Of a stretch of 64,000 bases of DNA, positions 1-64,000 are shown in pieces; position 1 is the first letter of the stretch, and the number at the start of each line of letters is the position of its first letter. Origin of the DNA: Pseudomonas putida. GTDB lineage: Bacteria > Pseudomonadota > Gammaproteobacteria > Pseudomonadales > Pseudomonadaceae. The notes beneath the pieces are model-generated. The model worked only from the letters and a program-made list of their open reading frames with translations, did no database searches and was not told the origin of the DNA. Location of the stretch: positions 2,418,001 to 2,482,000 of the forward strand of contig NZ_CP113097.1 in the NCBI RefSeq assembly GCF_026625125.1, written 5' to 3'. A program made the position numbers and the translations under genes.

Positions 1-155
1 CATAGCCAACCGCCCGACCAGGCGCTGGTGCCGCCGAGCCGGGGGGCTTTTTCTGCCACGATCACCTTGAGGCCATGGTGCGCGGCGGTAACCGCCGCAG
101 CCAGGCCGCTGGCACCGGAGCCGATGACAAGTACGTCACACTCAAGGGGTTGCAT
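1..155 (-). CDS. FAD-binding dehydrogenase, N-terminus only (cut by window edge)
   Basis: Only the first 51 codons are present; the gene runs off the left edge. The start ATG is at 155-153. The N-terminus shows a dinucleotide-binding fold, VIGSGASGLAAA followed by VIVAEK and LGGTSAWSGG, the pattern of the FAD-dependent fumarate reductase / 3-ketosteroid dehydrogenase family. It is a paralogue of the full-length flavoprotein at 482-2215 and lies 21 bases downstream of the NIPSNAP gene on the same strand, so it probably belongs to the same operon. The substrate cannot be told from this fragment. Confidence 0.8.
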   Translation of the reverse strand, partial: MQPLECDVLVIGSGASGLAAAVTAAHHGLKVIVAEKAPRLGGTSAWSGGWL

Positions 156-176
156 GGGCGCACTCCGGTTCGGTTG

Positions 177-497
177 TCACTGCAGCGGCGAGAAGCCGGT
201 AGGCCGCAGCAGGCGTGATTGCAGGCGCAGTACAGCGCCCAGTTCACGGTTGAGCCGCGAGAACTGGGCCCAGCGTGGGTCCGCTGCCATCGCCGCGCGC
301 CGTTCGCTGCGCTCGTCCAGGCTGGCATAACCCCAGATGTGCACCACCTGATTCACCTCACCGAATTCGCTGGTGAAGAAACCGACCAGGTTGCCCAGGT
401 GTTCGCGTTGCACCGCCAGGGCGTGGCTTTGGTAGAGGGCCAGCCAGTCAGCCATTTTCAGTGGGTCGAGGGTGTAGGTTCTCATTTCGTAGTACAT
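177..497 (-). CDS. NIPSNAP family protein
   Basis: 106 residues, starting MYYEMRTYTL, with an internal VHIWGYASLDERSERRAAM segment typical of the small ferredoxin-like NIPSNAP fold. Members in bacteria often accompany catabolic dehydrogenases and monooxygenases, but a general biochemical role is not settled. The start overlaps the 3' end of the upstream flavoprotein gene by 16 bases, indicating translational coupling, and the next flavoprotein gene follows 21 bases after the stop. A helper or isomerase-like role in the same pathway is inference. Confidence 0.8.
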   Translation of the reverse strand: MYYEMRTYTLDPLKMADWLALYQSHALAVQREHLGNLVGFFTSEFGEVNQVVHIWGYASLDERSERRAAMAADPRWAQFSRLNRELGAVLRLQSRLLRPTGFSPLQ

Positions 498-2215
498 GGA
501 AGCGTCTCCGTGTCAGGGCTGTGGGCTTGCAGGCGTTCAGCGATATGGCTGGCAGCGATCCAGCCGAAGGTGAGGGCAGGGCCCAGCGTGATCCCGGGGC
601 CCGGATAGGTGCCATTCATCAATGAGTTCATGTCGTTGCCGACGGCATACAAGCCAACGATCGGCGCACCGGCGCGGTTGAGTACATTGGCGTTGGCATC
701 GGTCACCAGGCCGCGCGCCGAGCCCAGGTCGCCGGTGTGCAGGCGGATGGCGTAGAACGGGGCCTTGGCCAGTGGCGCCAGGCATGGGTTGGGCTTGTGT
801 TGCGGGTCGCCCATGTAACGGTTGTAGCTGTTGCCGCCCTTGTCGAATTGCCGGTCGATGCCGCTGCGGGCGTCGGCGTTGAAGCGCTCCAGGGTTTCCT
901 GCAGCACCTGCGCCGACACGCCGATGGCCTGTGCCAGCCCTTGCACTGAACCGGCGCGGTGCAGGTAGCCGGCTTCGATCAGGGCCGTGTTGTCCACCGG
1001 TTTGGGCCGTGCCAGGCCCAGGCCGTAGCGGTTCATGGCCTCGGCGTCACAGACCAGCCAGCAGCTGCTGATGCCATTGGCGAACATGGCCTGTACGAAG
1101 TGGTGATAGGAGTTGGATTCGTTGACGAAGCGCCGCCCGGCCGGGTCGAGCGCAATGACGCCGGGCTTGGCGCGGTCGGTGACCAGGTGCGGGAAGCGCT
1201 CGCGCTCTCCACTGGCATGGCGCCGCTCGGAAACCGGCGCCCAGAAGAAATTGGCCGCCAAGCCCTCGCCCTGGGCGGCATCCACCGCCTGGGCAAGGCG
1301 CAGCGCAGCACCGTCGTTGCCAGCGGGGGACATGGTCAGGTGTGGCGCGTCAGGGTCCGGGCGGTGGGCCGCCGCCAGTGCACCCGCAGCAAACCCGCCC
1401 ATGGCGCAGACCACCCCACCGCGGGCATGGACTTGCGTGCGGCGGCCCTCATGCTGCACCACCACGCCGGTGACCGTGCCGTGTTCGACGATCAGTGCCT
1501 GCGCTTCGCTGCGCAACCACAGCTGTGCGCCGTGGGCGAAGGCGGTGCTGGCCAGGCGCGCCACCAGTGCGTTCCCCGTGGTCAGGCGCGTGCCACGGTG
1601 ATGGCGAACCCGGTCCAGTGCGTAGCGCGCCATCAGTTTCAGGCAATGCCACAGTGACCGCGGGGAGCGACGCAGGCTCAAAAAGTGCTGAATGTCCTCG
1701 CGGTTGACCATCATCGCGCCGAACAACAGCATGCCCGGCGGTGGCATTTTCAGGTCCTTGAAGCGTGGGCCGAGCCGGCGGCCGTCGTACTCGACCATTT
1801 CCAGCGCACGGCCAAACGCGGTGGCGCCGGGTGCGTCCGGGTAATAGTCCGGCGAGTGCGGGCGCAGGGCGTAGCGCAGTTCGGTGTTGTGTTCCAGCCA
1901 GCGCAGCGCCTGGTGCCCGCGCGCGATGAAGGCGTCCACCAGTTCGCCGTTGTAGCCGGCACCGATGATGCTTTTCAGGTAGGTCGTGACGGCCTCGGGT
2001 GAGTCCTGCGCACCGGCGGTGCGCGCCTGATCCGAGCCATACAACCACGCAGCACCCCCGGAGATCGCCGAGGTACCGCCAAAGTGTTCGGCCTTTTCCA
2101 CCACCAGCACCTTCAGGCCCAGGCGCGATGCCGTGGCGGCGGCAGCCAGGCCACCGGCGCCACTGCCAAGCACCACCAGGTCGTACACCGCTTGCGCGTT
2201 TTCGATAGGGGGCAT
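482..2215 (-). CDS. FAD-dependent oxidoreductase (fumarate reductase/ketosteroid dehydrogenase-like)
   Basis: 577 residues. Near the N-terminus is the FAD-binding GSGAGGLAAA motif with LVVEK and FGGTSAISGG; at the C-terminus is the second FAD contact region YAVGNDMNSLMNG followed by PGPGITLGPALTFG. This layout is the succinate dehydrogenase/fumarate reductase flavoprotein superfamily that includes 3-ketosteroid delta-1 dehydrogenases and related soluble dehydrogenases. No signal peptide is seen, so it should be cytoplasmic. It lies 4 bases downstream of the shikimate dehydrogenase-like gene and overlaps the NIPSNAP gene, so the three form one operon. Oxidation of an alicyclic or cyclohexanoid acid is a reasonable guess given the neighbour, but the substrate is not shown. 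Confidence 0.85.
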   Translation of the reverse strand: MPPIENAQAVYDLVVLGSGAGGLAAAATASRLGLKVLVVEKAEHFGGTSAISGGAAWLYGSDQARTAGAQDSPEAVTTYLKSIIGAGYNGELVDAFIARGHQALRWLEHNTELRYALRPHSPDYYPDAPGATAFGRALEMVEYDGRRLGPRFKDLKMPPPGMLLFGAMMVNREDIQHFLSLRRSPRSLWHCLKLMARYALDRVRHHRGTRLTTGNALVARLASTAFAHGAQLWLRSEAQALIVEHGTVTGVVVQHEGRRTQVHARGGVVCAMGGFAAGALAAAHRPDPDAPHLTMSPAGNDGAALRLAQAVDAAQGEGLAANFFWAPVSERRHASGERERFPHLVTDRAKPGVIALDPAGRRFVNESNSYHHFVQAMFANGISSCWLVCDAEAMNRYGLGLARPKPVDNTALIEAGYLHRAGSVQGLAQAIGVSAQVLQETLERFNADARSGIDRQFDKGGNSYNRYMGDPQHKPNPCLAPLAKAPFYAIRLHTGDLGSARGLVTDANANVLNRAGAPIVGLYAVGNDMNSLMNGTYPGPGITLGPALTFGWIAASHIAERLQAHSPDTETLPCTTK

Positions 2216-2219
2216 GGCC

Positions 2220-3029
2220 TCAGATCTCCAGTGGCGTTACGCCCATGAAGGCGCCCAGGTGGCCAAGTTGCGCAAAGGCCATTTGCGCGCCCGTCTGCAC
2301 CGCGCAGCCGCGTTCACGCGCGTGTTGCAGCAGCGGGGTGATTTCGGGCGAAGTGACAACGTCGGCTACCAGCGTGGTGCTTTTGAGCGTGCCCAGCAGT
2401 GCAGCGGGCAGCGGCAGTTCGCCCGTGCCGCCCATGCCCACGGGCGAGGCGTTGACCACCAGGTCGAAGGCGTCCAGCGTGCTGTATGCGGTGGTGCTGC
2501 CGACGCCAGGGAAGGCCTTGCCCAGCAGGCCGGCAAGCGCTGTGGCGCGAGGCGTTTCGGGGTCGGCGAGGGTGATCTGGGCAACCCCGGCCTCACCCAG
2601 TGCGTAGGCGATGGCACTGCCGACGCCACCGCAACCGACGATCAGCACTCGCTTGCCCGCAGGGGCGAAGCCGTGCTTGCGTGCTGCGCCCAGAAAGCCC
2701 GCGCCGTCCACGTTGTCACCATACAGGCGGCCGTCGTTTTCACGCCGTACCACGTTCACCGAGCCCAGGGCCGCTGCGCGTTCGCTCAGGCCGTCCAGGC
2801 GGGTGGCAAATGCCTGCTTGTAAGGCACGGTCACCACGCAACCGCGCAGGTTGCGCCAGCCGCGCAAGGTGTCGATAAACGCGTCCAGCGCGGCATGCTG
2901 CAAGTCGATGGGCAGCATGGCCAAATCATGGCCATTGTTGCTGAACCAGGTATTGAAGTTTTCAGGCGATTTCACCTGGGCGATGGGCGTGCCGACGATG
3001 GCGACCAGCGCTGTCGAACCTTTGATCAT
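2220..3029 (-). CDS. Shikimate dehydrogenase-family protein (catabolic paralogue)
   Basis: 269 residues, normal length for AroE-family enzymes. The N-terminal substrate domain carries VGTPIAQVKSPENFN and VTVPYKQ (the conserved lysine of the active site); the NADP-binding region has VLIVGCGGVGSAIAYALGEAG and later VVNASPVGM. The C-terminus has QTGAQMAFAQL. The enzyme reduces or oxidises shikimate-like cyclohexene carboxylates. Because it sits at the head of an operon with flavoprotein dehydrogenases and opposite an IclR gene, it is likely a catabolic paralogue rather than the biosynthetic AroE. The start at 3029 has AGTCACC-type spacing behind a GGAAG ribosome site. Confidence 0.85.
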   Translation of the reverse strand: MIKGSTALVAIVGTPIAQVKSPENFNTWFSNNGHDLAMLPIDLQHAALDAFIDTLRGWRNLRGCVVTVPYKQAFATRLDGLSERAAALGSVNVVRRENDGRLYGDNVDGAGFLGAARKHGFAPAGKRVLIVGCGGVGSAIAYALGEAGVAQITLADPETPRATALAGLLGKAFPGVGSTTAYSTLDAFDLVVNASPVGMGGTGELPLPAALLGTLKSTTLVADVVTSPEITPLLQHARERGCAVQTGAQMAFAQLGHLGAFMGVTPLEI

Positions 3030-3113
3030 GGTGACTTCCGTTAGGGGTGTTGTTGTGGAAGTCAGGGTGAGGCGGTGGCGGCGTTGTCACAATGCGCTTG
3101 CCAGGGGTTTGAT

Positions 3114-3144
3114 GCGATAATCGCACTCATGGCGCGATTATCGC
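3114..3144. promoter_or_regulatory. Inverted repeat, likely IclR-type operator
   Basis: Two 11-base arms, GCGATAATCGC and GCGATTATCGC, are perfect reverse complements separated by 9 bases. They lie between the divergent aroE-like operon (start 3029) and the iclR gene (start 3204), the usual place for an IclR operator. Binding by the neighbouring regulator is inferred from position only. Confidence 0.6.
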
Positions 3145-3203
3145 GGCAACTGCACAATTCGGCTTGCCTGGCGGCCACGATTCTCCACTCGAGGGTGCAA
3201 GAC

Positions 3204-3973
3204 ATGGACAAACCCCTGATTCACCCCCGCGACTTGATTGCCGGTTTACAAAAAGGCCTGGCGCTCATGCAGCTGTTCAACGCCGAGCAGCCGCGCCTCA
3301 CGGTGCCCGGGCCGCGAGGCAAGCGGGCCTTACGCCCAGTGCGGCGCGGCGTTTTCTGCTGACCCTGGTGCATGAAGGCTTCGCTGAAACCGACAACCGC
3401 CACTACTGGCTGACCCCCAAGGCCCTGCGTGTCGGCCAGGCCTATGTGGACTCGGCGCAGTTGCCACGCATGCTGCGCCCGGTCGTCGAGCAAGTGGCCC
3501 GGCAGACCCAGGAACATGTCTCGGTGGGGACACGCGACGACGACGAAATCATCCACCTGGTGCGTAGCCGCTACAGCCACATCGCCTCGCTGTCGATACG
3601 GCCCGGCTCGCGGGTGCCGATGTATTGCACTGCCGGCGGGCGAGTCTGGCTGGCGGCACTGAGCCAGGCGCAGCGCGATGATTATTTCGCCCGCAATCCG
3701 CTACACCCGCTGACGCCCTACACCCAGACCGACAGGGCGCTGCTGGACGCGACGTTGCAGCAGGTGCGCGAGCAGGGCTACTGCATCGTCGATCAAGAGT
3801 TCGAAGTCGGCATGCGCGTAATCGGCGTGCCGTTATTGGACCGGGCGGGGCAGTTGAAGGCGACGCTGACCATCACTACCCATGCATCGCGGTTGAGCAT
3901 GGATGAGATCCGCCTGCGTTACCTGCCACCGCTGTATGAGGCGCAGGCGCTGCTCAAACCGGTGTTTGGCTGA
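3204..3973 (+). pseudogene. IclR family transcriptional regulator, frameshifted
   Basis: The start ATG at 3204 follows a GAGGG ribosome site and opens MDKPLIHPRDLIAGLQKGLALMQLF, a standard IclR N-terminus. The reading frame changes at about 3303-3310, inside the winged-helix domain: upstream reads PRLTV, and the continuation AARQAGLTPSAARRFLLTL lies in another frame. Adding one base there restores an IclR protein of about 256 residues with its effector-binding domain (VSVGTRDDDEIIHLVRS, RVPMYCTAGGRVWLA, EFEVGMRVIGVPLLD). It lies opposite the aroE/flavoprotein operon, which it would normally control. A sequencing error in the CCCGGG stretch is the alternative to a true pseudogene. Confidence 0.75.
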
Positions 3974-4018
3974 CCGGGCAGCGTGGGGTAGGTACGAGGG
4001 CAGCGGGCCAGGCGGTTT

Positions 4019-4237
4019 TCACTGCCAGCCCATCAGCCATACCTCAGGGTCACGCAGCACCTGCCAGTCCAGCCACTGGCTGCGCTTGCTGTGCACCGCT
4101 TCCAGTTCTACACGCAGTACATGCCCCTCTTCATCCCGTTCCAGGTCGGTCACCAGGAAGTGTTTTTCACGGTTCGTGGGGTGTCGCGCTGTCCATTTCG
4201 AGAGTTTCAATTTGTCCGGGTTGAAGCGGTTCATCAT
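4019..4237 (-). CDS. Small Trp-rich protein (TIGR02450-like)
   Basis: 72 residues with the family pattern KLKLSKWTARHPTNREKHFLVTDL and a tryptophan-rich C-terminus ending DPEVWLMGWQ. Members are short conserved proteins of unknown function in Pseudomonas and relatives. It stands alone, downstream of the iclR gene on the opposite strand. No signal peptide or membrane segment is visible. Confidence 0.7.
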   Translation of the reverse strand: MMNRFNPDKLKLSKWTARHPTNREKHFLVTDLERDEEGHVLRVELEAVHSKRSQWLDWQVLRDPEVWLMGWQ

Positions 4238-4391
4238 TGCTCCTTGGGCGAGAGTGCATCCTGATCGTTATACAGGCAGGCAAGCCACCGTGGATACTTG
4301 CCCGGCCAGTATCTGGCCGGTCGATGCCTACCGACTGCGGTGTGTGGCATGGCCGGGCCGCAAGCCGAGAACCGTACACCCCCAGAAACGG

Positions 4392-4419
4392 CAAACGGCC
4401 GCCCTCAGGCAGCCGTTTG
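4392..4419 (-). terminator. Hairpin, probable terminator of the csbD-like gene
   Basis: A 12-base stem (CAAACGGCCGCC against GGCAGCCGTTTG, one mismatch) with a 4-base loop lies 20 bases beyond the stop of the minus-strand csbD-like gene. On that strand it is followed by CCGTTTCT, a short T-rich tail. Confidence 0.6.
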
Positions 4420-4439
4420 TTATGGCTCATGCGCAAGGG

Positions 4440-4619
4440 TCAATCCTTGCTGACGGCGTCCTTGACGTCACCGACTACCTGCTGCGCTTCGCCTTTTTTC
4501 TCCTGCACCTTGCCTTTGACCTCCAGTTCCGTGTTGCCAGTGGCCCTGCCTACGGCTTGCTTGACCTTGCCGATGGCTTCGTTGGCCAAGCCTTTTACTT
4601 TGTCCGAAGTGCTGCTCAT
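4440..4619 (-). CDS. CsbD family stress protein
   Basis: 59 residues: MSSTSDKVKGLANEAIGKVK, then a charged Lys/Glu-rich helix with GKVQEKKGEAQQVVGDVKD. This is the CsbD pattern of small, highly hydrophilic general-stress proteins. The start at 4619 is chosen because an AGGAG sits 7 bases before it; a longer frame upstream has no such site. A related but longer protein with a membrane tail is at 7513-7761. Confidence 0.85.
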   Translation of the reverse strand: MSSTSDKVKGLANEAIGKVKQAVGRATGNTELEVKGKVQEKKGEAQQVVGDVKDAVSKD

Positions 4620-4692
4620 GGTTTTTCTCCTTCGACAGACATCCGTGAAACGTGGGTTGGGTGAAGCGTACCTGCAGCGTTGGCGTTGCGAC

Positions 4693-5679
4693 TCACACCG
4701 TGGCAACGCGCGTCTTGCGTGACGACAGCGCGAAGCGGCCTACGCCAAAACTCAAGGCGGCACCGATCAGCAGGGTTACCAAGGTGCCCCAGGCGGCTTT
4801 CGAGACGTTGCTGGCGGCGACCTGGGCAGCCTCGCGAGCCTGTTGCTCGGCCTGCTCTTTAAGCACCTTCACCTGCTCGGCAGCCTGTTCATAGGCACGG
4901 GCGTAGTTATCGACCACCTGCTGGGCCTCCTGCTGGCTCTTGCCGGTGCGCGCAGCGACGATGTTGACCAACGCTTGCTTGTCTGCCGCGCTCAGGGCAG
5001 GTTCACCGGCCTTGCGCACGCGCTCGAACCATGCTTTGAGCTGGTCGATGGCCTGGGTCGGGTTCTCGGCCGCGATGCGTCCTGCCGACTCTCCCTGAGC
5101 CTGCGCCTGCTCGGCCTTCTGCTCCAGGGTCGAGGGGGCCAGTTCAGCCTTGCCAGACTGCGCCAAGGTCTTGTTCAACTCGGCTTCCAGGCTGTCCCAG
5201 TCCAGCGAAATACCCTTCTTGTTCAGTTGCTCCTTGATGCCTTGGCTCACACTGGGCGCGGCGGCAGCGACGCCGTCGGCCGCCAGCGACAGGCCCTTGC
5301 CAGCGATGTTGCCGGCAGTGCCAACCACGGTGCCGGCCAACGACGCCAGCAACCAGGTAGCCAGCAGGGTGGTCACTGTCCAGCTCAACAGGCCATGCAG
5401 GCCGCCCCGGGTGGGCGCGGTACGCCCGGCGACCCAGGCACCTGCCGCGACCGAGAGCAGGGTGCTGATGAACAGCCATACCCCCGCACCGGTGCCGAAG
5501 CCCTGCAGCGGATTGCCGTCAGCCATAGGGTTCATGGCGCCGGCGCCAATTGCCGTGCCCAGCACGCTGAGTACCAGGTAGCTGACCAGGGCGATGGCGC
5601 CGCCTGCGAACACGGCGCTCCACGATACCCGTAGCGGGCTGACAGCGTTCGTTGGGGTGGTCACGTACGATTCAGTCAT
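4693..5679 (-). CDS. Membrane protein with coiled-coil middle (PhnA-like annotation in pseudomonads)
   Basis: 328 residues. The N-terminal half carries three or four hydrophobic segments (AVFAGGAIALVSYLVLSVLG, GVWLFISTLLSVAAGAWVAG, WTVTTLLATWLLASLAGTVVG). The middle is a long Glu/Gln/Ala-rich helix (EQAEQQAREAAQVAAS) likely to be coiled coil, and a last membrane segment TLVTLLIGAALSFGVGRFAL precedes a basic tail. Similar proteins in Pseudomonas are labelled PhnA-like but have no phosphonate function. It is divergent from the PAS-LuxR gene and next to a csbD gene, so an envelope stress role is plausible but unproven. Confidence 0.6.
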   Translation of the reverse strand: MTESYVTTPTNAVSPLRVSWSAVFAGGAIALVSYLVLSVLGTAIGAGAMNPMADGNPLQGFGTGAGVWLFISTLLSVAAGAWVAGRTAPTRGGLHGLLSWTVTTLLATWLLASLAGTVVGTAGNIAGKGLSLAADGVAAAAPSVSQGIKEQLNKKGISLDWDSLEAELNKTLAQSGKAELAPSTLEQKAEQAQAQGESAGRIAAENPTQAIDQLKAWFERVRKAGEPALSAADKQALVNIVAARTGKSQQEAQQVVDNYARAYEQAAEQVKVLKEQAEQQAREAAQVAASNVSKAAWGTLVTLLIGAALSFGVGRFALSSRKTRVATV

Positions 5680-5874
5680 CTATGCATCCTCGTGGGTTAG
5701 ATCCGGTAGCACCGGCAACGCAGGCCTGGTGCAACGTCAGGGCCAGTTTGCAGGTCACATGCAAGGCTGTGATGGCGCATCCGCACCTGATCGATTAGTG
5801 CATTCGCACCAACCCTGGCCGGCCTGCAGCGATTAAGCTCCAGGCCATGCAGACCTGCCGATTGGAGAACCTCT

Positions 5875-7350
5875 ATGAGCGACGCCGTGCTTGCCCGCGA
5901 GACCAACCGCCGCCAACTTCAGCAAATCATCGCCGGGTTGTCCGATGGCGTGATCCTGCTGGAGGTCGACCAGTCCATCATCTGGGCCAACGAAGCGGCT
6001 TTGCGCATGCACGGGGTCGACAGCCTGGAACAACTGGGCAGCGACGCTGAGGGCTATCGCGCACGCTTTGCCCTGCGCTACCGCAACAATCACCCCCTTG
6101 AACCCGAGCAGTACCCGATCGCGCGGGTGGCCGCAGGAGAGGTGTTCAGCGACGTGATGGTGGAGGTGCTAGCTGTTGGCGACGATGAAGCGCGCAGCCG
6201 TGTGCACCGGGTGCGCAGCATGGTGCTGGAAGACAGCAAGGGTGAGGCCGAATCGCTGGTGCTGATCCTGGCCGATGCCACCGAATGGGCCAGTGCCGAG
6301 CAGCGCTTCGAAAAGACCTTCAATGCCAACCCGGCCCCTGCGGTCATCTGCAGGCTCAGCGACTTGCGCTTCATCAAGGTCAACCAGGGCTTTCTGGAAA
6401 TGACCGGCCATGTGCGGGAGAACGTCATCGGCCGTTCTGTCTATGAAGTGGATGTGCTGGAAAACGCCGAACGCAAGGAATTGGCTATCGAGCGGCTCAT
6501 GGAAGGGGCCACCATCCCGCAGATGCAGGCTGAACTGCGCTTGCCCGATGGCGGCACCAAGCTGGTCATCGTGGCCGGGCAACCCCTGGACATGCACGAA
6601 GAAGATTGCATGCTGTTTTCTTTCACCGACCTGGAGCCCCGGCGCAAGGCGGAAAATGCCCTGCGCCAGAGTGAGGAACGCTTTGCCAAGGCCTTTCGCC
6701 TCAGCCCAGTGCCCACCGTGGTGTGCAGCGCCGACAGGCAGCAGTTGATCGATGCCAACGAAGCCTTTCTCGACACCCTGGGTTACGCCGCCCAGGAGCT
6801 GATCGGCAAGACCGTGGCCGAAATCGACTTCATGGATGATCGGCGTGTCGCGACTCAAGTGTTCGATGCGCTGGAAAAAACCGGGCGTATCGAGGGGCTG
6901 GACCTCAAGCTGCGAAAAAAAGGCAATGACCGTCTCGACTGTGTGCTGCAGGCGGACACCGTGAGCTTGCAGGACACCCCGTGTTACCTGTTGGTGCTGA
7001 TGGACATCACCGAACGCAAGCGTTCCGAGCTGGAGTTGGTCGAGGCGATAGAAACGGTGATGCAGGATGCGTCGTGGTTCAGCCAGACCTTGATCGAGAA
7101 GCTGGCCAATGCCAAGCGCCTGAACACCGGCCGCTTGCCTGACGCCTCATTGACCGACCTGACCCGCCGCGAGCGCGATGTGCTGGCGCTGATCTGCGAA
7201 GGCCTTGCCGACAAGGAAATCGCCACGCGGTTGAACCTGGCCCTCAATACCGTGCGCAACCATGTGGCAACGGTGTACTCCAAGCTCGATGTTCACAGCC
7301 GCAGTGAGGCCATTGTCTGGGCGCGTGAGCGACGCCTGTTCACGCATTGA
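5875..7350 (+). CDS. PAS-PAS-PAS-LuxR transcriptional regulator
   Basis: 491 residues. Three PAS modules occur in series: about residues 15-120 (ANEAALRMHGVDSLEQLG), 145-250 (VNQGFLEMTGHVRENVIGRSVYEVD) and 275-385 (IDANEAFLDTLGYAAQELIGKTVAEID). A LuxR-type helix-turn-helix closes the protein (LTRRERDVLALICEGLADKEIA, LNTVRNHVATVYSKLDVHSR). There is no membrane segment, so it is a cytosolic one-component sensor/regulator; the signal is unknown. The start follows TTGGAGAAC. It is divergent from the membrane protein gene, with 195 bases between them. Confidence 0.85.
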   Translation: MSDAVLARETNRRQLQQIIAGLSDGVILLEVDQSIIWANEAALRMHGVDSLEQLGSDAEGYRARFALRYRNNHPLEPEQYPIARVAAGEVFSDVMVEVLAVGDDEARSRVHRVRSMVLEDSKGEAESLVLILADATEWASAEQRFEKTFNANPAPAVICRLSDLRFIKVNQGFLEMTGHVRENVIGRSVYEVDVLENAERKELAIERLMEGATIPQMQAELRLPDGGTKLVIVAGQPLDMHEEDCMLFSFTDLEPRRKAENALRQSEERFAKAFRLSPVPTVVCSADRQQLIDANEAFLDTLGYAAQELIGKTVAEIDFMDDRRVATQVFDALEKTGRIEGLDLKLRKKGNDRLDCVLQADTVSLQDTPCYLLVLMDITERKRSELELVEAIETVMQDASWFSQTLIEKLANAKRLNTGRLPDASLTDLTRRERDVLALICEGLADKEIATRLNLALNTVRNHVATVYSKLDVHSRSEAIVWARERRLFTH

Positions 7351-7468
7351 TTGGCTCAGGCACAGGTTCCGGGGAGGGGCCTGGGCTATCGCCAGTGGGC
7401 GATCGGAGGTGGGGGTTTACAAGCCATCAGCACACGACTGCTTTGCCGAGGCCTCTGCTGGACGCCAA

Positions 7469-7493
7469 AGGGCTTCATGGTCTTTGAAGCCCT
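7469..7493. terminator. Hairpin between convergent genes
   Basis: Perfect 9-base arms AGGGCTTCA and TGAAGCCCT with a 7-base loop lie between the end of the PAS-LuxR gene (7350) and the end of the minus-strand gene at 7513. Position suggests a terminator; the T-tail is short on both strands. Confidence 0.5.
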
Positions 7494-7512
7494 CGGACCG
7501 ACCTTTTGCTTA

Positions 7513-7761
7513 TCAGCGACGCAGCAGGCGGCTCACCACCAGGGTGAGGGCGGCGCCGATTGCCAGTGCGGTGATGGGCTTCTCTTTTACGAAGGCAGAG
7601 ACGTTGTTCAGTGCGTCACCGTAGGTTTTGGTCAGCTGGCCAGCGACCTGGCGGCCATCGCCCTCTGCCTCCAGGGCCGGGTCCTCGAAAAGCCGACCCA
7701 CCGCGCTCTGCGCCTTGCCTGCGACTTTCTGTGCAACACCTTCAACTTGTTCGCTTTTCAT
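7513..7761 (-). CDS. CsbD-like protein with C-terminal membrane tail
   Basis: 82 residues, starting MKSEQVEGVAQKVAGKAQSAVGRLF. The first part resembles CsbD (repeated Val-Ala-Gly-Lys helix), then DALNNVSAFVKEKPITALAIGAALTLVVSRLLRR gives a single C-terminal membrane segment with a basic end, as in the ElaB/YqjD type of tail-anchored stress proteins. The ATG at 7761 is preceded by AGGAAGG; an in-frame TTG three codons earlier would leave too little space. Stationary-phase or osmotic expression is likely for the family but not shown here. Confidence 0.75.
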   Translation of the reverse strand: MKSEQVEGVAQKVAGKAQSAVGRLFEDPALEAEGDGRQVAGQLTKTYGDALNNVSAFVKEKPITALAIGAALTLVVSRLLRR

Positions 7762-7868
7762 AGTGATCAAACCTTCCTAGTGAGTGGCAATGGGAACGCA
7801 CAAGGTTAGGGAGCGGGGCGGGTGGATTAGTTCAAAGCGGTTTACGCGATTGGGAACGATCCTTGCTG

Positions 7869-7901
7869 ATTGCTAGCAATATCCATAAAGGAGCTAGCAA
7901 T
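7869..7901. promoter_or_regulatory. Paired TGCTAGCA palindromes, candidate GntR operator (site 1)
   Basis: A perfect 12-base palindrome ATTGCTAGCAAT (7869-7880) is followed by a second core AGCTAGCAAT (7892-7901). The centres of the two GCTAGC cores are 21 bases apart. The second core overlaps the ribosome site and start codon of the gamma-glutamyltransferase-like gene. The same pair with the same spacing lies at 15979-16010. Control by the GntR protein encoded at 9516 is inferred. Confidence 0.65.
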
Positions 7902-9441
7902 GAACGAGTCCCTGGTCGCCCATTCCCGCGGTGGCGTGCTGTGCACCCCGCACCCCTTGGCGAGCGCTGCGGGCCTGGAGGTGCTCGACGGCGGGGGTAG
8001 CGCAATCGATGCCATGCTCACCGCCAGTGCCGTGCTGGCAGCGGTGTACCCACACATGACGGGCCTGGGCGGTGATGCACTGTGGTTGCTCCACGATGAC
8101 CAGGTACGCACCATCATCGGGATCGGCCAGGCCGGCAGGCGCTTGCCTGCGGCGGGCGCGATCAGCCTGCGTGGGCCTGCCTCGGTCGCGACCACGGCCG
8201 GGGCCATGGCCAGTTGGGCGCAGGCCAAGGCCATCAGCGAGCAGTGGGGGTCGCGGCTGGGCTGGGCCGACCTGCTGACAGGCGCCGCCGGGCTGGCCCG
8301 GGACGGGGTAGAGGTATCCGCCTCGCAACTGTTCTGGCAAGGGCAGCGCGCCAGCCTCATCCAGACACTGCCCAACCTGCAGGCATTGTGTACGCCCCAA
8401 GGTGGCCGTCTGCGCCAACCCGCGCTGGCCAACAGCCTGGAGCACCTGGCGCGGCGTGGCCCAAGCGATTTCTACCACGGTGAACTGGCGGAGGCCTTCG
8501 GTGTGGCGTTCGACGCCCTGGGTTGCGGCCTGACCGTCGAAGACCTGCGCGCCACCCGTGCAGACCTGGCGGCGCCGCTCTGCGTACGTTATCGCAACGG
8601 CCGGCTGTACAATGTCGCGCCTCCCAGCCAAGGCCTGTACACGCTGCGTGCCATGGCTGCGCTGCAGGCCCTGAACCTGGGCGAGAACGGCACGCCGGGC
8701 TATTACCACCTGCTGGTCGAAGCGATCAAGCAGGGCCTGCTGCAGCGCAACACTCAACTCCATGATCCACGCGCCACTGGTTGGGACTTCGAGCACGCGC
8801 TTGCTCTGCCTTCCGCAACCCTCAACGAGCAACGAGCGACGCCCTGGGGAGAGCCCGGGCAACCGGCCGACACGGTATGGATGGCCGCCACCGACCGCGC
8901 CGGGCGCAGCGCCTGCCTGATCCAAAGCCTGTTCCATGACTTCGGCTCCGGGTGCATCCTGGGCGATACCGGCATCCTTTGGCACAACCGTGCGGCAGGT
9001 TTCAGCCCCCAGCCGGGGCACTGCAACGCCTGGGCGCCCGGCAAGCGGCCGGCACATACACTCAACCCTTCGGCCTACCTGGCCGATGATGGGCGCCGCT
9101 GGTTTTTCGGTACCCAAGGGGGCGATGGCCAGCCCCAGACGCAGATGGTGCTTGCCACCCAGTTGATCGACTACCAGCAGCCTGCCGAGGCGGCGTTGCG
9201 TGCACCGCGCTTTCTGCTTGGGCGCAGCTTCTTCGACAGCACCGACAACCTCAAGCTGGAGGCCGATATCGGCGCAACGGTGGTGCAGGGGCTGGCCGAC
9301 CGTGGCCACCAGGTCGAGACCACGCCTGCGTTGAGCCCGTTGATGGGCCTGGCCGGCGTGATTGCCATCGGCCTGGACGGCCAGCGCACCGCTGCCTATG
9401 ACCCGCGCAGCCAGGGCAGCGCCCTTGGCCAGCAGGACTGA
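7900..9441 (+). CDS. Gamma-glutamyltransferase family protein
   Basis: 513 residues from the ATG at 7900, which has AAGGAG before it. The N-terminal part has VLDGGGSAIDAMLTASAVLAAVYPHMTGLGGD, the GGT signature region. The autocatalytic site that begins the small subunit is probably the Thr of DTVWMAATDRAG, followed by CLIQSLFHDFGSGC. The family hydrolyses or transfers gamma-glutamyl amides, or in paralogues related amides. No clear signal peptide is present, unlike periplasmic GGTs, which points to a cytoplasmic enzyme acting on an imported substrate. Its promoter shares an operator-like element with the ABC importer at the other end of the locus. Confidence 0.85.
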   Translation: MNESLVAHSRGGVLCTPHPLASAAGLEVLDGGGSAIDAMLTASAVLAAVYPHMTGLGGDALWLLHDDQVRTIIGIGQAGRRLPAAGAISLRGPASVATTAGAMASWAQAKAISEQWGSRLGWADLLTGAAGLARDGVEVSASQLFWQGQRASLIQTLPNLQALCTPQGGRLRQPALANSLEHLARRGPSDFYHGELAEAFGVAFDALGCGLTVEDLRATRADLAAPLCVRYRNGRLYNVAPPSQGLYTLRAMAALQALNLGENGTPGYYHLLVEAIKQGLLQRNTQLHDPRATGWDFEHALALPSATLNEQRATPWGEPGQPADTVWMAATDRAGRSACLIQSLFHDFGSGCILGDTGILWHNRAAGFSPQPGHCNAWAPGKRPAHTLNPSAYLADDGRRWFFGTQGGDGQPQTQMVLATQLIDYQQPAEAALRAPRFLLGRSFFDSTDNLKLEADIGATVVQGLADRGHQVETTPALSPLMGLAGVIAIGLDGQRTAAYDPRSQGSALGQQD

Positions 9442-9515
9442 ACCACGCCGATTGCCGCAATGCGTGGCCCGGCGGATAATGCCGGCCCAAAGCGTTTGAG
9501 GGTTTCGAGGTCGCG

Positions 9516-10211
9516 ATGAAAGGCAAGACGGTCAGCAGCAAGCAACAAGAAGTCCAGCGCATCGCCGAGATGCTCGCCAAGGCCATTGCCCAGCATCGCC
9601 TGCGCCCCGGCGTGCGCCTGGTCGAGGCGCACATCGTCGAGACCCTGCAAGCCAACCGCAACCACGTGCAGGCTGCGCTGCAACGCCTGGCCATGCAACG
9701 CATCGTCGACATCGAGCCCAACCGCGGCGCCACCGTGGCCCAGCCAAGTGCCCGCGAAGCACGGGAAATCTTCGCCGCACGCCGCGCCGTGGAGCGGGCG
9801 ATCGTCGAGGCCATCACCCCGGCGCATGTCGCCGAGCATCAGGTACGCATCGAACAGCACATGCACGACGAGCGTGCAGCCACTGCCAGCACCGATCGCC
9901 GCGCCATCGTTCGCGAACTCAGTGAGTTTCACCTGTTGTTGGGTGAGGTGAGCGGTAACCAGGTGCTGGCCGACATCCTCGGCAACCTGATGGTGCGCAG
10001 TTCGCTGATCGTCGCCCTGTATCAGCGCGGTGACAGCCCGCCCTGTGCCTCGGACGAGCACCAGGCGATCATCGATGCCTTGCGCGCTGGCGATACCCAG
10101 GCGGCGGTGGACGAAATGATCGCGCACCTGGACGAACTCGAAGGCCAGTTGGCCCTCGAGGATGTGACTGCGCCTGAGGTCAACCTGCGCCAGGCACTGT
10201 CAGGGCTGTGA
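9516..10211 (+). CDS. GntR family transcriptional regulator (FCD type)
   Basis: 231 residues. N-terminal winged helix (IAEMLAKAIAQHRLRPGVRLVEAHI, then QANRNHVQAALQRLAMQRIVDIEPNRGATV) and a C-terminal all-helical FCD domain (AREIFAARRAVERAIVEA, EFHLLLGEVSGNQVLADILGNL, DEHQAIIDALRAGD with its metal/ligand-binding histidines). These regulators usually repress catabolic operons and release DNA on binding a small acid. It lies inside the locus 74 bases after the GGT-like gene, and its 3' end overlaps that of the convergent amidohydrolase by 32 bases. It is the natural candidate to bind the TGCTAGCA pairs. Confidence 0.85.
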   Translation: MKGKTVSSKQQEVQRIAEMLAKAIAQHRLRPGVRLVEAHIVETLQANRNHVQAALQRLAMQRIVDIEPNRGATVAQPSAREAREIFAARRAVERAIVEAITPAHVAEHQVRIEQHMHDERAATASTDRRAIVRELSEFHLLLGEVSGNQVLADILGNLMVRSSLIVALYQRGDSPPCASDEHQAIIDALRAGDTQAAVDEMIAHLDELEGQLALEDVTAPEVNLRQALSGL

Positions 10212-11427
10212 GCGGTGCTGGGAACAGCTCGGCCGGTGGCCGGCTGAAGGTCTGCCGGCCCTGTTTGAACCCCATCAGCGGCGCGGCGATACGGCCGATC
10301 ACCTCGGCGGGCGAGGGCGCGTCGAACACCACGAAGTCGGCCCGGCAACCCGGTTCCAGGCCATAGTCGGCAAGGCGCAGCAGGCGCGCCGACTGCCGTG
10401 AGATCCAGCCCAGGCACAGCAGCAGTTCCTGCGGCGTGCCCAGTTGGGCGACGTTGGCGTACAGGTTGGCCTGACGCACCAGGGAGGCATCGCCATAGGG
10501 CGTGAAAGGGTTACCGATGTTGTTGCTGGACAACGAACAGGTCACCCCGCACTGATGCAGTTGTGCCAGCGGTGCCAGCCCCCTGGGCTTGTCATGGAAG
10601 CGGTCACGGCCGGTGAGAAACAGGTCGGTGGCCGGCAGGCAGGTGACGTGCACACCGGCTTCGGCCAACGCCTGGCCCATGCGCAGCAGTTCGGCCTGCG
10701 GCAGCGCCGAGAGCTTGGTCACATGGCCGACGGTGACCCGGCCTTGCCAGCCATGCTGGTGGGTGCAGCGGATCACCTCGCCCAAGGTCATGCCGGCGAT
10801 TTGCAGGTCGAAGTCCAGGTGCAGGTCCAGGTCGCGATCGTAGGCCACCGCCAGTTCGAACAGCCGGCGGATCTGCGCTTTAGGGTCGGCGTCGGTGTAA
10901 GGGCAGCCGCCCAGCACTTCGGCGCCTTCGTCCAGGGCCTGGCACAACAGCGCTTCGGTCCCGGGGTTGTCGAGCATGCCTTCCTGCGGGAACACGCAGA
11001 TCTCCAGGGTCACGGCCCAGGCGTAATCCGCCTGTAGCCTGCGGATGGCGCGCAGGCCGGTCAGGCCGACACCCGGGTCGATCTCGACATGGGTACGCAT
11101 GTGCGTGGTGCCTTGTACGATGGCTTGCTCCAGCACAGCCGCGCCGCGGGCGTAAACATCGGCCTCGGTGAACGCGGCTTTGGCCAGGCGGGTCTGGGCG
11201 ATGGCTTCGGCCAGCGTGCCTTCGCGCAGGTGGCAGCGCGAAAGGATGCAGGCCTTGTCCAGATGGATATGGGTTTCGATCAGGCCCGGCAGCACCAGCC
11301 GGCCGCCGAGGTCGAGCTTGGGCGCCGGCCGGCTCAGCCGGGCCACGAAGCGGCCGTCTTCGATCAGCAGACGGCTCAGTGCCGGGCCGTCGCCCAGGCG
11401 CACATTGATCAGTTCCAGATGGCTCAT
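10180..11427 (-). CDS. Amidohydrolase, cytosine deaminase-like
   Basis: 415 residues. The metal-binding HxH is in LPGLIETHIHLDKACIL, further ligands are in THMRTHVEID and VTVGHVTKLSAL, and the C-terminus has SNNIGNPFTPYGDASLVRQANLYANV, a pattern typical of cytosine deaminase-like amidohydrolases. These enzymes deaminate or hydrolyse cyclic amidines and amides in the cytoplasm. The start overlaps the stop of the ABC transporter fusion gene by 4 bases, so transport and hydrolysis are co-translated. The true substrate is unknown; the pairing with a GGT-like enzyme suggests a nitrogen-containing amide. Confidence 0.85.
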   Translation of the reverse strand: MSHLELINVRLGDGPALSRLLIEDGRFVARLSRPAPKLDLGGRLVLPGLIETHIHLDKACILSRCHLREGTLAEAIAQTRLAKAAFTEADVYARGAAVLEQAIVQGTTHMRTHVEIDPGVGLTGLRAIRRLQADYAWAVTLEICVFPQEGMLDNPGTEALLCQALDEGAEVLGGCPYTDADPKAQIRRLFELAVAYDRDLDLHLDFDLQIAGMTLGEVIRCTHQHGWQGRVTVGHVTKLSALPQAELLRMGQALAEAGVHVTCLPATDLFLTGRDRFHDKPRGLAPLAQLHQCGVTCSLSSNNIGNPFTPYGDASLVRQANLYANVAQLGTPQELLLCLGWISRQSARLLRLADYGLEPGCRADFVVFDAPSPAEVIGRIAAPLMGFKQGRQTFSRPPAELFPAPLTALTVPGAG

Positions 11428-13910
11428 GCGGCGGCTCCAGCGCCCAGGTAGGCGGCTTCCAGTTGTGGGTCACCGCGAAGTTGCTCGGCGCTGCCCTGTT
11501 TGACGATGCGGCCGGTTTCCAGCACGTAGGCGCGGTCGGCCACCTGCAGTGCCAGGTTAGCCATCTGATCGACCAGCAGTAACGTCACGCCTTCGTCGCG
11601 CAGGGCGGCGAGGGCGTCGTACAGCTCGCCGATCATCGCCGGGGAGAGGCCCAGGGACGGCTCGTCCAGCAGCAGGATGCGTGGCTTGGCCATCAGCGCG
11701 CGGCCAATCGCGACCATCTGCTGTTCACCGCCCGAGAGCAGCCCGGCCGGGCTGTGGATGCGTTCGCGCAGGCGGGGGAAGCGCGTGAGGATCGCGGCGA
11801 TTTCGCCGTCGGCATCGACGGCATCCTGGCGCACGTTGGCCCCCAGCAGCAGGTTCTCGCGCACGCTCAACTGGCCGAACAGCTGCCGGCCTTCAGGGAC
11901 CAGGGCCAGGCCAAGGCGGGCGATCTGGCTGGCATCGAGGCTTTCGATGCTGCGGTTGTCCAGCACGATACTGCCGCCACGTGGCCGGTGCAGGCCGGCA
12001 AGGGCCTGCAGAATGCTCGATTTGCCGGCGCCATTGGCGCCCAGGATGGCGATCAGCTCACCCGGGTTGACCACCAGGTCGACAGCTTCGACCACTGGCG
12101 CCGCGCCATAGTCGATGCACAGGTCGCGCACGTGCAGCACGGCATCACGCGAGCCCGCCCAGGCCTGCGCGCGCGGCTGGGCCTGGTACTCGGTGCCCCC
12201 CAGGTACGCCGCAATCACCCGCGGGTCCGAGCGCACCTGTTCAGGGGTGCCCCAGGCGATCGGTTTGCCGGCGTCGAGCACCAGTAGCCTGTGCGACACG
12301 GCCATCACCAGCGGCATGTCGTGCTCGACCAGGATGATCGCCAGGTTGAAGGCGGCCAGGCGTTGCAGCAGCGTGGCCAGGCGGTCGGTGTCCTGCCGCC
12401 CAAGGCCCGCAGCCGGCTCGTCGAGCAGCAGCACCTGCGGCCGGCTGGCCAGCGCTCGGGCGATCTCGACCAAGCGGCGGTCGACGTGGGGCAGGTCATC
12501 GGCGGCGACGTGCAGGTTGCCGCGGTAGCCGACCAGCGCCAGCAACCCGATGGCCAAGGCCTTGCGTGTGGCTTGCTGGCACGGCCAGGGCCGTTCGATG
12601 GCACCTTGCTGAAAGGCCAGCAGCAGGTTCTCGAGCACGCTCAGCTCACCGAACAGCTGGGTGGTCTGGTACGTACGGGCGATACCGGCGCGCGCGATGC
12701 GCCAGGCCGGCTGCCCGGCCAGCTCCGCGCCCAGCTGTATCGAGCCGGTGTCGGGGCGGTAGAAACCACTGATCAGGTTGAGCACCGTGGATTTGCCCGC
12801 ACCATTGGGCCCGATCAGGCTGGTGATGCTGCCTGGTAAGGCCTGCAGGCTGACGTGCTGCGCGGCTTGCACACCCCCGAAACGGATGCCGATGCCCTCG
12901 ACCTTCAGCCCATGCCGCGCACCACCGGTGAAGAACGCCCGCAGCACCGCCGCATCCGGCTGTGCGGTGACCGGCTCGTGCCGCGGCCGCCAAAACCGCT
13001 TGGCGAGGCTGCCCAGCACACCGCGTGGTGCCGCCCACAGTACCGCCAGCAGCAAAACCGAGAACGCCAGCAGCCGGTACTCGGCAAAGTCGGCCAGCAG
13101 TTCAGGCAGCAGCACGATCACCAGTGCACCGAGCACCGGCCCGAACAGCATGCCGGCGCCACCGACGATCACCGCCAGGACGAACAGGATCGACTGCGAG
13201 AACGGGAACGCTGCCGGGTTGATGAACATCAGCACCGGCGCTACCAGCGCCCCGGCTGCGCCCGCCAGCCCTGCCGACAGGGCAAAGGCCAAGGTCCGCG
13301 TCTGCACCGGGTTGACCCCCAATGAACGGGCGGCGATCTCCGACGCCTTCACCGCCCGCATTGCCAGGCCCCAGCCGCTGCGCTGCAGGCTCCAGTAGAA
13401 CGCCAGCGCCGCCAGCATCAGCAGCACCGCAGCCAGTGCCAGCAGCAGGGCCGGGTCCAGCGTGCCGACTTCAGGCAGTGGAATGCCCATCAGGCCGTTG
13501 GCACCGCCAGTGATGCTGCGCCACTCGATCAGGCCGTTGTGCACCACCAGGGCAAAGGCAATGGTGATCATTGCCAGGTAAGGCCCGCTGACCCGTAGCG
13601 CCGGGATCGCCAGCAAGCCGCCCAACAGCGCGCAGCCAAGGCCGGCCAGGGGCAGGGCGCCCGACAGCGGCAGGCCGGCAAGTGTCAGCAGTGCCGACAG
13701 GTAGGCGCCGATGGCATAGAACGCGATGTGCCCGAAGGACATCTGCCCGGACAAACCGATCAGGATGTTCAGGCCCACGCCGACGGTGACCGCCAGCGCG
13801 TACAAGGTCAGGATCAACAGCCAGTAGCTGTCCAGGCCCAATGCCAGGCCAAGGCTGGCGACCCCGAACAGGGCCAGGCCGAGGGGGGCGAGTCGCTCGC
13901 GCATGGTCAT
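11424..13910 (-). CDS. Fused LivM-LivG-LivF ABC transporter protein
   Basis: 828 residues with three parts normally made separately. Residues 1-300 are a LivM-type permease (GLSGQMSFGHIAFYAIGAY, RVSGPYLAMITIAFALV, RAVKASEIAARSLGVN). Residues 335-575 are a LivG-type ATPase (Walker A GPNGAGKST at 367, Walker B VLLLDEP, EHD switch). Residues 590-828 are a LivF-type ATPase (Walker A GANGAGKSS at 624, LSGGEQQ signature, ILLLDEPSLGLSP). The signature of the first ATPase is degenerate, LPHVD (473-477) instead of an LSGGQ-type motif. The gene overlaps livH-like and amidohydrolase genes by 4 bases each. It should form an inner-membrane importer with the LivH-like permease and the binding protein upstream. 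Confidence 0.88.
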   Translation of the reverse strand: MTMRERLAPLGLALFGVASLGLALGLDSYWLLILTLYALAVTVGVGLNILIGLSGQMSFGHIAFYAIGAYLSALLTLAGLPLSGALPLAGLGCALLGGLLAIPALRVSGPYLAMITIAFALVVHNGLIEWRSITGGANGLMGIPLPEVGTLDPALLLALAAVLLMLAALAFYWSLQRSGWGLAMRAVKASEIAARSLGVNPVQTRTLAFALSAGLAGAAGALVAPVLMFINPAAFPFSQSILFVLAVIVGGAGMLFGPVLGALVIVLLPELLADFAEYRLLAFSVLLLAVLWAAPRGVLGSLAKRFWRPRHEPVTAQPDAAVLRAFFTGGARHGLKVEGIGIRFGGVQAAQHVSLQALPGSITSLIGPNGAGKSTVLNLISGFYRPDTGSIQLGAELAGQPAWRIARAGIARTYQTTQLFGELSVLENLLLAFQQGAIERPWPCQQATRKALAIGLLALVGYRGNLHVAADDLPHVDRRLVEIARALASRPQVLLLDEPAAGLGRQDTDRLATLLQRLAAFNLAIILVEHDMPLVMAVSHRLLVLDAGKPIAWGTPEQVRSDPRVIAAYLGGTEYQAQPRAQAWAGSRDAVLHVRDLCIDYGAAPVVEAVDLVVNPGELIAILGANGAGKSSILQALAGLHRPRGGSIVLDNRSIESLDASQIARLGLALVPEGRQLFGQLSVRENLLLGANVRQDAVDADGEIAAILTRFPRLRERIHSPAGLLSGGEQQMVAIGRALMAKPRILLLDEPSLGLSPAMIGELYDALAALRDEGVTLLLVDQMANLALQVADRAYVLETGRIVKQGSAEQLRGDPQLEAAYLGAGAAA

Positions 13911-14776
13911 ACCTTTACCCAGAGTTTGCGGCCGAACAGGCCGTCAGGACGTGCCGCGAGTACCACGATCACCAGTGCAAAGCACAGCAATTGCGTGAAC
14001 GCAGAGCCGAAATACAGCGTGACCACCGCCTCGAGCAGGCCAAACAGCAGGCCTGCCGCGAACACCCCACCCGCACTGGCGATGCCGCCGAGGATGGCCA
14101 CGGCGAAAGCCTTCAGGCCGAACAACGTGCCCATGTCGGCGTGCACGTTGTACAGCGGTGCGATCAGCAGGCCCGCCAGCGCCGCGAACACGGTCGACAG
14201 GGCGAAGGCCGCCGCCACCACGCGGTTCACGTCGATGCCCATCAGCCGGGCTGCCCGTGGGTTCTGCACGCAGGCTTCCAGGCGCAGGCCCAGCTGTGTG
14301 CGTCGGCGCACCCAGTAAAGCGCGGCCGCCACCGCCGCACCGGCCAGCGGAATGGCCAACTGCACGGCATTCAGGCTGCTGTCGCCCAGGTCCAGGCGCA
14401 GGCTGGTCAGGGCACTGCCGAACTGCCGTGGCTCCTTGCCGAAGGTGAACATCGCCAGGTTGTCCAGCAGCAGCCCGCCCGCCACGGTCGCCATCAGCCA
14501 GGCGTCCGAGCCACGGGCATGGAAGGGGCGCACCAGAAAACGCTCGATGGCCAGGCCCAGCACCGCGCACAGCAGCAGGGTAGTGGGCAGTGCCAGCCAC
14601 AACGGCCAGCCCCAGGTCACGGTCAGGCTGTAGCCAAGCACGGCGCCGACCATCATCGCGCTGCCCTGGGCGAAGTTGACCGTGCGCGACACGGCATAGG
14701 TGAGGTGAAAGCCCAGCGCCAGCAGCGCATACATGCTGCCCAGGCCCAGGCCGCTGACCAGTGCGGTGGTGATCAT
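13907..14776 (-). CDS. LivH-type ABC permease
   Basis: 289 residues, typical LivH length, with about eight hydrophobic segments and the family patterns LGLGSMYALLALGFHLTYAVSRTVNFAQGS near the N-terminus and GLRLEACVQNPRAARLMGIDVNRV in the cytoplasmic loop that contacts the ATPases. The C-terminal region has LGGIASAGGVFAAGLLFGLLEAVVTLYFGSAF. It partners the LivM part of the neighbouring fusion protein. The binding-protein gene ends 15 bases upstream. Confidence 0.9.
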   Translation of the reverse strand: MITTALVSGLGLGSMYALLALGFHLTYAVSRTVNFAQGSAMMVGAVLGYSLTVTWGWPLWLALPTTLLLCAVLGLAIERFLVRPFHARGSDAWLMATVAGGLLLDNLAMFTFGKEPRQFGSALTSLRLDLGDSSLNAVQLAIPLAGAAVAAALYWVRRRTQLGLRLEACVQNPRAARLMGIDVNRVVAAAFALSTVFAALAGLLIAPLYNVHADMGTLFGLKAFAVAILGGIASAGGVFAAGLLFGLLEAVVTLYFGSAFTQLLCFALVIVVLAARPDGLFGRKLWVKV

Positions 14777-14791
14777 GTCGAGGGCCTCCGC

Positions 14792-15964
14792 TCAGGGCGT
14801 CACGGGTACGATGGTGTCGCCATCGAAGCGGCTGAAGACATAGTCCTCAGGGCCCAGGGCGTCGTGGCGGTCAACACTGAACGGCTGCTGGTAGTGTTTG
14901 ATCAGCCCCTCGTAGTCGCTGATGGCATAGAACCCGTCACGCACCTTCGTGCCTTGGGTATCCTGGGCCTTGTCGATCGCCAGGGCCACCAGGTGCATGG
15001 CGTCGTAGGCGTTGGCGATGCCCACGGCGGGGGTCACGTCGGCCAGGGTCTTGACCTGCGGGTAACGCTGCTTGAGAGCGGCCAGCAAGGCATCGCCGCG
15101 GGCGCTGTTGTGGGCGCTGAAGACAAACGTCTGGATGAAGTGCACGCGCCCGGCGTCAGGCCCGGCCAGCTCGCCGAAGCGGCCGCCGGCCGGGCCCCAG
15201 TGCGACACCACCGGCACGTTCCAGCCCATCTGCTGGAGCGATTTGACCACCTGCGCCGAAGGCCCGACGTTGCCCACCAGCAGCAGGGTGTCGACGCCTG
15301 CGTTTTTCAGGCGGGTGAGTTGCGGCACCATGTCCAGGTCACTGTCCTCAAAGCGCTCGGCCGGCGCCTGGGCCATGTCGCGGCGGGCCATAGCGGCGTT
15401 TAGCCCTGCCAGGTTCGACTCGCCCCAAGGGTTATTGGCCAGGATCAGGCCCGGGCACTTCATGCCCTGGCGCAGGCCATAGGCGACCAGTGCTTCGTCC
15501 ACCTGTTCATCCACCGCCGACACGCGGAACACGTAGTTGTCCTTTGCGCCGTTCTCGGTGATTTTGGTGCCTGCCGCCCAGATCCCCATGAACGGCGTTT
15601 TCAGTTGGTTGGCCAACGGCACGATGGCCAGCGACACCGGGGTGTCGAGGCCGCCGAACAGCACGCTGACCTTTTCCCGCTGGATCAACTCGCGCGCCGC
15701 CAGCATGCCCTTGGCCGGGTTGCTCTCGTCATCGCGGCGCACCAGTTCCACCGGGCGGCCCAGCAGCCCGCCTTGGGCGTTGATCTCATCGATGGCCAGG
15801 GTCAGGCCCCGGGTCAGGGCCTCGCCGGACTTGGCAGACTGCCCCGACAACGCGGCCACCAGGCCCACCTTGATCGGCTCTGCAGCCTGTACCCAGCCCG
15901 TGCAGCAGGCCAGGGAAAAGGCTGCGCAGGGCAGCCAGCGACGTAGCAAGGAACCGCTGAACAT
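14792..15964 (-). CDS. Periplasmic binding protein of Liv-type ABC importer
   Basis: 390 residues with a signal peptide (LLRRWLPCAAFSLACCTGWVQA, cut before AEPIKVG). The mature part begins IKVGLVAALSGQSAKSGEALTRG, continues EINAQGGLLGRPVELVRRDDES and has VAPLANQLKTPF-like segments of the type I periplasmic receptor fold (Peripla_BP_6). It would capture the substrate for the LivH/LivMGF importer. Ligands in this family range from branched-chain amino acids to amides, urea and aromatic acids, so the ligand is open. It is the first gene of the minus-strand operon and has the paired palindromes 15 bases before its start. Confidence 0.88.
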   Translation of the reverse strand: MFSGSLLRRWLPCAAFSLACCTGWVQAAEPIKVGLVAALSGQSAKSGEALTRGLTLAIDEINAQGGLLGRPVELVRRDDESNPAKGMLAARELIQREKVSVLFGGLDTPVSLAIVPLANQLKTPFMGIWAAGTKITENGAKDNYVFRVSAVDEQVDEALVAYGLRQGMKCPGLILANNPWGESNLAGLNAAMARRDMAQAPAERFEDSDLDMVPQLTRLKNAGVDTLLLVGNVGPSAQVVKSLQQMGWNVPVVSHWGPAGGRFGELAGPDAGRVHFIQTFVFSAHNSARGDALLAALKQRYPQVKTLADVTPAVGIANAYDAMHLVALAIDKAQDTQGTKVRDGFYAISDYEGLIKHYQQPFSVDRHDALGPEDYVFSRFDGDTIVPVTP

Positions 15965-15978
15965 GGTTCGAACTCCTG

Positions 15979-16010
15979 ATTGCTAGCAATTTATAAAAAT
16001 GTGCTAGCAA
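15979..16010. promoter_or_regulatory. Paired TGCTAGCA palindromes, candidate GntR operator (site 2)
   Basis: ATTGCTAGCAAT (15979-15990) and TGCTAGCAA (16002-16010), with core centres 21 bases apart, lie between the divergent binding-protein gene (start 15964) and the SnoaL-like gene (start 16149). The arrangement copies that at 7869-7901, 8 kb away, tying both ends of the locus into one regulon. Confidence 0.65.
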
Positions 16011-16148
16011 AACAGGTGCCATTTGGAAAATACTTCGGGCACCCCGTGTTTTGGGGCTTGCGCCTTCGGCTTCAGCGCCCTCGCGTGCACTGGATCAAGG
16101 CATCGCTCGGGGCCTGCGCCCCGTTCTGGACACCCTCGGAGACTTGCA

Positions 16149-16547
16149 ATGACCGAAAGCAACAGCGCCGTACAGATCGTTCGCGACTTCCTCGCTGCTT
16201 CCATGGCCCCCGACCCGGTGCGCGCTGCCACGTTCATGAGCGACGACGTGCGCATTACCTTTACCGGCGGCCGCGCGATGCCCACCCCGGCCGATATCAC
16301 CGCGTTCAATGGCGCGCGTTACACCTGGGTGAAGAAGCAGCTGGGGCAGTTCGACTGGTGTGAGCGCGAGGACCACACCGTGGTGTATTCCAATGGCACC
16401 CTGTACGGGCAGTGGCCGGATGGCCGCAGCTTTTCCGGCAACCGTTACCTGGACCGTTTCGAAGTGAAGGCGGGCAAGATCGTGCGCATGGATGTGTGGA
16501 ACGACAGCGCCGAATGGATGCTGGCGCCGGAGATCGGCAAGGCCTGA
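16149..16547 (+). CDS. SnoaL-like / NTF2-fold protein
   Basis: 132 residues: MTESNSAVQIVRDFLAASMA, then VRITFTGGRAMPTPADITAFNG and DRSFSGNRYLDRFEVKAGKI-like strands, ending DVWNDSAEWML. This is the cone-shaped NTF2/SnoaL fold used by small isomerases, cyclases and hydrolases. The start at 16149 has GGAG seven bases before it; longer readings upstream lack support. It is divergent from the ABC importer and shares its operator region, so it probably acts on the same substrate or product. Its reaction is unknown. Confidence 0.75.
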   Translation: MTESNSAVQIVRDFLAASMAPDPVRAATFMSDDVRITFTGGRAMPTPADITAFNGARYTWVKKQLGQFDWCEREDHTVVYSNGTLYGQWPDGRSFSGNRYLDRFEVKAGKIVRMDVWNDSAEWMLAPEIGKA

Positions 16548-16571
16548 GCGGGTCAGTTGCGGTGTGGCCTG

Positions 16572-16594
16572 AGGTATCGCCGTTGGCGATACCT
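16572..16594. promoter_or_regulatory. LysR-type operator candidate, perfect 23-bp inverted repeat (site A)
   Basis: AGGTATCGC and GCGATACCT flank 5 bases; including the inner pair the arms are 10 bases and perfect. It lies 52 bases before the start of the LysR gene at 16647. Related copies are at 20767, 21883 and 23336. Position and repetition support a regulator site. Confidence 0.65.
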
Positions 16595-16646
16595 GGTAGC
16601 GCGAAACCCGCACCGTGAGCGCACCGCTGTCGGGTATAAGTTGCCC

Positions 16647-17576
16647 ATGCGCTACCGACGTCTCGATTTGAACCTGCTGGTCGCCCTGGATGTGCTGCTC
16701 GATGAGTGCAGCGTCAGCCGGGCGGCGCAGCGCCTCAACCTTGGCCAGTCTGCCACCAGCGCTGCGCTGGGGCGCCTGCGCGAGCACTTTCAGGACCCCC
16801 TGCTGATCCCCCTCGGGCGCGGCCTTGAGCCCAGTGCCCTGGCGCGGCAGTTGGCACCCAAGGTGCGGGAGGCGCTGAGCTTGGTCGGGGAGGTGGTCGA
16901 GACGTCCCTGGGCTTCGATCCCGGCCGCTGTGAGCGGCGCTTCACCCTGGTGGCATCGGACTATGTGGCGGCCACTGTCATGCCTGCCCTCAGCCGTGTG
17001 CTGGACCGCGTGGCCCCCGGTATCTCGCTGGTGGTTCGCGACCTGCCGGTGTCGCGTGACGGTGACGTGGTGGCCGAGGCCCTGGACTACCGCCGTAGCG
17101 ATCTGGTGATCGTGCCTCAGCGGCGCATCAACCTGCGCTATCCCCACTCAGTGTTGCTCGAAGATGAGCTGTGCTGCGTTGTGTGTGCGCACGAAGCGGC
17201 TTACCAGTCGGGCCTTGGCCTGGCTCAGTTCTGTGCGGCCGCGCATGTCGTGCGCGAGTTCACCGATGGCCAAAACCTCTCGGTCGACACCCAGCACCTG
17301 CGCGATATCGGCATCGAGCGGCGTGTGGCCGTGGCGGTGCCAAGCTTCGCGCTGATGGGCGACTTCGTCAGCGGTACGCCGCGCATCGCGACGTTGTTCC
17401 GGCGCCAGGCCCAAGCGCTGGCGCGTCATCATGCGCTTCGGGTACTGCCTTCGCCCATCGCCTTCCCGATGGTTGCGCAAGTGCTGCAGTGGCACCCGCA
17501 GCAAGCATCCGACCCGGCCCTGGGCTGGCTCCGGCAGGTGCTCACCGAGCAGGCGGCGGGGGTCGATCACGCCTGA
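16647..17576 (+). CDS. LysR family regulator (NodD-like)
   Basis: 309 residues from the ATG at 16647. The N-terminal winged helix starts RYRRLDLNLLVALDVLLDECSVSRAAQRLNLGQSATSAALGRLRE, which is the NodD/NahR-type variant of LysR regulators that often respond to aromatic compounds. The rest is the two-lobed effector domain. It is homologous over its length to the regulator at 20826-21764. The 3' end overlaps the convergent GlcG-like gene by 10 bases. A perfect inverted repeat sits just upstream and may mediate autoregulation. Confidence 0.85.
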   Translation: MRYRRLDLNLLVALDVLLDECSVSRAAQRLNLGQSATSAALGRLREHFQDPLLIPLGRGLEPSALARQLAPKVREALSLVGEVVETSLGFDPGRCERRFTLVASDYVAATVMPALSRVLDRVAPGISLVVRDLPVSRDGDVVAEALDYRRSDLVIVPQRRINLRYPHSVLLEDELCCVVCAHEAAYQSGLGLAQFCAAAHVVREFTDGQNLSVDTQHLRDIGIERRVAVAVPSFALMGDFVSGTPRIATLFRRQAQALARHHALRVLPSPIAFPMVAQVLQWHPQQASDPALGWLRQVLTEQAAGVDHA

Positions 17577-18010
17577 GGGTCGCCCGTATCAGCGGCCAGG
17601 CCCAGTTCTGCGATGGCCAGCAAGGCGCAGCGTTCATCATTGTCAGAGGTGTCACCGCTGACGCCGATGGCCCCCAGCAGGGCGCCTTCGGCATTGCGCA
17701 GCAGAACACCGCCGGGCACCGGGATCACGTGGCCATGGGTCAGGCTGTTGATCGCGTCGAAGAACGCTGGCATCACCTGAGCGCGGCGTGCCAGCTCCCG
17801 GCCACCGAAGCCCATGCCCAGGCAGCCGCTGGCTTTCGCGGTGGCGATTTGCGGGCGCAAGGCGCTGGCCTGCTCATCGCGCAACAGCGCCAGTGGGTGG
17901 CCTGCCGCATCGAGCACGGCGGCGGCCAGGGGCCGCATGCCCAAGGCCCGGGCATGTCGCAGCGTGGACGCGGCAAGCCGCGTGGCGGTTTCGAAATCGA
18001 GCACCTGCAT
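17567..18010 (-). CDS. GlcG/HbpS family protein
   Basis: 147 residues from the ATG at 18010, two bases beyond the stop of the upstream amidohydrolase gene and with GGAG before it. The pattern MQVLDFETATRLAASTLRHARALG, VAVLDAAGHPLALLRDE and the glycine-rich PVPGGVLLRNAEGALLGAIGVSGD identify the GlcG/HbpS (DUF336) family, small oligomeric proteins reported to bind haem or corrinoids in some members and often encoded among catabolic genes. Its exact role here is unknown. Confidence 0.8.
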   Translation of the reverse strand: MQVLDFETATRLAASTLRHARALGMRPLAAAVLDAAGHPLALLRDEQASALRPQIATAKASGCLGMGFGGRELARRAQVMPAFFDAINSLTHGHVIPVPGGVLLRNAEGALLGAIGVSGDTSDNDERCALLAIAELGLAADTGDPQA

Positions 18011-18012
18011 GA

Positions 18013-19356
18013 TCACTGGCTCCATTTGCCAAGCTCGGCGACACGGTCGCGGGTGTAGAGTTCGGTCCATTTCAGGGAGTTGAAGTCCGAGACCTGTTTG
18101 GGGTTGTAAGGGGTGCGTTGCAGGCGTACCGGTTGGCCTGCCTTGTACACCGCCTGCAGGCGGTTGCGGTCTTGCAGGATGCGGATGTCATCGAGCGGCG
18201 AGCCGTCGAGGAGCAACAGGTCGGCCTGCTTGCCTGGCTCCAGGGTGCCGAGCGTTTCACCGCGCGGCATCAGGCGTGCGCCGACGTTGGTTGCCGCGTG
18301 CAGCGCTTGGGCCGTGGTGAAACCCAGGCGCGTGACCAGCAACTCCAGTTCACGCGCATGCCACTCACCGTAAGGGGTAACGGCAAAACCGCTGTCGCTG
18401 CCGCAGGCGAACGGCACACCGGCGGCCTTGGCGCGCTTGAGCACCGGCGTGCCCAGTTCCAGGGTACGGGCGCAGTAGCCGGCGTAGCCTGTGGTCACTG
18501 CCGGGTCGTGGGGCTGGCAGAAATCTACGGTGTTCTGCGGGAAGGTCATGGTGGGCGCCAGTACGCTGCCTGCCTCCAGCAGCGCTTCGATGCAGGCGTC
18601 GTCCATGTAGAAGGCATGGAACACCAGATCCACGCCTGCCTTGGCCGCGTACATCACCGCTTCGCGGCCGTAGGCGTGAGTGGCTACCCGGCAGCCGAGG
18701 CGGTGCGCCTCGTCGACCATTTCGCGGGTTTCATCGGCGGTGAAGGCCGCGATGATCTCCCCGTTGGGGCGGCGGTGTGTGCCGTCCATGGCGATCTTGA
18801 TCAGGTCGACGCCATCCTTGGCCTGCTTGCGGATCTGCGCGATGGCTTCGGTACGGCTGGTAACCAGCGCCGCAGTGAAGTATTCAGGGGCGCCGACGCG
18901 GCTGGGAAACCAGTCGTTGAGGCTTTGCCGGTTGGTGATCACACGGCTGCTTGCGGCAATGCGCGGGCCTTCGAAGAGCCCGGCGTTGACCGTATTGCGC
19001 ACAGCGATGCTGAGCTGGCCGCTGTCACCCGGGCAGACCATCGAGGTGACCCCGGCAGCCAGTACGTGCTGGGCAAAGAACATACCGCGCAAGGCGCGGA
19101 ATTCATCACTGGTCCAGATGTCGATGTCTTCTTCGCTCTGGGCGTTGCCGAACGCCAGGTGAGTGTGCACATCGACCAGCCCCGGCATGACGAAGTCGCC
19201 GCGTACTTCGCGGTCACCGGGCACTGGGCGCGGTGCCTGGGCGGTCGCGCCAACATGGCGTATCACGCCGTTTTCGATGATCAGCGTCTGTTGCTGGCGT
19301 GCCTGAAGGCTGGCGCCGTCGAACAGGGTGGCGCAGTGAAGGTGCAAGGCGCTCAT
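18013..19356 (-). CDS. Amidohydrolase family protein (imidazolonepropionase-like)
   Basis: 447 residues. The metal site begins VMPGLVDVHTHLAFGN (HxH); further ligands are the lysine in DLIKIAMDG, histidines in RVATHAYG and VFHAFYMDD, and the aspartate in FACGSDSGFAVTPYGEW. The C-terminus GTLEPGKQADLLLLDGSPLDDI completes the composite beta domain. The enzyme hydrolyses a cyclic or linear amide or related bond in the cytoplasm. It precedes the GlcG-like gene by 2 bases and follows the alpha/beta hydrolase gene on the same strand. Confidence 0.85.
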   Translation of the reverse strand: MSALHLHCATLFDGASLQARQQQTLIIENGVIRHVGATAQAPRPVPGDREVRGDFVMPGLVDVHTHLAFGNAQSEEDIDIWTSDEFRALRGMFFAQHVLAAGVTSMVCPGDSGQLSIAVRNTVNAGLFEGPRIAASSRVITNRQSLNDWFPSRVGAPEYFTAALVTSRTEAIAQIRKQAKDGVDLIKIAMDGTHRRPNGEIIAAFTADETREMVDEAHRLGCRVATHAYGREAVMYAAKAGVDLVFHAFYMDDACIEALLEAGSVLAPTMTFPQNTVDFCQPHDPAVTTGYAGYCARTLELGTPVLKRAKAAGVPFACGSDSGFAVTPYGEWHARELELLVTRLGFTTAQALHAATNVGARLMPRGETLGTLEPGKQADLLLLDGSPLDDIRILQDRNRLQAVYKAGQPVRLQRTPYNPKQVSDFNSLKWTELYTRDRVAELGKWSQ

Positions 19357-19485
19357 GGTCGGATGCTACTCCTCGTGTTGTTTCCGGCAGGCTATGTGCC
19401 TGCGGCGCCTGGCACCATCAGATCCTGTCGTTGGCCACCCATCGATGGCATCGATACCTGCGCCGGCGCCCGCGCCCGCAAGGGT

Positions 19486-20643
19486 TCAGGCGGTATGCCC
19501 GCCAAGGGTTTCGGCAACCCAGTCGGCGATGTACTGGCCGGCATTGATGCTGTTGTCGAAGCTTGAATGCTGCACGCCGCCTTCGCGCTCAGTGAAGATC
19601 TTCAGTTCGCGCTTGGGGCTGTTGACCAGTTGCTCGTAGGTGCGGTGGGCCCACTTGAGCGGAATCTGCGAGTCCTTTTCACCGTGGGTCACCAGGAAGG
19701 GCACGCGAATGCGGTCGAGCACGCCATCGAGGTGCACGTTTTCGGCAATGGTCATGAATTCGTCCATGTCCTTCGCGCCCCAGACCCAGCACACGTGCGC
19801 CCAGTAATGCGGCACCGGGAAGTCGCCTTCCTTCTCCAGGCGCCGCTTCTGCACGTCGCGCCAGTCGTGGTTGGCGCCCCACACCACGCCGCAGGCAAAG
19901 CGCGGCTCGAAGGCCACCGCTCGCGGGCAGTAGTACCCCCCCAGCGAAACCCCCTCCATACCGATGCGCTTGGCGTCGACTTCCGGGCGGGTTTCCAGCC
20001 AGTCCACCACGCGGCTGGCCCAATGTTCGCTGTCGTAACGGGCGGTCAGGCCTTGAAGGCGCAGCGCCTCGCCCGTGCCGGGTTGGTCGATGATCAGCGA
20101 GGAAACGCCACGTTTGGCCAGCCACGCCGGCAGGCCGACGCGATATTTCATTTCTTTGGTCGAATCCAGCCCATTGACCTGCACCAGCAGTGGCGCCGGG
20201 CCGGTGGTGCCTTCGGCGCGCACCAGCAGGCCACTCAGATACTGGCCTTCGTAGGGGATTTGCACCCGCTCGCAGTTTTCCCGCGACAGCTCGATGCCGC
20301 GGGCGAAGGTCTGCAGGAAACGCTGGTACAGCGCCTCGCGCCCTGGCGCACCATGGGCCTGCAGGCGTTCGCAGGTCAGGTAGTAGGTGGCGGCGCGGTT
20401 GTATTTTTCGCCAGCGGACAGGCATCGGCCAGCGGCCTCGTCTTCATCGGCCAGGGCGCAGAGCTTGTCGGCCATCTTTGACCAGGTTTCGCGAAAGGCC
20501 TGGGTGCCGGCGGCGTCAGGTTGCCGCGCCGCCTCCTGCAGCGGCGCGCACATGGCTTCGATCTCGCCCAGGCGGGCGCCCATTTCGATGGCCAGGTCCA
20601 CCGAGAGGTTCCAGACGTAGTTGGTGGGGAAGTAGCGGAACAT
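19486..20643 (-). CDS. Alpha/beta hydrolase (2,6-dihydroxypseudooxynicotine hydrolase-like)
   Basis: 385 residues from the ATG at 20643, which follows AAGGACAACAACA. An N-terminal helical cap region of about 140 residues precedes the hydrolase core; the nucleophile elbow is GVSLGG, an upstream LIIDQPGTGEA strand is present, and the C-terminal histidine is in REGGVQHSSFDN with the acid near THGEKDSQIP. This layout resembles C-C bond hydrolases such as 2,6-dihydroxypseudooxynicotine hydrolase. It heads the minus-strand operon with the amidohydrolase and GlcG-like genes. The inverted repeat at 20767 lies just upstream, and an AACAACAA motif touches its start codon. Confidence 0.82.
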   Translation of the reverse strand: MFRYFPTNYVWNLSVDLAIEMGARLGEIEAMCAPLQEAARQPDAAGTQAFRETWSKMADKLCALADEDEAAGRCLSAGEKYNRAATYYLTCERLQAHGAPGREALYQRFLQTFARGIELSRENCERVQIPYEGQYLSGLLVRAEGTTGPAPLLVQVNGLDSTKEMKYRVGLPAWLAKRGVSSLIIDQPGTGEALRLQGLTARYDSEHWASRVVDWLETRPEVDAKRIGMEGVSLGGYYCPRAVAFEPRFACGVVWGANHDWRDVQKRRLEKEGDFPVPHYWAHVCWVWGAKDMDEFMTIAENVHLDGVLDRIRVPFLVTHGEKDSQIPLKWAHRTYEQLVNSPKRELKIFTEREGGVQHSSFDNSINAGQYIADWVAETLGGHTA

Positions 20644-20650
20644 TGTTGTT
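20643..20650 (-). promoter_or_regulatory. AACAACAA motif at start, candidate Hfq/Crc site
   Basis: On the minus strand AACAACAA directly precedes and touches the ATG of the alpha/beta hydrolase gene. It fits the AANAANAA pattern recognised by Hfq/Crc in pseudomonads during catabolite repression. Confidence 0.45.
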
Positions 20651-20766
20651 GTCCTTCTGCGGTCGTTGGGTCCGGTGCCTGAGCATCGCGCCAGGCACAC
20701 AAGGCGATGTCCGAAGGCAAGTTACGCAGACAGGGCGAGGAGGGGCCAATCGTGAACAGGGATGCG

Positions 20767-20789
20767 AGGTATCGCCAAACGCGATGCCC
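20767..20789. promoter_or_regulatory. LysR-type operator candidate (site B)
   Basis: AGGTATCGC, 5 bases, then GCGATGCCC: the left arm matches site A and the right arm differs at two positions. It lies 124 bases before the start of the alpha/beta hydrolase gene and beyond the end of the second LysR gene. Confidence 0.55.
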
Positions 20790-20825
20790 CGGCGACATGG
20801 CGCCGGCCGGGGCGATGGCTGCCGG

Positions 20826-21764
20826 TCAGGCGCTGGCCCGCAGGGCTTCAGGTCGCTGGTCCAGGTGCTGGATGAAATCGCTGATGCGCTCACGCAGCCA
20901 GCGGTGCATGGGGTCACCGTCCATGCTGCGGTGCCAGAGCATGAACTCGCGCATCACCGGGATCTTCACCGGTGGTGGCAGGATCCGCAGGGGCAGATAG
21001 CGGGCATACAGCTGCGCCAGGCGCCGGTGCATGGTGGCCACACGAGGGGTGCCTACCAGCAGTTGCGGCAGGGTGTTGAAGTCGTTGGTGATCACTTCCA
21101 GGCGGCGATTGAAACCGTACTGGTTCATGAACCAGTCCTCGATGCTCAGGTGCCGGTTACGGCCAAAGCCCACCGAGATATGCCCCATCTGCATGTACTG
21201 CTCCAGCGTCAGGCTGTCGCCGACCTGCGGGTTGTCGCGCCAGACCACGCACACGTGATCTTCCTCGAACAACAGCTGGGAGGGGTGGCCTTCGATGAGG
21301 TACCGCTCGGGCACGATCATCATGTCGACTTCGCCGCGCATCAGAAGCTCGGCGCTGTTGTCGCCGGGGCTGATCATCTCGAAGGTGATGTGCGGCGCCT
21401 GAAGGTGGATTTTCTGGATGACCTGGGCGAACAGCACGCTGATCAGGTAGTCCGAGGTCACCAGGCGCAGGTGCCGTTTGCTGCTCGACGGGTCGAATAC
21501 CGGCTTGGCGGTAATCGAGGAGCGGATGGTCAGCAGCACCTCGCGCACCGGCTGGGCCAGCTCCAGCGCATAGGGCGTGGGCTGCATCTTGCGGCCCACC
21601 TGCACCAGCAGTTCGTCCTCGAAAAACGTTCGCAAGCGGCCCAGCACGCCACTGGTGGCCGATTGCGTCATGTGCAGGCGTTCAGCGGCACGGGTGATGT
21701 TCTGCTCATCGAGCAGGACATCCAGTGCCACCAACAGATTCAGATCCAGGTGGTGAAAGCGCAT
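20826..21764 (-). CDS. LysR family regulator (NodD-like), second copy
   Basis: 312 residues. The N-terminus RFHHLDLNLLVALDVLLDEQNITRAAERLHMTQSATSGVLGRLRTFFEDELLV is again the NodD/NahR-type winged helix. The effector domain includes LRLVTSDYLISVLFAQVIQKIH and EVDMMIVPERYL. It is divergent from the dioxygenase-Rieske-monooxygenase genes and follows the site-B repeat. Together with the paralogue at 16647 it probably controls this catabolic locus in response to an aromatic or polyketide-like inducer; which regulator binds which site is unknown. Confidence 0.87.
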   Translation of the reverse strand: MRFHHLDLNLLVALDVLLDEQNITRAAERLHMTQSATSGVLGRLRTFFEDELLVQVGRKMQPTPYALELAQPVREVLLTIRSSITAKPVFDPSSSKRHLRLVTSDYLISVLFAQVIQKIHLQAPHITFEMISPGDNSAELLMRGEVDMMIVPERYLIEGHPSQLLFEEDHVCVVWRDNPQVGDSLTLEQYMQMGHISVGFGRNRHLSIEDWFMNQYGFNRRLEVITNDFNTLPQLLVGTPRVATMHRRLAQLYARYLPLRILPPPVKIPVMREFMLWHRSMDGDPMHRWLRERISDFIQHLDQRPEALRASA

Positions 21765-21882
21765 GGTGATAGCTCACGGTTCTTGTAGTTATTTTCGCGA
21801 TACCTTCCCGCCGCATCGCCGATACGTCAAGGCCAATCTGCCGTTGAACCGAGCCAACGCCAGGCGCCATGGGCTGGCGCAC

Positions 21883-21905
21883 AGGTATCGCGTTTACCGA
21901 TGCCT
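21883..21905. promoter_or_regulatory. LysR-type operator candidate (site C)
   Basis: AGGTATCGC, 5 bases, then CCGATGCCT, a 23-bp element like site A with two differences in the right arm. It lies in the 279-base divergent promoter region between the LysR gene (start 21764) and the dioxygenase gene (start 22044). A further half-site GCGATACCT is at 21797-21805, close to the LysR start. Confidence 0.55.
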
Positions 21906-22043
21906 CGCATCCTGACTCACGATTGGTCAGCCTGGCCGATCAGCCAGCAATCTGCCCTCCAGTCGAGCGGCCAGCCCGCCGCCACGACCTGCTACCGGTG
22001 ACCCTGGCTGGCACCGAACAATAATTTCAATGGAGTGGTAGCC

Positions 22044-22985
22044 ATGAACATTCTTGGACTCGACGCACTGGTGTTTGGCGTCGACGATATCCAGGCCTGC
22101 GCCGATTGCCTGCGTGATTACGGCCTGTCAGCCGTACAACTGGATGGCGACGGTGGCCGTTTCGAAGCGCTCGACGGCACGGCGATCATCATCCGTCGCG
22201 GCGATGACCCCCACCTGCCGCCGGCCCTGGGCCCGACCCCATCGCTGCGTGAAACCGTGTATGGCGTCGCCGCGGCGCAGGACCTCGAGGCCATCGCCGA
22301 CGAGCTGGGGCGCGACCGCGAGGTGCGCCGCGACGCGCAGGGCGTGCTGCACAGTGTCGACGACCTGGGCTTTGCCATCGCCTTCCAGGTCACCTGCAGG
22401 CGCAGCTTCCAGGCGCCGGCCGACCTCACCAACGCGCCCGGCAGCACGCCGCAGCGGCCACTCAACCAATTGGGCATCACCCTGGACATGCCAGCGCAGC
22501 CGCGCACCCTGTCCCATGTGGTGTACTTCGTGCCGGACGCGGCCAAAGGCGAAGCCTTCTATCGCGACCGCCTGGGTTTCGTCACCACCGACAGCTTCAT
22601 CGGCGTCGGCCCGTTCATGCGGACCGCGGGCATGGACGATCACCACTGCCTGTTCATGATCCAGACCCCGCCCCACATGCAGGGCTGCGAGCATTTCACC
22701 TTCCATATGGGCAGCGGCACGGAAGTGCTGCTGGCCGGCAATCGCTTCCAGCAAAAAGGCTGGACCAGTTTCTGGGGCCCAGGCCGTCACCTGCTGGGCT
22801 CGAACTGGTTCTGGTACTTCAACAGCCCGCTGGGCTGCCACATCGAGTACGACGCCGACATGGACAAGCATGACGACCAGTGGGCGGCGCGCCAGGCGCC
22901 GATGTCGGCCGACAACTCGCAGCTGTTCCTCTTCGCTGCGCGGGAGAAGTGGGCGCCCGGTGGCCCACCGCCAAAACAGGCCTGA
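22044..22985 (+). CDS. VOC-family extradiol dioxygenase-like protein
   Basis: 313 residues from the ATG at 22044, behind GGAG. Two vicinal-oxygen-chelate modules are visible, as in type I extradiol dioxygenases of the 2,3-dihydroxybiphenyl dioxygenase kind. The C-terminal module offers the expected metal ligands: His158 (LSHVVYFVPD), His217 (CEHFTFHMG) and Glu268 (CHIEYDAD). These enzymes cleave a catechol ring next to the hydroxyls using Fe(II). It is the first gene of the plus-strand operon, 3 bases before the Rieske gene. Confidence 0.82.
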   Translation: MNILGLDALVFGVDDIQACADCLRDYGLSAVQLDGDGGRFEALDGTAIIIRRGDDPHLPPALGPTPSLRETVYGVAAAQDLEAIADELGRDREVRRDAQGVLHSVDDLGFAIAFQVTCRRSFQAPADLTNAPGSTPQRPLNQLGITLDMPAQPRTLSHVVYFVPDAAKGEAFYRDRLGFVTTDSFIGVGPFMRTAGMDDHHCLFMIQTPPHMQGCEHFTFHMGSGTEVLLAGNRFQQKGWTSFWGPGRHLLGSNWFWYFNSPLGCHIEYDADMDKHDDQWAARQAPMSADNSQLFLFAAREKWAPGGPPPKQA

Positions 22986-22988
22986 GCA

Positions 22989-23336
22989 ATGGCTGGTGTG
23001 GCGCTGTGCCCGCTCGCGGAGCTGGGCGAGGGCAAGGCCCGCGGCTTCGACCCGCAGAGCAAGGGGGCAGACAGCCTGTTCGCCCTCCGGCACGGCGGGG
23101 TCGTGCGGGTGTACCGCAACCTTTGCCCGCACCTGCGGGTACCGCTGGAGTACCGCAAGGACCGCTTTCTCAGTGCCGATGGCCAGTGGGTGGTCTGCTA
23201 CGCCCATGGCGCGCGCTTTCGGCCTGACGATGGCACCTGCGTGCACGGCCCGTGCCGTGGCGATGCACTGCAGGCGCTCGATCACCGTGAGGTGGACGGC
23301 TGGCTGGTAGTGCCGCTGGAACAGTTGCACCCCTGA
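22989..23336 (+). CDS. Rieske [2Fe-2S] ferredoxin-like protein
   Basis: 115 residues with both cluster motifs: Cys46-Pro-His48 (NLCPHLRVPL) and Cys70-x2-His73 (VVCYAHGARF). The length fits a stand-alone Rieske ferredoxin that passes electrons to an oxygenase. It starts 3 bases after the dioxygenase gene, so the two are co-translated. No oxygenase alpha subunit is visible nearby, so the acceptor is uncertain; keeping the extradiol iron reduced, as known for XylT-type ferredoxins (which are plant-type, not Rieske), is one possibility. Confidence 0.85.
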   Translation: MAGVALCPLAELGEGKARGFDPQSKGADSLFALRHGGVVRVYRNLCPHLRVPLEYRKDRFLSADGQWVVCYAHGARFRPDDGTCVHGPCRGDALQALDHREVDGWLVVPLEQLHP

Positions 23337-23358
23337 GGTATCGCGCCGCGTGATAGGT
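23336..23358. promoter_or_regulatory. LysR-type operator candidate (site D)
   Basis: A full left arm AGGTATCGC, 5 bases, then GTGATAGGT with three differences. It begins at the last base of the Rieske gene and lies about 120 bases before the monooxygenase start, so it may mark a second promoter inside the cluster. Confidence 0.45.
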
Positions 23359-23447
23359 CGCATCCCAGGACTCGATTGGTCAAAGCCCGGCGCTGCCGGG
23401 AAGCTGTGCCCAAGGCACAGGACATGCCCGCCGCCCACGCTGCGGCG

Positions 23448-23463
23448 AACAACAAGAACAAGA
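23448..23463 (+). promoter_or_regulatory. A-rich AANAANAA run, candidate Hfq/Crc site
   Basis: AACAACAAGAACAAGA ends 13 bases before the monooxygenase start codon, where Hfq/Crc binding would block translation. The pattern repeats before other genes of the cluster. Confidence 0.5.
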
Positions 23464-23476
23464 CGTGAGGGATGCC

Positions 23477-24601
23477 ATGAATACTGTGAGCAACGTACTG
23501 ATCGTGGGCGGCGGGATTGGCGGGCTGTGCGCTGCCATCGCGCTGCGGCGCAAGGGGATAGCGGTCGACCTGGTCGAACTCAAGACCGAGTGGACCGTCT
23601 ACGGCGTCGGCATCATCCAGCAGAGCAACGTGGTGCGCGAGATGCACCGCCTGGGGGTGCTCGACGCCTACCTGAACGCGGCCTACGCCTTCGAAGACGT
23701 GGCCATCTACACCACTGAAGGCCACCCATTGGCGCGGATCCCGGGGCAGCGCCTGGCCGGCCCGCAGTACCCGGCCAACGTCGGCATCTCCCGCCGCGCC
23801 TTGCACAAGGTGCTGAGCGAAACCGCCATCGAACTCGGTACCCAGGTACGCCTGGGCACCTCTGTGGAGCGCTTCGAGCAGGATGCCACTGGCATCGACG
23901 TGCTGTTCAGCGATGGCCGCCAGGGGCGCTATGCGCTGATGGTCGGCGCCGATGGGCTGTACTCGAAGATCCGTGGTTTGCTGTTCGGTGATGCCTACCA
24001 GCCGCGATTCACCGGCCAGTCGGTGTGGCGCCACAACTTCCCGCGCGCAGCCGGTATCGACCACCTGGCCAACTTCCAGGGCCCCTCGGGTAATGCTGGG
24101 CTGGTACCGCTGGCCGACAACCTGATGTACCTGTTCACCACCTCCCACGAACCGGGCAACCCGTGGATGGACCCGGCCGGGCTTGCCGCGGGCCTGCGCC
24201 AGCGCCTGGCGGGGTTTGGCGGGTTGATCGGTGAGCTGCGCGAACAGGTCTGTGACAGCGCAGAGGTCGTCTACAAGCCACTGGAAGCGGTGTTCGTCGA
24301 CGAGCCCTGGTATCGCGGCCGCGTGCTGCTGATCGGGGATGCGGCCCATGCCACCACGCCGCACCTGGGGCAGGGCGCGGGCATGGCCATCGAAGACGCC
24401 GTGGTGCTGGCCGAGGCGCTGACCGCCGGCGGCAGCCTGGACGAGCAGTTGCAGTGCTTCATGGGGCGCCGGTTCGAGCGCTGCAAGTACATCAGCGACA
24501 TGTCGCTGCTGGCGGGCGAGAAAGAGGTCCAGCGGGACCCGTCCTTCGACCGCATCGGCCTGGTCAAGCAGATGCTCGAGGTCACCGCTCGGCCGATCTG
24601 A
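23477..24601 (+). CDS. FAD-dependent monooxygenase (class A)
   Basis: 374 residues from the ATG at 23477 behind GAGGG. The N-terminus has the FAD fold VLIVGGGIGGLCAAIALRRKGI followed by VDLVELKTEW; the middle has GADGLYSKIR (the DG motif region), and the GD motif is VLLIGDAAHATTPHLGQGAGMAIEDAVVL. This is the single-component aromatic-ring hydroxylase family that uses NAD(P)H and oxygen. It probably prepares a catechol for the extradiol enzyme encoded just upstream. Regulated, by position, by the site-D repeat and the A-rich leader. Confidence 0.88.
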   Translation: MNTVSNVLIVGGGIGGLCAAIALRRKGIAVDLVELKTEWTVYGVGIIQQSNVVREMHRLGVLDAYLNAAYAFEDVAIYTTEGHPLARIPGQRLAGPQYPANVGISRRALHKVLSETAIELGTQVRLGTSVERFEQDATGIDVLFSDGRQGRYALMVGADGLYSKIRGLLFGDAYQPRFTGQSVWRHNFPRAAGIDHLANFQGPSGNAGLVPLADNLMYLFTTSHEPGNPWMDPAGLAAGLRQRLAGFGGLIGELREQVCDSAEVVYKPLEAVFVDEPWYRGRVLLIGDAAHATTPHLGQGAGMAIEDAVVLAEALTAGGSLDEQLQCFMGRRFERCKYISDMSLLAGEKEVQRDPSFDRIGLVKQMLEVTARPI

Positions 24602-24661
24602 TCCCTGTGCCCGGCGCACCCTGCCTTGCCGGCGCGCCGCGGTGCATGCCAACACCGACAC

Positions 24662-24673
24662 AAGAACAAGAAA
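24662..24673 (+). promoter_or_regulatory. A-rich AANAANAA run, candidate Hfq/Crc site
   Basis: AAGAACAAGAAA lies 12 bases before the DUF1302 start, just ahead of the AGAGGAAA ribosome site, and repeats the leader seen before the monooxygenase gene. Confidence 0.5.
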
Positions 24674-24685
24674 GAGGAAACCCCG

Positions 24686-26356
24686 ATGTTGACTCGCAAA
24701 GGTGCAACCGCCCGGCCGTTGCCGCCGCTCAAACCCATCACCCTGGCGATTTTCGCCCTGGCGGCCAGCCAGGCCCAGGCCATGCAATTCGACACTGGCA
24801 TCCCCGACCTGCGGGTGCGCTGGGACAATACCCTGAAGTACAGCGCCGCCTGGCGCACCCAGGATGCCAGCAGCAAACTCACCGAAGGGCAGACGGCCCT
24901 GAACCTGGATGATGGTGACCGCAATTTCGACAAAGGCCTGATTTCAAACCGCCTGGACCTGCTGTCAGAGCTGGATGTGACCTACGGCAACGTCGGCGCC
25001 CGGGTCAGTGGTGCGGCCTGGTATGACGATGTCTACAACCAGGGTTCCGACAACGGCGACCCCAGCCGCGCCAACAGCTATTCGGTCGATTACGATGAGT
25101 TCACCGATGACACCCGCACCTTGCACGGGCGCAAAGGCGAGTTGCTCGACGCGTTCATCTTTGGCAAGACCGAGATCGGTGGGCTGCCGGTGTCTGGCCG
25201 TTTGGGCCGTTACGCCATGCAGTGGGGCGAGAGCCTGTTCTATGGCATGAACGGTATCGCCGGGGGCATGGCGCCGGTGGATGTGGTCAAGGGCCTGTCG
25301 GTGCCCAACACCCAGTTCAAGGAGCTGATCCGCCCGGTGCAGCAGATTTCCGGGCAGTTGCAGCTGACGCCGGATGTCTCCCTTGGCGCCTACTACCAGT
25401 TCGAGTGGGAGGCCAACCGCCTGCCGGCAGCTGGCAGCTATTTCTCCACCGACGACTTCTTTGGCGACGGCGCAGAGCGCATGTTCGTTGGCGCGCCGGT
25501 GTTCCCGGGCGGCCAGCCGCTGGCCTTCTACCACGGCAACGACAAGGAAGCCAAAGACTCGGGGCAGGGCGGTGTGCAGTTGCGCTGGCGCAGCGAAACC
25601 GTGGACTGGGGGCTCTACGCCATTCGCTTCCACGACAAGTCGCCGCAGCTCAACGTACGCCCCGACTTCGCCAACCTCGACCCGGTCAGTGGCAAGGCCG
25701 GCGAGTTCTACTGGGTTTATCCGGAGGGCATCGAGGCACTGGGCGGCAGTTTTTCCACCACCCTGGGCAACTTCAACGTCGCTGGCGAGCTGTCCACCCG
25801 TTGGAACCAGCCATTGGCCTCGACGAACCAGCATGCACTGGCGACGGACGAGCCGATCGACAACGATGACAACCCGGTTTACGCCACCGGCCGCACCCTG
25901 CATGCCAACGTCTCCTGGCTGGCCAGCCTGGAGCCCAACTTCATTGCCGCCGAGTCGAGTTTCCTGGGCGAGATAGCCTGGAACCGGGTGATGAGCGTGA
26001 GCAAGAACGCCGACGCCGTCGACCCCAACGCCGACCGCGATGCCACCAGCCTGCGCCTGGTGTTCGAGCCGATGTACCGGCAGATCTACCCTGGCCTGGA
26101 CCTCTCCGTGCCGATCGGTGCGAGCTACACCAACGGTGCCTCGATGGCCTTGGGTACCGGTTTTGGCAGCGACCATGGCGGCGACCTGAACATCGGCCTG
26201 AAAGGCAACTATCTCAACACCTGGAGCCTGGGCCTGACCTACACGCACTACTACGGCCCGGAAAACACCTTCCTCGATGCCGCCAACAACTACACCTTCG
26301 AACAGTCGCTCAAAGACCGCGACTTCATCGCCTTCACCGTCAGCCGTACCTTCTGA
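24686..26356 (+). CDS. DUF1302 family outer-membrane-type protein
   Basis: 556 residues from the ATG at 24686 (AGAGGAAA before it). A signal peptide (ITLAIFALAASQAQA) precedes a mature start MQFDTGIPDLRVRWDNTLKYSAAWR, typical of DUF1302. The rest is rich in alternating strand-like segments and ends FIAFTVSRTF, with a terminal Phe as in outer-membrane beta barrels. DUF1302 genes commonly travel with DUF1329, YCF48-like and MMPL genes near hydrocarbon, steroid or aromatic catabolic genes; an uptake role is suspected. That same set follows here. Confidence 0.85.
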   Translation: MLTRKGATARPLPPLKPITLAIFALAASQAQAMQFDTGIPDLRVRWDNTLKYSAAWRTQDASSKLTEGQTALNLDDGDRNFDKGLISNRLDLLSELDVTYGNVGARVSGAAWYDDVYNQGSDNGDPSRANSYSVDYDEFTDDTRTLHGRKGELLDAFIFGKTEIGGLPVSGRLGRYAMQWGESLFYGMNGIAGGMAPVDVVKGLSVPNTQFKELIRPVQQISGQLQLTPDVSLGAYYQFEWEANRLPAAGSYFSTDDFFGDGAERMFVGAPVFPGGQPLAFYHGNDKEAKDSGQGGVQLRWRSETVDWGLYAIRFHDKSPQLNVRPDFANLDPVSGKAGEFYWVYPEGIEALGGSFSTTLGNFNVAGELSTRWNQPLASTNQHALATDEPIDNDDNPVYATGRTLHANVSWLASLEPNFIAAESSFLGEIAWNRVMSVSKNADAVDPNADRDATSLRLVFEPMYRQIYPGLDLSVPIGASYTNGASMALGTGFGSDHGGDLNIGLKGNYLNTWSLGLTYTHYYGPENTFLDAANNYTFEQSLKDRDFIAFTVSRTF

Positions 26357-26370
26357 CCGAGGACTACCCG

Positions 26371-27738
26371 ATGAAACACAACAATAACGTCGTTTCCCTG
26401 TTCACTGCCCTGAGTGCCTCGCTGCTGCTCGCTCACGGCGCTTTTGCCGCGGTGCCCCCCGAGCAGGCGGCAACGCTCAAGACCACCCTGACGCCACTGG
26501 GCGGGGAGCGTGCCGGCAACGCCGACGGCAGCATCCCGGCCTGGACCGGCGGCTACACCCAAGTCGACAGCGCTTACCAGGACGGCGGCAAGCGGAGTGA
26601 CCCGTTCGCCGCTGAAAAGCCGCTGCTGACCATCACGGCGCAGAACATGACGCAGTACGCTGACAAGCTGACCCCAGGCATCCAGGCGATGCTGAAGAAG
26701 TACCCCGACAGCTACCGGCTGGAGGTCTACCCGACCCACCGCAGCGCCGCCGCACCGCAATCGGTGTACGACGCAACCTTCGCCAATGCCACCAGCGGCA
26801 AGCTGGTGGACGGCCCTGCCGGCGCCATGCCCGAAGGCGCCTCCGGGGGTATTCCGTTCCCGATCCCGGCCAATGGCGTGGAAGCCATGTGGAACCACTT
26901 GCTGCGCTGGCGCGGGGCTTCATGGCACGCCAGTTTCAACCAGTACCTGACCACTGCCGACGGCAAGCACGTGCTGACCAACGATTCGCGCGCCGATCTG
27001 CAGATGCCCTGGTATCTGCCTGGGGGCAGTGGTGACAAGGGTGTGTTCTTCTCGATCCGCATGACCAACGATGGGCCGCCGCTGCGGGCGGGCGAGGCCA
27101 TCACCGGCCTTGAAAACCTCAATGCCGACAAAGCCGCGGTGTGGACCTACCTGCCCGGGCAGCGCCGGGTCCGCCGTCTGCCCAATGCCTGCTGCGACAC
27201 ACCGACCCCAGCCACCGCAGGGGTGATGAGTTTCGATGAGCTGTACGTGTTCAACGGCCGCCTGGACCGCTTTGACTGGAAGCTGGTGGGCAAGAAAGAG
27301 ATGTACATCCCCTACAACGCCAACAAGGTGTTCACCGCCGCCAACGCTGAAGCGCTGCTCGACCCGCACCACCTCAAACCACAAGCCATCCGCTGGGAAC
27401 TGCACCGGGTGTGGGTGGTGGAGGCGACGCTCAAGCAGGGCCAGCGCCACGTGATGCCCAAGAGCACCTACTACCTGGACGAAGACACCTGGGCAGCCGT
27501 GCTGGGCGAGCGATACGACGCGCGCAACCAGTTGGCCAAGGTGGTCTGGACCTCCCCGGTGGTACTGCCTGACCTGCCAGGCGTGGTGACCCTGACCAAC
27601 GGCTTCTACGACCTGTTGTCCGGCGCATGGTTCGCTGGCGACCTGTTTGCCGGCAAGCAGGAGCAGTACCGCATCGTGCCGCCCTACAAGGACTCGGTGT
27701 TCACCGCCGATGCCATGGCGGGTGAGGGCGTGCGCTGA
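26371..27738 (+). CDS. DUF1329 family exported protein
   Basis: 455 residues with a signal peptide (LFTALSASLLLAHGAFA, cut before AVPPEQAATL). The mature start AATLKTTLTPLGGERAGNADGSIPAWTGG and the later YLPGQRRVRRLPNACCDTPTP are the DUF1329 pattern; the fold is related to LolA/LolB-type lipid carriers in some predictions. It starts 14 bases after the DUF1302 gene and is its usual partner. An AACAATAA at codons 4-6 (26380-26387) fits an Hfq/Crc site inside the start region. Confidence 0.87.
   Translation: MKHNNNVVSLFTALSASLLLAHGAFAAVPPEQAATLKTTLTPLGGERAGNADGSIPAWTGGYTQVDSAYQDGGKRSDPFAAEKPLLTITAQNMTQYADKLTPGIQAMLKKYPDSYRLEVYPTHRSAAAPQSVYDATFANATSGKLVDGPAGAMPEGASGGIPFPIPANGVEAMWNHLLRWRGASWHASFNQYLTTADGKHVLTNDSRADLQMPWYLPGGSGDKGVFFSIRMTNDGPPLRAGEAITGLENLNADKAAVWTYLPGQRRVRRLPNACCDTPTPATAGVMSFDELYVFNGRLDRFDWKLVGKKEMYIPYNANKVFTAANAEALLDPHHLKPQAIRWELHRVWVVEATLKQGQRHVMPKSTYYLDEDTWAAVLGERYDARNQLAKVVWTSPVVLPDLPGVVTLTNGFYDLLSGAWFAGDLFAGKQEQYRIVPPYKDSVFTADAMAGEGVR
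26380..26387 (+). promoter_or_regulatory. AACAATAA within first codons, candidate Hfq/Crc site
   Basis: AACAATAA, seven bases inside the DUF1329 coding region, matches AANAANAA. Sites that overlap the first codons are typical of Crc targets. Confidence 0.4.
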
Positions 27739-27769
27739 GCAGGCGCATTGCACCTGGGCCGTATCGACT

Positions 27770-27783
27770 ACAAGAACAAAAGG
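27770..27783 (+). promoter_or_regulatory. A-rich AANAANAA run, candidate Hfq/Crc site
   Basis: ACAAGAACAAAAGG lies 9 bases before the start of the YCF48-like gene and is nearly the same as the leaders at 23448 and 24662. Confidence 0.5.
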
Positions 27784-27792
27784 TTGCGTGCG

Positions 27793-28854
27793 ATGAACAA
27801 GATGCTCCAGGGCTGGCTGCTGGCCGCCTGTTGCACGCTGCCTCCGGCCTACGCCGGCGGCAGTGTGGATGTGCTCTCGCAGCCCGCAGTGCATGGCCCC
27901 CAGGCCTTGCGAGCGGTGCTGCAGGATGTGGCCCGTGCCGGCGCGCGCCTGGTGGCGGTGGGCGAACGTGGCGTGGTGCTGCTTTCGGACGACAATGGCA
28001 AGGCCTGGCGCCAGGCCACGACCGTGCCAGTGAGCGTCAGCCTGACCGCGGTGCAGTTCGTCGATGCGCGCAACGGCTGGGCGGTTGGCCACGCTGGCGT
28101 CGTGCTGCGCAGCGAGGACGGTGGCGAGCACTGGGCCTTGCAGCTCGATGGCAAGCGCGCCGCGGCCCTGGAGTTACAGGCAGCCGAGGCCTCTGCGGAT
28201 CAGCGCCGCCTGGCCGCCGCACAGCGGCTGCTGGCCGACGGCGCCGACAAGCCCCTGCTGGCGCTGAGCTTCGCCGATGCGCAGCACGGCCTGGTGGTGG
28301 GTGCCTACGGGCTGGCCATGATCACGGCCGACGGCGGGCGTAGTTGGCAGTCCGCCATGGGCCTGCTGCCCAACCGCCGCGGCCTGCACCTGTATGCCCT
28401 GGCCCGCCAGGGCGCTGACCTGTACGTCGCCGGCGAGCAGGGCCTGTTGCTGCGTTCGCGTGATGGCGGCGCTCACTTCGAGGCTTTGCAAGGCCCTTAT
28501 GAGGGCAGCTACTTCGCTGCCAGCGTGCTGCCCAACGGACGGCTGCTGGTCGGCGGGTTGCGCGGTTCGTTGTTCGCCTCCGATGACGGCGGTGCAAGTT
28601 TCCAGGCGCTGGTCAACCCGATTGCTGCTTCGCTCAACGCCATCCGCGTCGCCGGTGATCAGGTATTGCTGGCCAACCAGGCCGGGATGTTGCTGCACAG
28701 CAGCCTGAGCGACTTTGCCGCGCACCCTGTGCCGGTCTCCGATGGCCTGCCACTGACTGCCGCCACCACTGCCGCCGACGGTGCCATCGTCGCCGTCGGC
28801 ATGGCCGGTGCACGCCGCCTGGCGCCTTCTTCTTCCTCTTTCACGAAGGACTGA
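27793..28854 (+). CDS. YCF48/BNR-type beta-propeller exported protein
   Basis: 353 residues with a signal peptide (MLQGWLLAACCTLPPAYA). At least five propeller repeats are visible: VGERGVVLLSDDNGKAWR, VGHAGVVLRSEDGGEHWA, VGAYGLAMITADGGRSWQ, AGEQGLLLRSRDGGAHFE and GGLRGSLFASDDGGASFQ. This resembles photosystem II stability factor YCF48/HCF136. In proteobacteria such proteins occur between DUF1329 and MMPL genes and may scaffold the envelope transport complex. The stop is 3 bases before the MMPL gene. Confidence 0.85.
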   Translation: MNKMLQGWLLAACCTLPPAYAGGSVDVLSQPAVHGPQALRAVLQDVARAGARLVAVGERGVVLLSDDNGKAWRQATTVPVSVSLTAVQFVDARNGWAVGHAGVVLRSEDGGEHWALQLDGKRAAALELQAAEASADQRRLAAAQRLLADGADKPLLALSFADAQHGLVVGAYGLAMITADGGRSWQSAMGLLPNRRGLHLYALARQGADLYVAGEQGLLLRSRDGGAHFEALQGPYEGSYFAASVLPNGRLLVGGLRGSLFASDDGGASFQALVNPIAASLNAIRVAGDQVLLANQAGMLLHSSLSDFAAHPVPVSDGLPLTAATTAADGAIVAVGMAGARRLAPSSSSFTKD

Positions 28855-28857
28855 GCC

Positions 28858-31347
28858 ATGCATGCCATGAATCTGCCGGCGCCTTGCAGCGGCCGTCTCG
28901 ATGACTTCGACAACATGTCCGGGTCGCTGCTGGAACGTGCACTGTTCAACCATCGGGCGTTGGTCCTGCTGCTGTGCCTGGCCGCTACCTTGCTGCTTGG
29001 CTGGCAGGCCACGCGCCTGACGCTCAACGCCAGCTTCGAGAAGACGATTGCCCGCGACCATCCATTCGTCCACAACTACCTGGAACACCGCCAGGAACTT
29101 GCCGGGCTGGGCAACGCAGTGCGCATCGCCGTGGCCAACCCCAGTGGCAGCATCTACGACAAGGATTACCTGCACAGCCTGCAGCAACTCAACGACGCGG
29201 TGTACCTGCTGCCGGGCGTCGACCGTGCGGCGATGAAGTCGCTTTGGACCCCCTCCACCCGCTGGGCCGGGGTGACCGAGGAGGGCCTGGAAGGCGGCCC
29301 TGTGATCCCCGACGGCTACGACGGCGGCCCCGCGAGCCTCGAGGCGCTCAAGCGCAACGTCGAACGTTCCAACGAGATCGGCCAGTTGGTGGCCTTCGAC
29401 CAGCGTTCGAGCATCGTCTACGTGCCGCTGCTGGAAACGACACCGGACGGCAAGGCGCTCGACTACAACGCCTTCGCCAGCGAACTGGAAAGCCTGCGTG
29501 AACGCTTCCAGCAGCAGGGCGTGCAGATTCACATCACCGGCTTCGCCAAGGTCGTCGGCGACCTGATCGATGGCTTGGAGCAGATCCTGCTGTTCTTCGC
29601 CGCAGCCATCGCCATCACCGCTGTGGTGCTCTACTGGTACACCCGGTGTGCGCGCAGCACGGCGCTGGTGGTGACCTGCTCACTGGTGGCAGTGGTCTGG
29701 CAAATGGGCCTGCTGCCGCTGCTGGGGTACGAACTGGACCCGTACTCGGTGCTGGTGCCGTTTCTGGTGTTCGCCATCGGCATGAGCCATGGCGCACAGA
29801 AGATGAACGGCATCATGCAGGACATCGGCCGCGGCATGCACCGCTTGGTGGCGGCGCGCTTCACCTTCCGCCGGCTGTTCCTGGCCGGGCTCACTGCACT
29901 GCTGTGCGATGCGGTGGGCTTCGCGGTGCTGATGATCATCCGTATCCAGGTGATCCAGGACCTTGCCGTCATCGCCAGCCTCGGCGTGGCGGTGCTGATC
30001 TTCACCAACCTGATCCTGCTGCCGGTGCTGCTTTCCTATGTCGGGGTCAGCGCCCGAGGTGCGCGCCGTAGCCTGCGCGCCGAACAGGCGCAGGCGAGCG
30101 GGGCGCAGAAGCACGCGATGTGGCGCCTGTTGGACCGCTTCACCCGCCGCCGCTGGGCTGCGTGGTGCATTGCACTGGCGCTACTGATGGCCGCGGGCGG
30201 TTTCGCCGTGAGCCTGCACCTGAAAGTGGGAGACCTGGATGCTGGCGCCCCCGAGCTGCGTGCCGATTCGCGTTACAACCGCGACAACGCGTTCATCACT
30301 GAGCACTACGGTGCCAGCAGTGACGTGTTTGCGGTGATGGTGCGCACGCCCGCTGGCGGTTGTTCGGCCTACGATACCCTCAAGCGCGTGGACGACCTCG
30401 ACTGGCAGTTGCGTGGCCTGCCGGGCGTAGACTCGACCAACTCATTGGCGCTGCTCAACCGCCGGGTACTGGTTGGCCTCTCTGAGGGCAGCCCGAAATG
30501 GTACGAGCTGGTGAACAACCAGGCGACCCTGAACATGGTCACCGCCAACGCCCCGCGCGGCCTGTACAACGATGACTGCAGCCTGCTCACACTCTACGCC
30601 TACCTCACCGACCACAAGGCCGACACCCTGGCGCGGGTGGTGGACAGCGTCCAGGCCTTTGCCCAGGGCAACGACAGCGAGCAGGCTACCTTCCTGCTCG
30701 CTGCCGGGAGCGCCGGCATCGAGGCTGCCACCAACCAGGTGGTGAAACAGGCCAACCGCGACATGCTCTGGTGGGTGTACGGGGCCGTCACCCTGCTTTG
30801 CCTGGTGACCTTCCGCTCCTGGCGTGCGGTGCTTTGTGCGGTGTTGCCGCTGGTGCTCACCTCGATCCTGTGTGAGGCGTTGATGGTGGCGTTGGGCATC
30901 GGCGTGAAGGTGGCGACGTTGCCGGTGATCGCGCTCGGCGTCGGCATCGGTGTGGACTACGCGCTGTATGTGATGAGCATCGTGCTGGCGCAGCTGCGAC
31001 AAGGGGCGAGCCTTTCCCAGGCGTATTACCGCGCGCTGCTGTTCACCGGCAAGGTGGTGATGCTGACGGGCGTGACCCTGGCCATCGCGGTGGGTACCTG
31101 GATCTTCTCGCCGATCAAGTTCCAGGCGGACATGGGCGTGCTGCTGGCCTTCATGTTTGTGTGGAACATGGTCGGGGCGCTGGTCCTGCTGCCGGCACTG
31201 GCCTACTTCCTGCTGCCGCAAGGCCAGGTGCGTTCGCCGGTGTTGCCCGCTCATGAGCCTTTGTCGCAACAGCGCCAACCCGGTGCTGAATTGACCCCGC
31301 GCGGCGCGCGACTGCATTCGCTGGAGGAGGTGAGCCATGGCCGCTGA
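28858..31347 (+). CDS. MMPL/RND superfamily transporter
   Basis: 829 residues with the doubled RND layout: a first membrane helix (ALVLLLCLAATLLLGW), a periplasmic domain to about residue 235, a bundle of helices (ILLFFAAAIAITAVVLYWYT, SVLVPFLVFAIGMSHGAQKM), a second periplasmic domain and a final helix bundle (LPVIALGVGIGVDYALYVMSIVLA, ADMGVLLAFMFVWNMVGALVLLPALAYFLLP). The GxxxDY/GMSHG helix-4 and helix-10 regions are those of the sterol-sensing-like MMPL group. It is the inner-membrane part of the DUF1302-DUF1329-YCF48 module. Direction of transport is unknown. The MFS start overlaps by 11 bases. Confidence 0.88.
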   Translation: MHAMNLPAPCSGRLDDFDNMSGSLLERALFNHRALVLLLCLAATLLLGWQATRLTLNASFEKTIARDHPFVHNYLEHRQELAGLGNAVRIAVANPSGSIYDKDYLHSLQQLNDAVYLLPGVDRAAMKSLWTPSTRWAGVTEEGLEGGPVIPDGYDGGPASLEALKRNVERSNEIGQLVAFDQRSSIVYVPLLETTPDGKALDYNAFASELESLRERFQQQGVQIHITGFAKVVGDLIDGLEQILLFFAAAIAITAVVLYWYTRCARSTALVVTCSLVAVVWQMGLLPLLGYELDPYSVLVPFLVFAIGMSHGAQKMNGIMQDIGRGMHRLVAARFTFRRLFLAGLTALLCDAVGFAVLMIIRIQVIQDLAVIASLGVAVLIFTNLILLPVLLSYVGVSARGARRSLRAEQAQASGAQKHAMWRLLDRFTRRRWAAWCIALALLMAAGGFAVSLHLKVGDLDAGAPELRADSRYNRDNAFITEHYGASSDVFAVMVRTPAGGCSAYDTLKRVDDLDWQLRGLPGVDSTNSLALLNRRVLVGLSEGSPKWYELVNNQATLNMVTANAPRGLYNDDCSLLTLYAYLTDHKADTLARVVDSVQAFAQGNDSEQATFLLAAGSAGIEAATNQVVKQANRDMLWWVYGAVTLLCLVTFRSWRAVLCAVLPLVLTSILCEALMVALGIGVKVATLPVIALGVGIGVDYALYVMSIVLAQLRQGASLSQAYYRALLFTGKVVMLTGVTLAIAVGTWIFSPIKFQADMGVLLAFMFVWNMVGALVLLPALAYFLLPQGQVRSPVLPAHEPLSQQRQPGAELTPRGARLHSLEEVSHGR

Positions 31348-32527
31348 ACGTACGTCCGGCAGGGCGCAGGCGCTGTTATTGCTGTTCGGCAGCTGCCTGC
31401 CGGTGCTGGGGGCCGTGCTGATCGCCCCTGTGCTGCCACGCATGCAGCTGCATTTCAGCGCAGCGCCCGGCGTGGCGGTGCTGGTACCGATTGTGCTGAC
31501 CTTGCCCGCACTGGTGATTGCCCTGGCGGCACCTTGGGCCGGCATGCTGGCGGACCGTGTCGGCCGGCGGGCCTTGCTGCTGGCCAGCATGCTGCTTTAC
31601 AGCGTCTGCGGGGTGCTGCCGCTGTGGCTGGACTCCCTTGGCCTGATTATCGCCAGCCGCGCCGGCATCGGCCTGGCCGAAGCCGGCATCATGACCTGCT
31701 GCACCACACTGATGGGGGACTACTTCGAGGGCCAACGCCGGGAGCGGCTGTTTGCCCTGCAAATGGTGGCCACGTCGCTGTCAGCCGCCTTGTTCATGGG
31801 CCTGGGCGGAGCACTGGGTGAAAACGGTTGGCGTACGCCGTTCGCGCTGTATGCCGTAGGCGTGCTGTGCCTGCCGCTGATGGCCTGGCTGTTATGGGAA
31901 CCGCAGGCCCGCCGTGTCGAGCCTCGACATGGCGGGGCTTCACGCTTCCCCTGGGCCGCCCTGGCGCCGATCTACCTGCTGACAGGCCTGGCGGGTGTGA
32001 GCCTGTTCATCGTTCCGGTGCAAGTCGGCTACCTGCTGCAACTGCTGCATGTGGATGCACCGCAGCAGGTGGGCCTGACCATGGGCGCCAACCAACTCGG
32101 CGTGCTGGCCGGGGCACTGGCCTTCCGCTTGCTGGCCAGCCAGCCAGCGGGGCGTCTGCTGGCGCTGGGGTTTGCCACGGCGGGGCTTGGCGGTGGCCTG
32201 ATGGCGCTTTCCACCAGCCACGCAGTGGTGGTGGTGGCCGTGCTGATCAATGGCCTGGGCGTTGGCCTGCTGCTGCCCTGCCTCATCAGCCAGGTCATGC
32301 AGCACGTCGGTTTCGACCAGCGCGGCCGGGCCACGGGCGGGTTCACCGCCGCGATCTTCGCCGGTGAATTCATCAGCCCGCTGCTGGTACTCGCGCTGAC
32401 TGGCGGCGCGGCGCCGCAGCTGCCGCAGGCGTTGCTGCTGGTTGCGCTCAGCCAACTGGTCCTGGCGCCGCTGTGCCTGCTGTTGTTGCGGCGCGCCCGT
32501 GGCGCGGGCGCAGTGGGTGCACTGTGA
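31337..32527 (+). CDS. MFS transporter
   Basis: 396 residues, about twelve hydrophobic segments, with the MFS motif A region GMLADRVGRRALLLASMLL between helices 2 and 3 and GLAEAGIMTCCTTLMGDYFEGQRRERLF after helix 4. The start has GGAGG before it and overlaps the MMPL gene. In a catabolic operon it most likely imports the substrate or exports a toxic intermediate. Confidence 0.87.
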   Translation: MAAERTSGRAQALLLLFGSCLPVLGAVLIAPVLPRMQLHFSAAPGVAVLVPIVLTLPALVIALAAPWAGMLADRVGRRALLLASMLLYSVCGVLPLWLDSLGLIIASRAGIGLAEAGIMTCCTTLMGDYFEGQRRERLFALQMVATSLSAALFMGLGGALGENGWRTPFALYAVGVLCLPLMAWLLWEPQARRVEPRHGGASRFPWAALAPIYLLTGLAGVSLFIVPVQVGYLLQLLHVDAPQQVGLTMGANQLGVLAGALAFRLLASQPAGRLLALGFATAGLGGGLMALSTSHAVVVVAVLINGLGVGLLLPCLISQVMQHVGFDQRGRATGGFTAAIFAGEFISPLLVLALTGGAAPQLPQALLLVALSQLVLAPLCLLLLRRARGAGAVGAL

Positions 32528-32597
32528 ACGATCAGCTTTGCAACACAGGCCCAGGTGCCGGCCCTGGCACTGGCCACTGTAATTGACAGGAGACAAC

Positions 32598-33170
32598 ATG
32601 CAGTCACTTCCAACCTTCAAACGCGTCGTCACCGGCCACGATCCTCAGGGCCAGGCGGTGGTGGCCAGTTGTGGCCCCACGGCACATGACTTCGCGCTCA
32701 AAGCGGTGCCAGGCACGGTGTTCTATGAAGTGTGGAACAGTGCCGGCAGCCCCGCGCTGCTGGACAATGGCGACGACCCGACCGCCCGGCCCCTGCAATT
32801 GAGCCCCGCCCCATCGGGCAGTGTGATCCGCGTGGTGGATATCCCGCCGGACAGCCTGCAGAACCAGGTCAGCGCTGAGCAGGCAGCGGCTGCCTTCGCC
32901 GAGATCGACGAAGCGCATGCCGGCACGGGTAACGCCGATTCAAAGCACAAGCTGATGCACCGCACAGAGACCCTGGATTACGGGATCGTCACTGAAGGTG
33001 AGGTGTGGCTGGTGCTGGACGGCGACGAGGTACACCTCAAGCGCGGTGACATCGTCGTGCAGCGCGGCACCAACCACGCCTGGAGCAACCGCACCGAGCA
33101 GATGGCGCGCATGGTATTCATCCTGCTCGACGGCCGTTACGCCGAGCAGCTCAAGGAGGTGCTGCCATGA
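32598..33170 (+). CDS. Cupin domain protein
   Basis: 190 residues from the ATG at 32598, behind AGGAGA. The cupin core is in the C-terminal half: HRTETLDYGIVTEGEVWLVLD, then RGDIVVQRGTNHAWSNR, with the histidines at positions expected for a metal site. The single-cupin architecture is shared by dioxygenases, decarboxylases and sensors. The start of the FAH-family gene overlaps its stop by 4 bases, which suggests successive steps of one pathway. Confidence 0.8.
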   Translation: MQSLPTFKRVVTGHDPQGQAVVASCGPTAHDFALKAVPGTVFYEVWNSAGSPALLDNGDDPTARPLQLSPAPSGSVIRVVDIPPDSLQNQVSAEQAAAAFAEIDEAHAGTGNADSKHKLMHRTETLDYGIVTEGEVWLVLDGDEVHLKRGDIVVQRGTNHAWSNRTEQMARMVFILLDGRYAEQLKEVLP

Positions 33171-34159
33171 AGCTGGCCACACTCAATGACGGTAGCCGCG
33201 ATGGCCGCCTGCTGGTGGTTGCCCGCGACCTGCAGCGGGCGGTCCAGGCCAGCCCCATCGCCGCTACGTTGCAGGCTGCCCTGGACAACTGGGCGCAGGT
33301 CGAGGGCGGCCTGCAGCAGTTGTATGCGCAGCTCAACGCCGACCAGGCCGCGGGTGCGTTCGACCTTGACCTGGCACAGCTCGCCGCGCCGCTGCCCCAG
33401 GCCAGGCAGTGGCTGGACGCTTCATCGTTCCTCAGCCACGGCGAGCTGATGCAGAAAGCCTTCAACCTGGACCCCATCGAGGGTGTGGAGCACATTCCGC
33501 TGATCTACCAAGGGGCCAGCGACGACTTTTTGGGGCCGCGGGCGGACATTCCCTTGCCCAGCGAGGCCCACGGCATCGATTTCGAGGGCGAGTTCGCGGT
33601 GCTGGTCGATGACGTGCCCATGGGCTGCCCGCCGGAACGCGCCTTGCAGCATGTGCGGCTGGTACTGCAACTGAATGACGTCAGCTTGCGCGCCCTGGCG
33701 CCCAGGGAGATGAAGACCGGCTTCGGCTTTGTCCAGGCCAAGCCCGCCACCAGCTTCGCTCCGGTGGCGGTGACCCCGGACGAACTCGGCGGCGCCTGGT
33801 GCGACGGCCGCGTGCACCTGCCGCTGCACGTGGCGTGGAACGGCGAATGGTTCGGCCACCCACATGGCGGGGCCATGCATTTCGGCTTCCACCAACTGAT
33901 CGCTCATGCGGCGCTGACCCGGCGCCTTAGCGCGGGTAGCTTGATCGGCTCGGGTACCGTGTCCAACGCGGACCGTTCTGTAGGGTCGGCGTGCATCGCG
34001 GAGCGCCGTGCCATTGAAACCATCGCCCACGGTGCACCGCGCACGGCCTTCATGCGCTTTGGCGACCGCGTGCGCATGGAAGCCCGGAGTCGTGCAGGCG
34101 AGGTGCTGTTCGGTGCCATCGACCAGCGTGTGGTGCCGGGAGGTTGGCAATGCGCGTAA
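33167..34159 (+). CDS. Fumarylacetoacetate hydrolase (FAH) family protein
   Basis: 330 residues. The catalytic C-terminal domain shows HGIDFEGEFAVLVDDVPMGCPPERALQHV (metal-binding acids), NDVSLRALAPREMKTGFGFVQAKPATSFAPVAV and LIGSGTVSNAD, the last close to the GTPAG-type region of the family. FAH-fold enzymes hydrolyse C-C bonds of 1,3-diketo acids, or isomerise or decarboxylate ring-cleavage products. Downstream of an extradiol dioxygenase it would act on the ring-opened product. The ribosome site for the next gene lies inside its last codons. Confidence 0.86.
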   Translation: MKLATLNDGSRDGRLLVVARDLQRAVQASPIAATLQAALDNWAQVEGGLQQLYAQLNADQAAGAFDLDLAQLAAPLPQARQWLDASSFLSHGELMQKAFNLDPIEGVEHIPLIYQGASDDFLGPRADIPLPSEAHGIDFEGEFAVLVDDVPMGCPPERALQHVRLVLQLNDVSLRALAPREMKTGFGFVQAKPATSFAPVAVTPDELGGAWCDGRVHLPLHVAWNGEWFGHPHGGAMHFGFHQLIAHAALTRRLSAGSLIGSGTVSNADRSVGSACIAERRAIETIAHGAPRTAFMRFGDRVRMEARSRAGEVLFGAIDQRVVPGGWQCA

Positions 34160-35133
34160 TGGTCACCGGGGCCAACGGCTTTGTCGGGCGCCAACTGGTA
34201 ATGCGCCTGCTGGAGGCCGGCGAGATACGTGGGCGGCCCATCGAGGCGTTACTGATACTGGACCGGCAACTGGAGGGGCTGCCCGACGATGCGCGGTTAC
34301 GCCGCCATTACGGCAGTGTCACCGACCCTGCCTTGTTGCGCCGGGCGCTGGCCGATGGTGTGGATGTGGTGTTCCACCTGGCCAGCCTGCCCGGGGGCGC
34401 CGCCGAGGCGCAGTACGAGCTGGGTTACCAGGTCAACCTGCAGGGCAGCCTGGAGCTGCTCGACCAGTTGCGCAACCCAAGGCGACCGCCCGTGCTGGTG
34501 TACGCCAGCAGTGTCGCGGTGTACGGCGGCGATCTGCCCTTGCGCATGGATGAAGACCAGCCCTGTTCGCCGCAACTGTCCTACGCGGCCCACAAACGCA
34601 TGGTGGAAATCGCACTGCAGGACCTCGCGCGTCGCGGCGAGGTGGATGGCCGCGCGCTGCGCCTGCCCGGCATCGTCGCCCGGCCGCGCGAGCCGAACGG
34701 CCTTCGCTCGGCGTTCATGAGTGACTTGCTGCACGCCTATGCAGCCGGTGAGGCCTACACATGCCCGGTTTCCCCTCAAGCCAGCGCCTGGTGGATGTCG
34801 GCCCGCTGCTGCGTGGACAACCTGCTGCATGCCGCCGAACTGCAAGCCCCGGGTGACCGTCGTGTCTGGCAGCTACCGGTGCTGCAGCTGACGATCGCCC
34901 AGGTGCTTGCCGGGCTGCAGGCCAGCCTGGGCGAAGAGAACCGCGCCTGCATCAGCTTCGAGCCCGAGCCACAGCTCGAAGCGCTGTTCGGCCGTTATCC
35001 GGCCTTGCGTACAACCCAAGCTCGCAAGCTGGGTTTCTGCCATGACGGCTCAGTGCTTGGCCTGCTGCGCAACGCCCTTGATCTGCCACCGCGCCGCGGC
35101 ACTGCGGCAACCCGTAAAGGAATCTGTGCATGA
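34150..35133 (+). CDS. NAD-dependent epimerase/dehydratase family protein
   Basis: 327 residues from the ATG at 34150 (GGAGG eight bases before), overlapping the FAH-family gene by 10 bases. The N-terminus has the extended-SDR nucleotide motif VTGANGFVGRQL; the active site is VYASSVAVYGG with SYAAHKRMVE (Tyr-x3-Lys). These enzymes act on nucleotide sugars or on small carbonyl compounds; in this setting, reduction or oxidation of a catabolic intermediate is more likely. Confidence 0.85.
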   Translation: MRVMVTGANGFVGRQLVMRLLEAGEIRGRPIEALLILDRQLEGLPDDARLRRHYGSVTDPALLRRALADGVDVVFHLASLPGGAAEAQYELGYQVNLQGSLELLDQLRNPRRPPVLVYASSVAVYGGDLPLRMDEDQPCSPQLSYAAHKRMVEIALQDLARRGEVDGRALRLPGIVARPREPNGLRSAFMSDLLHAYAAGEAYTCPVSPQASAWWMSARCCVDNLLHAAELQAPGDRRVWQLPVLQLTIAQVLAGLQASLGEENRACISFEPEPQLEALFGRYPALRTTQARKLGFCHDGSVLGLLRNALDLPPRRGTAATRKGICA

Positions 35134-35912
35134 ATGTGAACAAGCGTCGCCTGCTGGACCTTTCCGTCACCCTGGACAACAACCCCTACACCGACCCACC
35201 GCCTTTGCTGCCAAAGATCGACTACATGGACCACCAGCAGGGCTGGCCGGAAATGGCCGCGATGTTCCCGGGCCTGCGCAAGGAAGACCTGCCCGGTGAT
35301 GAGTCGTGGGCAGCTGAACGGTTGCAGATCACGACCCACAGCGGCACGCACATGGACGCGCCCTGGCATTATGCGTCCACCACCAATGGCGGTGAGCGGG
35401 CCTTCGGCATCGATGAGCTGCCGTTGGAGTGGTGCTTGCAGCCGGGTGTGAAGCTGGATTTTCGCCACCTGCCCGATGGGCACGTGGTGACGGCGACGCA
35501 GGTGGAAGCCGAACTTACCCGCATCGGCCATCAACTGCAGCCGCTGGACATCGTGCTGGTCAATACCCGCGCAGGCAGCCTGTTTGGCCAGCCGGGCTAC
35601 CTGGAAGCCGGGGTGGGCATGGGCCGCGAAGCGACGCTTTACCTGTTGGAGCGGGGGGTAAGGGTGGTCGGCACCGATGCCTGGAGCTGGGATGCGCCGT
35701 TCAAGTACACCCGTGAACGTTTCAGTGCCACAGGCGATGCATCGATTATCTGGGAAGGCCACAAGGCCGGCCGTGACATCGGCTATGGGCAGATGGAGAA
35801 ACTGGCCAACCTGGATCAGCTCCCGGCCTACGGTTTCATGGTCAGTTGTTTCCCCTACAAGATCCGCCAGGCGTCCGCGGGGTTCGTCCGGGCAGTGGCC
35901 ATCTTCGATTAG
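35130..35912 (+). CDS. Cyclase family protein (kynurenine formamidase-like hydrolase)
   Basis: 260 residues with the family hallmark ITTHSGTHMDAPWHY (HxGTHxDxPxH), a metal-binding motif of the cyclase/KynB family. Other conserved parts are LPLEWCLQPGVKLDF and GTDAWSWDAPF. Members hydrolyse formamides, lactones or related ring systems. The start overlaps the epimerase stop by 4 bases; it is the last gene of the plus-strand catabolic cluster, with about 150 bases to the next gene. Confidence 0.86.
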   Translation: MNVNKRRLLDLSVTLDNNPYTDPPPLLPKIDYMDHQQGWPEMAAMFPGLRKEDLPGDESWAAERLQITTHSGTHMDAPWHYASTTNGGERAFGIDELPLEWCLQPGVKLDFRHLPDGHVVTATQVEAELTRIGHQLQPLDIVLVNTRAGSLFGQPGYLEAGVGMGREATLYLLERGVRVVGTDAWSWDAPFKYTRERFSATGDASIIWEGHKAGRDIGYGQMEKLANLDQLPAYGFMVSCFPYKIRQASAGFVRAVAIFD

Positions 35913-36060
35913 CGCGACGTTGTCAGCCGCCGTGCTGGCCGCCCATCCCGGCGCAGCGATGGCCAGGTGAACTTTATCAGGCCTCCAGGCTTCCTCTGTT
36001 ACAGCAGCTGCCCCCGTGGGGCAGCCAGTGCTGTATCACGCCAAAGGTTCAGGAGGGGCA

Positions 36061-36345
36061 ATGAAGACGCACACCACGCAAGCGCCTGAGAAAGCAGGCC
36101 AGGGCAAGGGCCAAGGGGAAGTCGAGCGGGACAATGATGCCCATCGGCCAGACGGGTCAGGCGGTACGGCGCATGATTCCACCGCGCAACGAACCGCGCG
36201 AGACAAGGGGCCGCACTCGTCCGACCACGCCGACAGCCAGGATGACCTGGGTTTCGACCCGGACTCACCGGACTTGGACGACCCGCAGGTCGATCCCCAA
36301 GGGCCGGCCAAGCCCCCCAGGGATGTGGAGAAAAAGGCACCCTGA
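36061..36345 (+). CDS. Small hydrophilic protein, function unknown
   Basis: 94 residues, MKTHTTQAPEKAGQGKGQGE onwards, with no hydrophobic segment and a very high share of Asp, Lys, Pro, Gly and Gln; the C-terminal half is acidic (DDLGFDPDSPDLDDPQVDP). Such compositions are typical of intrinsically disordered stress proteins in pseudomonads. AGGAGG lies 6 bases before the ATG at 36061, which supports real expression. I do not recognise a family. Confidence 0.6.
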   Translation: MKTHTTQAPEKAGQGKGQGEVERDNDAHRPDGSGGTAHDSTAQRTARDKGPHSSDHADSQDDLGFDPDSPDLDDPQVDPQGPAKPPRDVEKKAP

Positions 36346-36379
36346 TCGAGGCCGTGAGCGCGGAGGTTCTGGACGCTGT

Positions 36380-38146
36380 TCAGCGCACCCGCTCAAGGCT
36401 TTGCACCGATAGCTGCAGGGCTTTTTGCATGTCCAGCCGCGCCGAACGCCCCACGTCCTGGTCGTGCAATTGAAAGTTGCGCTCCGAAGGCAGGATTGGC
36501 GCGGTGAGGTCTTCGGCGTCCTCTCGTTCGAAGTCGTTGTTGCCGCCGATGGTCATGGCGCTGCGGCGCAGCAGCATGCGTAGCTGCTCGGGCTGCAACT
36601 GCGGGTTGATCGACAGCATTGCCGCCACCAGGCCTGTGACCATCGGGGTTGCATAGGACGTGCCGCAATGCACCGCGCCGGGTTGGCCTGCCTGTGGGGT
36701 AGAGGCGTGGGCGCAGGCTGCGGCGGTGATGTCGACGCGCATGTCTACGTTCGAGGTGCTGCGCTTGACGGCATAGTTTGGCGACTCGACGGGGACTGAC
36801 GCCTGCCCGCTACGTTGATGGCCACCCACCACCAGCAGTTGTTCGGTGATGAAGGAGGAGGGCAGGCGGTATTCATCGGTGCCCGAGAACGAGGCGCCGT
36901 TGCCGGCCGAGTTGACCACGACCACGTCCGGATGGGCCTTGCGCAGCCAGAGAAAGAACTCTTCGAGCAGCTCTTCATAGCCGCTCATGGCAATCCCGGA
37001 GCGCAGCAGTGAGTCCACTTCGTCGCCTTGCACGTTGCGCGCCCCGACGCGGTGAATGCCCCAACTCCAGTTGAGTACGCGCACGCCGTCCTCGACCAGG
37101 TTCACCGATGCGGCAATGTTGGCGGTGATGCCGGCATCGGAGTTGCGCTCGACGATCACCTCGAAGCCACCTGCCGCCTTGTCCAGCCCCTTCAGGAAGC
37201 CGGTATTACCCCCGTCATCCCAGGCGGCGGCGAGAATGCCGGCCACGGTCGTGCCGTGGTTGTCCGGCTTGCTGGCATCCTGGGCATAGACGCAGGTGCG
37301 GCGCCCCTCGCAGGCGCCCAGGTAGTCGGCGAAGTCTGCGCTGTCGAAGTCGACGTTGCGTTCGATCACGCCGACCCGGATGGGGGTGGGCAGCACCGGT
37401 GCCTGGCGGCCCGGGATGCGCCGCTGGTAGTAGTGCACCGCATCGAGAAAGCGGTTGGCAGCCCACTCGTCCGAGTCTTGCGCAGGCTTGCGGGTACCCG
37501 GCGCCTCGCGGGCGGCGTGCTCTGCCTCTTCAGCCGCTGATTCCTCCACCACCACCGCATCCACGCTGGTTTCACCACCCAGGCGCAATACCAGCGCGTC
37601 GCGCTGCACCAGGTCCCGGGCGGGCAGGCGCAGCTGATAAAGGTTCAGCGCAGCGATGCTGCCAACCACCTTGGCCCCGTATTTGCGCGCCAAGCGTTCG
37701 GCCTCCTGGCGGCCGTCGTGGTCCTCTTCGATCAACACGCTGACCAGGTCGACATAGGTGGTCAGGCCATCCATGTTCTTGGCCACCTCCTTGGGCCCTG
37801 CGGCCAGCACATGGTTGTTGCGCAGGGTAAGCCAGGCGGCGTTGCTGGCACGCGGGCCGTCCTGCAACCACAGCGGGCCGCTTCGCACCGCCGTGCTGTC
37901 CAGTTGCAGGCGCAGGGTGTCACCCTGGCGCTGGATACGCGCCGGAGCCACTGCGTTGCCGTTGAGCAGCAGCTGCGGCGTGGCCTGGCCAAGCCCCTGC
38001 ACGCGCAGGCACCAGGTTTGCTGCTGGCTGTCCATCAAGTCGCCGCAGCGTTTGAGCTGTTGCAGGCGTAACGGCTGCTCGGCGAGCGCGGGGGTACTGG
38101 CCGCCAGCGTCAGCGCCAGGGCAAGGGCAATGCGTGGATGGCCCAT
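36380..38146 (-). CDS. Exported S8 (subtilisin-like) peptidase with altered catalytic Asp
   Basis: 588 residues with a signal peptide (RIALALALTLAASTPALA). After an N-terminal region of about 240 residues comes the subtilase domain. His297 is in DNHGTTVAGILAA, the oxyanion Asn416 in VNSAGNGASF and Ser497 in HCGTSYATPMVTGLVAAML. At the place of the first catalytic residue, where VIDTG or VIDSG is normal, the sequence reads RVGVIERNVD, so Glu262 replaces Asp. It could be impaired, or Asp266/268 may take part. It lies 3 bases after the end of the ABC exporter gene and may once have been co-transcribed with it. Confidence 0.83.
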   Translation of the reverse strand: MGHPRIALALALTLAASTPALAEQPLRLQQLKRCGDLMDSQQQTWCLRVQGLGQATPQLLLNGNAVAPARIQRQGDTLRLQLDSTAVRSGPLWLQDGPRASNAAWLTLRNNHVLAAGPKEVAKNMDGLTTYVDLVSVLIEEDHDGRQEAERLARKYGAKVVGSIAALNLYQLRLPARDLVQRDALVLRLGGETSVDAVVVEESAAEEAEHAAREAPGTRKPAQDSDEWAANRFLDAVHYYQRRIPGRQAPVLPTPIRVGVIERNVDFDSADFADYLGACEGRRTCVYAQDASKPDNHGTTVAGILAAAWDDGGNTGFLKGLDKAAGGFEVIVERNSDAGITANIAASVNLVEDGVRVLNWSWGIHRVGARNVQGDEVDSLLRSGIAMSGYEELLEEFFLWLRKAHPDVVVVNSAGNGASFSGTDEYRLPSSFITEQLLVVGGHQRSGQASVPVESPNYAVKRSTSNVDMRVDITAAACAHASTPQAGQPGAVHCGTSYATPMVTGLVAAMLSINPQLQPEQLRMLLRRSAMTIGGNNDFEREDAEDLTAPILPSERNFQLHDQDVGRSARLDMQKALQLSVQSLERVR

Positions 38147-38149
38147 GGC

Positions 38150-39987
38150 TTACTCCATGGCCTCGGCCACACCCTGATCCTCACCCAGGAAGCCACCGCT
38201 CTGGTGCTGCCACAGCCGGGCATAGGTGCCGTTCCTGGCGAGCAGTTCGCTGTGGGTTCCCTGTTCGATGATGCGCCCCTGGTCCATGACGATGAGCCGG
38301 TCCATGGCGGCGATCGTCGACAGTCGGTGGGCGATGGCGATGACCGTCTTGCCCTGCATCATTTCATTGAGGCTTTCCTGGATGGCGACCTCGACTTCCG
38401 AATCCAGCGCGCTGGTGGCTTCATCGAGCAGCAGGATCGGGGCGTTCTTGAGCATGACCCGGGCGATGGCGATGCGTTGACGCTGGCCACCCGAAAGCTT
38501 GATGCCGCGTTCACCCACCAAGGTGTCGTAGCCGCTGTGGCCTTGCCGGTCGCTGAGCTGCTCGATGAATGCATCGGCCTGGGCGTTGGCTGCGGCGTGG
38601 CGGATCTGTTGCTCGGTCGCATCGGGGCGACCGTAGGCGATGTTGTCGCGGATGGAGCGGTGCAGCAGGGAGGTGTCCTGGGTGACCATGCCGATGGCGC
38701 TGCGCAGGCTGTCCTGGGTAACTTTGGCGATGTTCTGCCCATCGATGCGAATTTCGCCGCTGTCCACGTCGTAAAAGCGCAGCAGCAGGTTGATCAGCGT
38801 GGATTTACCCGCACCGGAGCGCCCCACCAGGCCGACTTTTTCGCCTGGGCGAATGTGCAGCGTCAGGCCATCGAGCACCTGGCGTTCGCCGTTGTAGTTG
38901 AAGCTGACGTTGTCGAAGTCCACCGCCCCGCCCGTGGTCTTGAGCACCCCGGCGTTCGGCGCATCCTGCACTTTCGGGCCGCGCGTGAGGGTCTCCATGC
39001 CATCCTGCACGGTGCCGATGTTCTCGAACAGCGAGGTCATCTGCCACATGATCCAGTGCGACATGCCGTTGACCCGCAGTGCCATGGCGGTGATCGCGGC
39101 AACCGCGCCAGTGCCGACTTCGCCCTGGTGCCAGAGCCACAGGGCGTAGCCACCCGCGCCAGCGATCAGGCCGACCACCAGCGCCTGGTTGACGATCTCG
39201 AACTGGCTGACCAGGCGCATCTGGCGAAAGCCGGTGAGCTTGAAGTCTTCCATTGCCGCCCGCGCGAAATGCGCTTCACGCTTGGAGTGCGAGTGATGTT
39301 GGTGTAGGCGTCCGACACTCGCCCGGTCATCGAGGAACGCGCGTGGGCCTGCTCCTGCCCCACCTGGCCCAGGCGCGGCACGAAGTACAGCAGGGCCAGC
39401 CCGAACAACGCGACCCAGGCAATGAACGGCAGCATCAGTTTCAGGTCGAAGCCGCCGGCCAGGGCGATGATCGCGATGAAATACACGCCGATGCCCGGGG
39501 CGATCTCGATGACGGTGAACAGCACTTCGCGCACCGCCAGCGCCGTCTGCATCACTTTGGTGGTAACCCGGCCAGAAAACTCGTCAGAGAAGAACGACAG
39601 GCTTTGGCGCAGCATCAGCCGGTGGAAGTCCCACCGCAGTCGCAGTGGCAGGTTGATCGCCAGTACCTGATGCTGAACCATCGTGCGCAGCGCCACCAGG
39701 CCGATGCTGGTCAGCAATACGATGGCGATACCCCACAACACCCGGGTTTCCTGCCCATCGGCAGCGCCACCTGCCTGCCAGGCCGACAGCAGGTCGACGA
39801 CCTGCCCCAGAAAGGAAAACAGCCAGGCTTCGTAGATCGACACACCGGCGCTGAGCACCGCCAGGGCCAGCACATAGCCGCGCGCGCCCCGCGTGCAGGC
39901 CCACAGGAAGCGCAGCAGGCCAACCGGGGGTGGGGGCGCCTCGTCGGGTGGGAAAGGGTCGAGCCGTTGTTCAAACGCGCGCAGCAT
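38150..39987 (-). pseudogene. ABC exporter (fused membrane/ATPase), frameshifted
   Basis: Two reading frames together make one fused exporter. The first (start 39987, behind GGAG) encodes membrane helices up to RVSDAYTNIT; the second continues SKREAHFARAAMEDFKLTGFRQ and has the complete ATPase: Walker A GRSGAGKST, signature LSGGQRQRIAIARV and Walker B ILLLDEATSALDSE. At about 39284-39300 the expected coupling stretch after NIT (TVKLFSH-like in relatives) is missing, which fits a small deletion of about 16 bases. The protein would end early in another frame at 39166. A restart inside the second frame (ATG 39253) would lack the membrane domain, so export is probably lost. Confidence 0.75.
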
Positions 39988-40003
39988 AAAGTCTCCGAAT
40001 GGG

Positions 40004-41479
40004 TCAGGTGTCGCTCACTTGCGACAGGGGCCTGGCTACGTGTTCAAGTGGCTGTCGCTCTGCCGCCACGCCCCACAGCGCCTGGGCCAGTGCCGCGATG
40101 ATCATCAACGCCGCGCCGATCAGGTAGCCGTACAGGACATTCAGGCGCTCGCCGGTCTCGATCAGCGCGCCGAACAAGGTCGGGCCGATCAAGCCACCAA
40201 GCCCCGTGCCAAAGGCATAGAATACGGCAATCGCCAGCGCACGGATCTCCAGCGGGAAGGTTTCAGCCACGGTCAGGTAGGCCGAACTGGCGGCTGCCGA
40301 GGCAAAAAAGAAAATCACCATCCAGGCGATGGTCTGCTCGGTCACATCGATCAGTTGCTGCTGGAACAGGTAACCGCTGACCGCCAGCAACAGGCCGGAA
40401 AGCAGGTACGTGGAGCTGATCATGATGCGCCGCCCGACCACGTCGAACAGCCGGCCCAGCAGCAACGGCCCGCAGAAATTGCCCAGGGCGAACGGCAGTA
40501 TGTACCAGCCCACCTGGGCAGACGGCACGTCGTAGAAGTCGGTCAGCACCAAGGCATAGGTGAAGAAGATCGCGTTGTAGAAAAAGGCCTGGGCGGTCAG
40601 CAGCGTCAGCCCCACCAGTGCCCGCCGCCGGTGCACCCTGAACAGGCTGTGGAACACCTCGCGCAGTGGCGTATGGTCGCGCGCGCGCAGCCGCAGGGCA
40701 GGGGTTTGCAGCGGGGGAATGGCGATGCCGCGCTGGTGGTAATGGCGTTCGATGCTGGCGACGATGCGTTCGGCCTCTTCAGGCTGGTTGTGAATCATCA
40801 ACCAGCGTGGGCTTTCGGGTATCCACAGGCGCATCAGCAGGATCAGCAAACCCAGCGCGGCGCCGATGCCGAAACACAGGCGCCAGCCCAGTTCGCCGCC
40901 AAGCACCGCCGGGTCGAGCAGGATCACTGCGCCCACCGCGCCCAGTGCGGCACCGAGCCAGAACGTACCATTGATGGTCAGGTCGACCCAGCCGCGATAG
41001 CGCGCCGGGGTGAATTCCTGGATGGTCGAATTGATGGCGGTGTACTCACCGCCGATGCCGGCCCCGGTGAGAAAGCGAAACAGCAGAAAACTCCACAGGT
41101 CCCAGGCGAAGGCCGTGGCCGCTGTTGCGCCGATGTACAGCAACAGCGTAATGAAAAACAGCTTGCGCCGCCCCAGGCGGTCGGTGAGCCAGCCGAACAG
41201 CAATGCACCCAATACGGCACCGGCGATGTAGGCCGCCCCTGCCAGGCCGATCTGGGTATTGGTCATTGCCAGGGCCGGGCTGGCCTTGAGCGCGCCCGCC
41301 ACCGAACCGGCCAAGGTCACTTCAAGGCCATCGAGCAGCCAGGTGATGCCCAGCGCCATGACCAGCAGGGTATGAAAGCGCGTCCACGGCAGCCGGTCGA
41401 GCCGGGCCGGTATGTCGGTGCTGTAGAAGCGCTCCTGCGCACAGGCGCCGGCGGGTGGTTGCAGGGCGTGGGTCGTCAT
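40004..41479 (-). CDS. MFS transporter, sugar/organic-acid symporter type
   Basis: 491 residues with twelve hydrophobic segments. The motif LFGWLTDRLGRRKLFFITLLLY lies between helices 2 and 3, FLLFRFLTGAGIGGEYTAINSTIQEFTPARYRG after helix 4, and IPESPRWLM at the start of the central loop, as in the general sugar/aromatic acid porter group. A second GRLFDVVGRRIMI repeats the motif in the C-terminal half. The ligand is not predictable. It stops 16 bases before the ABC exporter frame and may share its promoter. Confidence 0.87.
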   Translation of the reverse strand: MTTHALQPPAGACAQERFYSTDIPARLDRLPWTRFHTLLVMALGITWLLDGLEVTLAGSVAGALKASPALAMTNTQIGLAGAAYIAGAVLGALLFGWLTDRLGRRKLFFITLLLYIGATAATAFAWDLWSFLLFRFLTGAGIGGEYTAINSTIQEFTPARYRGWVDLTINGTFWLGAALGAVGAVILLDPAVLGGELGWRLCFGIGAALGLLILLMRLWIPESPRWLMIHNQPEEAERIVASIERHYHQRGIAIPPLQTPALRLRARDHTPLREVFHSLFRVHRRRALVGLTLLTAQAFFYNAIFFTYALVLTDFYDVPSAQVGWYILPFALGNFCGPLLLGRLFDVVGRRIMISSTYLLSGLLLAVSGYLFQQQLIDVTEQTIAWMVIFFFASAAASSAYLTVAETFPLEIRALAIAVFYAFGTGLGGLIGPTLFGALIETGERLNVLYGYLIGAALMIIAALAQALWGVAAERQPLEHVARPLSQVSDT

Positions 41480-41514
41480 GGCGCGTCCTGTCGGCTGGCG
41501 GGTGGGCAGCTCCG

Positions 41515-41748
41515 TTATCGCCGGTTTTTGGCTTCGACCTCAGCCAGGCGCCGCTTGATGGCCTCGGTCTGCGCCTGTTGTTCCTTGATCGACGTCGGCG
41601 TGATCACTTTGTCCACGGCTTCGGTGTCGGGGTCCGGCCGCTCCAGCACAGGGTCGGGCGATGGCTCGCCTTGTTGGGCGTGCTCCGAGGATATCGGGCG
41701 AGGGACTTTATCCGCGCTGTCGCCGTTGTTGCGATCGGTGTGCTTCAT
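41515..41748 (-). CDS. Small charged protein, function unknown
   Basis: 77 residues from the ATG at 41748, behind GGGAG. The N-terminal half is rich in Asp, Ser and Pro; the C-terminal IKEQQAQTEAIKRRLAEVEAKNRR is a charged helix that may form a coiled coil. No signal peptide or membrane segment is seen. It sits with other stress-type small genes. I do not recognise a family. Confidence 0.5.
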   Translation of the reverse strand: MKHTDRNNGDSADKVPRPISSEHAQQGEPSPDPVLERPDPDTEAVDKVITPTSIKEQQAQTEAIKRRLAEVEAKNRR

Positions 41749-41943
41749 GGCTTGCTCCCGCGTGAAGGTATGTCTTTCAAAAGAGCCCATGGGCACGAAA
41801 AAGTTTGATTGGCTTCGCTTTGTGCAGGCAACCGAGGCACTGCGGCGTATCAGGCTGAACATCCGCCAGCAAGCCTCGTCCAAACGGATGACGGGCCTTC
41901 CCCGCCCAACCCCACCTAGCAAACTGCCGCAGGAGTGAATGCC

Positions 41944-42327
41944 ATGCCACGTGGAGACAAAGCCAAATACACCGAAAAGCAGAAACGCAAGGCTGAGCAT
42001 ATAGAAGAAAGCTACGAGCATAAGGGGGTCTCCAAGGATGAGGCCGAGGCGCGTGCTTGGGCTACCGTCAACAAGCAGTCTGGGGGTGACGAGAAAGCTG
42101 GCGGCTCAGGCAAGAAGACCACGCCCGGCGAAAAAAGCACCGCGCGTTCCGACTCTGCCAGGCGTGCCGCCAAAACCCGTCAGGGCCATGCCCGCACATC
42201 AGGCGCTTCCCTGGAGACCCAGACCAAGGAAAGCCTGATGAAAGAGGCCCGCAGCAAGGACATCAAGGGGCGCTCCAGCATGACCAAGGCACAATTGGTC
42301 GAAGCGCTGCGCGGGCTGGGTCGATAG
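41944..42327 (+). CDS. Small basic protein with C-terminal Rho-N-like helix pair
   Basis: 127 residues from the ATG at 41944 with AGGAG eight bases before. The N-terminus RGDKAKYTEKQKRKAEHIEESYEHKG followed by EAEARAWATVNKQSGG is the pattern of proteins often labelled plasmid stabilization protein or ChaB-like in pseudomonads, without evidence for a plasmid role. The C-terminal KESLMKEARSKDIKGRSSMTKAQLVEALRGLG resembles a Rho N-terminal/SAP-like helix pair that can contact nucleic acids. General stress is the likely setting. Confidence 0.65.
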   Translation: MPRGDKAKYTEKQKRKAEHIEESYEHKGVSKDEAEARAWATVNKQSGGDEKAGGSGKKTTPGEKSTARSDSARRAAKTRQGHARTSGASLETQTKESLMKEARSKDIKGRSSMTKAQLVEALRGLGR

Positions 42328-42337
42328 GGGCTGGAGC

Positions 42338-43462
42338 TCAGGCCTCTCTGAAACCCCGCTCTTCGGTACTGTGGCCAAAGGTCTCGGCCCCTTGCGGCAG
42401 CGCTGTGACCTTGATGGCCCGCACGGGTACGGCGAACTTGGCGCCGATCCTGGAGAACCGTTCGAGCAAGCGGAAATTGATGGCCTGCTGAATGTCCATG
42501 TAGAGGTTGTAGCCTGGGTCCTTGACGATGTAGACGCACTCGAACTCCAATGCCTCCTTGCCGAAACCGCGCAAGTGGGCGCGGTCGAAGCGCGCCTGGT
42601 CCTGCGCCTTGATCGCCTCCTCGACGATGGCCGGGGCTTTTTTCACGGCCTCGGTCGGGGTGTCGTAAGACAGCCCGAACTCAAAGACGATGCGCCGCTC
42701 CTGCAAGCGTTTGTAGTTCTGGATGGTGCTGCTGATCATGCTGGCGTTGGCCATGACGATCTGCTCACCGCCCAGGCTGCGGATGCGCGTCGTCTTCAGC
42801 CCGACTTGCTCGACGGTGCCGGACAGTGAGCCGATGACGATGAAGTCGCCCACCTCGAATGGCTTGTCCACGGCAATCGCCAGCGAGGCGAACAGGTCGC
42901 CGAGGATGTTCTGCACAGCGAGCGCAACGGCAATGCCGCCCACGCCCAGGCTGGCGACGAAGGCGGTGATGTTCACGCCCAGGTTCGACAGCATGGCCAG
43001 CAGTACCACCGACCACAACAGCACGCGCGCGCCCCAGCCCGCCAGGGTAGCCAGGGCGCTGCCCTGGTTCAGGCCTGGGGTGCCGTGCCGGGCGAAGTAG
43101 CGGCCCAGGCCCAGCCCGATGGCGCGGTTGGCCCACAAGCCGATCTGCAGCGCTGCTACCACGAACCAGAGGCTGCCCACCCGGCTCAGCCAGCGCTCTG
43201 GCAGGTCGAGCATGCTCAGGCCCACCAGCACAGAAGCGAGGAACAGCAGGGAGTTGCTGGTGCCGGACAGTACTTTGGCCATGACATGGCTCAGCGCACC
43301 GTCATGCACGGACCAGCGTTGCACCCGCCTGAGCAGAAAACTGATGGCCGCCCGTGCGGCCACAAAGGTCAGTGCGGCGACAGTAAGCGCCAGCAGCAGG
43401 TTGAGGATGGAAATACCGAACACAGTGGTGTCGGTGAAAAATTCGATGATGCGATCGTTCAT
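42338..43462 (-). CDS. MscS family mechanosensitive channel
   Basis: 374 residues from the ATG at 43462, behind AGGAGG. Four hydrophobic segments are followed by the MscS pore/beta domain: NLGVNITAFVASLGVGGIAVALAVQNILGDLFASLAIAVDKPFEVGDFIVIGSLSGTVEQVGLKTTRIR. The pore helix with its glycine/alanine pattern and the FEVGDFI start of the beta domain are characteristic. The channel would open in the inner membrane on hypo-osmotic shock. Its neighbour makes the compatible solute mannitol, so both fit osmotic adaptation. Confidence 0.88.
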   Translation of the reverse strand: MNDRIIEFFTDTTVFGISILNLLLALTVAALTFVAARAAISFLLRRVQRWSVHDGALSHVMAKVLSGTSNSLLFLASVLVGLSMLDLPERWLSRVGSLWFVVAALQIGLWANRAIGLGLGRYFARHGTPGLNQGSALATLAGWGARVLLWSVVLLAMLSNLGVNITAFVASLGVGGIAVALAVQNILGDLFASLAIAVDKPFEVGDFIVIGSLSGTVEQVGLKTTRIRSLGGEQIVMANASMISSTIQNYKRLQERRIVFEFGLSYDTPTEAVKKAPAIVEEAIKAQDQARFDRAHLRGFGKEALEFECVYIVKDPGYNLYMDIQQAINFRLLERFSRIGAKFAVPVRAIKVTALPQGAETFGHSTEERGFREA

Positions 43463-43586
43463 GAGCGATTGGCCTCCTGGTTGCCCTTGAGTGAATTCGC
43501 ACGTGCAGTTCATCGGACGCCCAGTGGGCGCAAGAGGTCGATCGGATTTTGGTTTTTTGTCGGCGTTTGCAGCCCCCGGGCGCCTG

Positions 43587-43626
43587 GACGCCTGTCAGAT
43601 CAAGCACCGCTGATCTCACAGGCGTC
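43587..43626. terminator. Long hairpin after mtlD
   Basis: Two 16-base arms with one mismatch (GACGCCTGTCAGATCA and TGATCTCACAGGCGTC) flank an 8-base loop. It lies 12 bases beyond the mtlD stop and before the MscS gene on the same strand. There is no T-run, so it may act as a terminator, a transcript-stabilising hairpin or a repeat. Confidence 0.5.
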
Positions 43627-43638
43627 ACAAGCCTGGGC

Positions 43639-45771
43639 TTACTTCACCGCGGACAGCACCGCATTCTCTTCCTGCTGCAATTGCCTGAAATGCCCTGCAA
43701 TGGCCTCGATCAGCACCGCGTCGGCAACGGGATCCATCCCTGGGTAAGGCTTGCCGTTGTAATCACCCTTGTGGGTCAGCACAGCCTCGACGCGTTCACC
43801 GTTCTGCTGGTAGATGCGTTTGATGGTCTGCGCTTCGAGGTCCTTGCTGTCGCTGCAACGCAACGCATAGTGAATGCCAAGCGCAGCCCCGAACGTCAGG
43901 CCAGGGGTTTCGATGCCGTGCTTGTGGGCAAGGTCGATACTGCTGAGGATGCGCTCGTTGCGCTGAAGTTTGCGCAGTGGGTCGCGCCCGACACGCGAGC
44001 AGGGGTCTTTGAACGACGTTTTGCAGCGTTCCAGAAAGGTGCTGGCAAAATCGCGAACCGCCTCTGCCATGTCGGCATTCTCAGCCACCAGTGCCGGTGC
44101 GACCTCCTGGCTGATCAAGCGCTCGGCCAGTTCACTGACCCGCTCATCGCCCATGGCCTGGCCAACCCAGTCATAGCCCAGCACGCTTGCATACCAGGCA
44201 ATGATGGCGTGAGGGCCGTTCCACAGGCGGTTCTTGATGACCTGGATCTGGGCGATGTCAGCGACCGTTTTCACTTGGCGCAGACGTTCCAGCAGGTCAC
44301 TGCCGCGCTCCACGTACAACGGCATGTCTGGCTCGCTGTTGAACAGGATCAGGTGCAACTGGCTCATCGCGTTGCTCGATTGCGCGAACGGCCGGAAGCG
44401 GCAGATCAGCCGCTCGTATTCAGGTACGGGTGCGGAGGGTTTGCTGGCCGGTGCGGGCTCGTCGTCAAGGCTGTTCTGGAACATTTGAGACTTGATGCGC
44501 AACTGACGGACCAGGGCCTCGTTGCTGAGTTTGGACACGATGCGGCTGACCACCGTCTCCGCGAAATGGGTTTTTTGCAGGATCTGTTGGGTGATGTCTG
44601 GCGCGCACAGCAATTCCAGCTCCGCCTGTACGTGCAAGCGTACGAACGCGGCGCCACCGATCTTGTTCAGCACGATCAGGATGGTGAGGTCACGGCCCCG
44701 GCGCTCGAAGCGGCGCAGCAGGCCTTGGGCAATCACCTTGGCCTGTTTGCGGATGGCCTGCTCCGGCAGGCTCAGGCCGATGATTTCTGCCGCGTTGTAC
44801 ATGTCGATCACCGCCTCGGCATCGTCCATGTCGATCATGCGTACATTCTCGATGGTCTGGTCGAACGAGGTGGCGCCGTAGCGCACGCTGTAGCGGCCAA
44901 ACGCAGAGACGGTTTCGCGGAGCATGCGCGAGCGGGTGGCGGCGATGATTTCACACGGCCGGGTGTAGCCGTCCCAATGGGAAAACACCTGGGTCAGGTA
45001 GCCGCCGCCGATGGCGCCGAACCCGTGAATGCCGACACGGAACTGGTTCAGTGACGCTGGAAAGGGCTCCTCAAGCTGCGGCATGCCCAAGTCAGGCACG
45101 CATTCGCTCAAGTCGGCGAGGAATTCGGTCATGCTGCGGTAGGCTTTCAGCGCGCCGGCTTTGACTTCAGGAGCCGGCGGCTTGATGTCTTCGATCAGGA
45201 TCGCCTGGCCTTCGGCACGGATGGCCGAAAGCATGCCGTTTTCCGAGTCTTCGACCATGAAGCACTGGCTCGGCTCGCAGTTGAGGGCGGTGGCGGCGCG
45301 CAGGAAGATTTCGGGGTGGGGTTTGCCTTGGCTGACTTCGTCGCCACACACGGTGATGTCGAAATACTTGAGCACATTGGCGTTGATCAAGTACTCCTCG
45401 GCAATGGCCCGGCGGCTGGAGGTGGCGACCGCCATGGTCAAGCCAGACTTGCGCAGCCGCTCCAGCACTTCCAGCAACCCGGCTTTGATCGGCACGCCGT
45501 GGTTGCGCACGTACTCCAGTTCAAGCTCATCGGCGCGCTGGCGGATCTGCGCGTACGGGAAGTCGTCACCGTTGTGCGCCTTGGCCAGGGCCTCGGCCTT
45601 CTTCGCGCTCAGGCCCAGCGAACCGATCAGTGTCTGCTCGCTCAGCGCCTTGCCGGAAATTTCCAGAGACGCTTGTTTGAGCGTCTTGAAGCGCAGGCGC
45701 TCGGTGTCGAACATGGTGCCATCCATATCGAAGATGGCGCTGAAAATGCGTTTGCCTTGAAAAAAGATCAT
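43639..45771 (-). CDS. mtlD: Bifunctional mannitol-1-phosphate dehydrogenase/phosphatase
   Basis: 710 residues in two parts. Residues 1-210 are a HAD phosphatase (nucleophile motif FDMDGTMFDTE at 14-24, the middle TSSRRAIAEE motif and the acidic VEDSENGMLSA end). From about residue 245 it is a mannitol dehydrogenase-family protein (HGFGAIGGGYLTQVF, then long-chain polyol dehydrogenase helices with NRLWNGPHAIIAWYASVLGYDWVG). The fusion matches the MtlD of Acinetobacter baylyi, which reduces fructose-6-phosphate to mannitol-1-phosphate and dephosphorylates it to make mannitol as a compatible solute. A 400-base upstream region leaves room for osmotic control. Confidence 0.87.
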   Translation of the reverse strand: MIFFQGKRIFSAIFDMDGTMFDTERLRFKTLKQASLEISGKALSEQTLIGSLGLSAKKAEALAKAHNGDDFPYAQIRQRADELELEYVRNHGVPIKAGLLEVLERLRKSGLTMAVATSSRRAIAEEYLINANVLKYFDITVCGDEVSQGKPHPEIFLRAATALNCEPSQCFMVEDSENGMLSAIRAEGQAILIEDIKPPAPEVKAGALKAYRSMTEFLADLSECVPDLGMPQLEEPFPASLNQFRVGIHGFGAIGGGYLTQVFSHWDGYTRPCEIIAATRSRMLRETVSAFGRYSVRYGATSFDQTIENVRMIDMDDAEAVIDMYNAAEIIGLSLPEQAIRKQAKVIAQGLLRRFERRGRDLTILIVLNKIGGAAFVRLHVQAELELLCAPDITQQILQKTHFAETVVSRIVSKLSNEALVRQLRIKSQMFQNSLDDEPAPASKPSAPVPEYERLICRFRPFAQSSNAMSQLHLILFNSEPDMPLYVERGSDLLERLRQVKTVADIAQIQVIKNRLWNGPHAIIAWYASVLGYDWVGQAMGDERVSELAERLISQEVAPALVAENADMAEAVRDFASTFLERCKTSFKDPCSRVGRDPLRKLQRNERILSSIDLAHKHGIETPGLTFGAALGIHYALRCSDSKDLEAQTIKRIYQQNGERVEAVLTHKGDYNGKPYPGMDPVADAVLIEAIAGHFRQLQQEENAVLSAVK

Positions 45772-46168
45772 TGGCTATTGCCCCTTGTTGAGTCGTGATT
45801 CATCTCGGCTTGCACACGGGTACAAGCGAGCGCTGCGAAAAAACGCGGCTTGAGTTGTCAGGTAGGGGGCAGGCGATCGACAGGGCCACGCACCGGCGCG
45901 ACGTAGAAGTAAGGGGGGACAGAGCGGGGAGTGCAGAGGATGTCTGCGAGCTTCGAGGCAGCTCGGGCGCCTTGTTTGACTTCACGCCCACTGGCTGCAG
46001 ATCGGTTTGCAGACAGTGAGCGCAAATAGCGATGGATACGTGTGATTCCTGGCATGGGGGGGCTTCGCTTCCTTTGTTTTGACGGGTATTCCTTTTTTAC
46101 CCTTGCACGTATGCCCGGTCACATGCAACCGGCAAGGGCGCCGCAGCGTGCCATGCGCGGTTCGTGCC
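45772..46168. other. Intergenic region upstream of mtlD
   Basis: About 400 bases between the mtlD start and the gspD stop, both on the minus strand. No convincing coding region is seen. It should hold the mtlD promoter. Small inverted repeats are present (for example GCTTG-N10-CAAGC near 45809), but none is strong enough to name. Confidence 0.5.
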
Positions 46169-48403
46169 TTACCTGTTCAGCGCTGCCTGCTCCCTGAGGA
46201 TCTGCATCTGCTGGCGATAGTCTGCGGTCACTTGACGCGCCTGTTCAGGGTTGTTCACGACCTTGGGTGTAATCAGCACGATCAACTCGGTACGGTCACG
46301 GCTCTTGGAGGTGCTGCCGAACAGCCAGCCCAGCCCGGGTATGCTCGACAGGCCCGGCACGCGGGTATCGGATTGGCCGTTGTCTTGCTTGATCAGGCCC
46401 CCCAGCAGCACGGTCTGGCCGCTCTGCACCGCCACTTGGGTCGACACCGCACGGCTGGAAATCCGCGGATTGGGCTGCGTGGTGGTGACGGCGCTGTCGT
46501 CGGCGTCGCTCACTTGCTGCTGAATATCCATGTACACCAGGCCACCGGGGTTGATCCGTGGCACGACATCGAGAATGACACCGGTCTGCACGTATTCGAC
46601 GCTGCTCAGGGTGGTATCGGAGTTGCTGGTATTGACCGTGGTCTGGCTGATCGGAATGTTGTCGCCGACCTGGATCTGCGCCTGCTGGTTGTTCAGTACC
46701 ACCAGCGAAGGGGCCGAAAGCACCTGCGTCAGGCCGCGTGTCTCCAGCGCGCGCAGGGCAACCTGCAGGTTGCTGCTGACGAAGGAGTAGAACATCGAGG
46801 CGCTGCCCAGTGCGACGCCACCGGCACCGAGCGCGCCCTGGCTGCCGCTTTCGTTGGCGACGGTGGTGCTGGACGAATTGCCGGCCAGGCGGCCCAGGTA
46901 CCACTGCACGCCCAGGTCCAGATCGCCGGTGAGCTTGACTTCAAGGATGCGGGTTTCGATCTGCACTTGCAGCGGCGGGCTGTCGAGGCGCTTGATGGCC
47001 GATTCGATCTCTTTCCACTGGGCAGGCCGCGTGCGTACCAGCAACTGGTTGCTGCTTTTCTGCGCGGTGATGCGTACCGTCTCTTCAAGGCTCTTGGCCG
47101 AGCCGTCGCCCGGCTCGGCGCTGCTGGCCAGGGCTTGCTCGGTGTCCTCGTCGCCATCCTCCGACGGCACTTCGCGGATACTGGCCTGGGTGCTCATGCC
47201 CGTACTGCCCAGGCCTTGGCCCGACTGGCTACCGGTGCCGTTGAGCGAGGTCAGGTTGGTGGTCTTGAGCCCTGGCGCGACGCTGGCTGCCTTGTCGTCG
47301 GCGATTTGCCCCGAGCCGTAGATCTGGCGCAGATAACGGGCAAGGTCCGCCGCTTTCATGTTGCGCACGTCGTACACGAACAGCTGCGGTTCGTTGCCAC
47401 CGCCTTCATCGATGGTGCGGATCCAGTCGCCGACTTCCTGCAGATACTCCGGTTGCGCAGAGATGGCGACGATCGAATTGGTGCGTTCGTTGGGCATGAA
47501 CCTGACCATGTCCGACAATGGCATGCCGCTGTCGGGCCCGAACAGTTTCTGCAACTGCGGCATGAGTTCGGCCACCGAAGCGCGTTGCAGGCCGTAGACG
47601 CCGATCGACATGCCCTTGAGCCAGTCGACATCGAAGGTGTCGATGGTGTCCTGGTAGTTGGCCAGTTCATCGGGGGTGCCCGCCAGGCTGATCACGTTGC
47701 GGGCCGGGTCGACCAGCAGGAAGGCGTTTTCACGCACGAAGGGCTTGAGCAGCTTCTGCATTTCGCTCGCACCGATATAGCGCAGCGGGTAGAGCCGGGC
47801 TGCGAGGCCCGTGGCCGGCTGGGCGACCGGCACCTGTGGCACCAGTTTGCCGGCGATGGCCTTGTCGGCGGGCAGGATCACGTAGCGCTCGCCCTGGCGG
47901 ATCATGGCGTTGTCGGTCCACGACAGCAGCGTTTCCAGAATCGACAGCGCCTGCTGCTTGGTGACCGGCTTTGAGGTGGAAAAACTGACATTGCCTTTGA
48001 CGCCTTGGCTGATGCTGTAGTTTTCATGCAGCAGGTCACCCATGACGCTGTTGATCACCGCCTCGATGGGCTGGTCGGTGAAGTTGAACACGATGTCGCC
48101 TTGCTCATCTTGCTGGGCCGGTGGCGTTGCCGGGGCTTTGCGGATGAAACGCTGGTTGCCGGTGATGATCTGCCGGCCAGGCGCCGTGCGAGGTGCCGTT
48201 GCCATGGGCGCGGCGGGTTCCAGGCTGGTGGGCGCAGGTGCAGGGGCGTCGGCGCCGTTGAAGGCTTGCTGCAGCAGCGCCGGGTCGGTGTGCAGGTCAC
48301 CTTGCGTGGTGGCGCAACCGGCCAGGGCGATGGCGACACTCAGGCCGAGCAGGGGCGCGCGCAGAGTGGGGAACGGGAGGCGTGAAGAAGCTTGCATGGT
48401 CAT
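46169..48403 (-). CDS. gspD: Type II secretion secretin GspD
   Basis: 744 residues. The signal sequence ends in a lipobox-like ALAGC (residues 25-29), so it may be a lipoprotein. An N0 domain (DIVFNFTDQPIEAVINSVMGDLLHENYSIS) is followed by N1-N3 repeats (ARLYPLRYIGASEMQKLLKPFV, AVSAQPEYLQEVGDWI-type) and the secretin core (VPRINPGGLVYMDIQQQVS, SGQTVLLGGLIKQ, VPGLSSIPGLGWLFG). It forms the outer-membrane gate of the secretion machine. It is the last gene of the operon, starting with a 4-base ATGA overlap with the gene before it. Confidence 0.92.
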   Translation of the reverse strand: MTMQASSRLPFPTLRAPLLGLSVAIALAGCATTQGDLHTDPALLQQAFNGADAPAPAPTSLEPAAPMATAPRTAPGRQIITGNQRFIRKAPATPPAQQDEQGDIVFNFTDQPIEAVINSVMGDLLHENYSISQGVKGNVSFSTSKPVTKQQALSILETLLSWTDNAMIRQGERYVILPADKAIAGKLVPQVPVAQPATGLAARLYPLRYIGASEMQKLLKPFVRENAFLLVDPARNVISLAGTPDELANYQDTIDTFDVDWLKGMSIGVYGLQRASVAELMPQLQKLFGPDSGMPLSDMVRFMPNERTNSIVAISAQPEYLQEVGDWIRTIDEGGGNEPQLFVYDVRNMKAADLARYLRQIYGSGQIADDKAASVAPGLKTTNLTSLNGTGSQSGQGLGSTGMSTQASIREVPSEDGDEDTEQALASSAEPGDGSAKSLEETVRITAQKSSNQLLVRTRPAQWKEIESAIKRLDSPPLQVQIETRILEVKLTGDLDLGVQWYLGRLAGNSSSTTVANESGSQGALGAGGVALGSASMFYSFVSSNLQVALRALETRGLTQVLSAPSLVVLNNQQAQIQVGDNIPISQTTVNTSNSDTTLSSVEYVQTGVILDVVPRINPGGLVYMDIQQQVSDADDSAVTTTQPNPRISSRAVSTQVAVQSGQTVLLGGLIKQDNGQSDTRVPGLSSIPGLGWLFGSTSKSRDRTELIVLITPKVVNNPEQARQVTADYRQQMQILREQAALNR

Positions 48404-48909
48404 GGGGTTTCAATACGCGGAAGAGTGATGGCGGAGGCCTTGGACGGCGGTGGCAGGCGCAGCAGTGGCATGCTCAGGGTGTGCTGTTGCCCGGCACGGG
48501 TGAAGGTAGCGCTCAGCGCGGTCAGGCGGGTGAGGGTCCAGCCGCTTGCCAGGGTGCTGCCCAGCGCCACCTTGCTGGCCGGTTTGCGGCCTTCGCGCAG
48601 GTAGGCCCAGCGCGCCTGCCCGTCAAGCACCACGCCGCTCAGCGTCAGGTTGGCCAATGCAGGGCTGTGCTGGCCTTGCGCGGGTGGGTCGGGCTGACGG
48701 TCAACGCTGAAGATCGGGTGCGTCCAGGTGGCGGCCCGCACTGGCTGGGCAAGCTCGGCCAGTGGCGCAGGTGGCTGGTAGGTGGGCGTCGCTGACGGCT
48801 TTGGCGCGGGCAGCCACCGCGGTGGGTTTGGCGCGACGAGCATCCAGGCGACCACGGCGAGGGCACTGGCATTGGCAGCCAGCAGCACCAGGTTAGCGGC
48901 ACGCATCAT
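48400..48909 (-). CDS. Type II secretion GspC/GspN-like protein
   Basis: 169 residues from the ATG at 48909 (AGGAAG before it, ATGA overlap with gspM). One N-terminal membrane helix (NLVLLAANASALAVVAWMLVA) is followed by a Pro-rich linker and a domain THPIFSVDRQP, LTLSGVVLDGQARWAYLREG, VALGSTLASGWTLTRLTALSATF, which resembles the HR/PilP-like domain of GspC that binds the secretin. There is no PDZ domain. Its place between gspM and gspD suits the GspN name used in some genomes; functionally it probably replaces GspC. Confidence 0.75.
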   Translation of the reverse strand: MMRAANLVLLAANASALAVVAWMLVAPNPPRWLPAPKPSATPTYQPPAPLAELAQPVRAATWTHPIFSVDRQPDPPAQGQHSPALANLTLSGVVLDGQARWAYLREGRKPASKVALGSTLASGWTLTRLTALSATFTRAGQQHTLSMPLLRLPPPSKASAITLPRIETP

Positions 48910-49517
48910 GAGTCGCTTCCTGCTGCTGGCTGAGCGTGCAGGTAACCGCGTATCAGCAGGTGAACTTCCAGGCGCCCGGCAGGCCCCTGGGCTGGCGCCG
49001 CAGAACGGCGGCGTATGCTCAGCTGGTCGATGAACAGGCTGGGCTGGCCGTACTCCAGCGCATGCAACAGGGCCGCCAGCGGCTCGATGGCGCAGGCCAG
49101 CGTCAGGCTGACCTTGACCGGGCGATAAGGCTCGGCCTGGTGCTGATCGGCGGGGGCGATCGGCATGCGCTGGGTGATGTCGCAGCCGGGGCCCAGATGT
49201 GCCTGCGCTTTGACCTGATCGACGGCATGCTGCATCAGGTCGGCGGCAACGGCGTTGGGGTCTTCGCCCGGCAGCAGGCTGTTGCGCTGGGCAGCGTCGT
49301 TGCGGCTGCGCTGCAATTGGGCCTGCAGTGCAGGTTGCTGGAGCATGAGGCTGCCATAGCGCCGTTGCTGCTCGCGCAGCGCCTGGGCTTGCGCGTCCAG
49401 GCTGCGCAGGGGGGCGAGCAGCAGGCATTCGAACACCAGGTACCAGGCCAGCCAAAGCAACAGCGCGAGCACGCTCAGGGCGCAGAGCTTGCGTTCCCTG
49501 CTAGTGAGTGGGCGCAT
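48906..49517 (-). CDS. gspM: Type II secretion protein GspM
   Basis: 203 residues from the ATG at 49517, chosen because AGGAGG is 7 bases before it; a longer reading upstream would cover the gspL end in a low-quality Ser/Arg-rich stretch. One membrane helix (LCALSVLALLLWLAWYLVFECLLL) is followed by a coiled stretch and a ferredoxin-like domain ending RLEVHLLIRGYLHA. GspM pairs with GspL in the inner-membrane platform. It overlaps gspL by 17 bases. Confidence 0.82.
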   Translation of the reverse strand: MRPLTSRERKLCALSVLALLLWLAWYLVFECLLLAPLRSLDAQAQALREQQRRYGSLMLQQPALQAQLQRSRNDAAQRNSLLPGEDPNAVAADLMQHAVDQVKAQAHLGPGCDITQRMPIAPADQHQAEPYRPVKVSLTLACAIEPLAALLHALEYGQPSLFIDQLSIRRRSAAPAQGPAGRLEVHLLIRGYLHAQPAAGSDS

Positions 49518-50550
49518 GCGGCACCTCCTGGCTGAGCTGCGCGGTGATGGAGAAGCGCTCGCGGCCCGTGTTTTTGTCGGCCTGGATGATGCCCTTGAAC
49601 TGCGCGTGCTCAAGCGTGGTGCAGGTCTTTACCTGCGCCAGCAAGGCACTGGTGCGTTCGCTTTGGCCGGTGAATGTCACCTGCGTGGCATCGCTCACCT
49701 CCAGCTGTTCTATCCAGGTGCCGTCGCCCACGCAGGCGGTGAGGTCGGCCAGCAGGGCGGTGACGGTGGGGCGTTGTGCCTTGAGGCTGGCCAGGTAGGT
49801 CGAGGCGCCCAGTGTGGTGTCCAGGGCCTGGCGCACGTGCTGCACCTGCTGGGCAGCCACGCGTTGTGCCGCCACTTCACGCTGCATGGCCTGGACCTCG
49901 CCCTCGCGGCGCTGCAGCCAGGCTGCAGCGAGCATTACGCAGCAGGCCGCGCAGCCAAGCCACAGCCAGCGGGCCTGCTGGCCCGGGCGAGCACGCGTGC
50001 GAGCGCTTTCGGCCGGTAGCAAGTCGATCATCAGGCGCTCGCCGCGGGCATCCAGTGCATCGATGCCGACCAGGTGTACCCCGTGTTCGCCACAGGCAGC
50101 CAGCAGGGTGTCCAGGGCGCTACGTGCGATGGCCACCAGTTCAACCTGGGCCTGGGGTGCGCGGCGCTGCGTCACGCGGGCGACAAAATGCACCTGGTCG
50201 GCGGTATACGGCGTGTATCGATCGATCTCGAAGGCCAGCACCTGCATCAGGTTGCGCGTGGCCGCAACGGGCAGCTCGATGTGCTGTGCCAGCACGTGCG
50301 AGGCAGGCAGCAGCACAACGGCAGGCTGGCCGTGCTTGCAATCGGCAGGCAAAGGCCATGGCAGCAACTGTGGCGTATTACCATTGGCCAGGCGCGCGGC
50401 GATCGCCTGCGGGAGCATGCCCAGCAGCTCGGCCCGCCATGCGCTGAGCCAGCGCCGGGCACGGCTGCCCCTCCAGCGCGCCTGGTAAAGCTGGCGCAGG
50501 CTGCACCAGCGTGCCGCAGCGTGTTTTGCCAGGCGGATCAATCCTGCCAC
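49501..50550 (-). CDS. gspL: Type II secretion protein GspL
   Basis: 349 residues. The cytoplasmic part has VVLLPASHVLAQHIELPVAATRNLMQVLAFEIDRYTPY, the actin-like/PilM-related segment of GspL; one membrane helix (WLWLGCAACCVMLAAAWL) and a PilN/GspL periplasmic domain follow. It links the GspE ATPase to the membrane platform. The start overlaps the gspK end by 13 bases. It is slightly short for a GspL. Confidence 0.82.
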   Translation of the reverse strand: MAGLIRLAKHAAARWCSLRQLYQARWRGSRARRWLSAWRAELLGMLPQAIAARLANGNTPQLLPWPLPADCKHGQPAVVLLPASHVLAQHIELPVAATRNLMQVLAFEIDRYTPYTADQVHFVARVTQRRAPQAQVELVAIARSALDTLLAACGEHGVHLVGIDALDARGERLMIDLLPAESARTRARPGQQARWLWLGCAACCVMLAAAWLQRREGEVQAMQREVAAQRVAAQQVQHVRQALDTTLGASTYLASLKAQRPTVTALLADLTACVGDGTWIEQLEVSDATQVTFTGQSERTSALLAQVKTCTTLEHAQFKGIIQADKNTGRERFSITAQLSQEVPHAPTH

Positions 50551-51251
50551 CTCAGTACTCGGTAAGGCTTGCCACCGGCGTAGGCCGGCAGCAGTACGAA
50601 GGTGGCCGTCAGGCGTGACGCAAAGCCGCCGGGCAACGTGGCCTGGCTGGTGACGGTGAGAATCGGCCCGCCATCGGCTGCTGGCCCGTGATAGCGGGGC
50701 AGGCCCAGCACACTGGCCAGCGAGGCTGATGCCAGGCTGGGGTCGGGCTGGGCATTGCCCGACCAGACTGTGATGAAAGGCAAGGCCCGGTCATAGATGG
50801 CGTAGCTCATGCCGGGCAGTTCGCGAAATTCTTCGAGCATTCGCAGGGGTACCTGGTTGCGCCTCGTCCTTAAAGCTTGAGTGATGATTTTCGAGCGTTC
50901 GGCAGTGGCGCCGCTGGCACGCAGCAGTTTTGCCAGGCTCGTTGACGGTGTTGCATTGAGGTCCAGCTTGCCTCGCTCGCTGACCACGCTGATGTGCAGC
51001 GTACTGCCTGCAAAGTCAGCCTCGTGTACCTGGCCATCGGCGAGCCAGCGCGCCTGGCCGTCGCGCAGCAGGTTGGCCACGGCCAGGTTGAAACCTGCCT
51101 GGGCGGCGAGCCCGGCTTGGGTCTGGTTGCCTTGCCAGCGGGCCTGACGCTGCTGCAGCTGCACCGACAGCGCCAAGCCGCCGAGCAGCACGCTCAGCAA
51201 ACCGACGACCCAGAGCACCAGCAACAGGGCCGCGCCGCGCTGGCGGCTCAT
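50538..51251 (-). CDS. gspK: Type II secretion minor pseudopilin GspK
   Basis: 237 residues. The N-terminus MSRQRGAALLLVLWVVGLLSVLL is a prepilin-peptidase site (cut after Gly) without the usual Glu at position 5, which is the known exception for GspK. The globular part has LDLNATPSTSLAKLL, MLEEFRELPG and the inserted helical domain of this subunit. It caps the pseudopilus tip with GspI and GspJ. The 5' end overlaps gspJ by 4 bases. Confidence 0.87.
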   Translation of the reverse strand: MSRQRGAALLLVLWVVGLLSVLLGGLALSVQLQQRQARWQGNQTQAGLAAQAGFNLAVANLLRDGQARWLADGQVHEADFAGSTLHISVVSERGKLDLNATPSTSLAKLLRASGATAERSKIITQALRTRRNQVPLRMLEEFRELPGMSYAIYDRALPFITVWSGNAQPDPSLASASLASVLGLPRYHGPAADGGPILTVTSQATLPGGFASRLTATFVLLPAYAGGKPYRVLRWQD

Positions 51252-51853
51252 GGCCGGCCACCGTCGCCGGACAGGTCAAGCAGCAGGTTGACCTGCAGCA
51301 GCGGCCAGGCCTGAGTGCCCTGCAGTTGCACCGCCACGCGCACGGCCTGGGGCAGGCGCTCCGGCCACGGCCACTGGGGCATCCAGCCGGTGGCTTTGCC
51401 CAGCGGGGAGTAGCCGCGGTAAGTCAGGTGCAGCTTTTTCACCCCCTCCAGCAACGGCTGCGGCTCGCCCCAGGCCTGCAGGCGTTGGCCTTGCAGCCTG
51501 GCCAACTGGATCTGAAGGCGCCCTTGGCGCAGTTGCAGGCGCTGGCGGTAGATACCGCCCCCGACAGAACTTGGCAGCGGGGCGAAAAACACCACCGCGT
51601 CGCTTTGCCCCTCGAACGTCGCAGTGTGGGCGCCCTGGCCGGTCGCGGCGGTCAAGGGCAGCACCTGGCCCAGCGCCTGGCGCAGGAACCGCTGGGTCGT
51701 ACGCAGTTCATCGAGCCGGGCGCTGTAGCGCTCGGCCTTGGCCACTGCGCGGTTGGCCGCCACCAGGGCGCTGCCGACCAGGCCCAGGAGCAATCCCAGC
51801 AGGCTGATGACCACCAGGATCTCCAGCAGGGTGAAGCCTGCCTGGCGCTTCAT
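51248..51853 (-). CDS. gspJ: Type II secretion minor pseudopilin GspJ
   Basis: 201 residues starting MKRQAGFTLLEILVVISLLG, a standard type IV prepilin-like site with Glu at position 5. The rest (FLRQALGQVLPL, LQVNLLLDLSGDGGRP) fits the GspJ pseudopilin fold. It overlaps gspI and gspK by 4 bases each. Confidence 0.87.
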   Translation of the reverse strand: MKRQAGFTLLEILVVISLLGLLLGLVGSALVAANRAVAKAERYSARLDELRTTQRFLRQALGQVLPLTAATGQGAHTATFEGQSDAVVFFAPLPSSVGGGIYRQRLQLRQGRLQIQLARLQGQRLQAWGEPQPLLEGVKKLHLTYRGYSPLGKATGWMPQWPWPERLPQAVRVAVQLQGTQAWPLLQVNLLLDLSGDGGRP

Positions 51854-52212
51854 GTTCCACTGCCTGGCGCGCGAGCGCGCAGCGTGCTGTAGCGCCAGGT
51901 GTGCACGCCGTCGACCAGGGTCAGGTCCAGCCGGTACAGTGCCAGGCGTGCGGGCAATGACTGTTCGAGGGTGACGTCCAGCACCCAGTCGATGCCCTGC
52001 CAGCTACCCCGTCGCTGGCCTGGGGCAAGTGGGCTCAGGTCGAAATCGTCCAGCAGCGAACGCGCCGCTGCATTGTGGCGGTCACTGCGCGCCACCTGTG
52101 CCAATGACCGGCTGCTCTGGGCGAACGCGCCCAGCAGGATGCTCGAAGCCACCACCAGCACGGCGATCGCTGCGAGCATCTCCAATAGGGTGAAACCACG
52201 CTGACCGCTCAT
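51850..52212 (-). CDS. gspI: Type II secretion minor pseudopilin GspI
   Basis: 120 residues, starting MSGQRGFTLLEMLAAIAVLVVASSIL with the prepilin-peptidase site and Glu at position 5. The short globular part matches GspI in length. Four-base overlaps with gspH and gspJ indicate coupled translation of the tip complex. Confidence 0.86.
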   Translation of the reverse strand: MSGQRGFTLLEMLAAIAVLVVASSILLGAFAQSSRSLAQVARSDRHNAAARSLLDDFDLSPLAPGQRRGSWQGIDWVLDVTLEQSLPARLALYRLDLTLVDGVHTWRYSTLRARAPGSGT

Positions 52213-52649
52213 GGCAACTCCCGCAGTTGCACTCGGCCGGTGAGCCAGCTGACGTCGATGCGCCAGCGCGCCTGGCCGCGGCTGATCAGGATGTTGCCGC
52301 CGCTGGCCGCGCCGTCGGGGTAGAACTCAAAACCCGCACCCAGGCCGCGCGCCGTCTGCAGGCGCACGGTGAAGTCCTTGGGCCAGCCCTGGGGCGTGCG
52401 CCCGGGCGCGTGCACCTGCCGGCGTTGCAGGTCGAAGCTCGCTCGCACGGGCTGCCCGCTGGCGATGGCTTGCACGCGCGCACTACGCAGCGCCGACACC
52501 ATGTTCGCCAAGGCACTGCGCTCATGGGCGACCAGCATGCCTCGGCCAACGCCAACGGCCAGGATCGACGTAGCAACGCCGACCAGCACGATGACGATCA
52601 GCAGTTCGAACAGGGTAAAGCCGCGTTCGCGAGGCGGGCGGGCTGCCAT
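52209..52649 (-). CDS. gspH: Type II secretion minor pseudopilin GspH
   Basis: 146 residues with prepilin site RGFTLFELLIVIVLVGVATSIL. The globular part (ALANMVSALRSARVQAIASGQPVRASFDLQRRQV and GGNILISRGQARWRIDVSWLTGRVQL) matches the GspH/FimT family, which joins the tip to the GspG filament. It lies 2 bases after gspG. Confidence 0.87.
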   Translation of the reverse strand: MAARPPRERGFTLFELLIVIVLVGVATSILAVGVGRGMLVAHERSALANMVSALRSARVQAIASGQPVRASFDLQRRQVHAPGRTPQGWPKDFTVRLQTARGLGAGFEFYPDGAASGGNILISRGQARWRIDVSWLTGRVQLRELP

Positions 52650-52651
52650 GG

Positions 52652-53074
52652 TTACTCCCAGCTGCCCACGTCGGCCTTGTAGCCTTCGCCGCCGACCGCG
52701 CCATCCTGGCCGAGGAAGATCAGGTCGAAGCTGGCGTGGCTACCCGGGAAGTGGTACGCGAAGCCATGACCAAAGGGGTCGACCAGGTCCGAGGGCTTGG
52801 CATAGGGCCCGGCCCAGCGGCTGGCGTTGGCCGGTTTCTCAAGCAGCTGTTCAAGGTTGGCCGGCGGGGCGCCGACGTCCAGGGCATAGCTTTCGACTTT
52901 CATGCTCAGGCTGGCCAACTGCGCCTTACCGGCACCGTACTTCCCCTTGTCCACGTTGCCGCCGACCTGGCGCACCACGATGGTGGCGACAATGCCCAGC
53001 AGCACGATCACGGCGAGCATTTCGAGCAGGGTGAAACCCGCTTGGCGGGCGTTGAAGCGTTGCTTGGAGGGCAT
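52652..53074 (-). CDS. gspG: Type II secretion major pseudopilin GspG
   Basis: 140 residues with prepilin site QAGFTLLEMLAVIVLLGIVATIVV. The family-specific DPFGHGFAYHFPG and the C-terminal FLGQDGAVGGEGYKADVGSWE (calcium-binding loop region of GspG) are clear. It builds the pseudopilus that pushes substrates through GspD. Ten bases separate it from gspF. Confidence 0.9.
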   Translation of the reverse strand: MPSKQRFNARQAGFTLLEMLAVIVLLGIVATIVVRQVGGNVDKGKYGAGKAQLASLSMKVESYALDVGAPPANLEQLLEKPANASRWAGPYAKPSDLVDPFGHGFAYHFPGSHASFDLIFLGQDGAVGGEGYKADVGSWE

Positions 53075-53084
53075 GGGTGGTTTC

Positions 53085-54284
53085 CTAGATATTGCTGGTA
53101 AGGCTCATCAGCGGCAGCATGATGGCGAGCATGATCGCCGCCACCATCACCGCCATGACGATGGTCAGGGTGGGCACCAGCGCCGCGAGCAGGCGGTCGA
53201 TGGTGCGTTTGGCTTCAAGGTCATAGACATCGGCGACTTTGAGCAGCATCGCGCCGAGGGTGCCCGACTGCTCGCCGACTTCGATCATCTGCAGGGCGAG
53301 CTCTGGCAGCAGGGCCTCTGCCGACAGCGCAAGGCTCAGGCTGCTGCCTTGCCTGACCTGCTCGGTGGCGTGCCCCACATGCTCGCGCAGTGCATGGTTG
53401 GCACTGACCTCACGGCCGATCGCCAATGAACCGAGCAGGGTGACGCTGTTGCTCAACAGCGTGCCCAACGTGCGAGCCAGGCGTGCGGTTTCCAGGCGCT
53501 GCAGCAGCGGGCCGCACAGGCGGTTGCGCCACAGGCGCAGGTCCTGGGCCACGCGCCGGCGCGGGTCTCGCCGTGCAGCCAGGCCAAGCCAGCTGGCGCC
53601 GAGCAGCATCAGCAGGCAGGCCAGCCCCCAGGCATTGACGAACTCGCCCAGGGCCAGCACGCCGCGGGTCACCAGCGGGATGGGCACGCCCAGGTCCTGG
53701 AAGATCGGTACGAATTGCGGCACCACATAAGCCAGCAACAGCGCCAGTGAGCCGATCACACCGATCACCAAGAAGGCCGGGTAGATCAGCGCGTTGATCA
53801 CTTCGCCACGCAGTTTGTGGCTTTGTTCCAGATAGCCGCCAAGCTGCGCCAGGGTCACTTCCAGCACACCACCGGCCTCGCCGGCGCGCACCAGGCTGGT
53901 GTAGAACGGCGAGAAACTGCCGGGGTGTTCTTCAAGCGCCTGGGACAGCGGCAAGCCGGCCTTTACCTGCTCGCGCACCCGCTCCAGCACGGCCTGGGCG
54001 GCGGGCCTGCGCACGTTTTTCAGCACGGTGCCCAGCGCCCGGTCCAGCGGTTGGCCGGCGCTGAGCAGGGTCGTGAGCTGCTGGGTGATGGTGACCAGCT
54101 CCACTGGCTGGAACACGCTACGCGCCTTGCGCGAGCGCAGCAGACGGCTGCCTTGCCTGAGTTGGAGGATCAGCAGGCCGCGCCGTTGCAACTGGCGAGC
54201 GGCGTGGTCACGGTCACTGGCGTCCAGTTCGCCTTGCTGTTTGCGGCCTTCGCTGTCGAGCGTGGTATAGGAAAAGCTCGGCAC
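53085..54284 (-). CDS. gspF: Type II secretion platform protein GspF
   Basis: 399 residues if it starts at the GTG at 54284, which has AGGTGG eight bases before it and yields a normal GspF N-terminus, PSFSYTTLDSEGRKQQGELDASD; another GTG at 54293 is possible. The two repeated GspF domains and three membrane helices are visible (LPLSQALEEHPGSFSPFYTSLVRAGEAGGVLE; ELALQMIEVGEQSGTLGAMLLKVADVYD). The gspE stop is 1 base away, so translation is coupled. Confidence 0.9.
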   Translation of the reverse strand: MPSFSYTTLDSEGRKQQGELDASDRDHAARQLQRRGLLILQLRQGSRLLRSRKARSVFQPVELVTITQQLTTLLSAGQPLDRALGTVLKNVRRPAAQAVLERVREQVKAGLPLSQALEEHPGSFSPFYTSLVRAGEAGGVLEVTLAQLGGYLEQSHKLRGEVINALIYPAFLVIGVIGSLALLLAYVVPQFVPIFQDLGVPIPLVTRGVLALGEFVNAWGLACLLMLLGASWLGLAARRDPRRRVAQDLRLWRNRLCGPLLQRLETARLARTLGTLLSNSVTLLGSLAIGREVSANHALREHVGHATEQVRQGSSLSLALSAEALLPELALQMIEVGEQSGTLGAMLLKVADVYDLEAKRTIDRLLAALVPTLTIVMAVMVAAIMLAIMLPLMSLTSNI

Positions 54285-54285
54285 C

Positions 54286-55977
54286 TCAATCACCACCTGT
54301 GACGCGCAGCACTTCTTCAAGCGAAGTGACGCCGGCCAAGGCCTGGCGCAGGCCGTCCTCGTACAGGGTCACCAGCCCGTTGCGCCGGGCGTGGGCCTCG
54401 AGTGTGGCCGCATCGGTCTGGCGCATGAGCATGCCGCGCAGGTCTTCGTCCATGACCAGCAGTTCAGTGATCGCGCTGCGCCCATGGTAGCCGCCGCCAG
54501 GCGCCTGCTCGTTGGGGCGGTACAGCATGATCGGCCGCTGCTGCGTAAAGCGGGCCAACTGGTGGCGCTCGACCAGCTCGGCGGGTGCCTGGAAAGCGAT
54601 ACGGGTGGCTGGGTCGAGACGGCGCACCAGGCGCTGGGCCAGGATGCCCTGCAAGGTGGAGGCCAGCAGGTAACCTTCGACGCCCATGTCCAGCAAGCGG
54701 GTGATGCTGGCGGCGGCGCTGTTGGTGTGCAGCGTCGACAGCACCAGGTGCCCGGTCAGCGATGACTGGATGGCGATGCGGCAGGTTTCGAGGTCGCGCA
54801 TTTCACCGATCATGATCACGTCCGGGTCCTGGCGCACGATCGAGCGCAATGCCGTGGCAAACCCCAGGCCGATGGCAGGCTTGACCTGGATCTGGTTGAT
54901 GCCGGTGAGCTGGTATTCGACCGGGTCTTCCACGGTGATGATCTTGCGCTCGGCGGTGTTCAGGCCCGACAACGCGGTGTAGAGGGTAGTGGTCTTGCCC
55001 GAGCCGGTGGGCCCGGTGACCAGGAAGATGCCGTGGGGACGCGCCAGCAGCTGCTCGATGTTGTGCAGGGTGGGGCCATGGATACCCAGGCTGGCGAAGT
55101 CGAAACGCACGGTCTGCCGGTCCAGCAGGCGCATCACCACCGACTCGCCGAAACTGGTCGGCACGGTGGAGACCCGCAGGTCCAGTTCGCGGCCCTGAAT
55201 GCGCAGCATGATCCGCCCATCCTGGGGCAGCCGGCGCTCGGCGATATCCAACCGGGCCATGATCTTCAGCCGCGAGATGACCGCTGCGGCGTAGCCTGCC
55301 GGGGGGGCTTCGCCTTCGACCAGCACGCCGTCGACCCGGTAGCGCACTTTCAGCTGGGTTTCGAACGGTTCTACATGGATATCCGAAGCGCGGCGGTCGA
55401 CGGCGTGTTGCAGCATCAGGTTGACCAGGCGGATCACTGGCGCCTCGGAGGCCATGTCCTTGAGCTGTTCGATATCGCCTTCGTCGATGCTGTCGTCGTC
55501 CAGGGTCTGGATCAGCGCGCCCATGGCCGAGCGGCCTTCGCCGTAGGCCTGTTCGATCAACGCGGTGATCTCATCGCGGGTCCCCACCACCAGCTCTACC
55601 TGTTTTGCCGCCTGGTAACCGAGTGCCTTCAGCGCATAGTCCGAAAGCGGCACGGCGGCGGCGACCTGCAAGTGGCTGGCGCTTTCGCTGAGGGTGACCA
55701 CGCCATAGTGGCGGGCGAAGCGTTCGGTCGCCACAGGCGGGGTGTCGACACGCTGCCCTTCAAGCCTGGGCACGCCCAGCAACTGGGCATAGGCCGCGGC
55801 CATCTGTTGCTCTCTTACAGCACCCAGGCGCAGCAAAGTGCGCAGCTTTTCATGTTCGCCAATTGCCTGCGCCACGCCCAGGCGTGCAGCACGATTCATA
55901 TCAGCCGGTTGCAATGCGCCAGCATCGAGCAGCCACTCACATATATCGTCAGCAGAAGGGATAGTTGATTTCATCAT
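54286..55977 (-). CDS. gspE: Type II secretion ATPase GspE
   Basis: 563 residues. N1E domain, then the ATPase core: Walker A GPTGSGKTTTLY, Asp box VEDPVEYQLTGINQIQVKPAIGLGFATALRSIVRQDPDVIMIGEMRD and His box LSTLHTNSAAASITRLLDMGVEG. It powers pseudopilus assembly from the cytoplasmic face. The C-terminal region, where most GspE proteins carry two Cys-x2-Cys pairs for zinc, reads RRLDPATRIAFQAP and YRPNEQAPGGGYHGRSAITELL, with no cysteines. It is the first gene of the operon; an AT-rich upstream region should hold the promoter. Confidence 0.92.
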   Translation of the reverse strand: MMKSTIPSADDICEWLLDAGALQPADMNRAARLGVAQAIGEHEKLRTLLRLGAVREQQMAAAYAQLLGVPRLEGQRVDTPPVATERFARHYGVVTLSESASHLQVAAAVPLSDYALKALGYQAAKQVELVVGTRDEITALIEQAYGEGRSAMGALIQTLDDDSIDEGDIEQLKDMASEAPVIRLVNLMLQHAVDRRASDIHVEPFETQLKVRYRVDGVLVEGEAPPAGYAAAVISRLKIMARLDIAERRLPQDGRIMLRIQGRELDLRVSTVPTSFGESVVMRLLDRQTVRFDFASLGIHGPTLHNIEQLLARPHGIFLVTGPTGSGKTTTLYTALSGLNTAERKIITVEDPVEYQLTGINQIQVKPAIGLGFATALRSIVRQDPDVIMIGEMRDLETCRIAIQSSLTGHLVLSTLHTNSAAASITRLLDMGVEGYLLASTLQGILAQRLVRRLDPATRIAFQAPAELVERHQLARFTQQRPIMLYRPNEQAPGGGYHGRSAITELLVMDEDLRGMLMRQTDAATLEAHARRNGLVTLYEDGLRQALAGVTSLEEVLRVTGGD

Positions 55978-56460
55978 GATGGCTTAGTGCAAGTGCTGGC
56001 TATATAGCGGCACTTTACTAGTTGTCAGGCCTTAGGTGGCCCGGAGAATACTTTGGAAATTTAATCGCTGCAACAGCCTATGTTCTTGGGTTTTTAAATG
56101 GGAATTAGCTGGCTTTTTTCAGTGGGCTCGCAAGCATATCATTCCACTAAACCTAATTGCAACTAGGTTTAGTGAGAGGTTTGGAATTGCTATAAATGGT
56201 TAAAAAAAGCATGAAAAAACCAAGCTAAAGGCTTTCGTTGGATTTAAAAGTCGAATATATGCTGTAGTCATGTGCTTAATGTAATTTTGCGATTTGTGCC
56301 GCCCTGTTATTTGGCGTGGTTTTTTCTGGTTTTTGATACGTTGCCGATCGTGCACTTCACGAGCACTTGAACTTTTCAATGAACTGCCCAGACTTACGCG
56401 CCGGCCGGGCCCTGTTTTGCGGTCCGCTAATTCCTGCATTCTTTTTTCGAGAACTATTCG
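55978..56460. other. AT-rich divergent intergenic region
   Basis: About 480 bases between divergent gspE and the small exported protein gene. It is clearly richer in A and T than the genes around it and holds no convincing coding region. It must contain promoters for both directions. The main feature is the palindrome at 56145-56174. Confidence 0.6.
56145..56174. promoter_or_regulatory. 30-bp near-perfect palindrome
   Basis: Arms CACTAAACCTA and TAGGTTTAGTG (11 bases, perfect) flank ATTGCAAC, whose inner TTGCAA is itself palindromic; only one base pair of the 30 bp breaks symmetry. It sits in the middle of the gspE / exported-protein promoter region, so an operator or a strong hairpin is likely. 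The binding factor is unknown. Confidence 0.55.
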
Positions 56461-56703
56461 ATGAATAGACTATTGCTGCCGTTCGTCTGTTCGGCGCTGC
56501 TGGCCACGGCGCCAAGTGCCTTTGCAGATACCCAAAGCGCCACTTCCGATTCAGCGGCCTATGAAGCACGAGAGCAACTGGACAACCAGCGTGAACAACT
56601 GTCCGGCGTCAGCGATGTTGCAAAAGGCGCCACTGACGCCAATGCCTTCGTCGACGCGCCGGTAGACACCGCCGATGCGCCGGCGTTGGTCAGCCAGCCG
56701 TGA
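56461..56703 (+). CDS. Small exported protein, function unknown
   Basis: 80 residues. A signal peptide (MNRLLLPFVCSALLATAPSAFA) precedes an acidic mature part of 58 residues rich in Ala, Asp, Ser and Gln (YEAREQLDNQREQLSGVSDVAKG). No known domain is seen. It lies between the type II secretion operon and the GH3 gene, 46 bases before the latter start, so it may be co-expressed with the GH3 enzyme. Confidence 0.6.
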   Translation: MNRLLLPFVCSALLATAPSAFADTQSATSDSAAYEAREQLDNQREQLSGVSDVAKGATDANAFVDAPVDTADAPALVSQP

Positions 56704-56749
56704 GGCCGCAGGTTTGCCTGCTCCCATTCCGTTCTTGAGGATTCAACCC

Positions 56750-59434
56750 GTGAAACATTTCAGACAGGCCCTGAGCCTGATGGCGCTCGGCGTCATGCAG
56801 GCCTCAGGCGCGATGGCGGCCGGGCCGGCCACCGGCAACGAGGTGGAGGCCCGGGTCAGCTCCATCCTGGACAACATGAACCAGGCCGAGAAGATCAATT
56901 TCACCCGGGTCAATGACGGCCACATGATCCCGCCGCTGCTCAAGTGGGGCATCCAGGGCACGGTGGCCTACGACTCGTCCATGGGCGTGCACGTCAATAA
57001 CGCCACCTTTGGCGCGCAATACCCGTCGCAGTCGGCCCTGGCCGCCACCTGGAGCATCAATCGGGCCAAAGAGTTCGGCCTGGCCATCGCCTATGAAACG
57101 CGTATTTCCGGCGGCCAGCAGATGCTCTCCCCCGGCGTGAACCTGTACCGCACGCCGTACAACGGGCGTTCCGCCGAGTACGTCAGTGGCGAGGACCCGT
57201 TCCTGGGCGCGGTGCTGGCACCGGCCATCGTCAACGGCATCCAGGCCCAGGGCATCCAGGCCAGTGGCAAGCACTACCTCGCCAACGAGCAGGAAGCGAA
57301 TCGCCAGGCGGTCAATGTCGTGGCTGATGAGCGCACGCTGCGTGAGCTGTACTTGCCCGGTTTCGAGTCGATGGTCAAGAACGCCAACGTGGCGTCGATC
57401 ATGTGCGGGTTCAACAAGGTCAACGGCGACTATGCCTGCGAAAACCATCACCTGATCACCGAGGTGCTCAAAGGCGAGTGGGGCTACCAGGGCACCGTTA
57501 TCAGTGATTTCAATGCCATTCACGACCCGTTCAAGGGCGCATGGGCCGGCACCGACCTGGACATGCCCTCGGGCCTGCAGTTCACCGAGGCCAACCTGCT
57601 GCCCTACCTGTGGAGCGGCCAGCTGACTCAGAACGTCATCGATGACAAGGTCAAGCGCAACCTGCGGGCCGTGGTCAGCTATGACTTCCAGGAAAACCTC
57701 AATACGGCGAAAACCCTGGAGCACACCGAGTACGGCCAGCGTGCCGCGCTCAACGCCGCACGTGAAGGCATCGTGCTGCTGCGCAATGCCGATACCGCTG
57801 CTGGCAAGCCGCTGTTGCCTCTGGCGCGCACCGCCAGGATCGCAGTGATTGGCGACTGGGCCGCGCAGGCGCCTGCCTCGCCATTCGGCACCGCCAACGC
57901 GCCACCCAACAGCTACGTCACCGAACTCAGCGGGCTGCAGCAGCTGGCTTCGAACAGCGCCAACGTCACTTACCTGTCGGCGTTGAGCCTCAACCCCAAG
58001 GCGGCAGTCTGGTACCAGCCGACTTCGTCCGGCAGCGGTGTCAGCAATGCCGGGGTGAAGGCCGAGTACTTCAGCAACACCACCCTCAGCGGCGACCCTG
58101 TACTGACCCGCATCGAGCCGGGGGTGAACCTGAACTGGACCACCAGCACCAATGAAACCAACACCGGCACCACTGCCGTGTCAGGCTTCAGCCCGACTGC
58201 GGGTGCGTTCTCCGCGCGCTTCAGTGCCACGATCAAGCCCACCGTCTCCGGTGCGCATGTGTTCAAGGTGCGTGCCGACGGCCCTTACAAGCTTTGGGTC
58301 GATGGCAAGCTGGTGGTGCAGAGCGACGGCGTGCCGTACTCCTCTGACGTGGTCAACGCGCTGACCACCTCGGGCAAGAGCGCTGCCCTGGTGGCGGGCA
58401 AGTCCTACACCGTCAAGCTTGAGTACCGCCGGGTGCAGGGCAACTTCACACCGGCGCTGGGCGGCCTGGCAGGCGTTCAGATGAGCTGGGCGTCCCTGCG
58501 ACCGCCGAAGGATATCGCCAGCTATGATGCCGTGGTGATCGCTGCGGGCACCCACTACGAAAACGAGGGCGAAGGCTCCGACCACGATTACGCGCTGCCG
58601 GACCAGCAGGCCGAGCTGATCAACTTCGTCACCAAAGCCAACCCGAACACCATCGTGGTCACCCATGGCGGCGGCGTGGCCGACATGCAGCCGTGGGCCA
58701 GGAAGGTGGGCGCGGCGCTGCACGCCTGGTTCCCGGGGCAACAGGGCGGCCAGGCACTGGCTGAAATCCTCTATGGCAAGGTGAACCCGTCGGGCAAGCT
58801 GCCGGTGACCATCGACAAGAAGATCGAAGACAACCCAAGCTACGCGTCCTACCCGGACCCGGCAGCCTACCGTGGCGACAACCCGCTGACCGAGATCGAA
58901 TACAGCGAGGGGCTTTACCTGGGTTACCGCGGCTATGACAAGAAGCACGCCAAACCGCTGTATCCGTTCGGCTTCGGCTTGTCGTACACCACGTTCGGCT
59001 ATTCGGACTTGAAGCTCTCGACCAATGTCATGACCCCGGGCAACACCGTGAACGTCACGTTCACCTTGACCAACACCGGTGACAAGGCGGGCTTTGAGGT
59101 CGCGCAGCTGTACATTCAGCCGATCGCCCCCAAAGTCGACCGCCCGAAGAAGGAGCTCAAGGGCTTTACCAAGGTGTACCTGGAGCCGGGCCAGAGCAAG
59201 ACCGTGAGCCTGCCGATCGACTCGCGCTCGCTGGCGTACTTCGTGCAGAGTACCGACAGTTGGGACGTCGATGCCGGCAAGTTCAAGGTGTGGGTCGGCC
59301 CCGACTCGGAACACCTCACGCTGCAGCGCACCCTGGTCACGCTGATGCCGCAACACCTGACCACCCGTGACAGCAACCCTCTACCTGCACCGCTGCAAGC
59401 GGCGGTGCAGGTCAGCGACAGCCAGGCTTACTGA
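56750..59434 (+). CDS. Exported GH3 family beta-glucosidase with PA14 insert
   Basis: 894 residues from the GTG at 56750, with GAGG before it, giving a signal peptide (FRQALSLMALGVMQASGAMA). The GH3 N-domain has ISGGQQMLSPGVNLYRTPYNGRSAEYVSGEDPFLGA and KHYLANEQEANR; the nucleophile Asp is in GTVISDFNAIHD. A PA14-like beta domain (VKAEYFSNTTLSGDPVL to DGPYKLWVDGKLVVQSDG) is inserted in the second GH3 domain, where the acid/base is probably in YENEGEGSDHDY. A fibronectin-III-like domain ends the protein. It would release glucose from beta-glucosides outside the cytoplasm; the adjacent type II system may export it. Confidence 0.9.
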   Translation: MKHFRQALSLMALGVMQASGAMAAGPATGNEVEARVSSILDNMNQAEKINFTRVNDGHMIPPLLKWGIQGTVAYDSSMGVHVNNATFGAQYPSQSALAATWSINRAKEFGLAIAYETRISGGQQMLSPGVNLYRTPYNGRSAEYVSGEDPFLGAVLAPAIVNGIQAQGIQASGKHYLANEQEANRQAVNVVADERTLRELYLPGFESMVKNANVASIMCGFNKVNGDYACENHHLITEVLKGEWGYQGTVISDFNAIHDPFKGAWAGTDLDMPSGLQFTEANLLPYLWSGQLTQNVIDDKVKRNLRAVVSYDFQENLNTAKTLEHTEYGQRAALNAAREGIVLLRNADTAAGKPLLPLARTARIAVIGDWAAQAPASPFGTANAPPNSYVTELSGLQQLASNSANVTYLSALSLNPKAAVWYQPTSSGSGVSNAGVKAEYFSNTTLSGDPVLTRIEPGVNLNWTTSTNETNTGTTAVSGFSPTAGAFSARFSATIKPTVSGAHVFKVRADGPYKLWVDGKLVVQSDGVPYSSDVVNALTTSGKSAALVAGKSYTVKLEYRRVQGNFTPALGGLAGVQMSWASLRPPKDIASYDAVVIAAGTHYENEGEGSDHDYALPDQQAELINFVTKANPNTIVVTHGGGVADMQPWARKVGAALHAWFPGQQGGQALAEILYGKVNPSGKLPVTIDKKIEDNPSYASYPDPAAYRGDNPLTEIEYSEGLYLGYRGYDKKHAKPLYPFGFGLSYTTFGYSDLKLSTNVMTPGNTVNVTFTLTNTGDKAGFEVAQLYIQPIAPKVDRPKKELKGFTKVYLEPGQSKTVSLPIDSRSLAYFVQSTDSWDVDAGKFKVWVGPDSEHLTLQRTLVTLMPQHLTTRDSNPLPAPLQAAVQVSDSQAY

Positions 59435-59442
59435 CCGTCGCG

Positions 59443-60087
59443 CTAGGCCTTGATGAGAGAGGCAAGGCGTAGCAGGTAGGCGTCGAAGACCGCTTCGACG
59501 TCGACCTGGTCCGGGGCGCGCAGCCACTGGATCTGCAGGCCATCCATCACGGCGAAGATCTCGGTCGCCAACAGCGTCGCATCAATGTCCTTGCGCACCT
59601 CACCATGCTCGACCAACGCCGCCATGTGCGCCTGGGCGTGGGCGTGGATCAGCGCGAATTTTTCCTTGTACCAGGGCCAGGCCGGGTGGTGCTCGGCCAG
59701 GCTCTCGACGTTGATCATCATCGAAGCCTGGCATTCAAGCAGGTTCTGCACGCTGAAACTCATGCTCATGCGCAGGAACGCCAGAAAGTTCTCCAGCGTC
59801 GGCGCCATCTCCAGCTCGGCAAACTTCTCCGTTACCCGCCGATCGCGCCGATCGAGCAAGGCCTGCAGCAACGACACCTTGTTGGGGAAGTGGTGCAGCA
59901 GCCCCACCGTGGTGATGCCGGCGATCTCGGCCACGTCGCGCATGGAGGCCGCCGCATAACCGTCTTTGGCGAACACCGCAGTGGCCGCATCCAGCAGCGC
60001 GGCGCGGCGCATCTCACCTTTGGGGGCACGGCGGCGTTTGGTGACCGGTGTGCTGGATGGCTCGGTTTCGTGATCCTGACCTGACAT
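59443..60087 (-). CDS. TetR family transcriptional regulator
   Basis: 214 residues. After a charged N-terminus comes the TetR helix-turn-helix: KGEMRRAALLDAATAVFAKDGYAAASMRDVAEIAGITTVGLLHHFPNKVSLLQALLDRRD. The C-terminal ligand domain is all helical. It is convergent with the GH3 gene (8 bases between stops) and may repress it or the MATE transporter whose gene lies on the same strand beyond the duplicated island. Confidence 0.86.
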   Translation of the reverse strand: MSGQDHETEPSSTPVTKRRRAPKGEMRRAALLDAATAVFAKDGYAAASMRDVAEIAGITTVGLLHHFPNKVSLLQALLDRRDRRVTEKFAELEMAPTLENFLAFLRMSMSFSVQNLLECQASMMINVESLAEHHPAWPWYKEKFALIHAHAQAHMAALVEHGEVRKDIDATLLATEIFAVMDGLQIQWLRAPDQVDVEAVFDAYLLRLASLIKA

Positions 60088-60331
60088 AAACCAACTTCAA
60101 GCTGTGGTGGGTGGTGTGCCGGTTCCGCTGAAGCGGCGAGGGCGATTATGGCAAAAGTTCTAGGCTCTGTTGAAAACCTTTGGAACTCAGAGCCTGTGGA
60201 AGCCTGATTTTCCCTAGAGTTTTCGCTTTTTTTGGCGAAGGATTCTGCCATGTCCAAGTGGTACGAATTTTCCGGCACAGAATGGGAAACAGCCGCAGAC
60301 CTCTTCACCGCCCATCGATGTACAAGAACCC
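60088..60331. other. Intergenic region before the duplicated island
   Basis: About 240 bases between the TetR start and the first repeat copy. The near end should hold the TetR promoter. Short readable frames exist (for example from 60250) but show no known family; part may be the remainder of a transposase 5' region. Confidence 0.4.
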
Positions 60332-60640
60332 CAAGCGTTGCCGCTGGTTCCTGGCCGACAGAGGCTGTGACGCAGAATCCTTGCGGCAATACCCCTATCG
60401 CTAGCGGATGCAGCCGGTGATTGCACTGCGTGACATGAAGCGCAAACCGAAGCCGGGATTACCGCGTCTTTTGCCAAGCCCAATTATCGGCAGCGGAACG
60501 CGATCGAACGGCTGTTTGGTTGGTGTAAGGAGCACCGCCAGGGTACACGCCATTGCACGCTGGCAAGCGCTTCGCTGCGATGGTCGCGCTGGCTTGCTGG
60601 CGGCGGTATTTACGACATTGATTTCGTATAGTGCCTAAAG
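60332..60640 (+). mobile_element. IS5-type transposase 3' remnant, copy 1
   Basis: Broken frames read KRCRWFLADRGCDAESLRQ, then MQPVIALRDMKRKPKPG, then (in another frame) NYRQRNAIERLFGWCKEHR. Together they match the C-terminal catalytic part of IS5-family transposases (RGYDA, and YRQRN-IERLFGWLK in relatives). Stops and frame changes show it is inactive. No complete element or terminal inverted repeat was found. Confidence 0.75.
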
Positions 60641-60975
60641 CCTCTACGTTCGACGAAGAATGGTTGGACAGTAATTTTCCCGCCTTCCTTTGTCGAGACC
60701 GCCCGGATCAGCACAAGCAGCAGGAGCGCCTGAAGAGCAGTTGAGTGTGATTGATGGGGATGTGGTACTGACAGAGGTTAAAGCAGTTATTTCGCGCCGG
60801 CACGTGTAGCAGTAAAAAATTAAAAAACGCATCAATTTTAGTGCGTGAAGCCAAGCAAAACGCAAGATGTGCGATGATTTGATTGGTGGCACAGGGTGCT
60901 ATCATTCGGCAATACCATTAATAGATAAAGGTGCGATCATTTACCGAAAGCACCCACCTCACTTTAAGCAAACAA
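60641..60975. other. Spacer between transposase remnant and profilin gene, copy 1
   Basis: About 335 bases, close to its counterpart at 62190-62529. A 37-codon frame (GTG 60631 to TGA 60744; DEEWLDSNFPAFLCRDRPDQ) is kept in both copies, but nothing shows it is expressed. The second half is A/T-rich. It lies downstream of the minus-strand profilin-like gene. Confidence 0.4.
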
Positions 60976-61365
60976 TCAATAACCCAGCTCAATCAACTCG
61001 TCAGCTAATTTCTCGACAGCAGACGCACACTCAACTAGGGACATCGAGTCATTATGAAAACCAACAACAATCGACTGTTTAGTTTTTGCAATAACAATTC
61101 CGTGACCGCCCCGTCGTCCCAGTATTTTTTTATCGGATATCGATAACACAACATATTTCTTGCCATCCACGGTAATGCCTGTTTTCAAAAGCTCCCCCGA
61201 ATCCAAAATCCCTGCGAGTACGTCGGCTGCTGGCTTTATTTGGTCGGGGGCGATACTTAGTCCGGGCGAGGATACCCACGCCTTTCCATTCAAATCTAGG
61301 ATTGCTCCTTGAGACACAAAGCCAGTTCCCACCAGGTAGTCGTCAATATAAGGTTGCAAACTCAT
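60976..61365 (-). CDS. Profilin-like protein, copy 1
   Basis: 129 residues from the ATG at 61365, with AAAGGT before it. The sequence follows profilin from end to end: MSLQPYIDDYLV, GAILDLNGKAWVSSPG, KTGITVDGKKYVV, GRRGGHGIVIAKTKQSIVVG and VEKLADELIELGY. Plant profilins show the same pattern (MSWQ-YVDDHL, AAIIG-DGSVWAQS, KYMVIQGE, IRGKKG-GGITIKKT, VERLGDYLIEQGY). Of the poly-proline-binding aromatics, Tyr6, Trp30 and the terminal Tyr are kept but Trp3 is Leu. Profilins bind actin and proline-rich peptides in eukaryotes; here a bacterial partner is unknown. It lies 78 bases downstream of the surface-protein tail on the same strand. Confidence 0.85.
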   Translation of the reverse strand: MSLQPYIDDYLVGTGFVSQGAILDLNGKAWVSSPGLSIAPDQIKPAADVLAGILDSGELLKTGITVDGKKYVVLSISDKKILGRRGGHGIVIAKTKQSIVVGFHNDSMSLVECASAVEKLADELIELGY

Positions 61366-61443
61366 AATTTTACCTTTCGAGCAGTGGTTTAATAAACGGG
61401 CATGAGTCGGAATGGAAGATGTGGCCAACTCATACGGTCAATT

Positions 61444-61875
61444 TTACATAGGGTTCGCTTCATTACGAACAGCAAGCTGCACGTATGAATAACACGCTGC
61501 GGCCGAGTATTGGCTGGCGCTGCCTCGATGCACTCCTAGTTTCACGAACGTTATCGAAAACGAATCCGAACGGAACGCACCATCAGTAAAGACCTCTTTG
61601 TAAGTTTTCATCGTTCGGCTCACTCTCCCAGCCCATACGCGACCCATATTTGGGGTATTCAATAAAAACCACAACTGGTAAAAATAATAGGTGTACCACC
61701 GATTTTTCTGAATAGGTGTTTGAGCCCGCCACGTGCAACGCTCGGTCGTACTCGGTTTGACGACGAAATTCACATGGTCAGTGACGCCTGTGGCATCCAA
61801 CTCCACTTCACCCTCTTGGTGGTAATGCCAGCGACATCTGCCTTGACCGTGTCCACATCACTCCGGATCGAGGTA
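61444..61875 (-). pseudogene. C-terminal tail of an Ig-like (BIG1-type) surface protein, copy 1
   Basis: The long open part (61444-61806) reads EVELDATGVTDHVNFVVKP, then TTERCTWRAQTPIQKNRWYT and a unique tail of about 100 residues ending LAVRNEANPM. Just upstream, in another frame, is DTVKADVAGITTKRV; one missing base after this would join the two into the end of a bacterial Ig-like domain such as those of intimin/invasin-type adhesins. So this seems to be the 3' end of a large surface-protein gene, cut off near 61880 by the transposase remnant. The tail itself resembles nothing I know: aromatic-rich, with YTYYFYQLWFLL and SASQYSAAACYSYVQLAVR. Confidence 0.55.
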
Positions 61876-61882
61876 GGCCACG

Positions 61883-62190
61883 CAAGCGCTGCCGCTGACG
61901 CCTGGCCGGCAAAGGTTATGGCGCAGAATCCTTGCGACACCACTGCGACCGCTATCGGAGGCAGCGGGGCATGGTGCTGCGTGACGTGAAGCGCAAACCG
62001 AAGCTGGGATTCTACGCCTTTTCGCCGAGCCCAATTATCGGCAGCGGAACTCTATCGAACGGCTGTTTGGTTAGTTTAAGGAGCACCGCCTGGGTACACG
62101 CCATTGCACGCCGGCAACAGCTTCGCTGCGATGGTCGCGCTGGCTTGCTGGCGGCGGTGTTTACGACATTGATTTCGTATAGTGCCTAAG
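61883..62190 (+). mobile_element. IS5-type transposase 3' remnant, copy 2
   Basis: The same transposase segments as copy 1 in broken frames, including GMVLRDVKRKPKLGF and the NYRQRN-IERLFG stretch, with stops and shifts. No terminal inverted repeats were recognised. It interrupts the upstream part of the Ig-like surface-protein remnant of copy 1. Confidence 0.75.
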
Positions 62191-62529
62191 GCCTCTACGT
62201 CCGACGAAGAATGGTTGGACAGTAATTTTCCCGACTTCCTTTGTCGAGACCGCCCGGATCAGCACAAACAGCAGGAGCGCCTGAAAAGCAGTTGAGTGTG
62301 ATTGATGGGGATGTGGTACTGACAGAGCTTAAAGCAGTTATGACGCGCCGGCACGTGTAGCAGTAAAAAATTAAAAAGCGCATCAATTTTTGTGCGTGAA
62401 GCCAAGCAAAGTGCAAGATGTGCGATGATTTGATTGGTAGTACAGGGTGTCATCATTCGGCAATACTATTAACAGAAAAAAAGGTTGCGATCACTCACCG
62501 AAAGCAACCCCCTCACTTAAGAAACATAA
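62191..62529. other. Spacer between transposase remnant and profilin gene, copy 2
   Basis: About 340 bases, nearly identical to 60641-60975 apart from scattered substitutions. The 37-codon frame is again open (62182-62295). No other feature is seen. Confidence 0.4.
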
Positions 62530-62922
62530 TCAATAACCAAGCTCAATCAACTCGTCAGCTAGTTTCTCGACAGCAGATGCACACTTACCTGGCGCCATCG
62601 AGTCATAATGGAAACCTACAATAATCGAATGTTTAGTTTTTGTAATAACAATTCCGTCGCCGTACCCTCGTCCCGTTATTATTTTTGAATCGGGTGGCGA
62701 TACCACAAGATATTTCTTGAAATTCACAGTAAGACCTTTTTTCAAAAGCTCCCCCAAATCCAAAATCCCTGCGAGTCCGTCTGCTACTGGCTTTATTTGG
62801 TCGGGGGCGATACATAGTCCGGGCGAGGATGCCCACGTACTTCCATCCAAACCTAGGATTGCTCCTTGAGACACAAAACCAGTTCCTACCAGGTTGTTGT
62901 CAACATAAGCTTGCCAACTCAT
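62530..62922 (-). CDS. Profilin-like protein, copy 2
   Basis: 130 residues from the ATG at 62922, with AAGGTG before it. It is even closer to eukaryotic profilin than copy 1: MSWQAYVDNNLV, GAILGLDGSTWASSPG, KKGLTVNFKKYLVV, GRGYGDGIVITKTKHSIIVGF, MAPGKCASAVEKLADELIELGY. The aromatic cluster that holds poly-proline in profilins is complete (Trp3, Tyr6, Trp30, Tyr130). By eye the two copies differ at about 36 of 130 positions, with one single-residue gap, and both frames are intact, which suggests both proteins are kept functional. No actin-like partner is encoded in this window. Confidence 0.87.
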   Translation of the reverse strand: MSWQAYVDNNLVGTGFVSQGAILGLDGSTWASSPGLCIAPDQIKPVADGLAGILDLGELLKKGLTVNFKKYLVVSPPDSKIITGRGYGDGIVITKTKHSIIVGFHYDSMAPGKCASAVEKLADELIELGY

Positions 62923-63001
62923 AATTGCACCTTATCAAGCAGAGGTTAAATAAACGGGCATGAGTCGGAATGGAAAATTTGGCCAACTCATACGGTTAAT
63001 T

Positions 63002-63310
63002 TTACATAGGGTACACTTCATCACGAACAGCAAGCTGCACGTATGAATAACACGCTGCGGCCGAGTATTGGCTGGCGCTACCTCGATACACTCCTAGTGT
63101 CACGAACGCTATCGCAAACGAATCCGAACGGAACGTACCATCAGTAAAGACCTCTTTGTAAGCTTTCGTTGTTCGGCTCACTCTCCCAGCCCATACGCGA
63201 CCCATATTTGGGGTATTCAATAAAAATCACAACTGGTAAAAATAATAGGTGTACCCACCCATTTTTCGCATATGAGTATGAACCTGCCACGTGCAGCGCT
63301 CGGTCGTATT
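63002..63310 (-). pseudogene. Tail of the surface protein, copy 2, with nonsense mutation
   Basis: The same tail as copy 1: TTERCTWQVHTHMRKMGGYTYYFYQL, then a TGA stop at 63229-63227, then FLLNTPNMGRVWAGRVSRTTKAYKEVF to LAVRDEVYPM. Copy 1 has TGG (Trp) where the stop lies, so one base change broke it. Nothing of the Ig-like part is left: the segment starts at the MATE gene end. A restart at an internal codon could give a 72-residue fragment, but no good ribosome site is seen. Confidence 0.6.
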
Positions 63311-63315
63311 CGTGC

Positions 63316-64000
63316 CTACGGCTCGTGCGCCCAGTATGCGCCACGGCGGTTGATCAGAATGGCGGTGGCGACGCTGGCCAATGCGACCAGTGCATTGCCG
63401 ACCCACAGCCCCAGCATGACGCCGCTGGCACCCTGCAGGGCTGCACCTGCGGTGACGAAGGGCAGGGTGCCCAAGGTGGCGCGAAGCCAGGCGTAGAAGG
63501 CCACCCAACCCGCCTGGCCACGGCAGATGAACACCGAAATGGCGATGAAGTCCAGGCCTATGATGACCCACAGCCCCGGCCCGTACCGGCACAGGTCCTC
63601 GATCAGCACTTGCCCTGGGCCGGACAGTGCGAAGGCGTGGCCAAGCCACGGCGCTGCGCTTGCCAGCACTGCCCAGGCGACCAGGCCGTAGACCACCACC
63701 AGCCTGGCGGCGCTGTGCAAGGCTGCCTGTGAACGGGCGTGGCGGTGCGCGCCGAGGTTCTGTGCCAGGATCGGCACCAGCGCGCCTGGCAAGGCGAAGT
63801 ACAGGCAGTAGGTGATCTGCAGCACCCTGTCCATCACCGCCATGCCGGCCATGACCGAGACCCCGAACAGCGCCAGTTGCGCCATGGTGTAGGTCAGGGC
63901 AACGGGCATCGCCAGGTTCGCGAGGGTGTAAGGCAAGGCGATGCGCATGATGCGTGCGCCGTACAGCCGCAGCAGGCGCAGGCGTATACGTGTGCCAAGG
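63316..64000 (-). CDS. MATE family efflux transporter, C-terminal half (cut by window edge)
   Basis: About 228 codons are present and the frame is open through the right edge. It shows the second six-helix half of a MATE protein: MRIALPYTLANLAMPVALTYTMAQLALFGVSV, ITYCLYFALPGALVPILAQNLGAHRHARSQ and GLDFIAISVFICRGQAGWVAFYAWLRA, ending NRRGAYWAHEP. MATE proteins export drugs or metabolites with Na+ or H+ in exchange. The duplicated island begins directly after its stop codon, so it was probably inserted or expanded between this gene and the TetR gene. Confidence 0.85.
   Translation of the reverse strand, partial: LGTRIRLRLLRLYGARIMRIALPYTLANLAMPVALTYTMAQLALFGVSVMAGMAVMDRVLQITYCLYFALPGALVPILAQNLGAHRHARSQAALHSAARLVVVYGLVAWAVLASAAPWLGHAFALSGPGQVLIEDLCRYGPGLWVIIGLDFIAISVFICRGQAGWVAFYAWLRATLGTLPFVTAGAALQGASGVMLGLWVGNALVALASVATAILINRRGAYWAHEP

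Follow-up and report, generated by a model that had tools for sequence, protein, structure and literature searches.

Two eukaryote-type profilin genes, duplicated in tandem on an insert of foreign composition in a Pseudomonas putida chromosome

What are two genes resembling profilin doing in the chromosome of Pseudomonas putida, and is either of them at work there? The pair lies in the stretch of 64,000 nucleotides analysed here (the window), part of a genome assembled as a single contig of 5.86 Mb. A sequence-only reading of the window had recognised two profilin genes in a bacterial chromosome and had named an HMM search and structure prediction as checks; both were run, the latter on copy 2, and the identification stands. 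Specifically, i) both copies score far above the 25 bit cut-off of the Pfam profilin model PF00235 (Table 1), with model positions 1-127 of 127 aligned, and no other Pfam family exceeded its cut-off in either copy; ii) the predicted model of copy 2 has the profilin fold; and iii) in a Foldseek search with that model, the best 50 of 122 matches (E <=0.001) were all profilins or profilin-containing fusions. A Roadblock-like or other fold was set aside, as the listed matches were all profilin and Pfam offered no rival family, although absence of other folds from such a list does not amount to exclusion. We conclude that both genes encode genuine eukaryote-type profilins. They resemble the Acanthamoeba, fungal, and plant members of PF00235 in full-length HMM match and predicted fold, but differ in residing in a bacterial chromosome and in having changed strongly conserved family columns (17 of 48 in copy 1, 13 of 48 in copy 2); copy 2 is 50-51% identical to its two nearest database sequences.

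Table 1. Features of the profilin locus, in window coordinates.
Feature	Coordinates	Strand	Remarks
Duplicated unit 1	60332..61754		transposase remnant + flank + copy 1 + tail ORF
Transposase remnant, unit 1	60332..60640	+	C-terminal, frameshifted; based on reading frames
Profilin copy 1	60976..61365	-	129 aa; PF00235 118.4 bits
Tail ORF	61444..61767	-	upstream of profilin copy 1
Duplicated unit 2	61883..63312		transposase remnant + flank + copy 2 + tail remnant
Transposase remnant, unit 2	61883..62189	+	counterpart of unit 1 remnant
Profilin copy 2	62530..62922	-	130 aa; PF00235 120.6 bits
Tail remnant	63002..63220	-	upstream of copy 2; in-frame stop breaks the longer frame of unit 1

The two genes were evidently made by a 1.43 kb tandem duplication, to judge from units that are 89% identical (1276 of 1434 columns in the BLAST alignment). 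Each unit includes a transposase remnant, which we take to be of IS5 type by its motifs; the two remnants are 87% identical, and have DNA relatives at 64-81% identity in genomes of the same genus. The profilin pair sits on a small insert of foreign composition carrying these remnants: the insert is AT-rich (40-59% GC in 300-base windows versus 58-69% on both sides), and GC3 is 0.45 in copy 1 and 0.39 in copy 2. To the left are genes for a TetR-type regulator and a GH3-type enzyme (names assigned by eye), and to the right a MatE-like transporter of 471 aa in full, whose window part scores 24.6 bits, slightly below the Pfam cut-off of 24.9. An inverted repeat, GGCTCTG ... CAGAGCC, was seen by eye near the left edge of the insert (60163-60194) and could be an insertion-element end. 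Reading of the surrounding genes by eye revealed no partner gene or recognisable effector cluster; no RNA family reached its gathering threshold in the region; and the 4 promoter-like and 4 terminator-like sites are matched in number by shuffled sequence. In an empty-site comparison, which was without a positive control, the right flank was matched in 0 of 6 genomes including one of the same species; the left flank, part of the regulator gene, matches several genomes of the genus. Assembly contamination is unlikely: the genome is a single contig, the flanking genes are of bacterial type, and the same proteins are also listed from a second contig; plasmid carriage of the locus was rejected, the plasmid search having given no near DNA match.

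The earlier reading had also held that profilin is not a normal bacterial gene, and had suggested searching Pseudomonas genomes for homologues. The Pfam model gave matches at E <=0.001 in 7 of 398 Pseudomonas genomes; its cut-off was exceeded in 4 of 398, our own included, the other three scoring 102.6 bits (G204), 58.4 bits (G235), and 50.7 bits (G096). Three weaker hits (G013, G392, and G026; 21-22 bits, below the cut-off) were dropped; by reading, two of them coincide, in frame, with OmpA-like proteins, and the third is antisense to a dehydrogenase-like gene. No genome but ours matched in the samples of the order (1 of 390; 0 of 389 others) and the phylum (1 of 398; 0 of 397 others), and the Pfam model found no profilin in the listed genome of the same species, G215. 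For the predicted structure of the G096 protein (mean pLDDT 83.5), the top Foldseek match is Acanthamoeba profilin (E 2.1e-8).

A pattern scan of GTDB species genomes, which detects close relatives only, yielded 2 confirmed stretches of 467, one in a Thiodictyon MAG and one in Streptomyces. The Thiodictyon profilin (L009:10001-10378) is nearly canonical, scoring 164 bits with the Pfam model and 180 bits with the homologue HMM, and its contig neighbours look bacterial by eye. Streptomyces sp. CB00455 (L010, G1139:C10:21566-21932) carries two copies separated by about 8 kb, of which one contains an in-frame stop and the other is split, which suggests that they are in decay. Among plasmids, relatives were found in three streptomycete records, two of them from one strain and one annotated 'profilin'; the streptomycete profilins include broken or truncated examples. 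Carriage by phages or viruses was rejected, as none of 62 pattern matches in viral contigs was confirmed and 50,697 phage records held no relative. The gene is indeed rare in bacteria, although not without precedent, since Microcystis has PfnM (PMC3254629) and database entries named 'profilin' exist in Pseudomonas and Streptomyces. Our literature searches, made in a library of mainly open-access papers and partly swamped by 'profiling', listed nothing on Pseudomonas profilins as judged from titles and the openings of abstracts.

Where did the genes come from? In a tree of 70 rows and 126 columns, the two copies join at 100/100 but have no supported place among the 62 other rows, and the data neither establish nor reject a single Pseudomonas profilin clade (AU p 0.53). 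The shortest tree paths from the copies lead to unnamed database sequences. The nearest profilins by structure and by PDB sequence search are those of Acanthamoeba, and identity is 35-41% to amoebal and fungal profilins versus about 16% to the Asgard profilins of Loki and Odin. From rarity in bacteria, foreign composition, and greater closeness to eukaryotic than to Asgard profilins we infer a microbial-eukaryote donor; the genes were very probably acquired horizontally.

Eukaryotic actin was found in none of the four profilin-bearing Pseudomonas genomes searched (our own, G204, G235, and G096). The Actin family model gives one match in each, at 28-35 bits against a cut-off of 27; the sole match in our genome (34.6 bits) is MreB-like and distant from the profilins, and the model also matches 6 of 14 ordinary control genomes. 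We have taken these matches as MreB. The other Pseudomonas profilins (P0081, P0080, and P0082) are likewise single-domain and from the same genus, with no eukaryotic actin found in G204, G235, or G096, but are only 18-30% identical to copy 2 and lie at separate loci. According to PMC3254629, Microcystis aeruginosa PfnM is a eukaryote-type profilin located on a genomic island, encoded beside the actin ActM, given as 84% identical to eukaryotic profilin, and called in 2012 the only known prokaryotic profilin. The window copies resemble PfnM in being eukaryote-type profilins very probably gained by a bacterium, but differ from PfnM/ActM in being more diverged and duplicated, with no eukaryotic actin found. 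The Asgard profilins (Loki, Odin, and Heimdall) described in PMC8410842 belong to archaea with their own actin homologues, whereas the window profilins are bacterial and no eukaryotic actin was found with them.

The explanation we favour, with middling confidence, is that these are transferred eukaryote-type profilins, duplicated, that work on eukaryotic partners. One profilin gene would have arrived by horizontal transfer from a microbial eukaryote, amoebae or fungi being the nearest named matches, and would have duplicated later; the proteins would most likely meet eukaryotic partners (actin monomer or proline-rich actin regulators) rather than bacterial actin, in an organism that would be an amoeba, fungus, or plant. 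The window profilins may have a host-directed function. A role against eukaryotic partners is our leading functional guess, with neutral passage as a close rival for this particular strain.

We take the poly-proline site of profilin to comprise the N-terminal helix, W3, Y6, W30, and the C-terminal aromatics. Copy 1 departs from the family at the conserved columns W3L, A5P, A31V, and Y124E. Copy 2 had been said to keep all the poly-proline aromatics; it does retain W3, Y6, W30, and Y130, but the Tyr of the C-terminal helix, invariant in homologues, is E124 in both copies. In the strand 5 region, the family S-I/V-Y-G-K-K appears as K-I-I-T-G-R in copy 2 and K-I-L-G-R-R in copy 1. PMC9527652 reports that poly-proline binding is disrupted when the corresponding Trp is changed; that mammalian profilin contacts actin or lipid through Phe59, Arg74, Arg88, Lys90, His119, and Lys125; and that a poxvirus profilin with the N-terminal Trp kept fails to bind poly-proline. 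Because of this last counterexample, a kept N-terminal Trp is no proof of proline binding.

To apportion change since the duplication, each difference was credited to whichever copy has the residue less frequent among 56 homologues (60 minus 4 dropped for length). Overall change is about equal, with 19 differences assigned to copy 1, 14 to copy 2, and 1 tie (19 versus 14, p 0.49). Its distribution is not: residues 1-35 hold 10 of 19 copy 1 changes (W3L, A5P, V7I, N9D, N10Y, G24D, D26N, S28K, T29A, and A31V) versus 0 of 14 copy 2 changes (Fisher p 0.0014), and residues 57-106 hold 4 of 19 versus 12 of 14 (Fisher p 0.0004), placing the majority of post-duplication changes in copy 2 within strands 4-6. 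The reciprocal pattern has p 0.0145 once all windows are scanned, and the same split appears with the nearest sequences as outgroup, at 10 of 14 versus 0 of 9 (p 0.0016; 12 sites unresolved) and, in a second count, at 10 of 13 versus 0 of 9 (p 0.0005; 13 sites unresolved). We treat the pattern as a lead, because it was noticed before testing and because ancestral states are inferred from residue frequencies. Copy 2 may have preserved the proline-peptide face for the most part and altered strands 4-6 while copy 1 did the opposite; copy 1 has probably lost its proline face, and an altered actin face in copy 2, where the strand 4-6 region lies near actin contacts, is a lead. A bolder proposition, which we consider unlikely as a whole, is that the duplicates have split the classic functions of profilin, copy 2 binding proline peptides while its actin face is degraded and copy 1 being an actin-face protein whose proline site is lost, and that the actin-less Pseudomonas profilins form a real eukaryote-mimicking class, its probable target being a eukaryotic host or predator; if true, nature would have run a separation-of-function experiment on profilin.

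A possibility to be taken seriously, although we lean against it, is that the pair is passenger DNA: an acquired profilin carried with an insertion element, duplicated, and drifting neutrally, its frames still open for lack of time. Comparison of the copies shows amino acid changes at 35 of 129 codons and purely synonymous changes at 13; dN/dS is 0.82 (NG86; bootstrap interval 0.49-1.63), and 0.71, 1.01, and 1.67 by three other methods. Family variability at the differing sites (34 of 126 columns) does not exceed that at the remaining sites (mean entropy 1.41 versus 1.39, p 0.46). By contrast, 5 of 5 eukaryote-type control pairs of 61-92% identity (two of them at 61% and 75%) concentrate differences at variable sites (p <=0.0083), with the reservation that these pairs are part of the reference set, which biases the test mildly. 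Differences between copy 2 and the Thiodictyon protein likewise concentrate at variable sites, as do those in 3 of 3 pairs among the Pseudomonas akapageensis profilin and its relatives P0083 and P0084, constrained like other profilins (both p <=0.0011); copy 2 and the P. akapageensis-type and Thiodictyon proteins lie outside the reference set. Constraint was undetected between the G096 and P. tructae profilins (12 differences, p 0.44).

Also favouring passenger DNA, coding divergence (51/390) equals that of the dead transposase remnant (40/308, p 1.0), profilin is absent from G215, and streptomycete profilins are in part broken or truncated, which would fit with such genes often being passengers. 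The argument that two diverged, intact copies suggest function is weakened by the entropy and dN/dS results, and also by neutral simulation: with 56 substitutions the open frame was retained in 13-14% of cases, so intactness alone is weak evidence. None of 1000 simulated copies, in either direction, reached the score of the real other copy against the homologue HMM, but as the simulation starts from one copy rather than the common ancestor, these scores were not used as a measure of constraint. Speaking against passenger DNA, both frames are open, both ribosome-binding sequences are retained, and the net gap is 3 bases, in frame; the changes are distributed reciprocally rather than randomly; and the CDS has diverged more (51/390) than the 3′ flank plus tail (44/644, p 0.001; the 78 bases immediately upstream of the CDS, with 8/78 differing, were excluded), which simple drift does not predict. 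What gaps say about frame retention depends on the aligner: about ten small gaps lie outside the CDS in the BLAST alignment (counted by eye), but a MAFFT alignment has two, one of them frameshifting, and the probability of seeing no frameshift in the CDS is then 0.69.

Recruitment of the profilin fold to bacterial housekeeping, binding a bacterial proline-rich protein or MreB, seems improbable to us. In its favour, the P. akapageensis profilin (P0081, in G204; L003:1489-1866) and its environmental relatives P0083 and P0084 combine ordinary constraint with retention of W3, Y6, W30, Y124, and an aromatic C-terminus, while departing from eukaryotes in the strand-5 motif, and the genes around that of P. 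akapageensis look ordinary (names by eye). On the whole, the stronger case for profilin function in bacteria is made by the P. akapageensis type rather than by the window copies. But profilins are rare and scattered over the genus, order, and phylum samples, and we know of no bacterial profilin partner. The remaining Pseudomonas examples are P0080 of Pseudomonas sp. LS-2 (G235) and P0082 of P. tructae, which is 90% identical to the G096 profilin. The G096 gene (L013:12739-13101) lies about 130 bases downstream, on the same strand, of two overlapping ORFs (13232-17072) in which leucine-rich repeats and a ToxA_N domain (dermonecrotic toxin, N-terminal; 113 bits) are recognised.

A last suggestion of the sequence-only reading, that the profilins are immunity or chaperone proteins for the neighbouring tail, is very improbable and finds its sole support in adjacency in both units, since the tail ORF (0 matches in Pfam, NCBIfam, plasmids, and the protein database) has no relatives, is interrupted in unit 2, and shows no coding constraint between units (13 differences, dN 0.061 > dS 0.039), so that it is probably non-coding or a dead gene.

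What matters here is the presence of profilins in Pseudomonas genomes without detectable eukaryotic actin (4 of 4), one type of which shows ordinary profilin constraint, and in other bacteria as well, raising the testable question of what profilin does where actin is missing. Should these profilins be passengers, they would record transfer from eukaryotes to bacteria as it happens; should they act on neighbouring eukaryotes, as we favour for the window copies, Pseudomonas would be employing an actin regulator taken from elsewhere.
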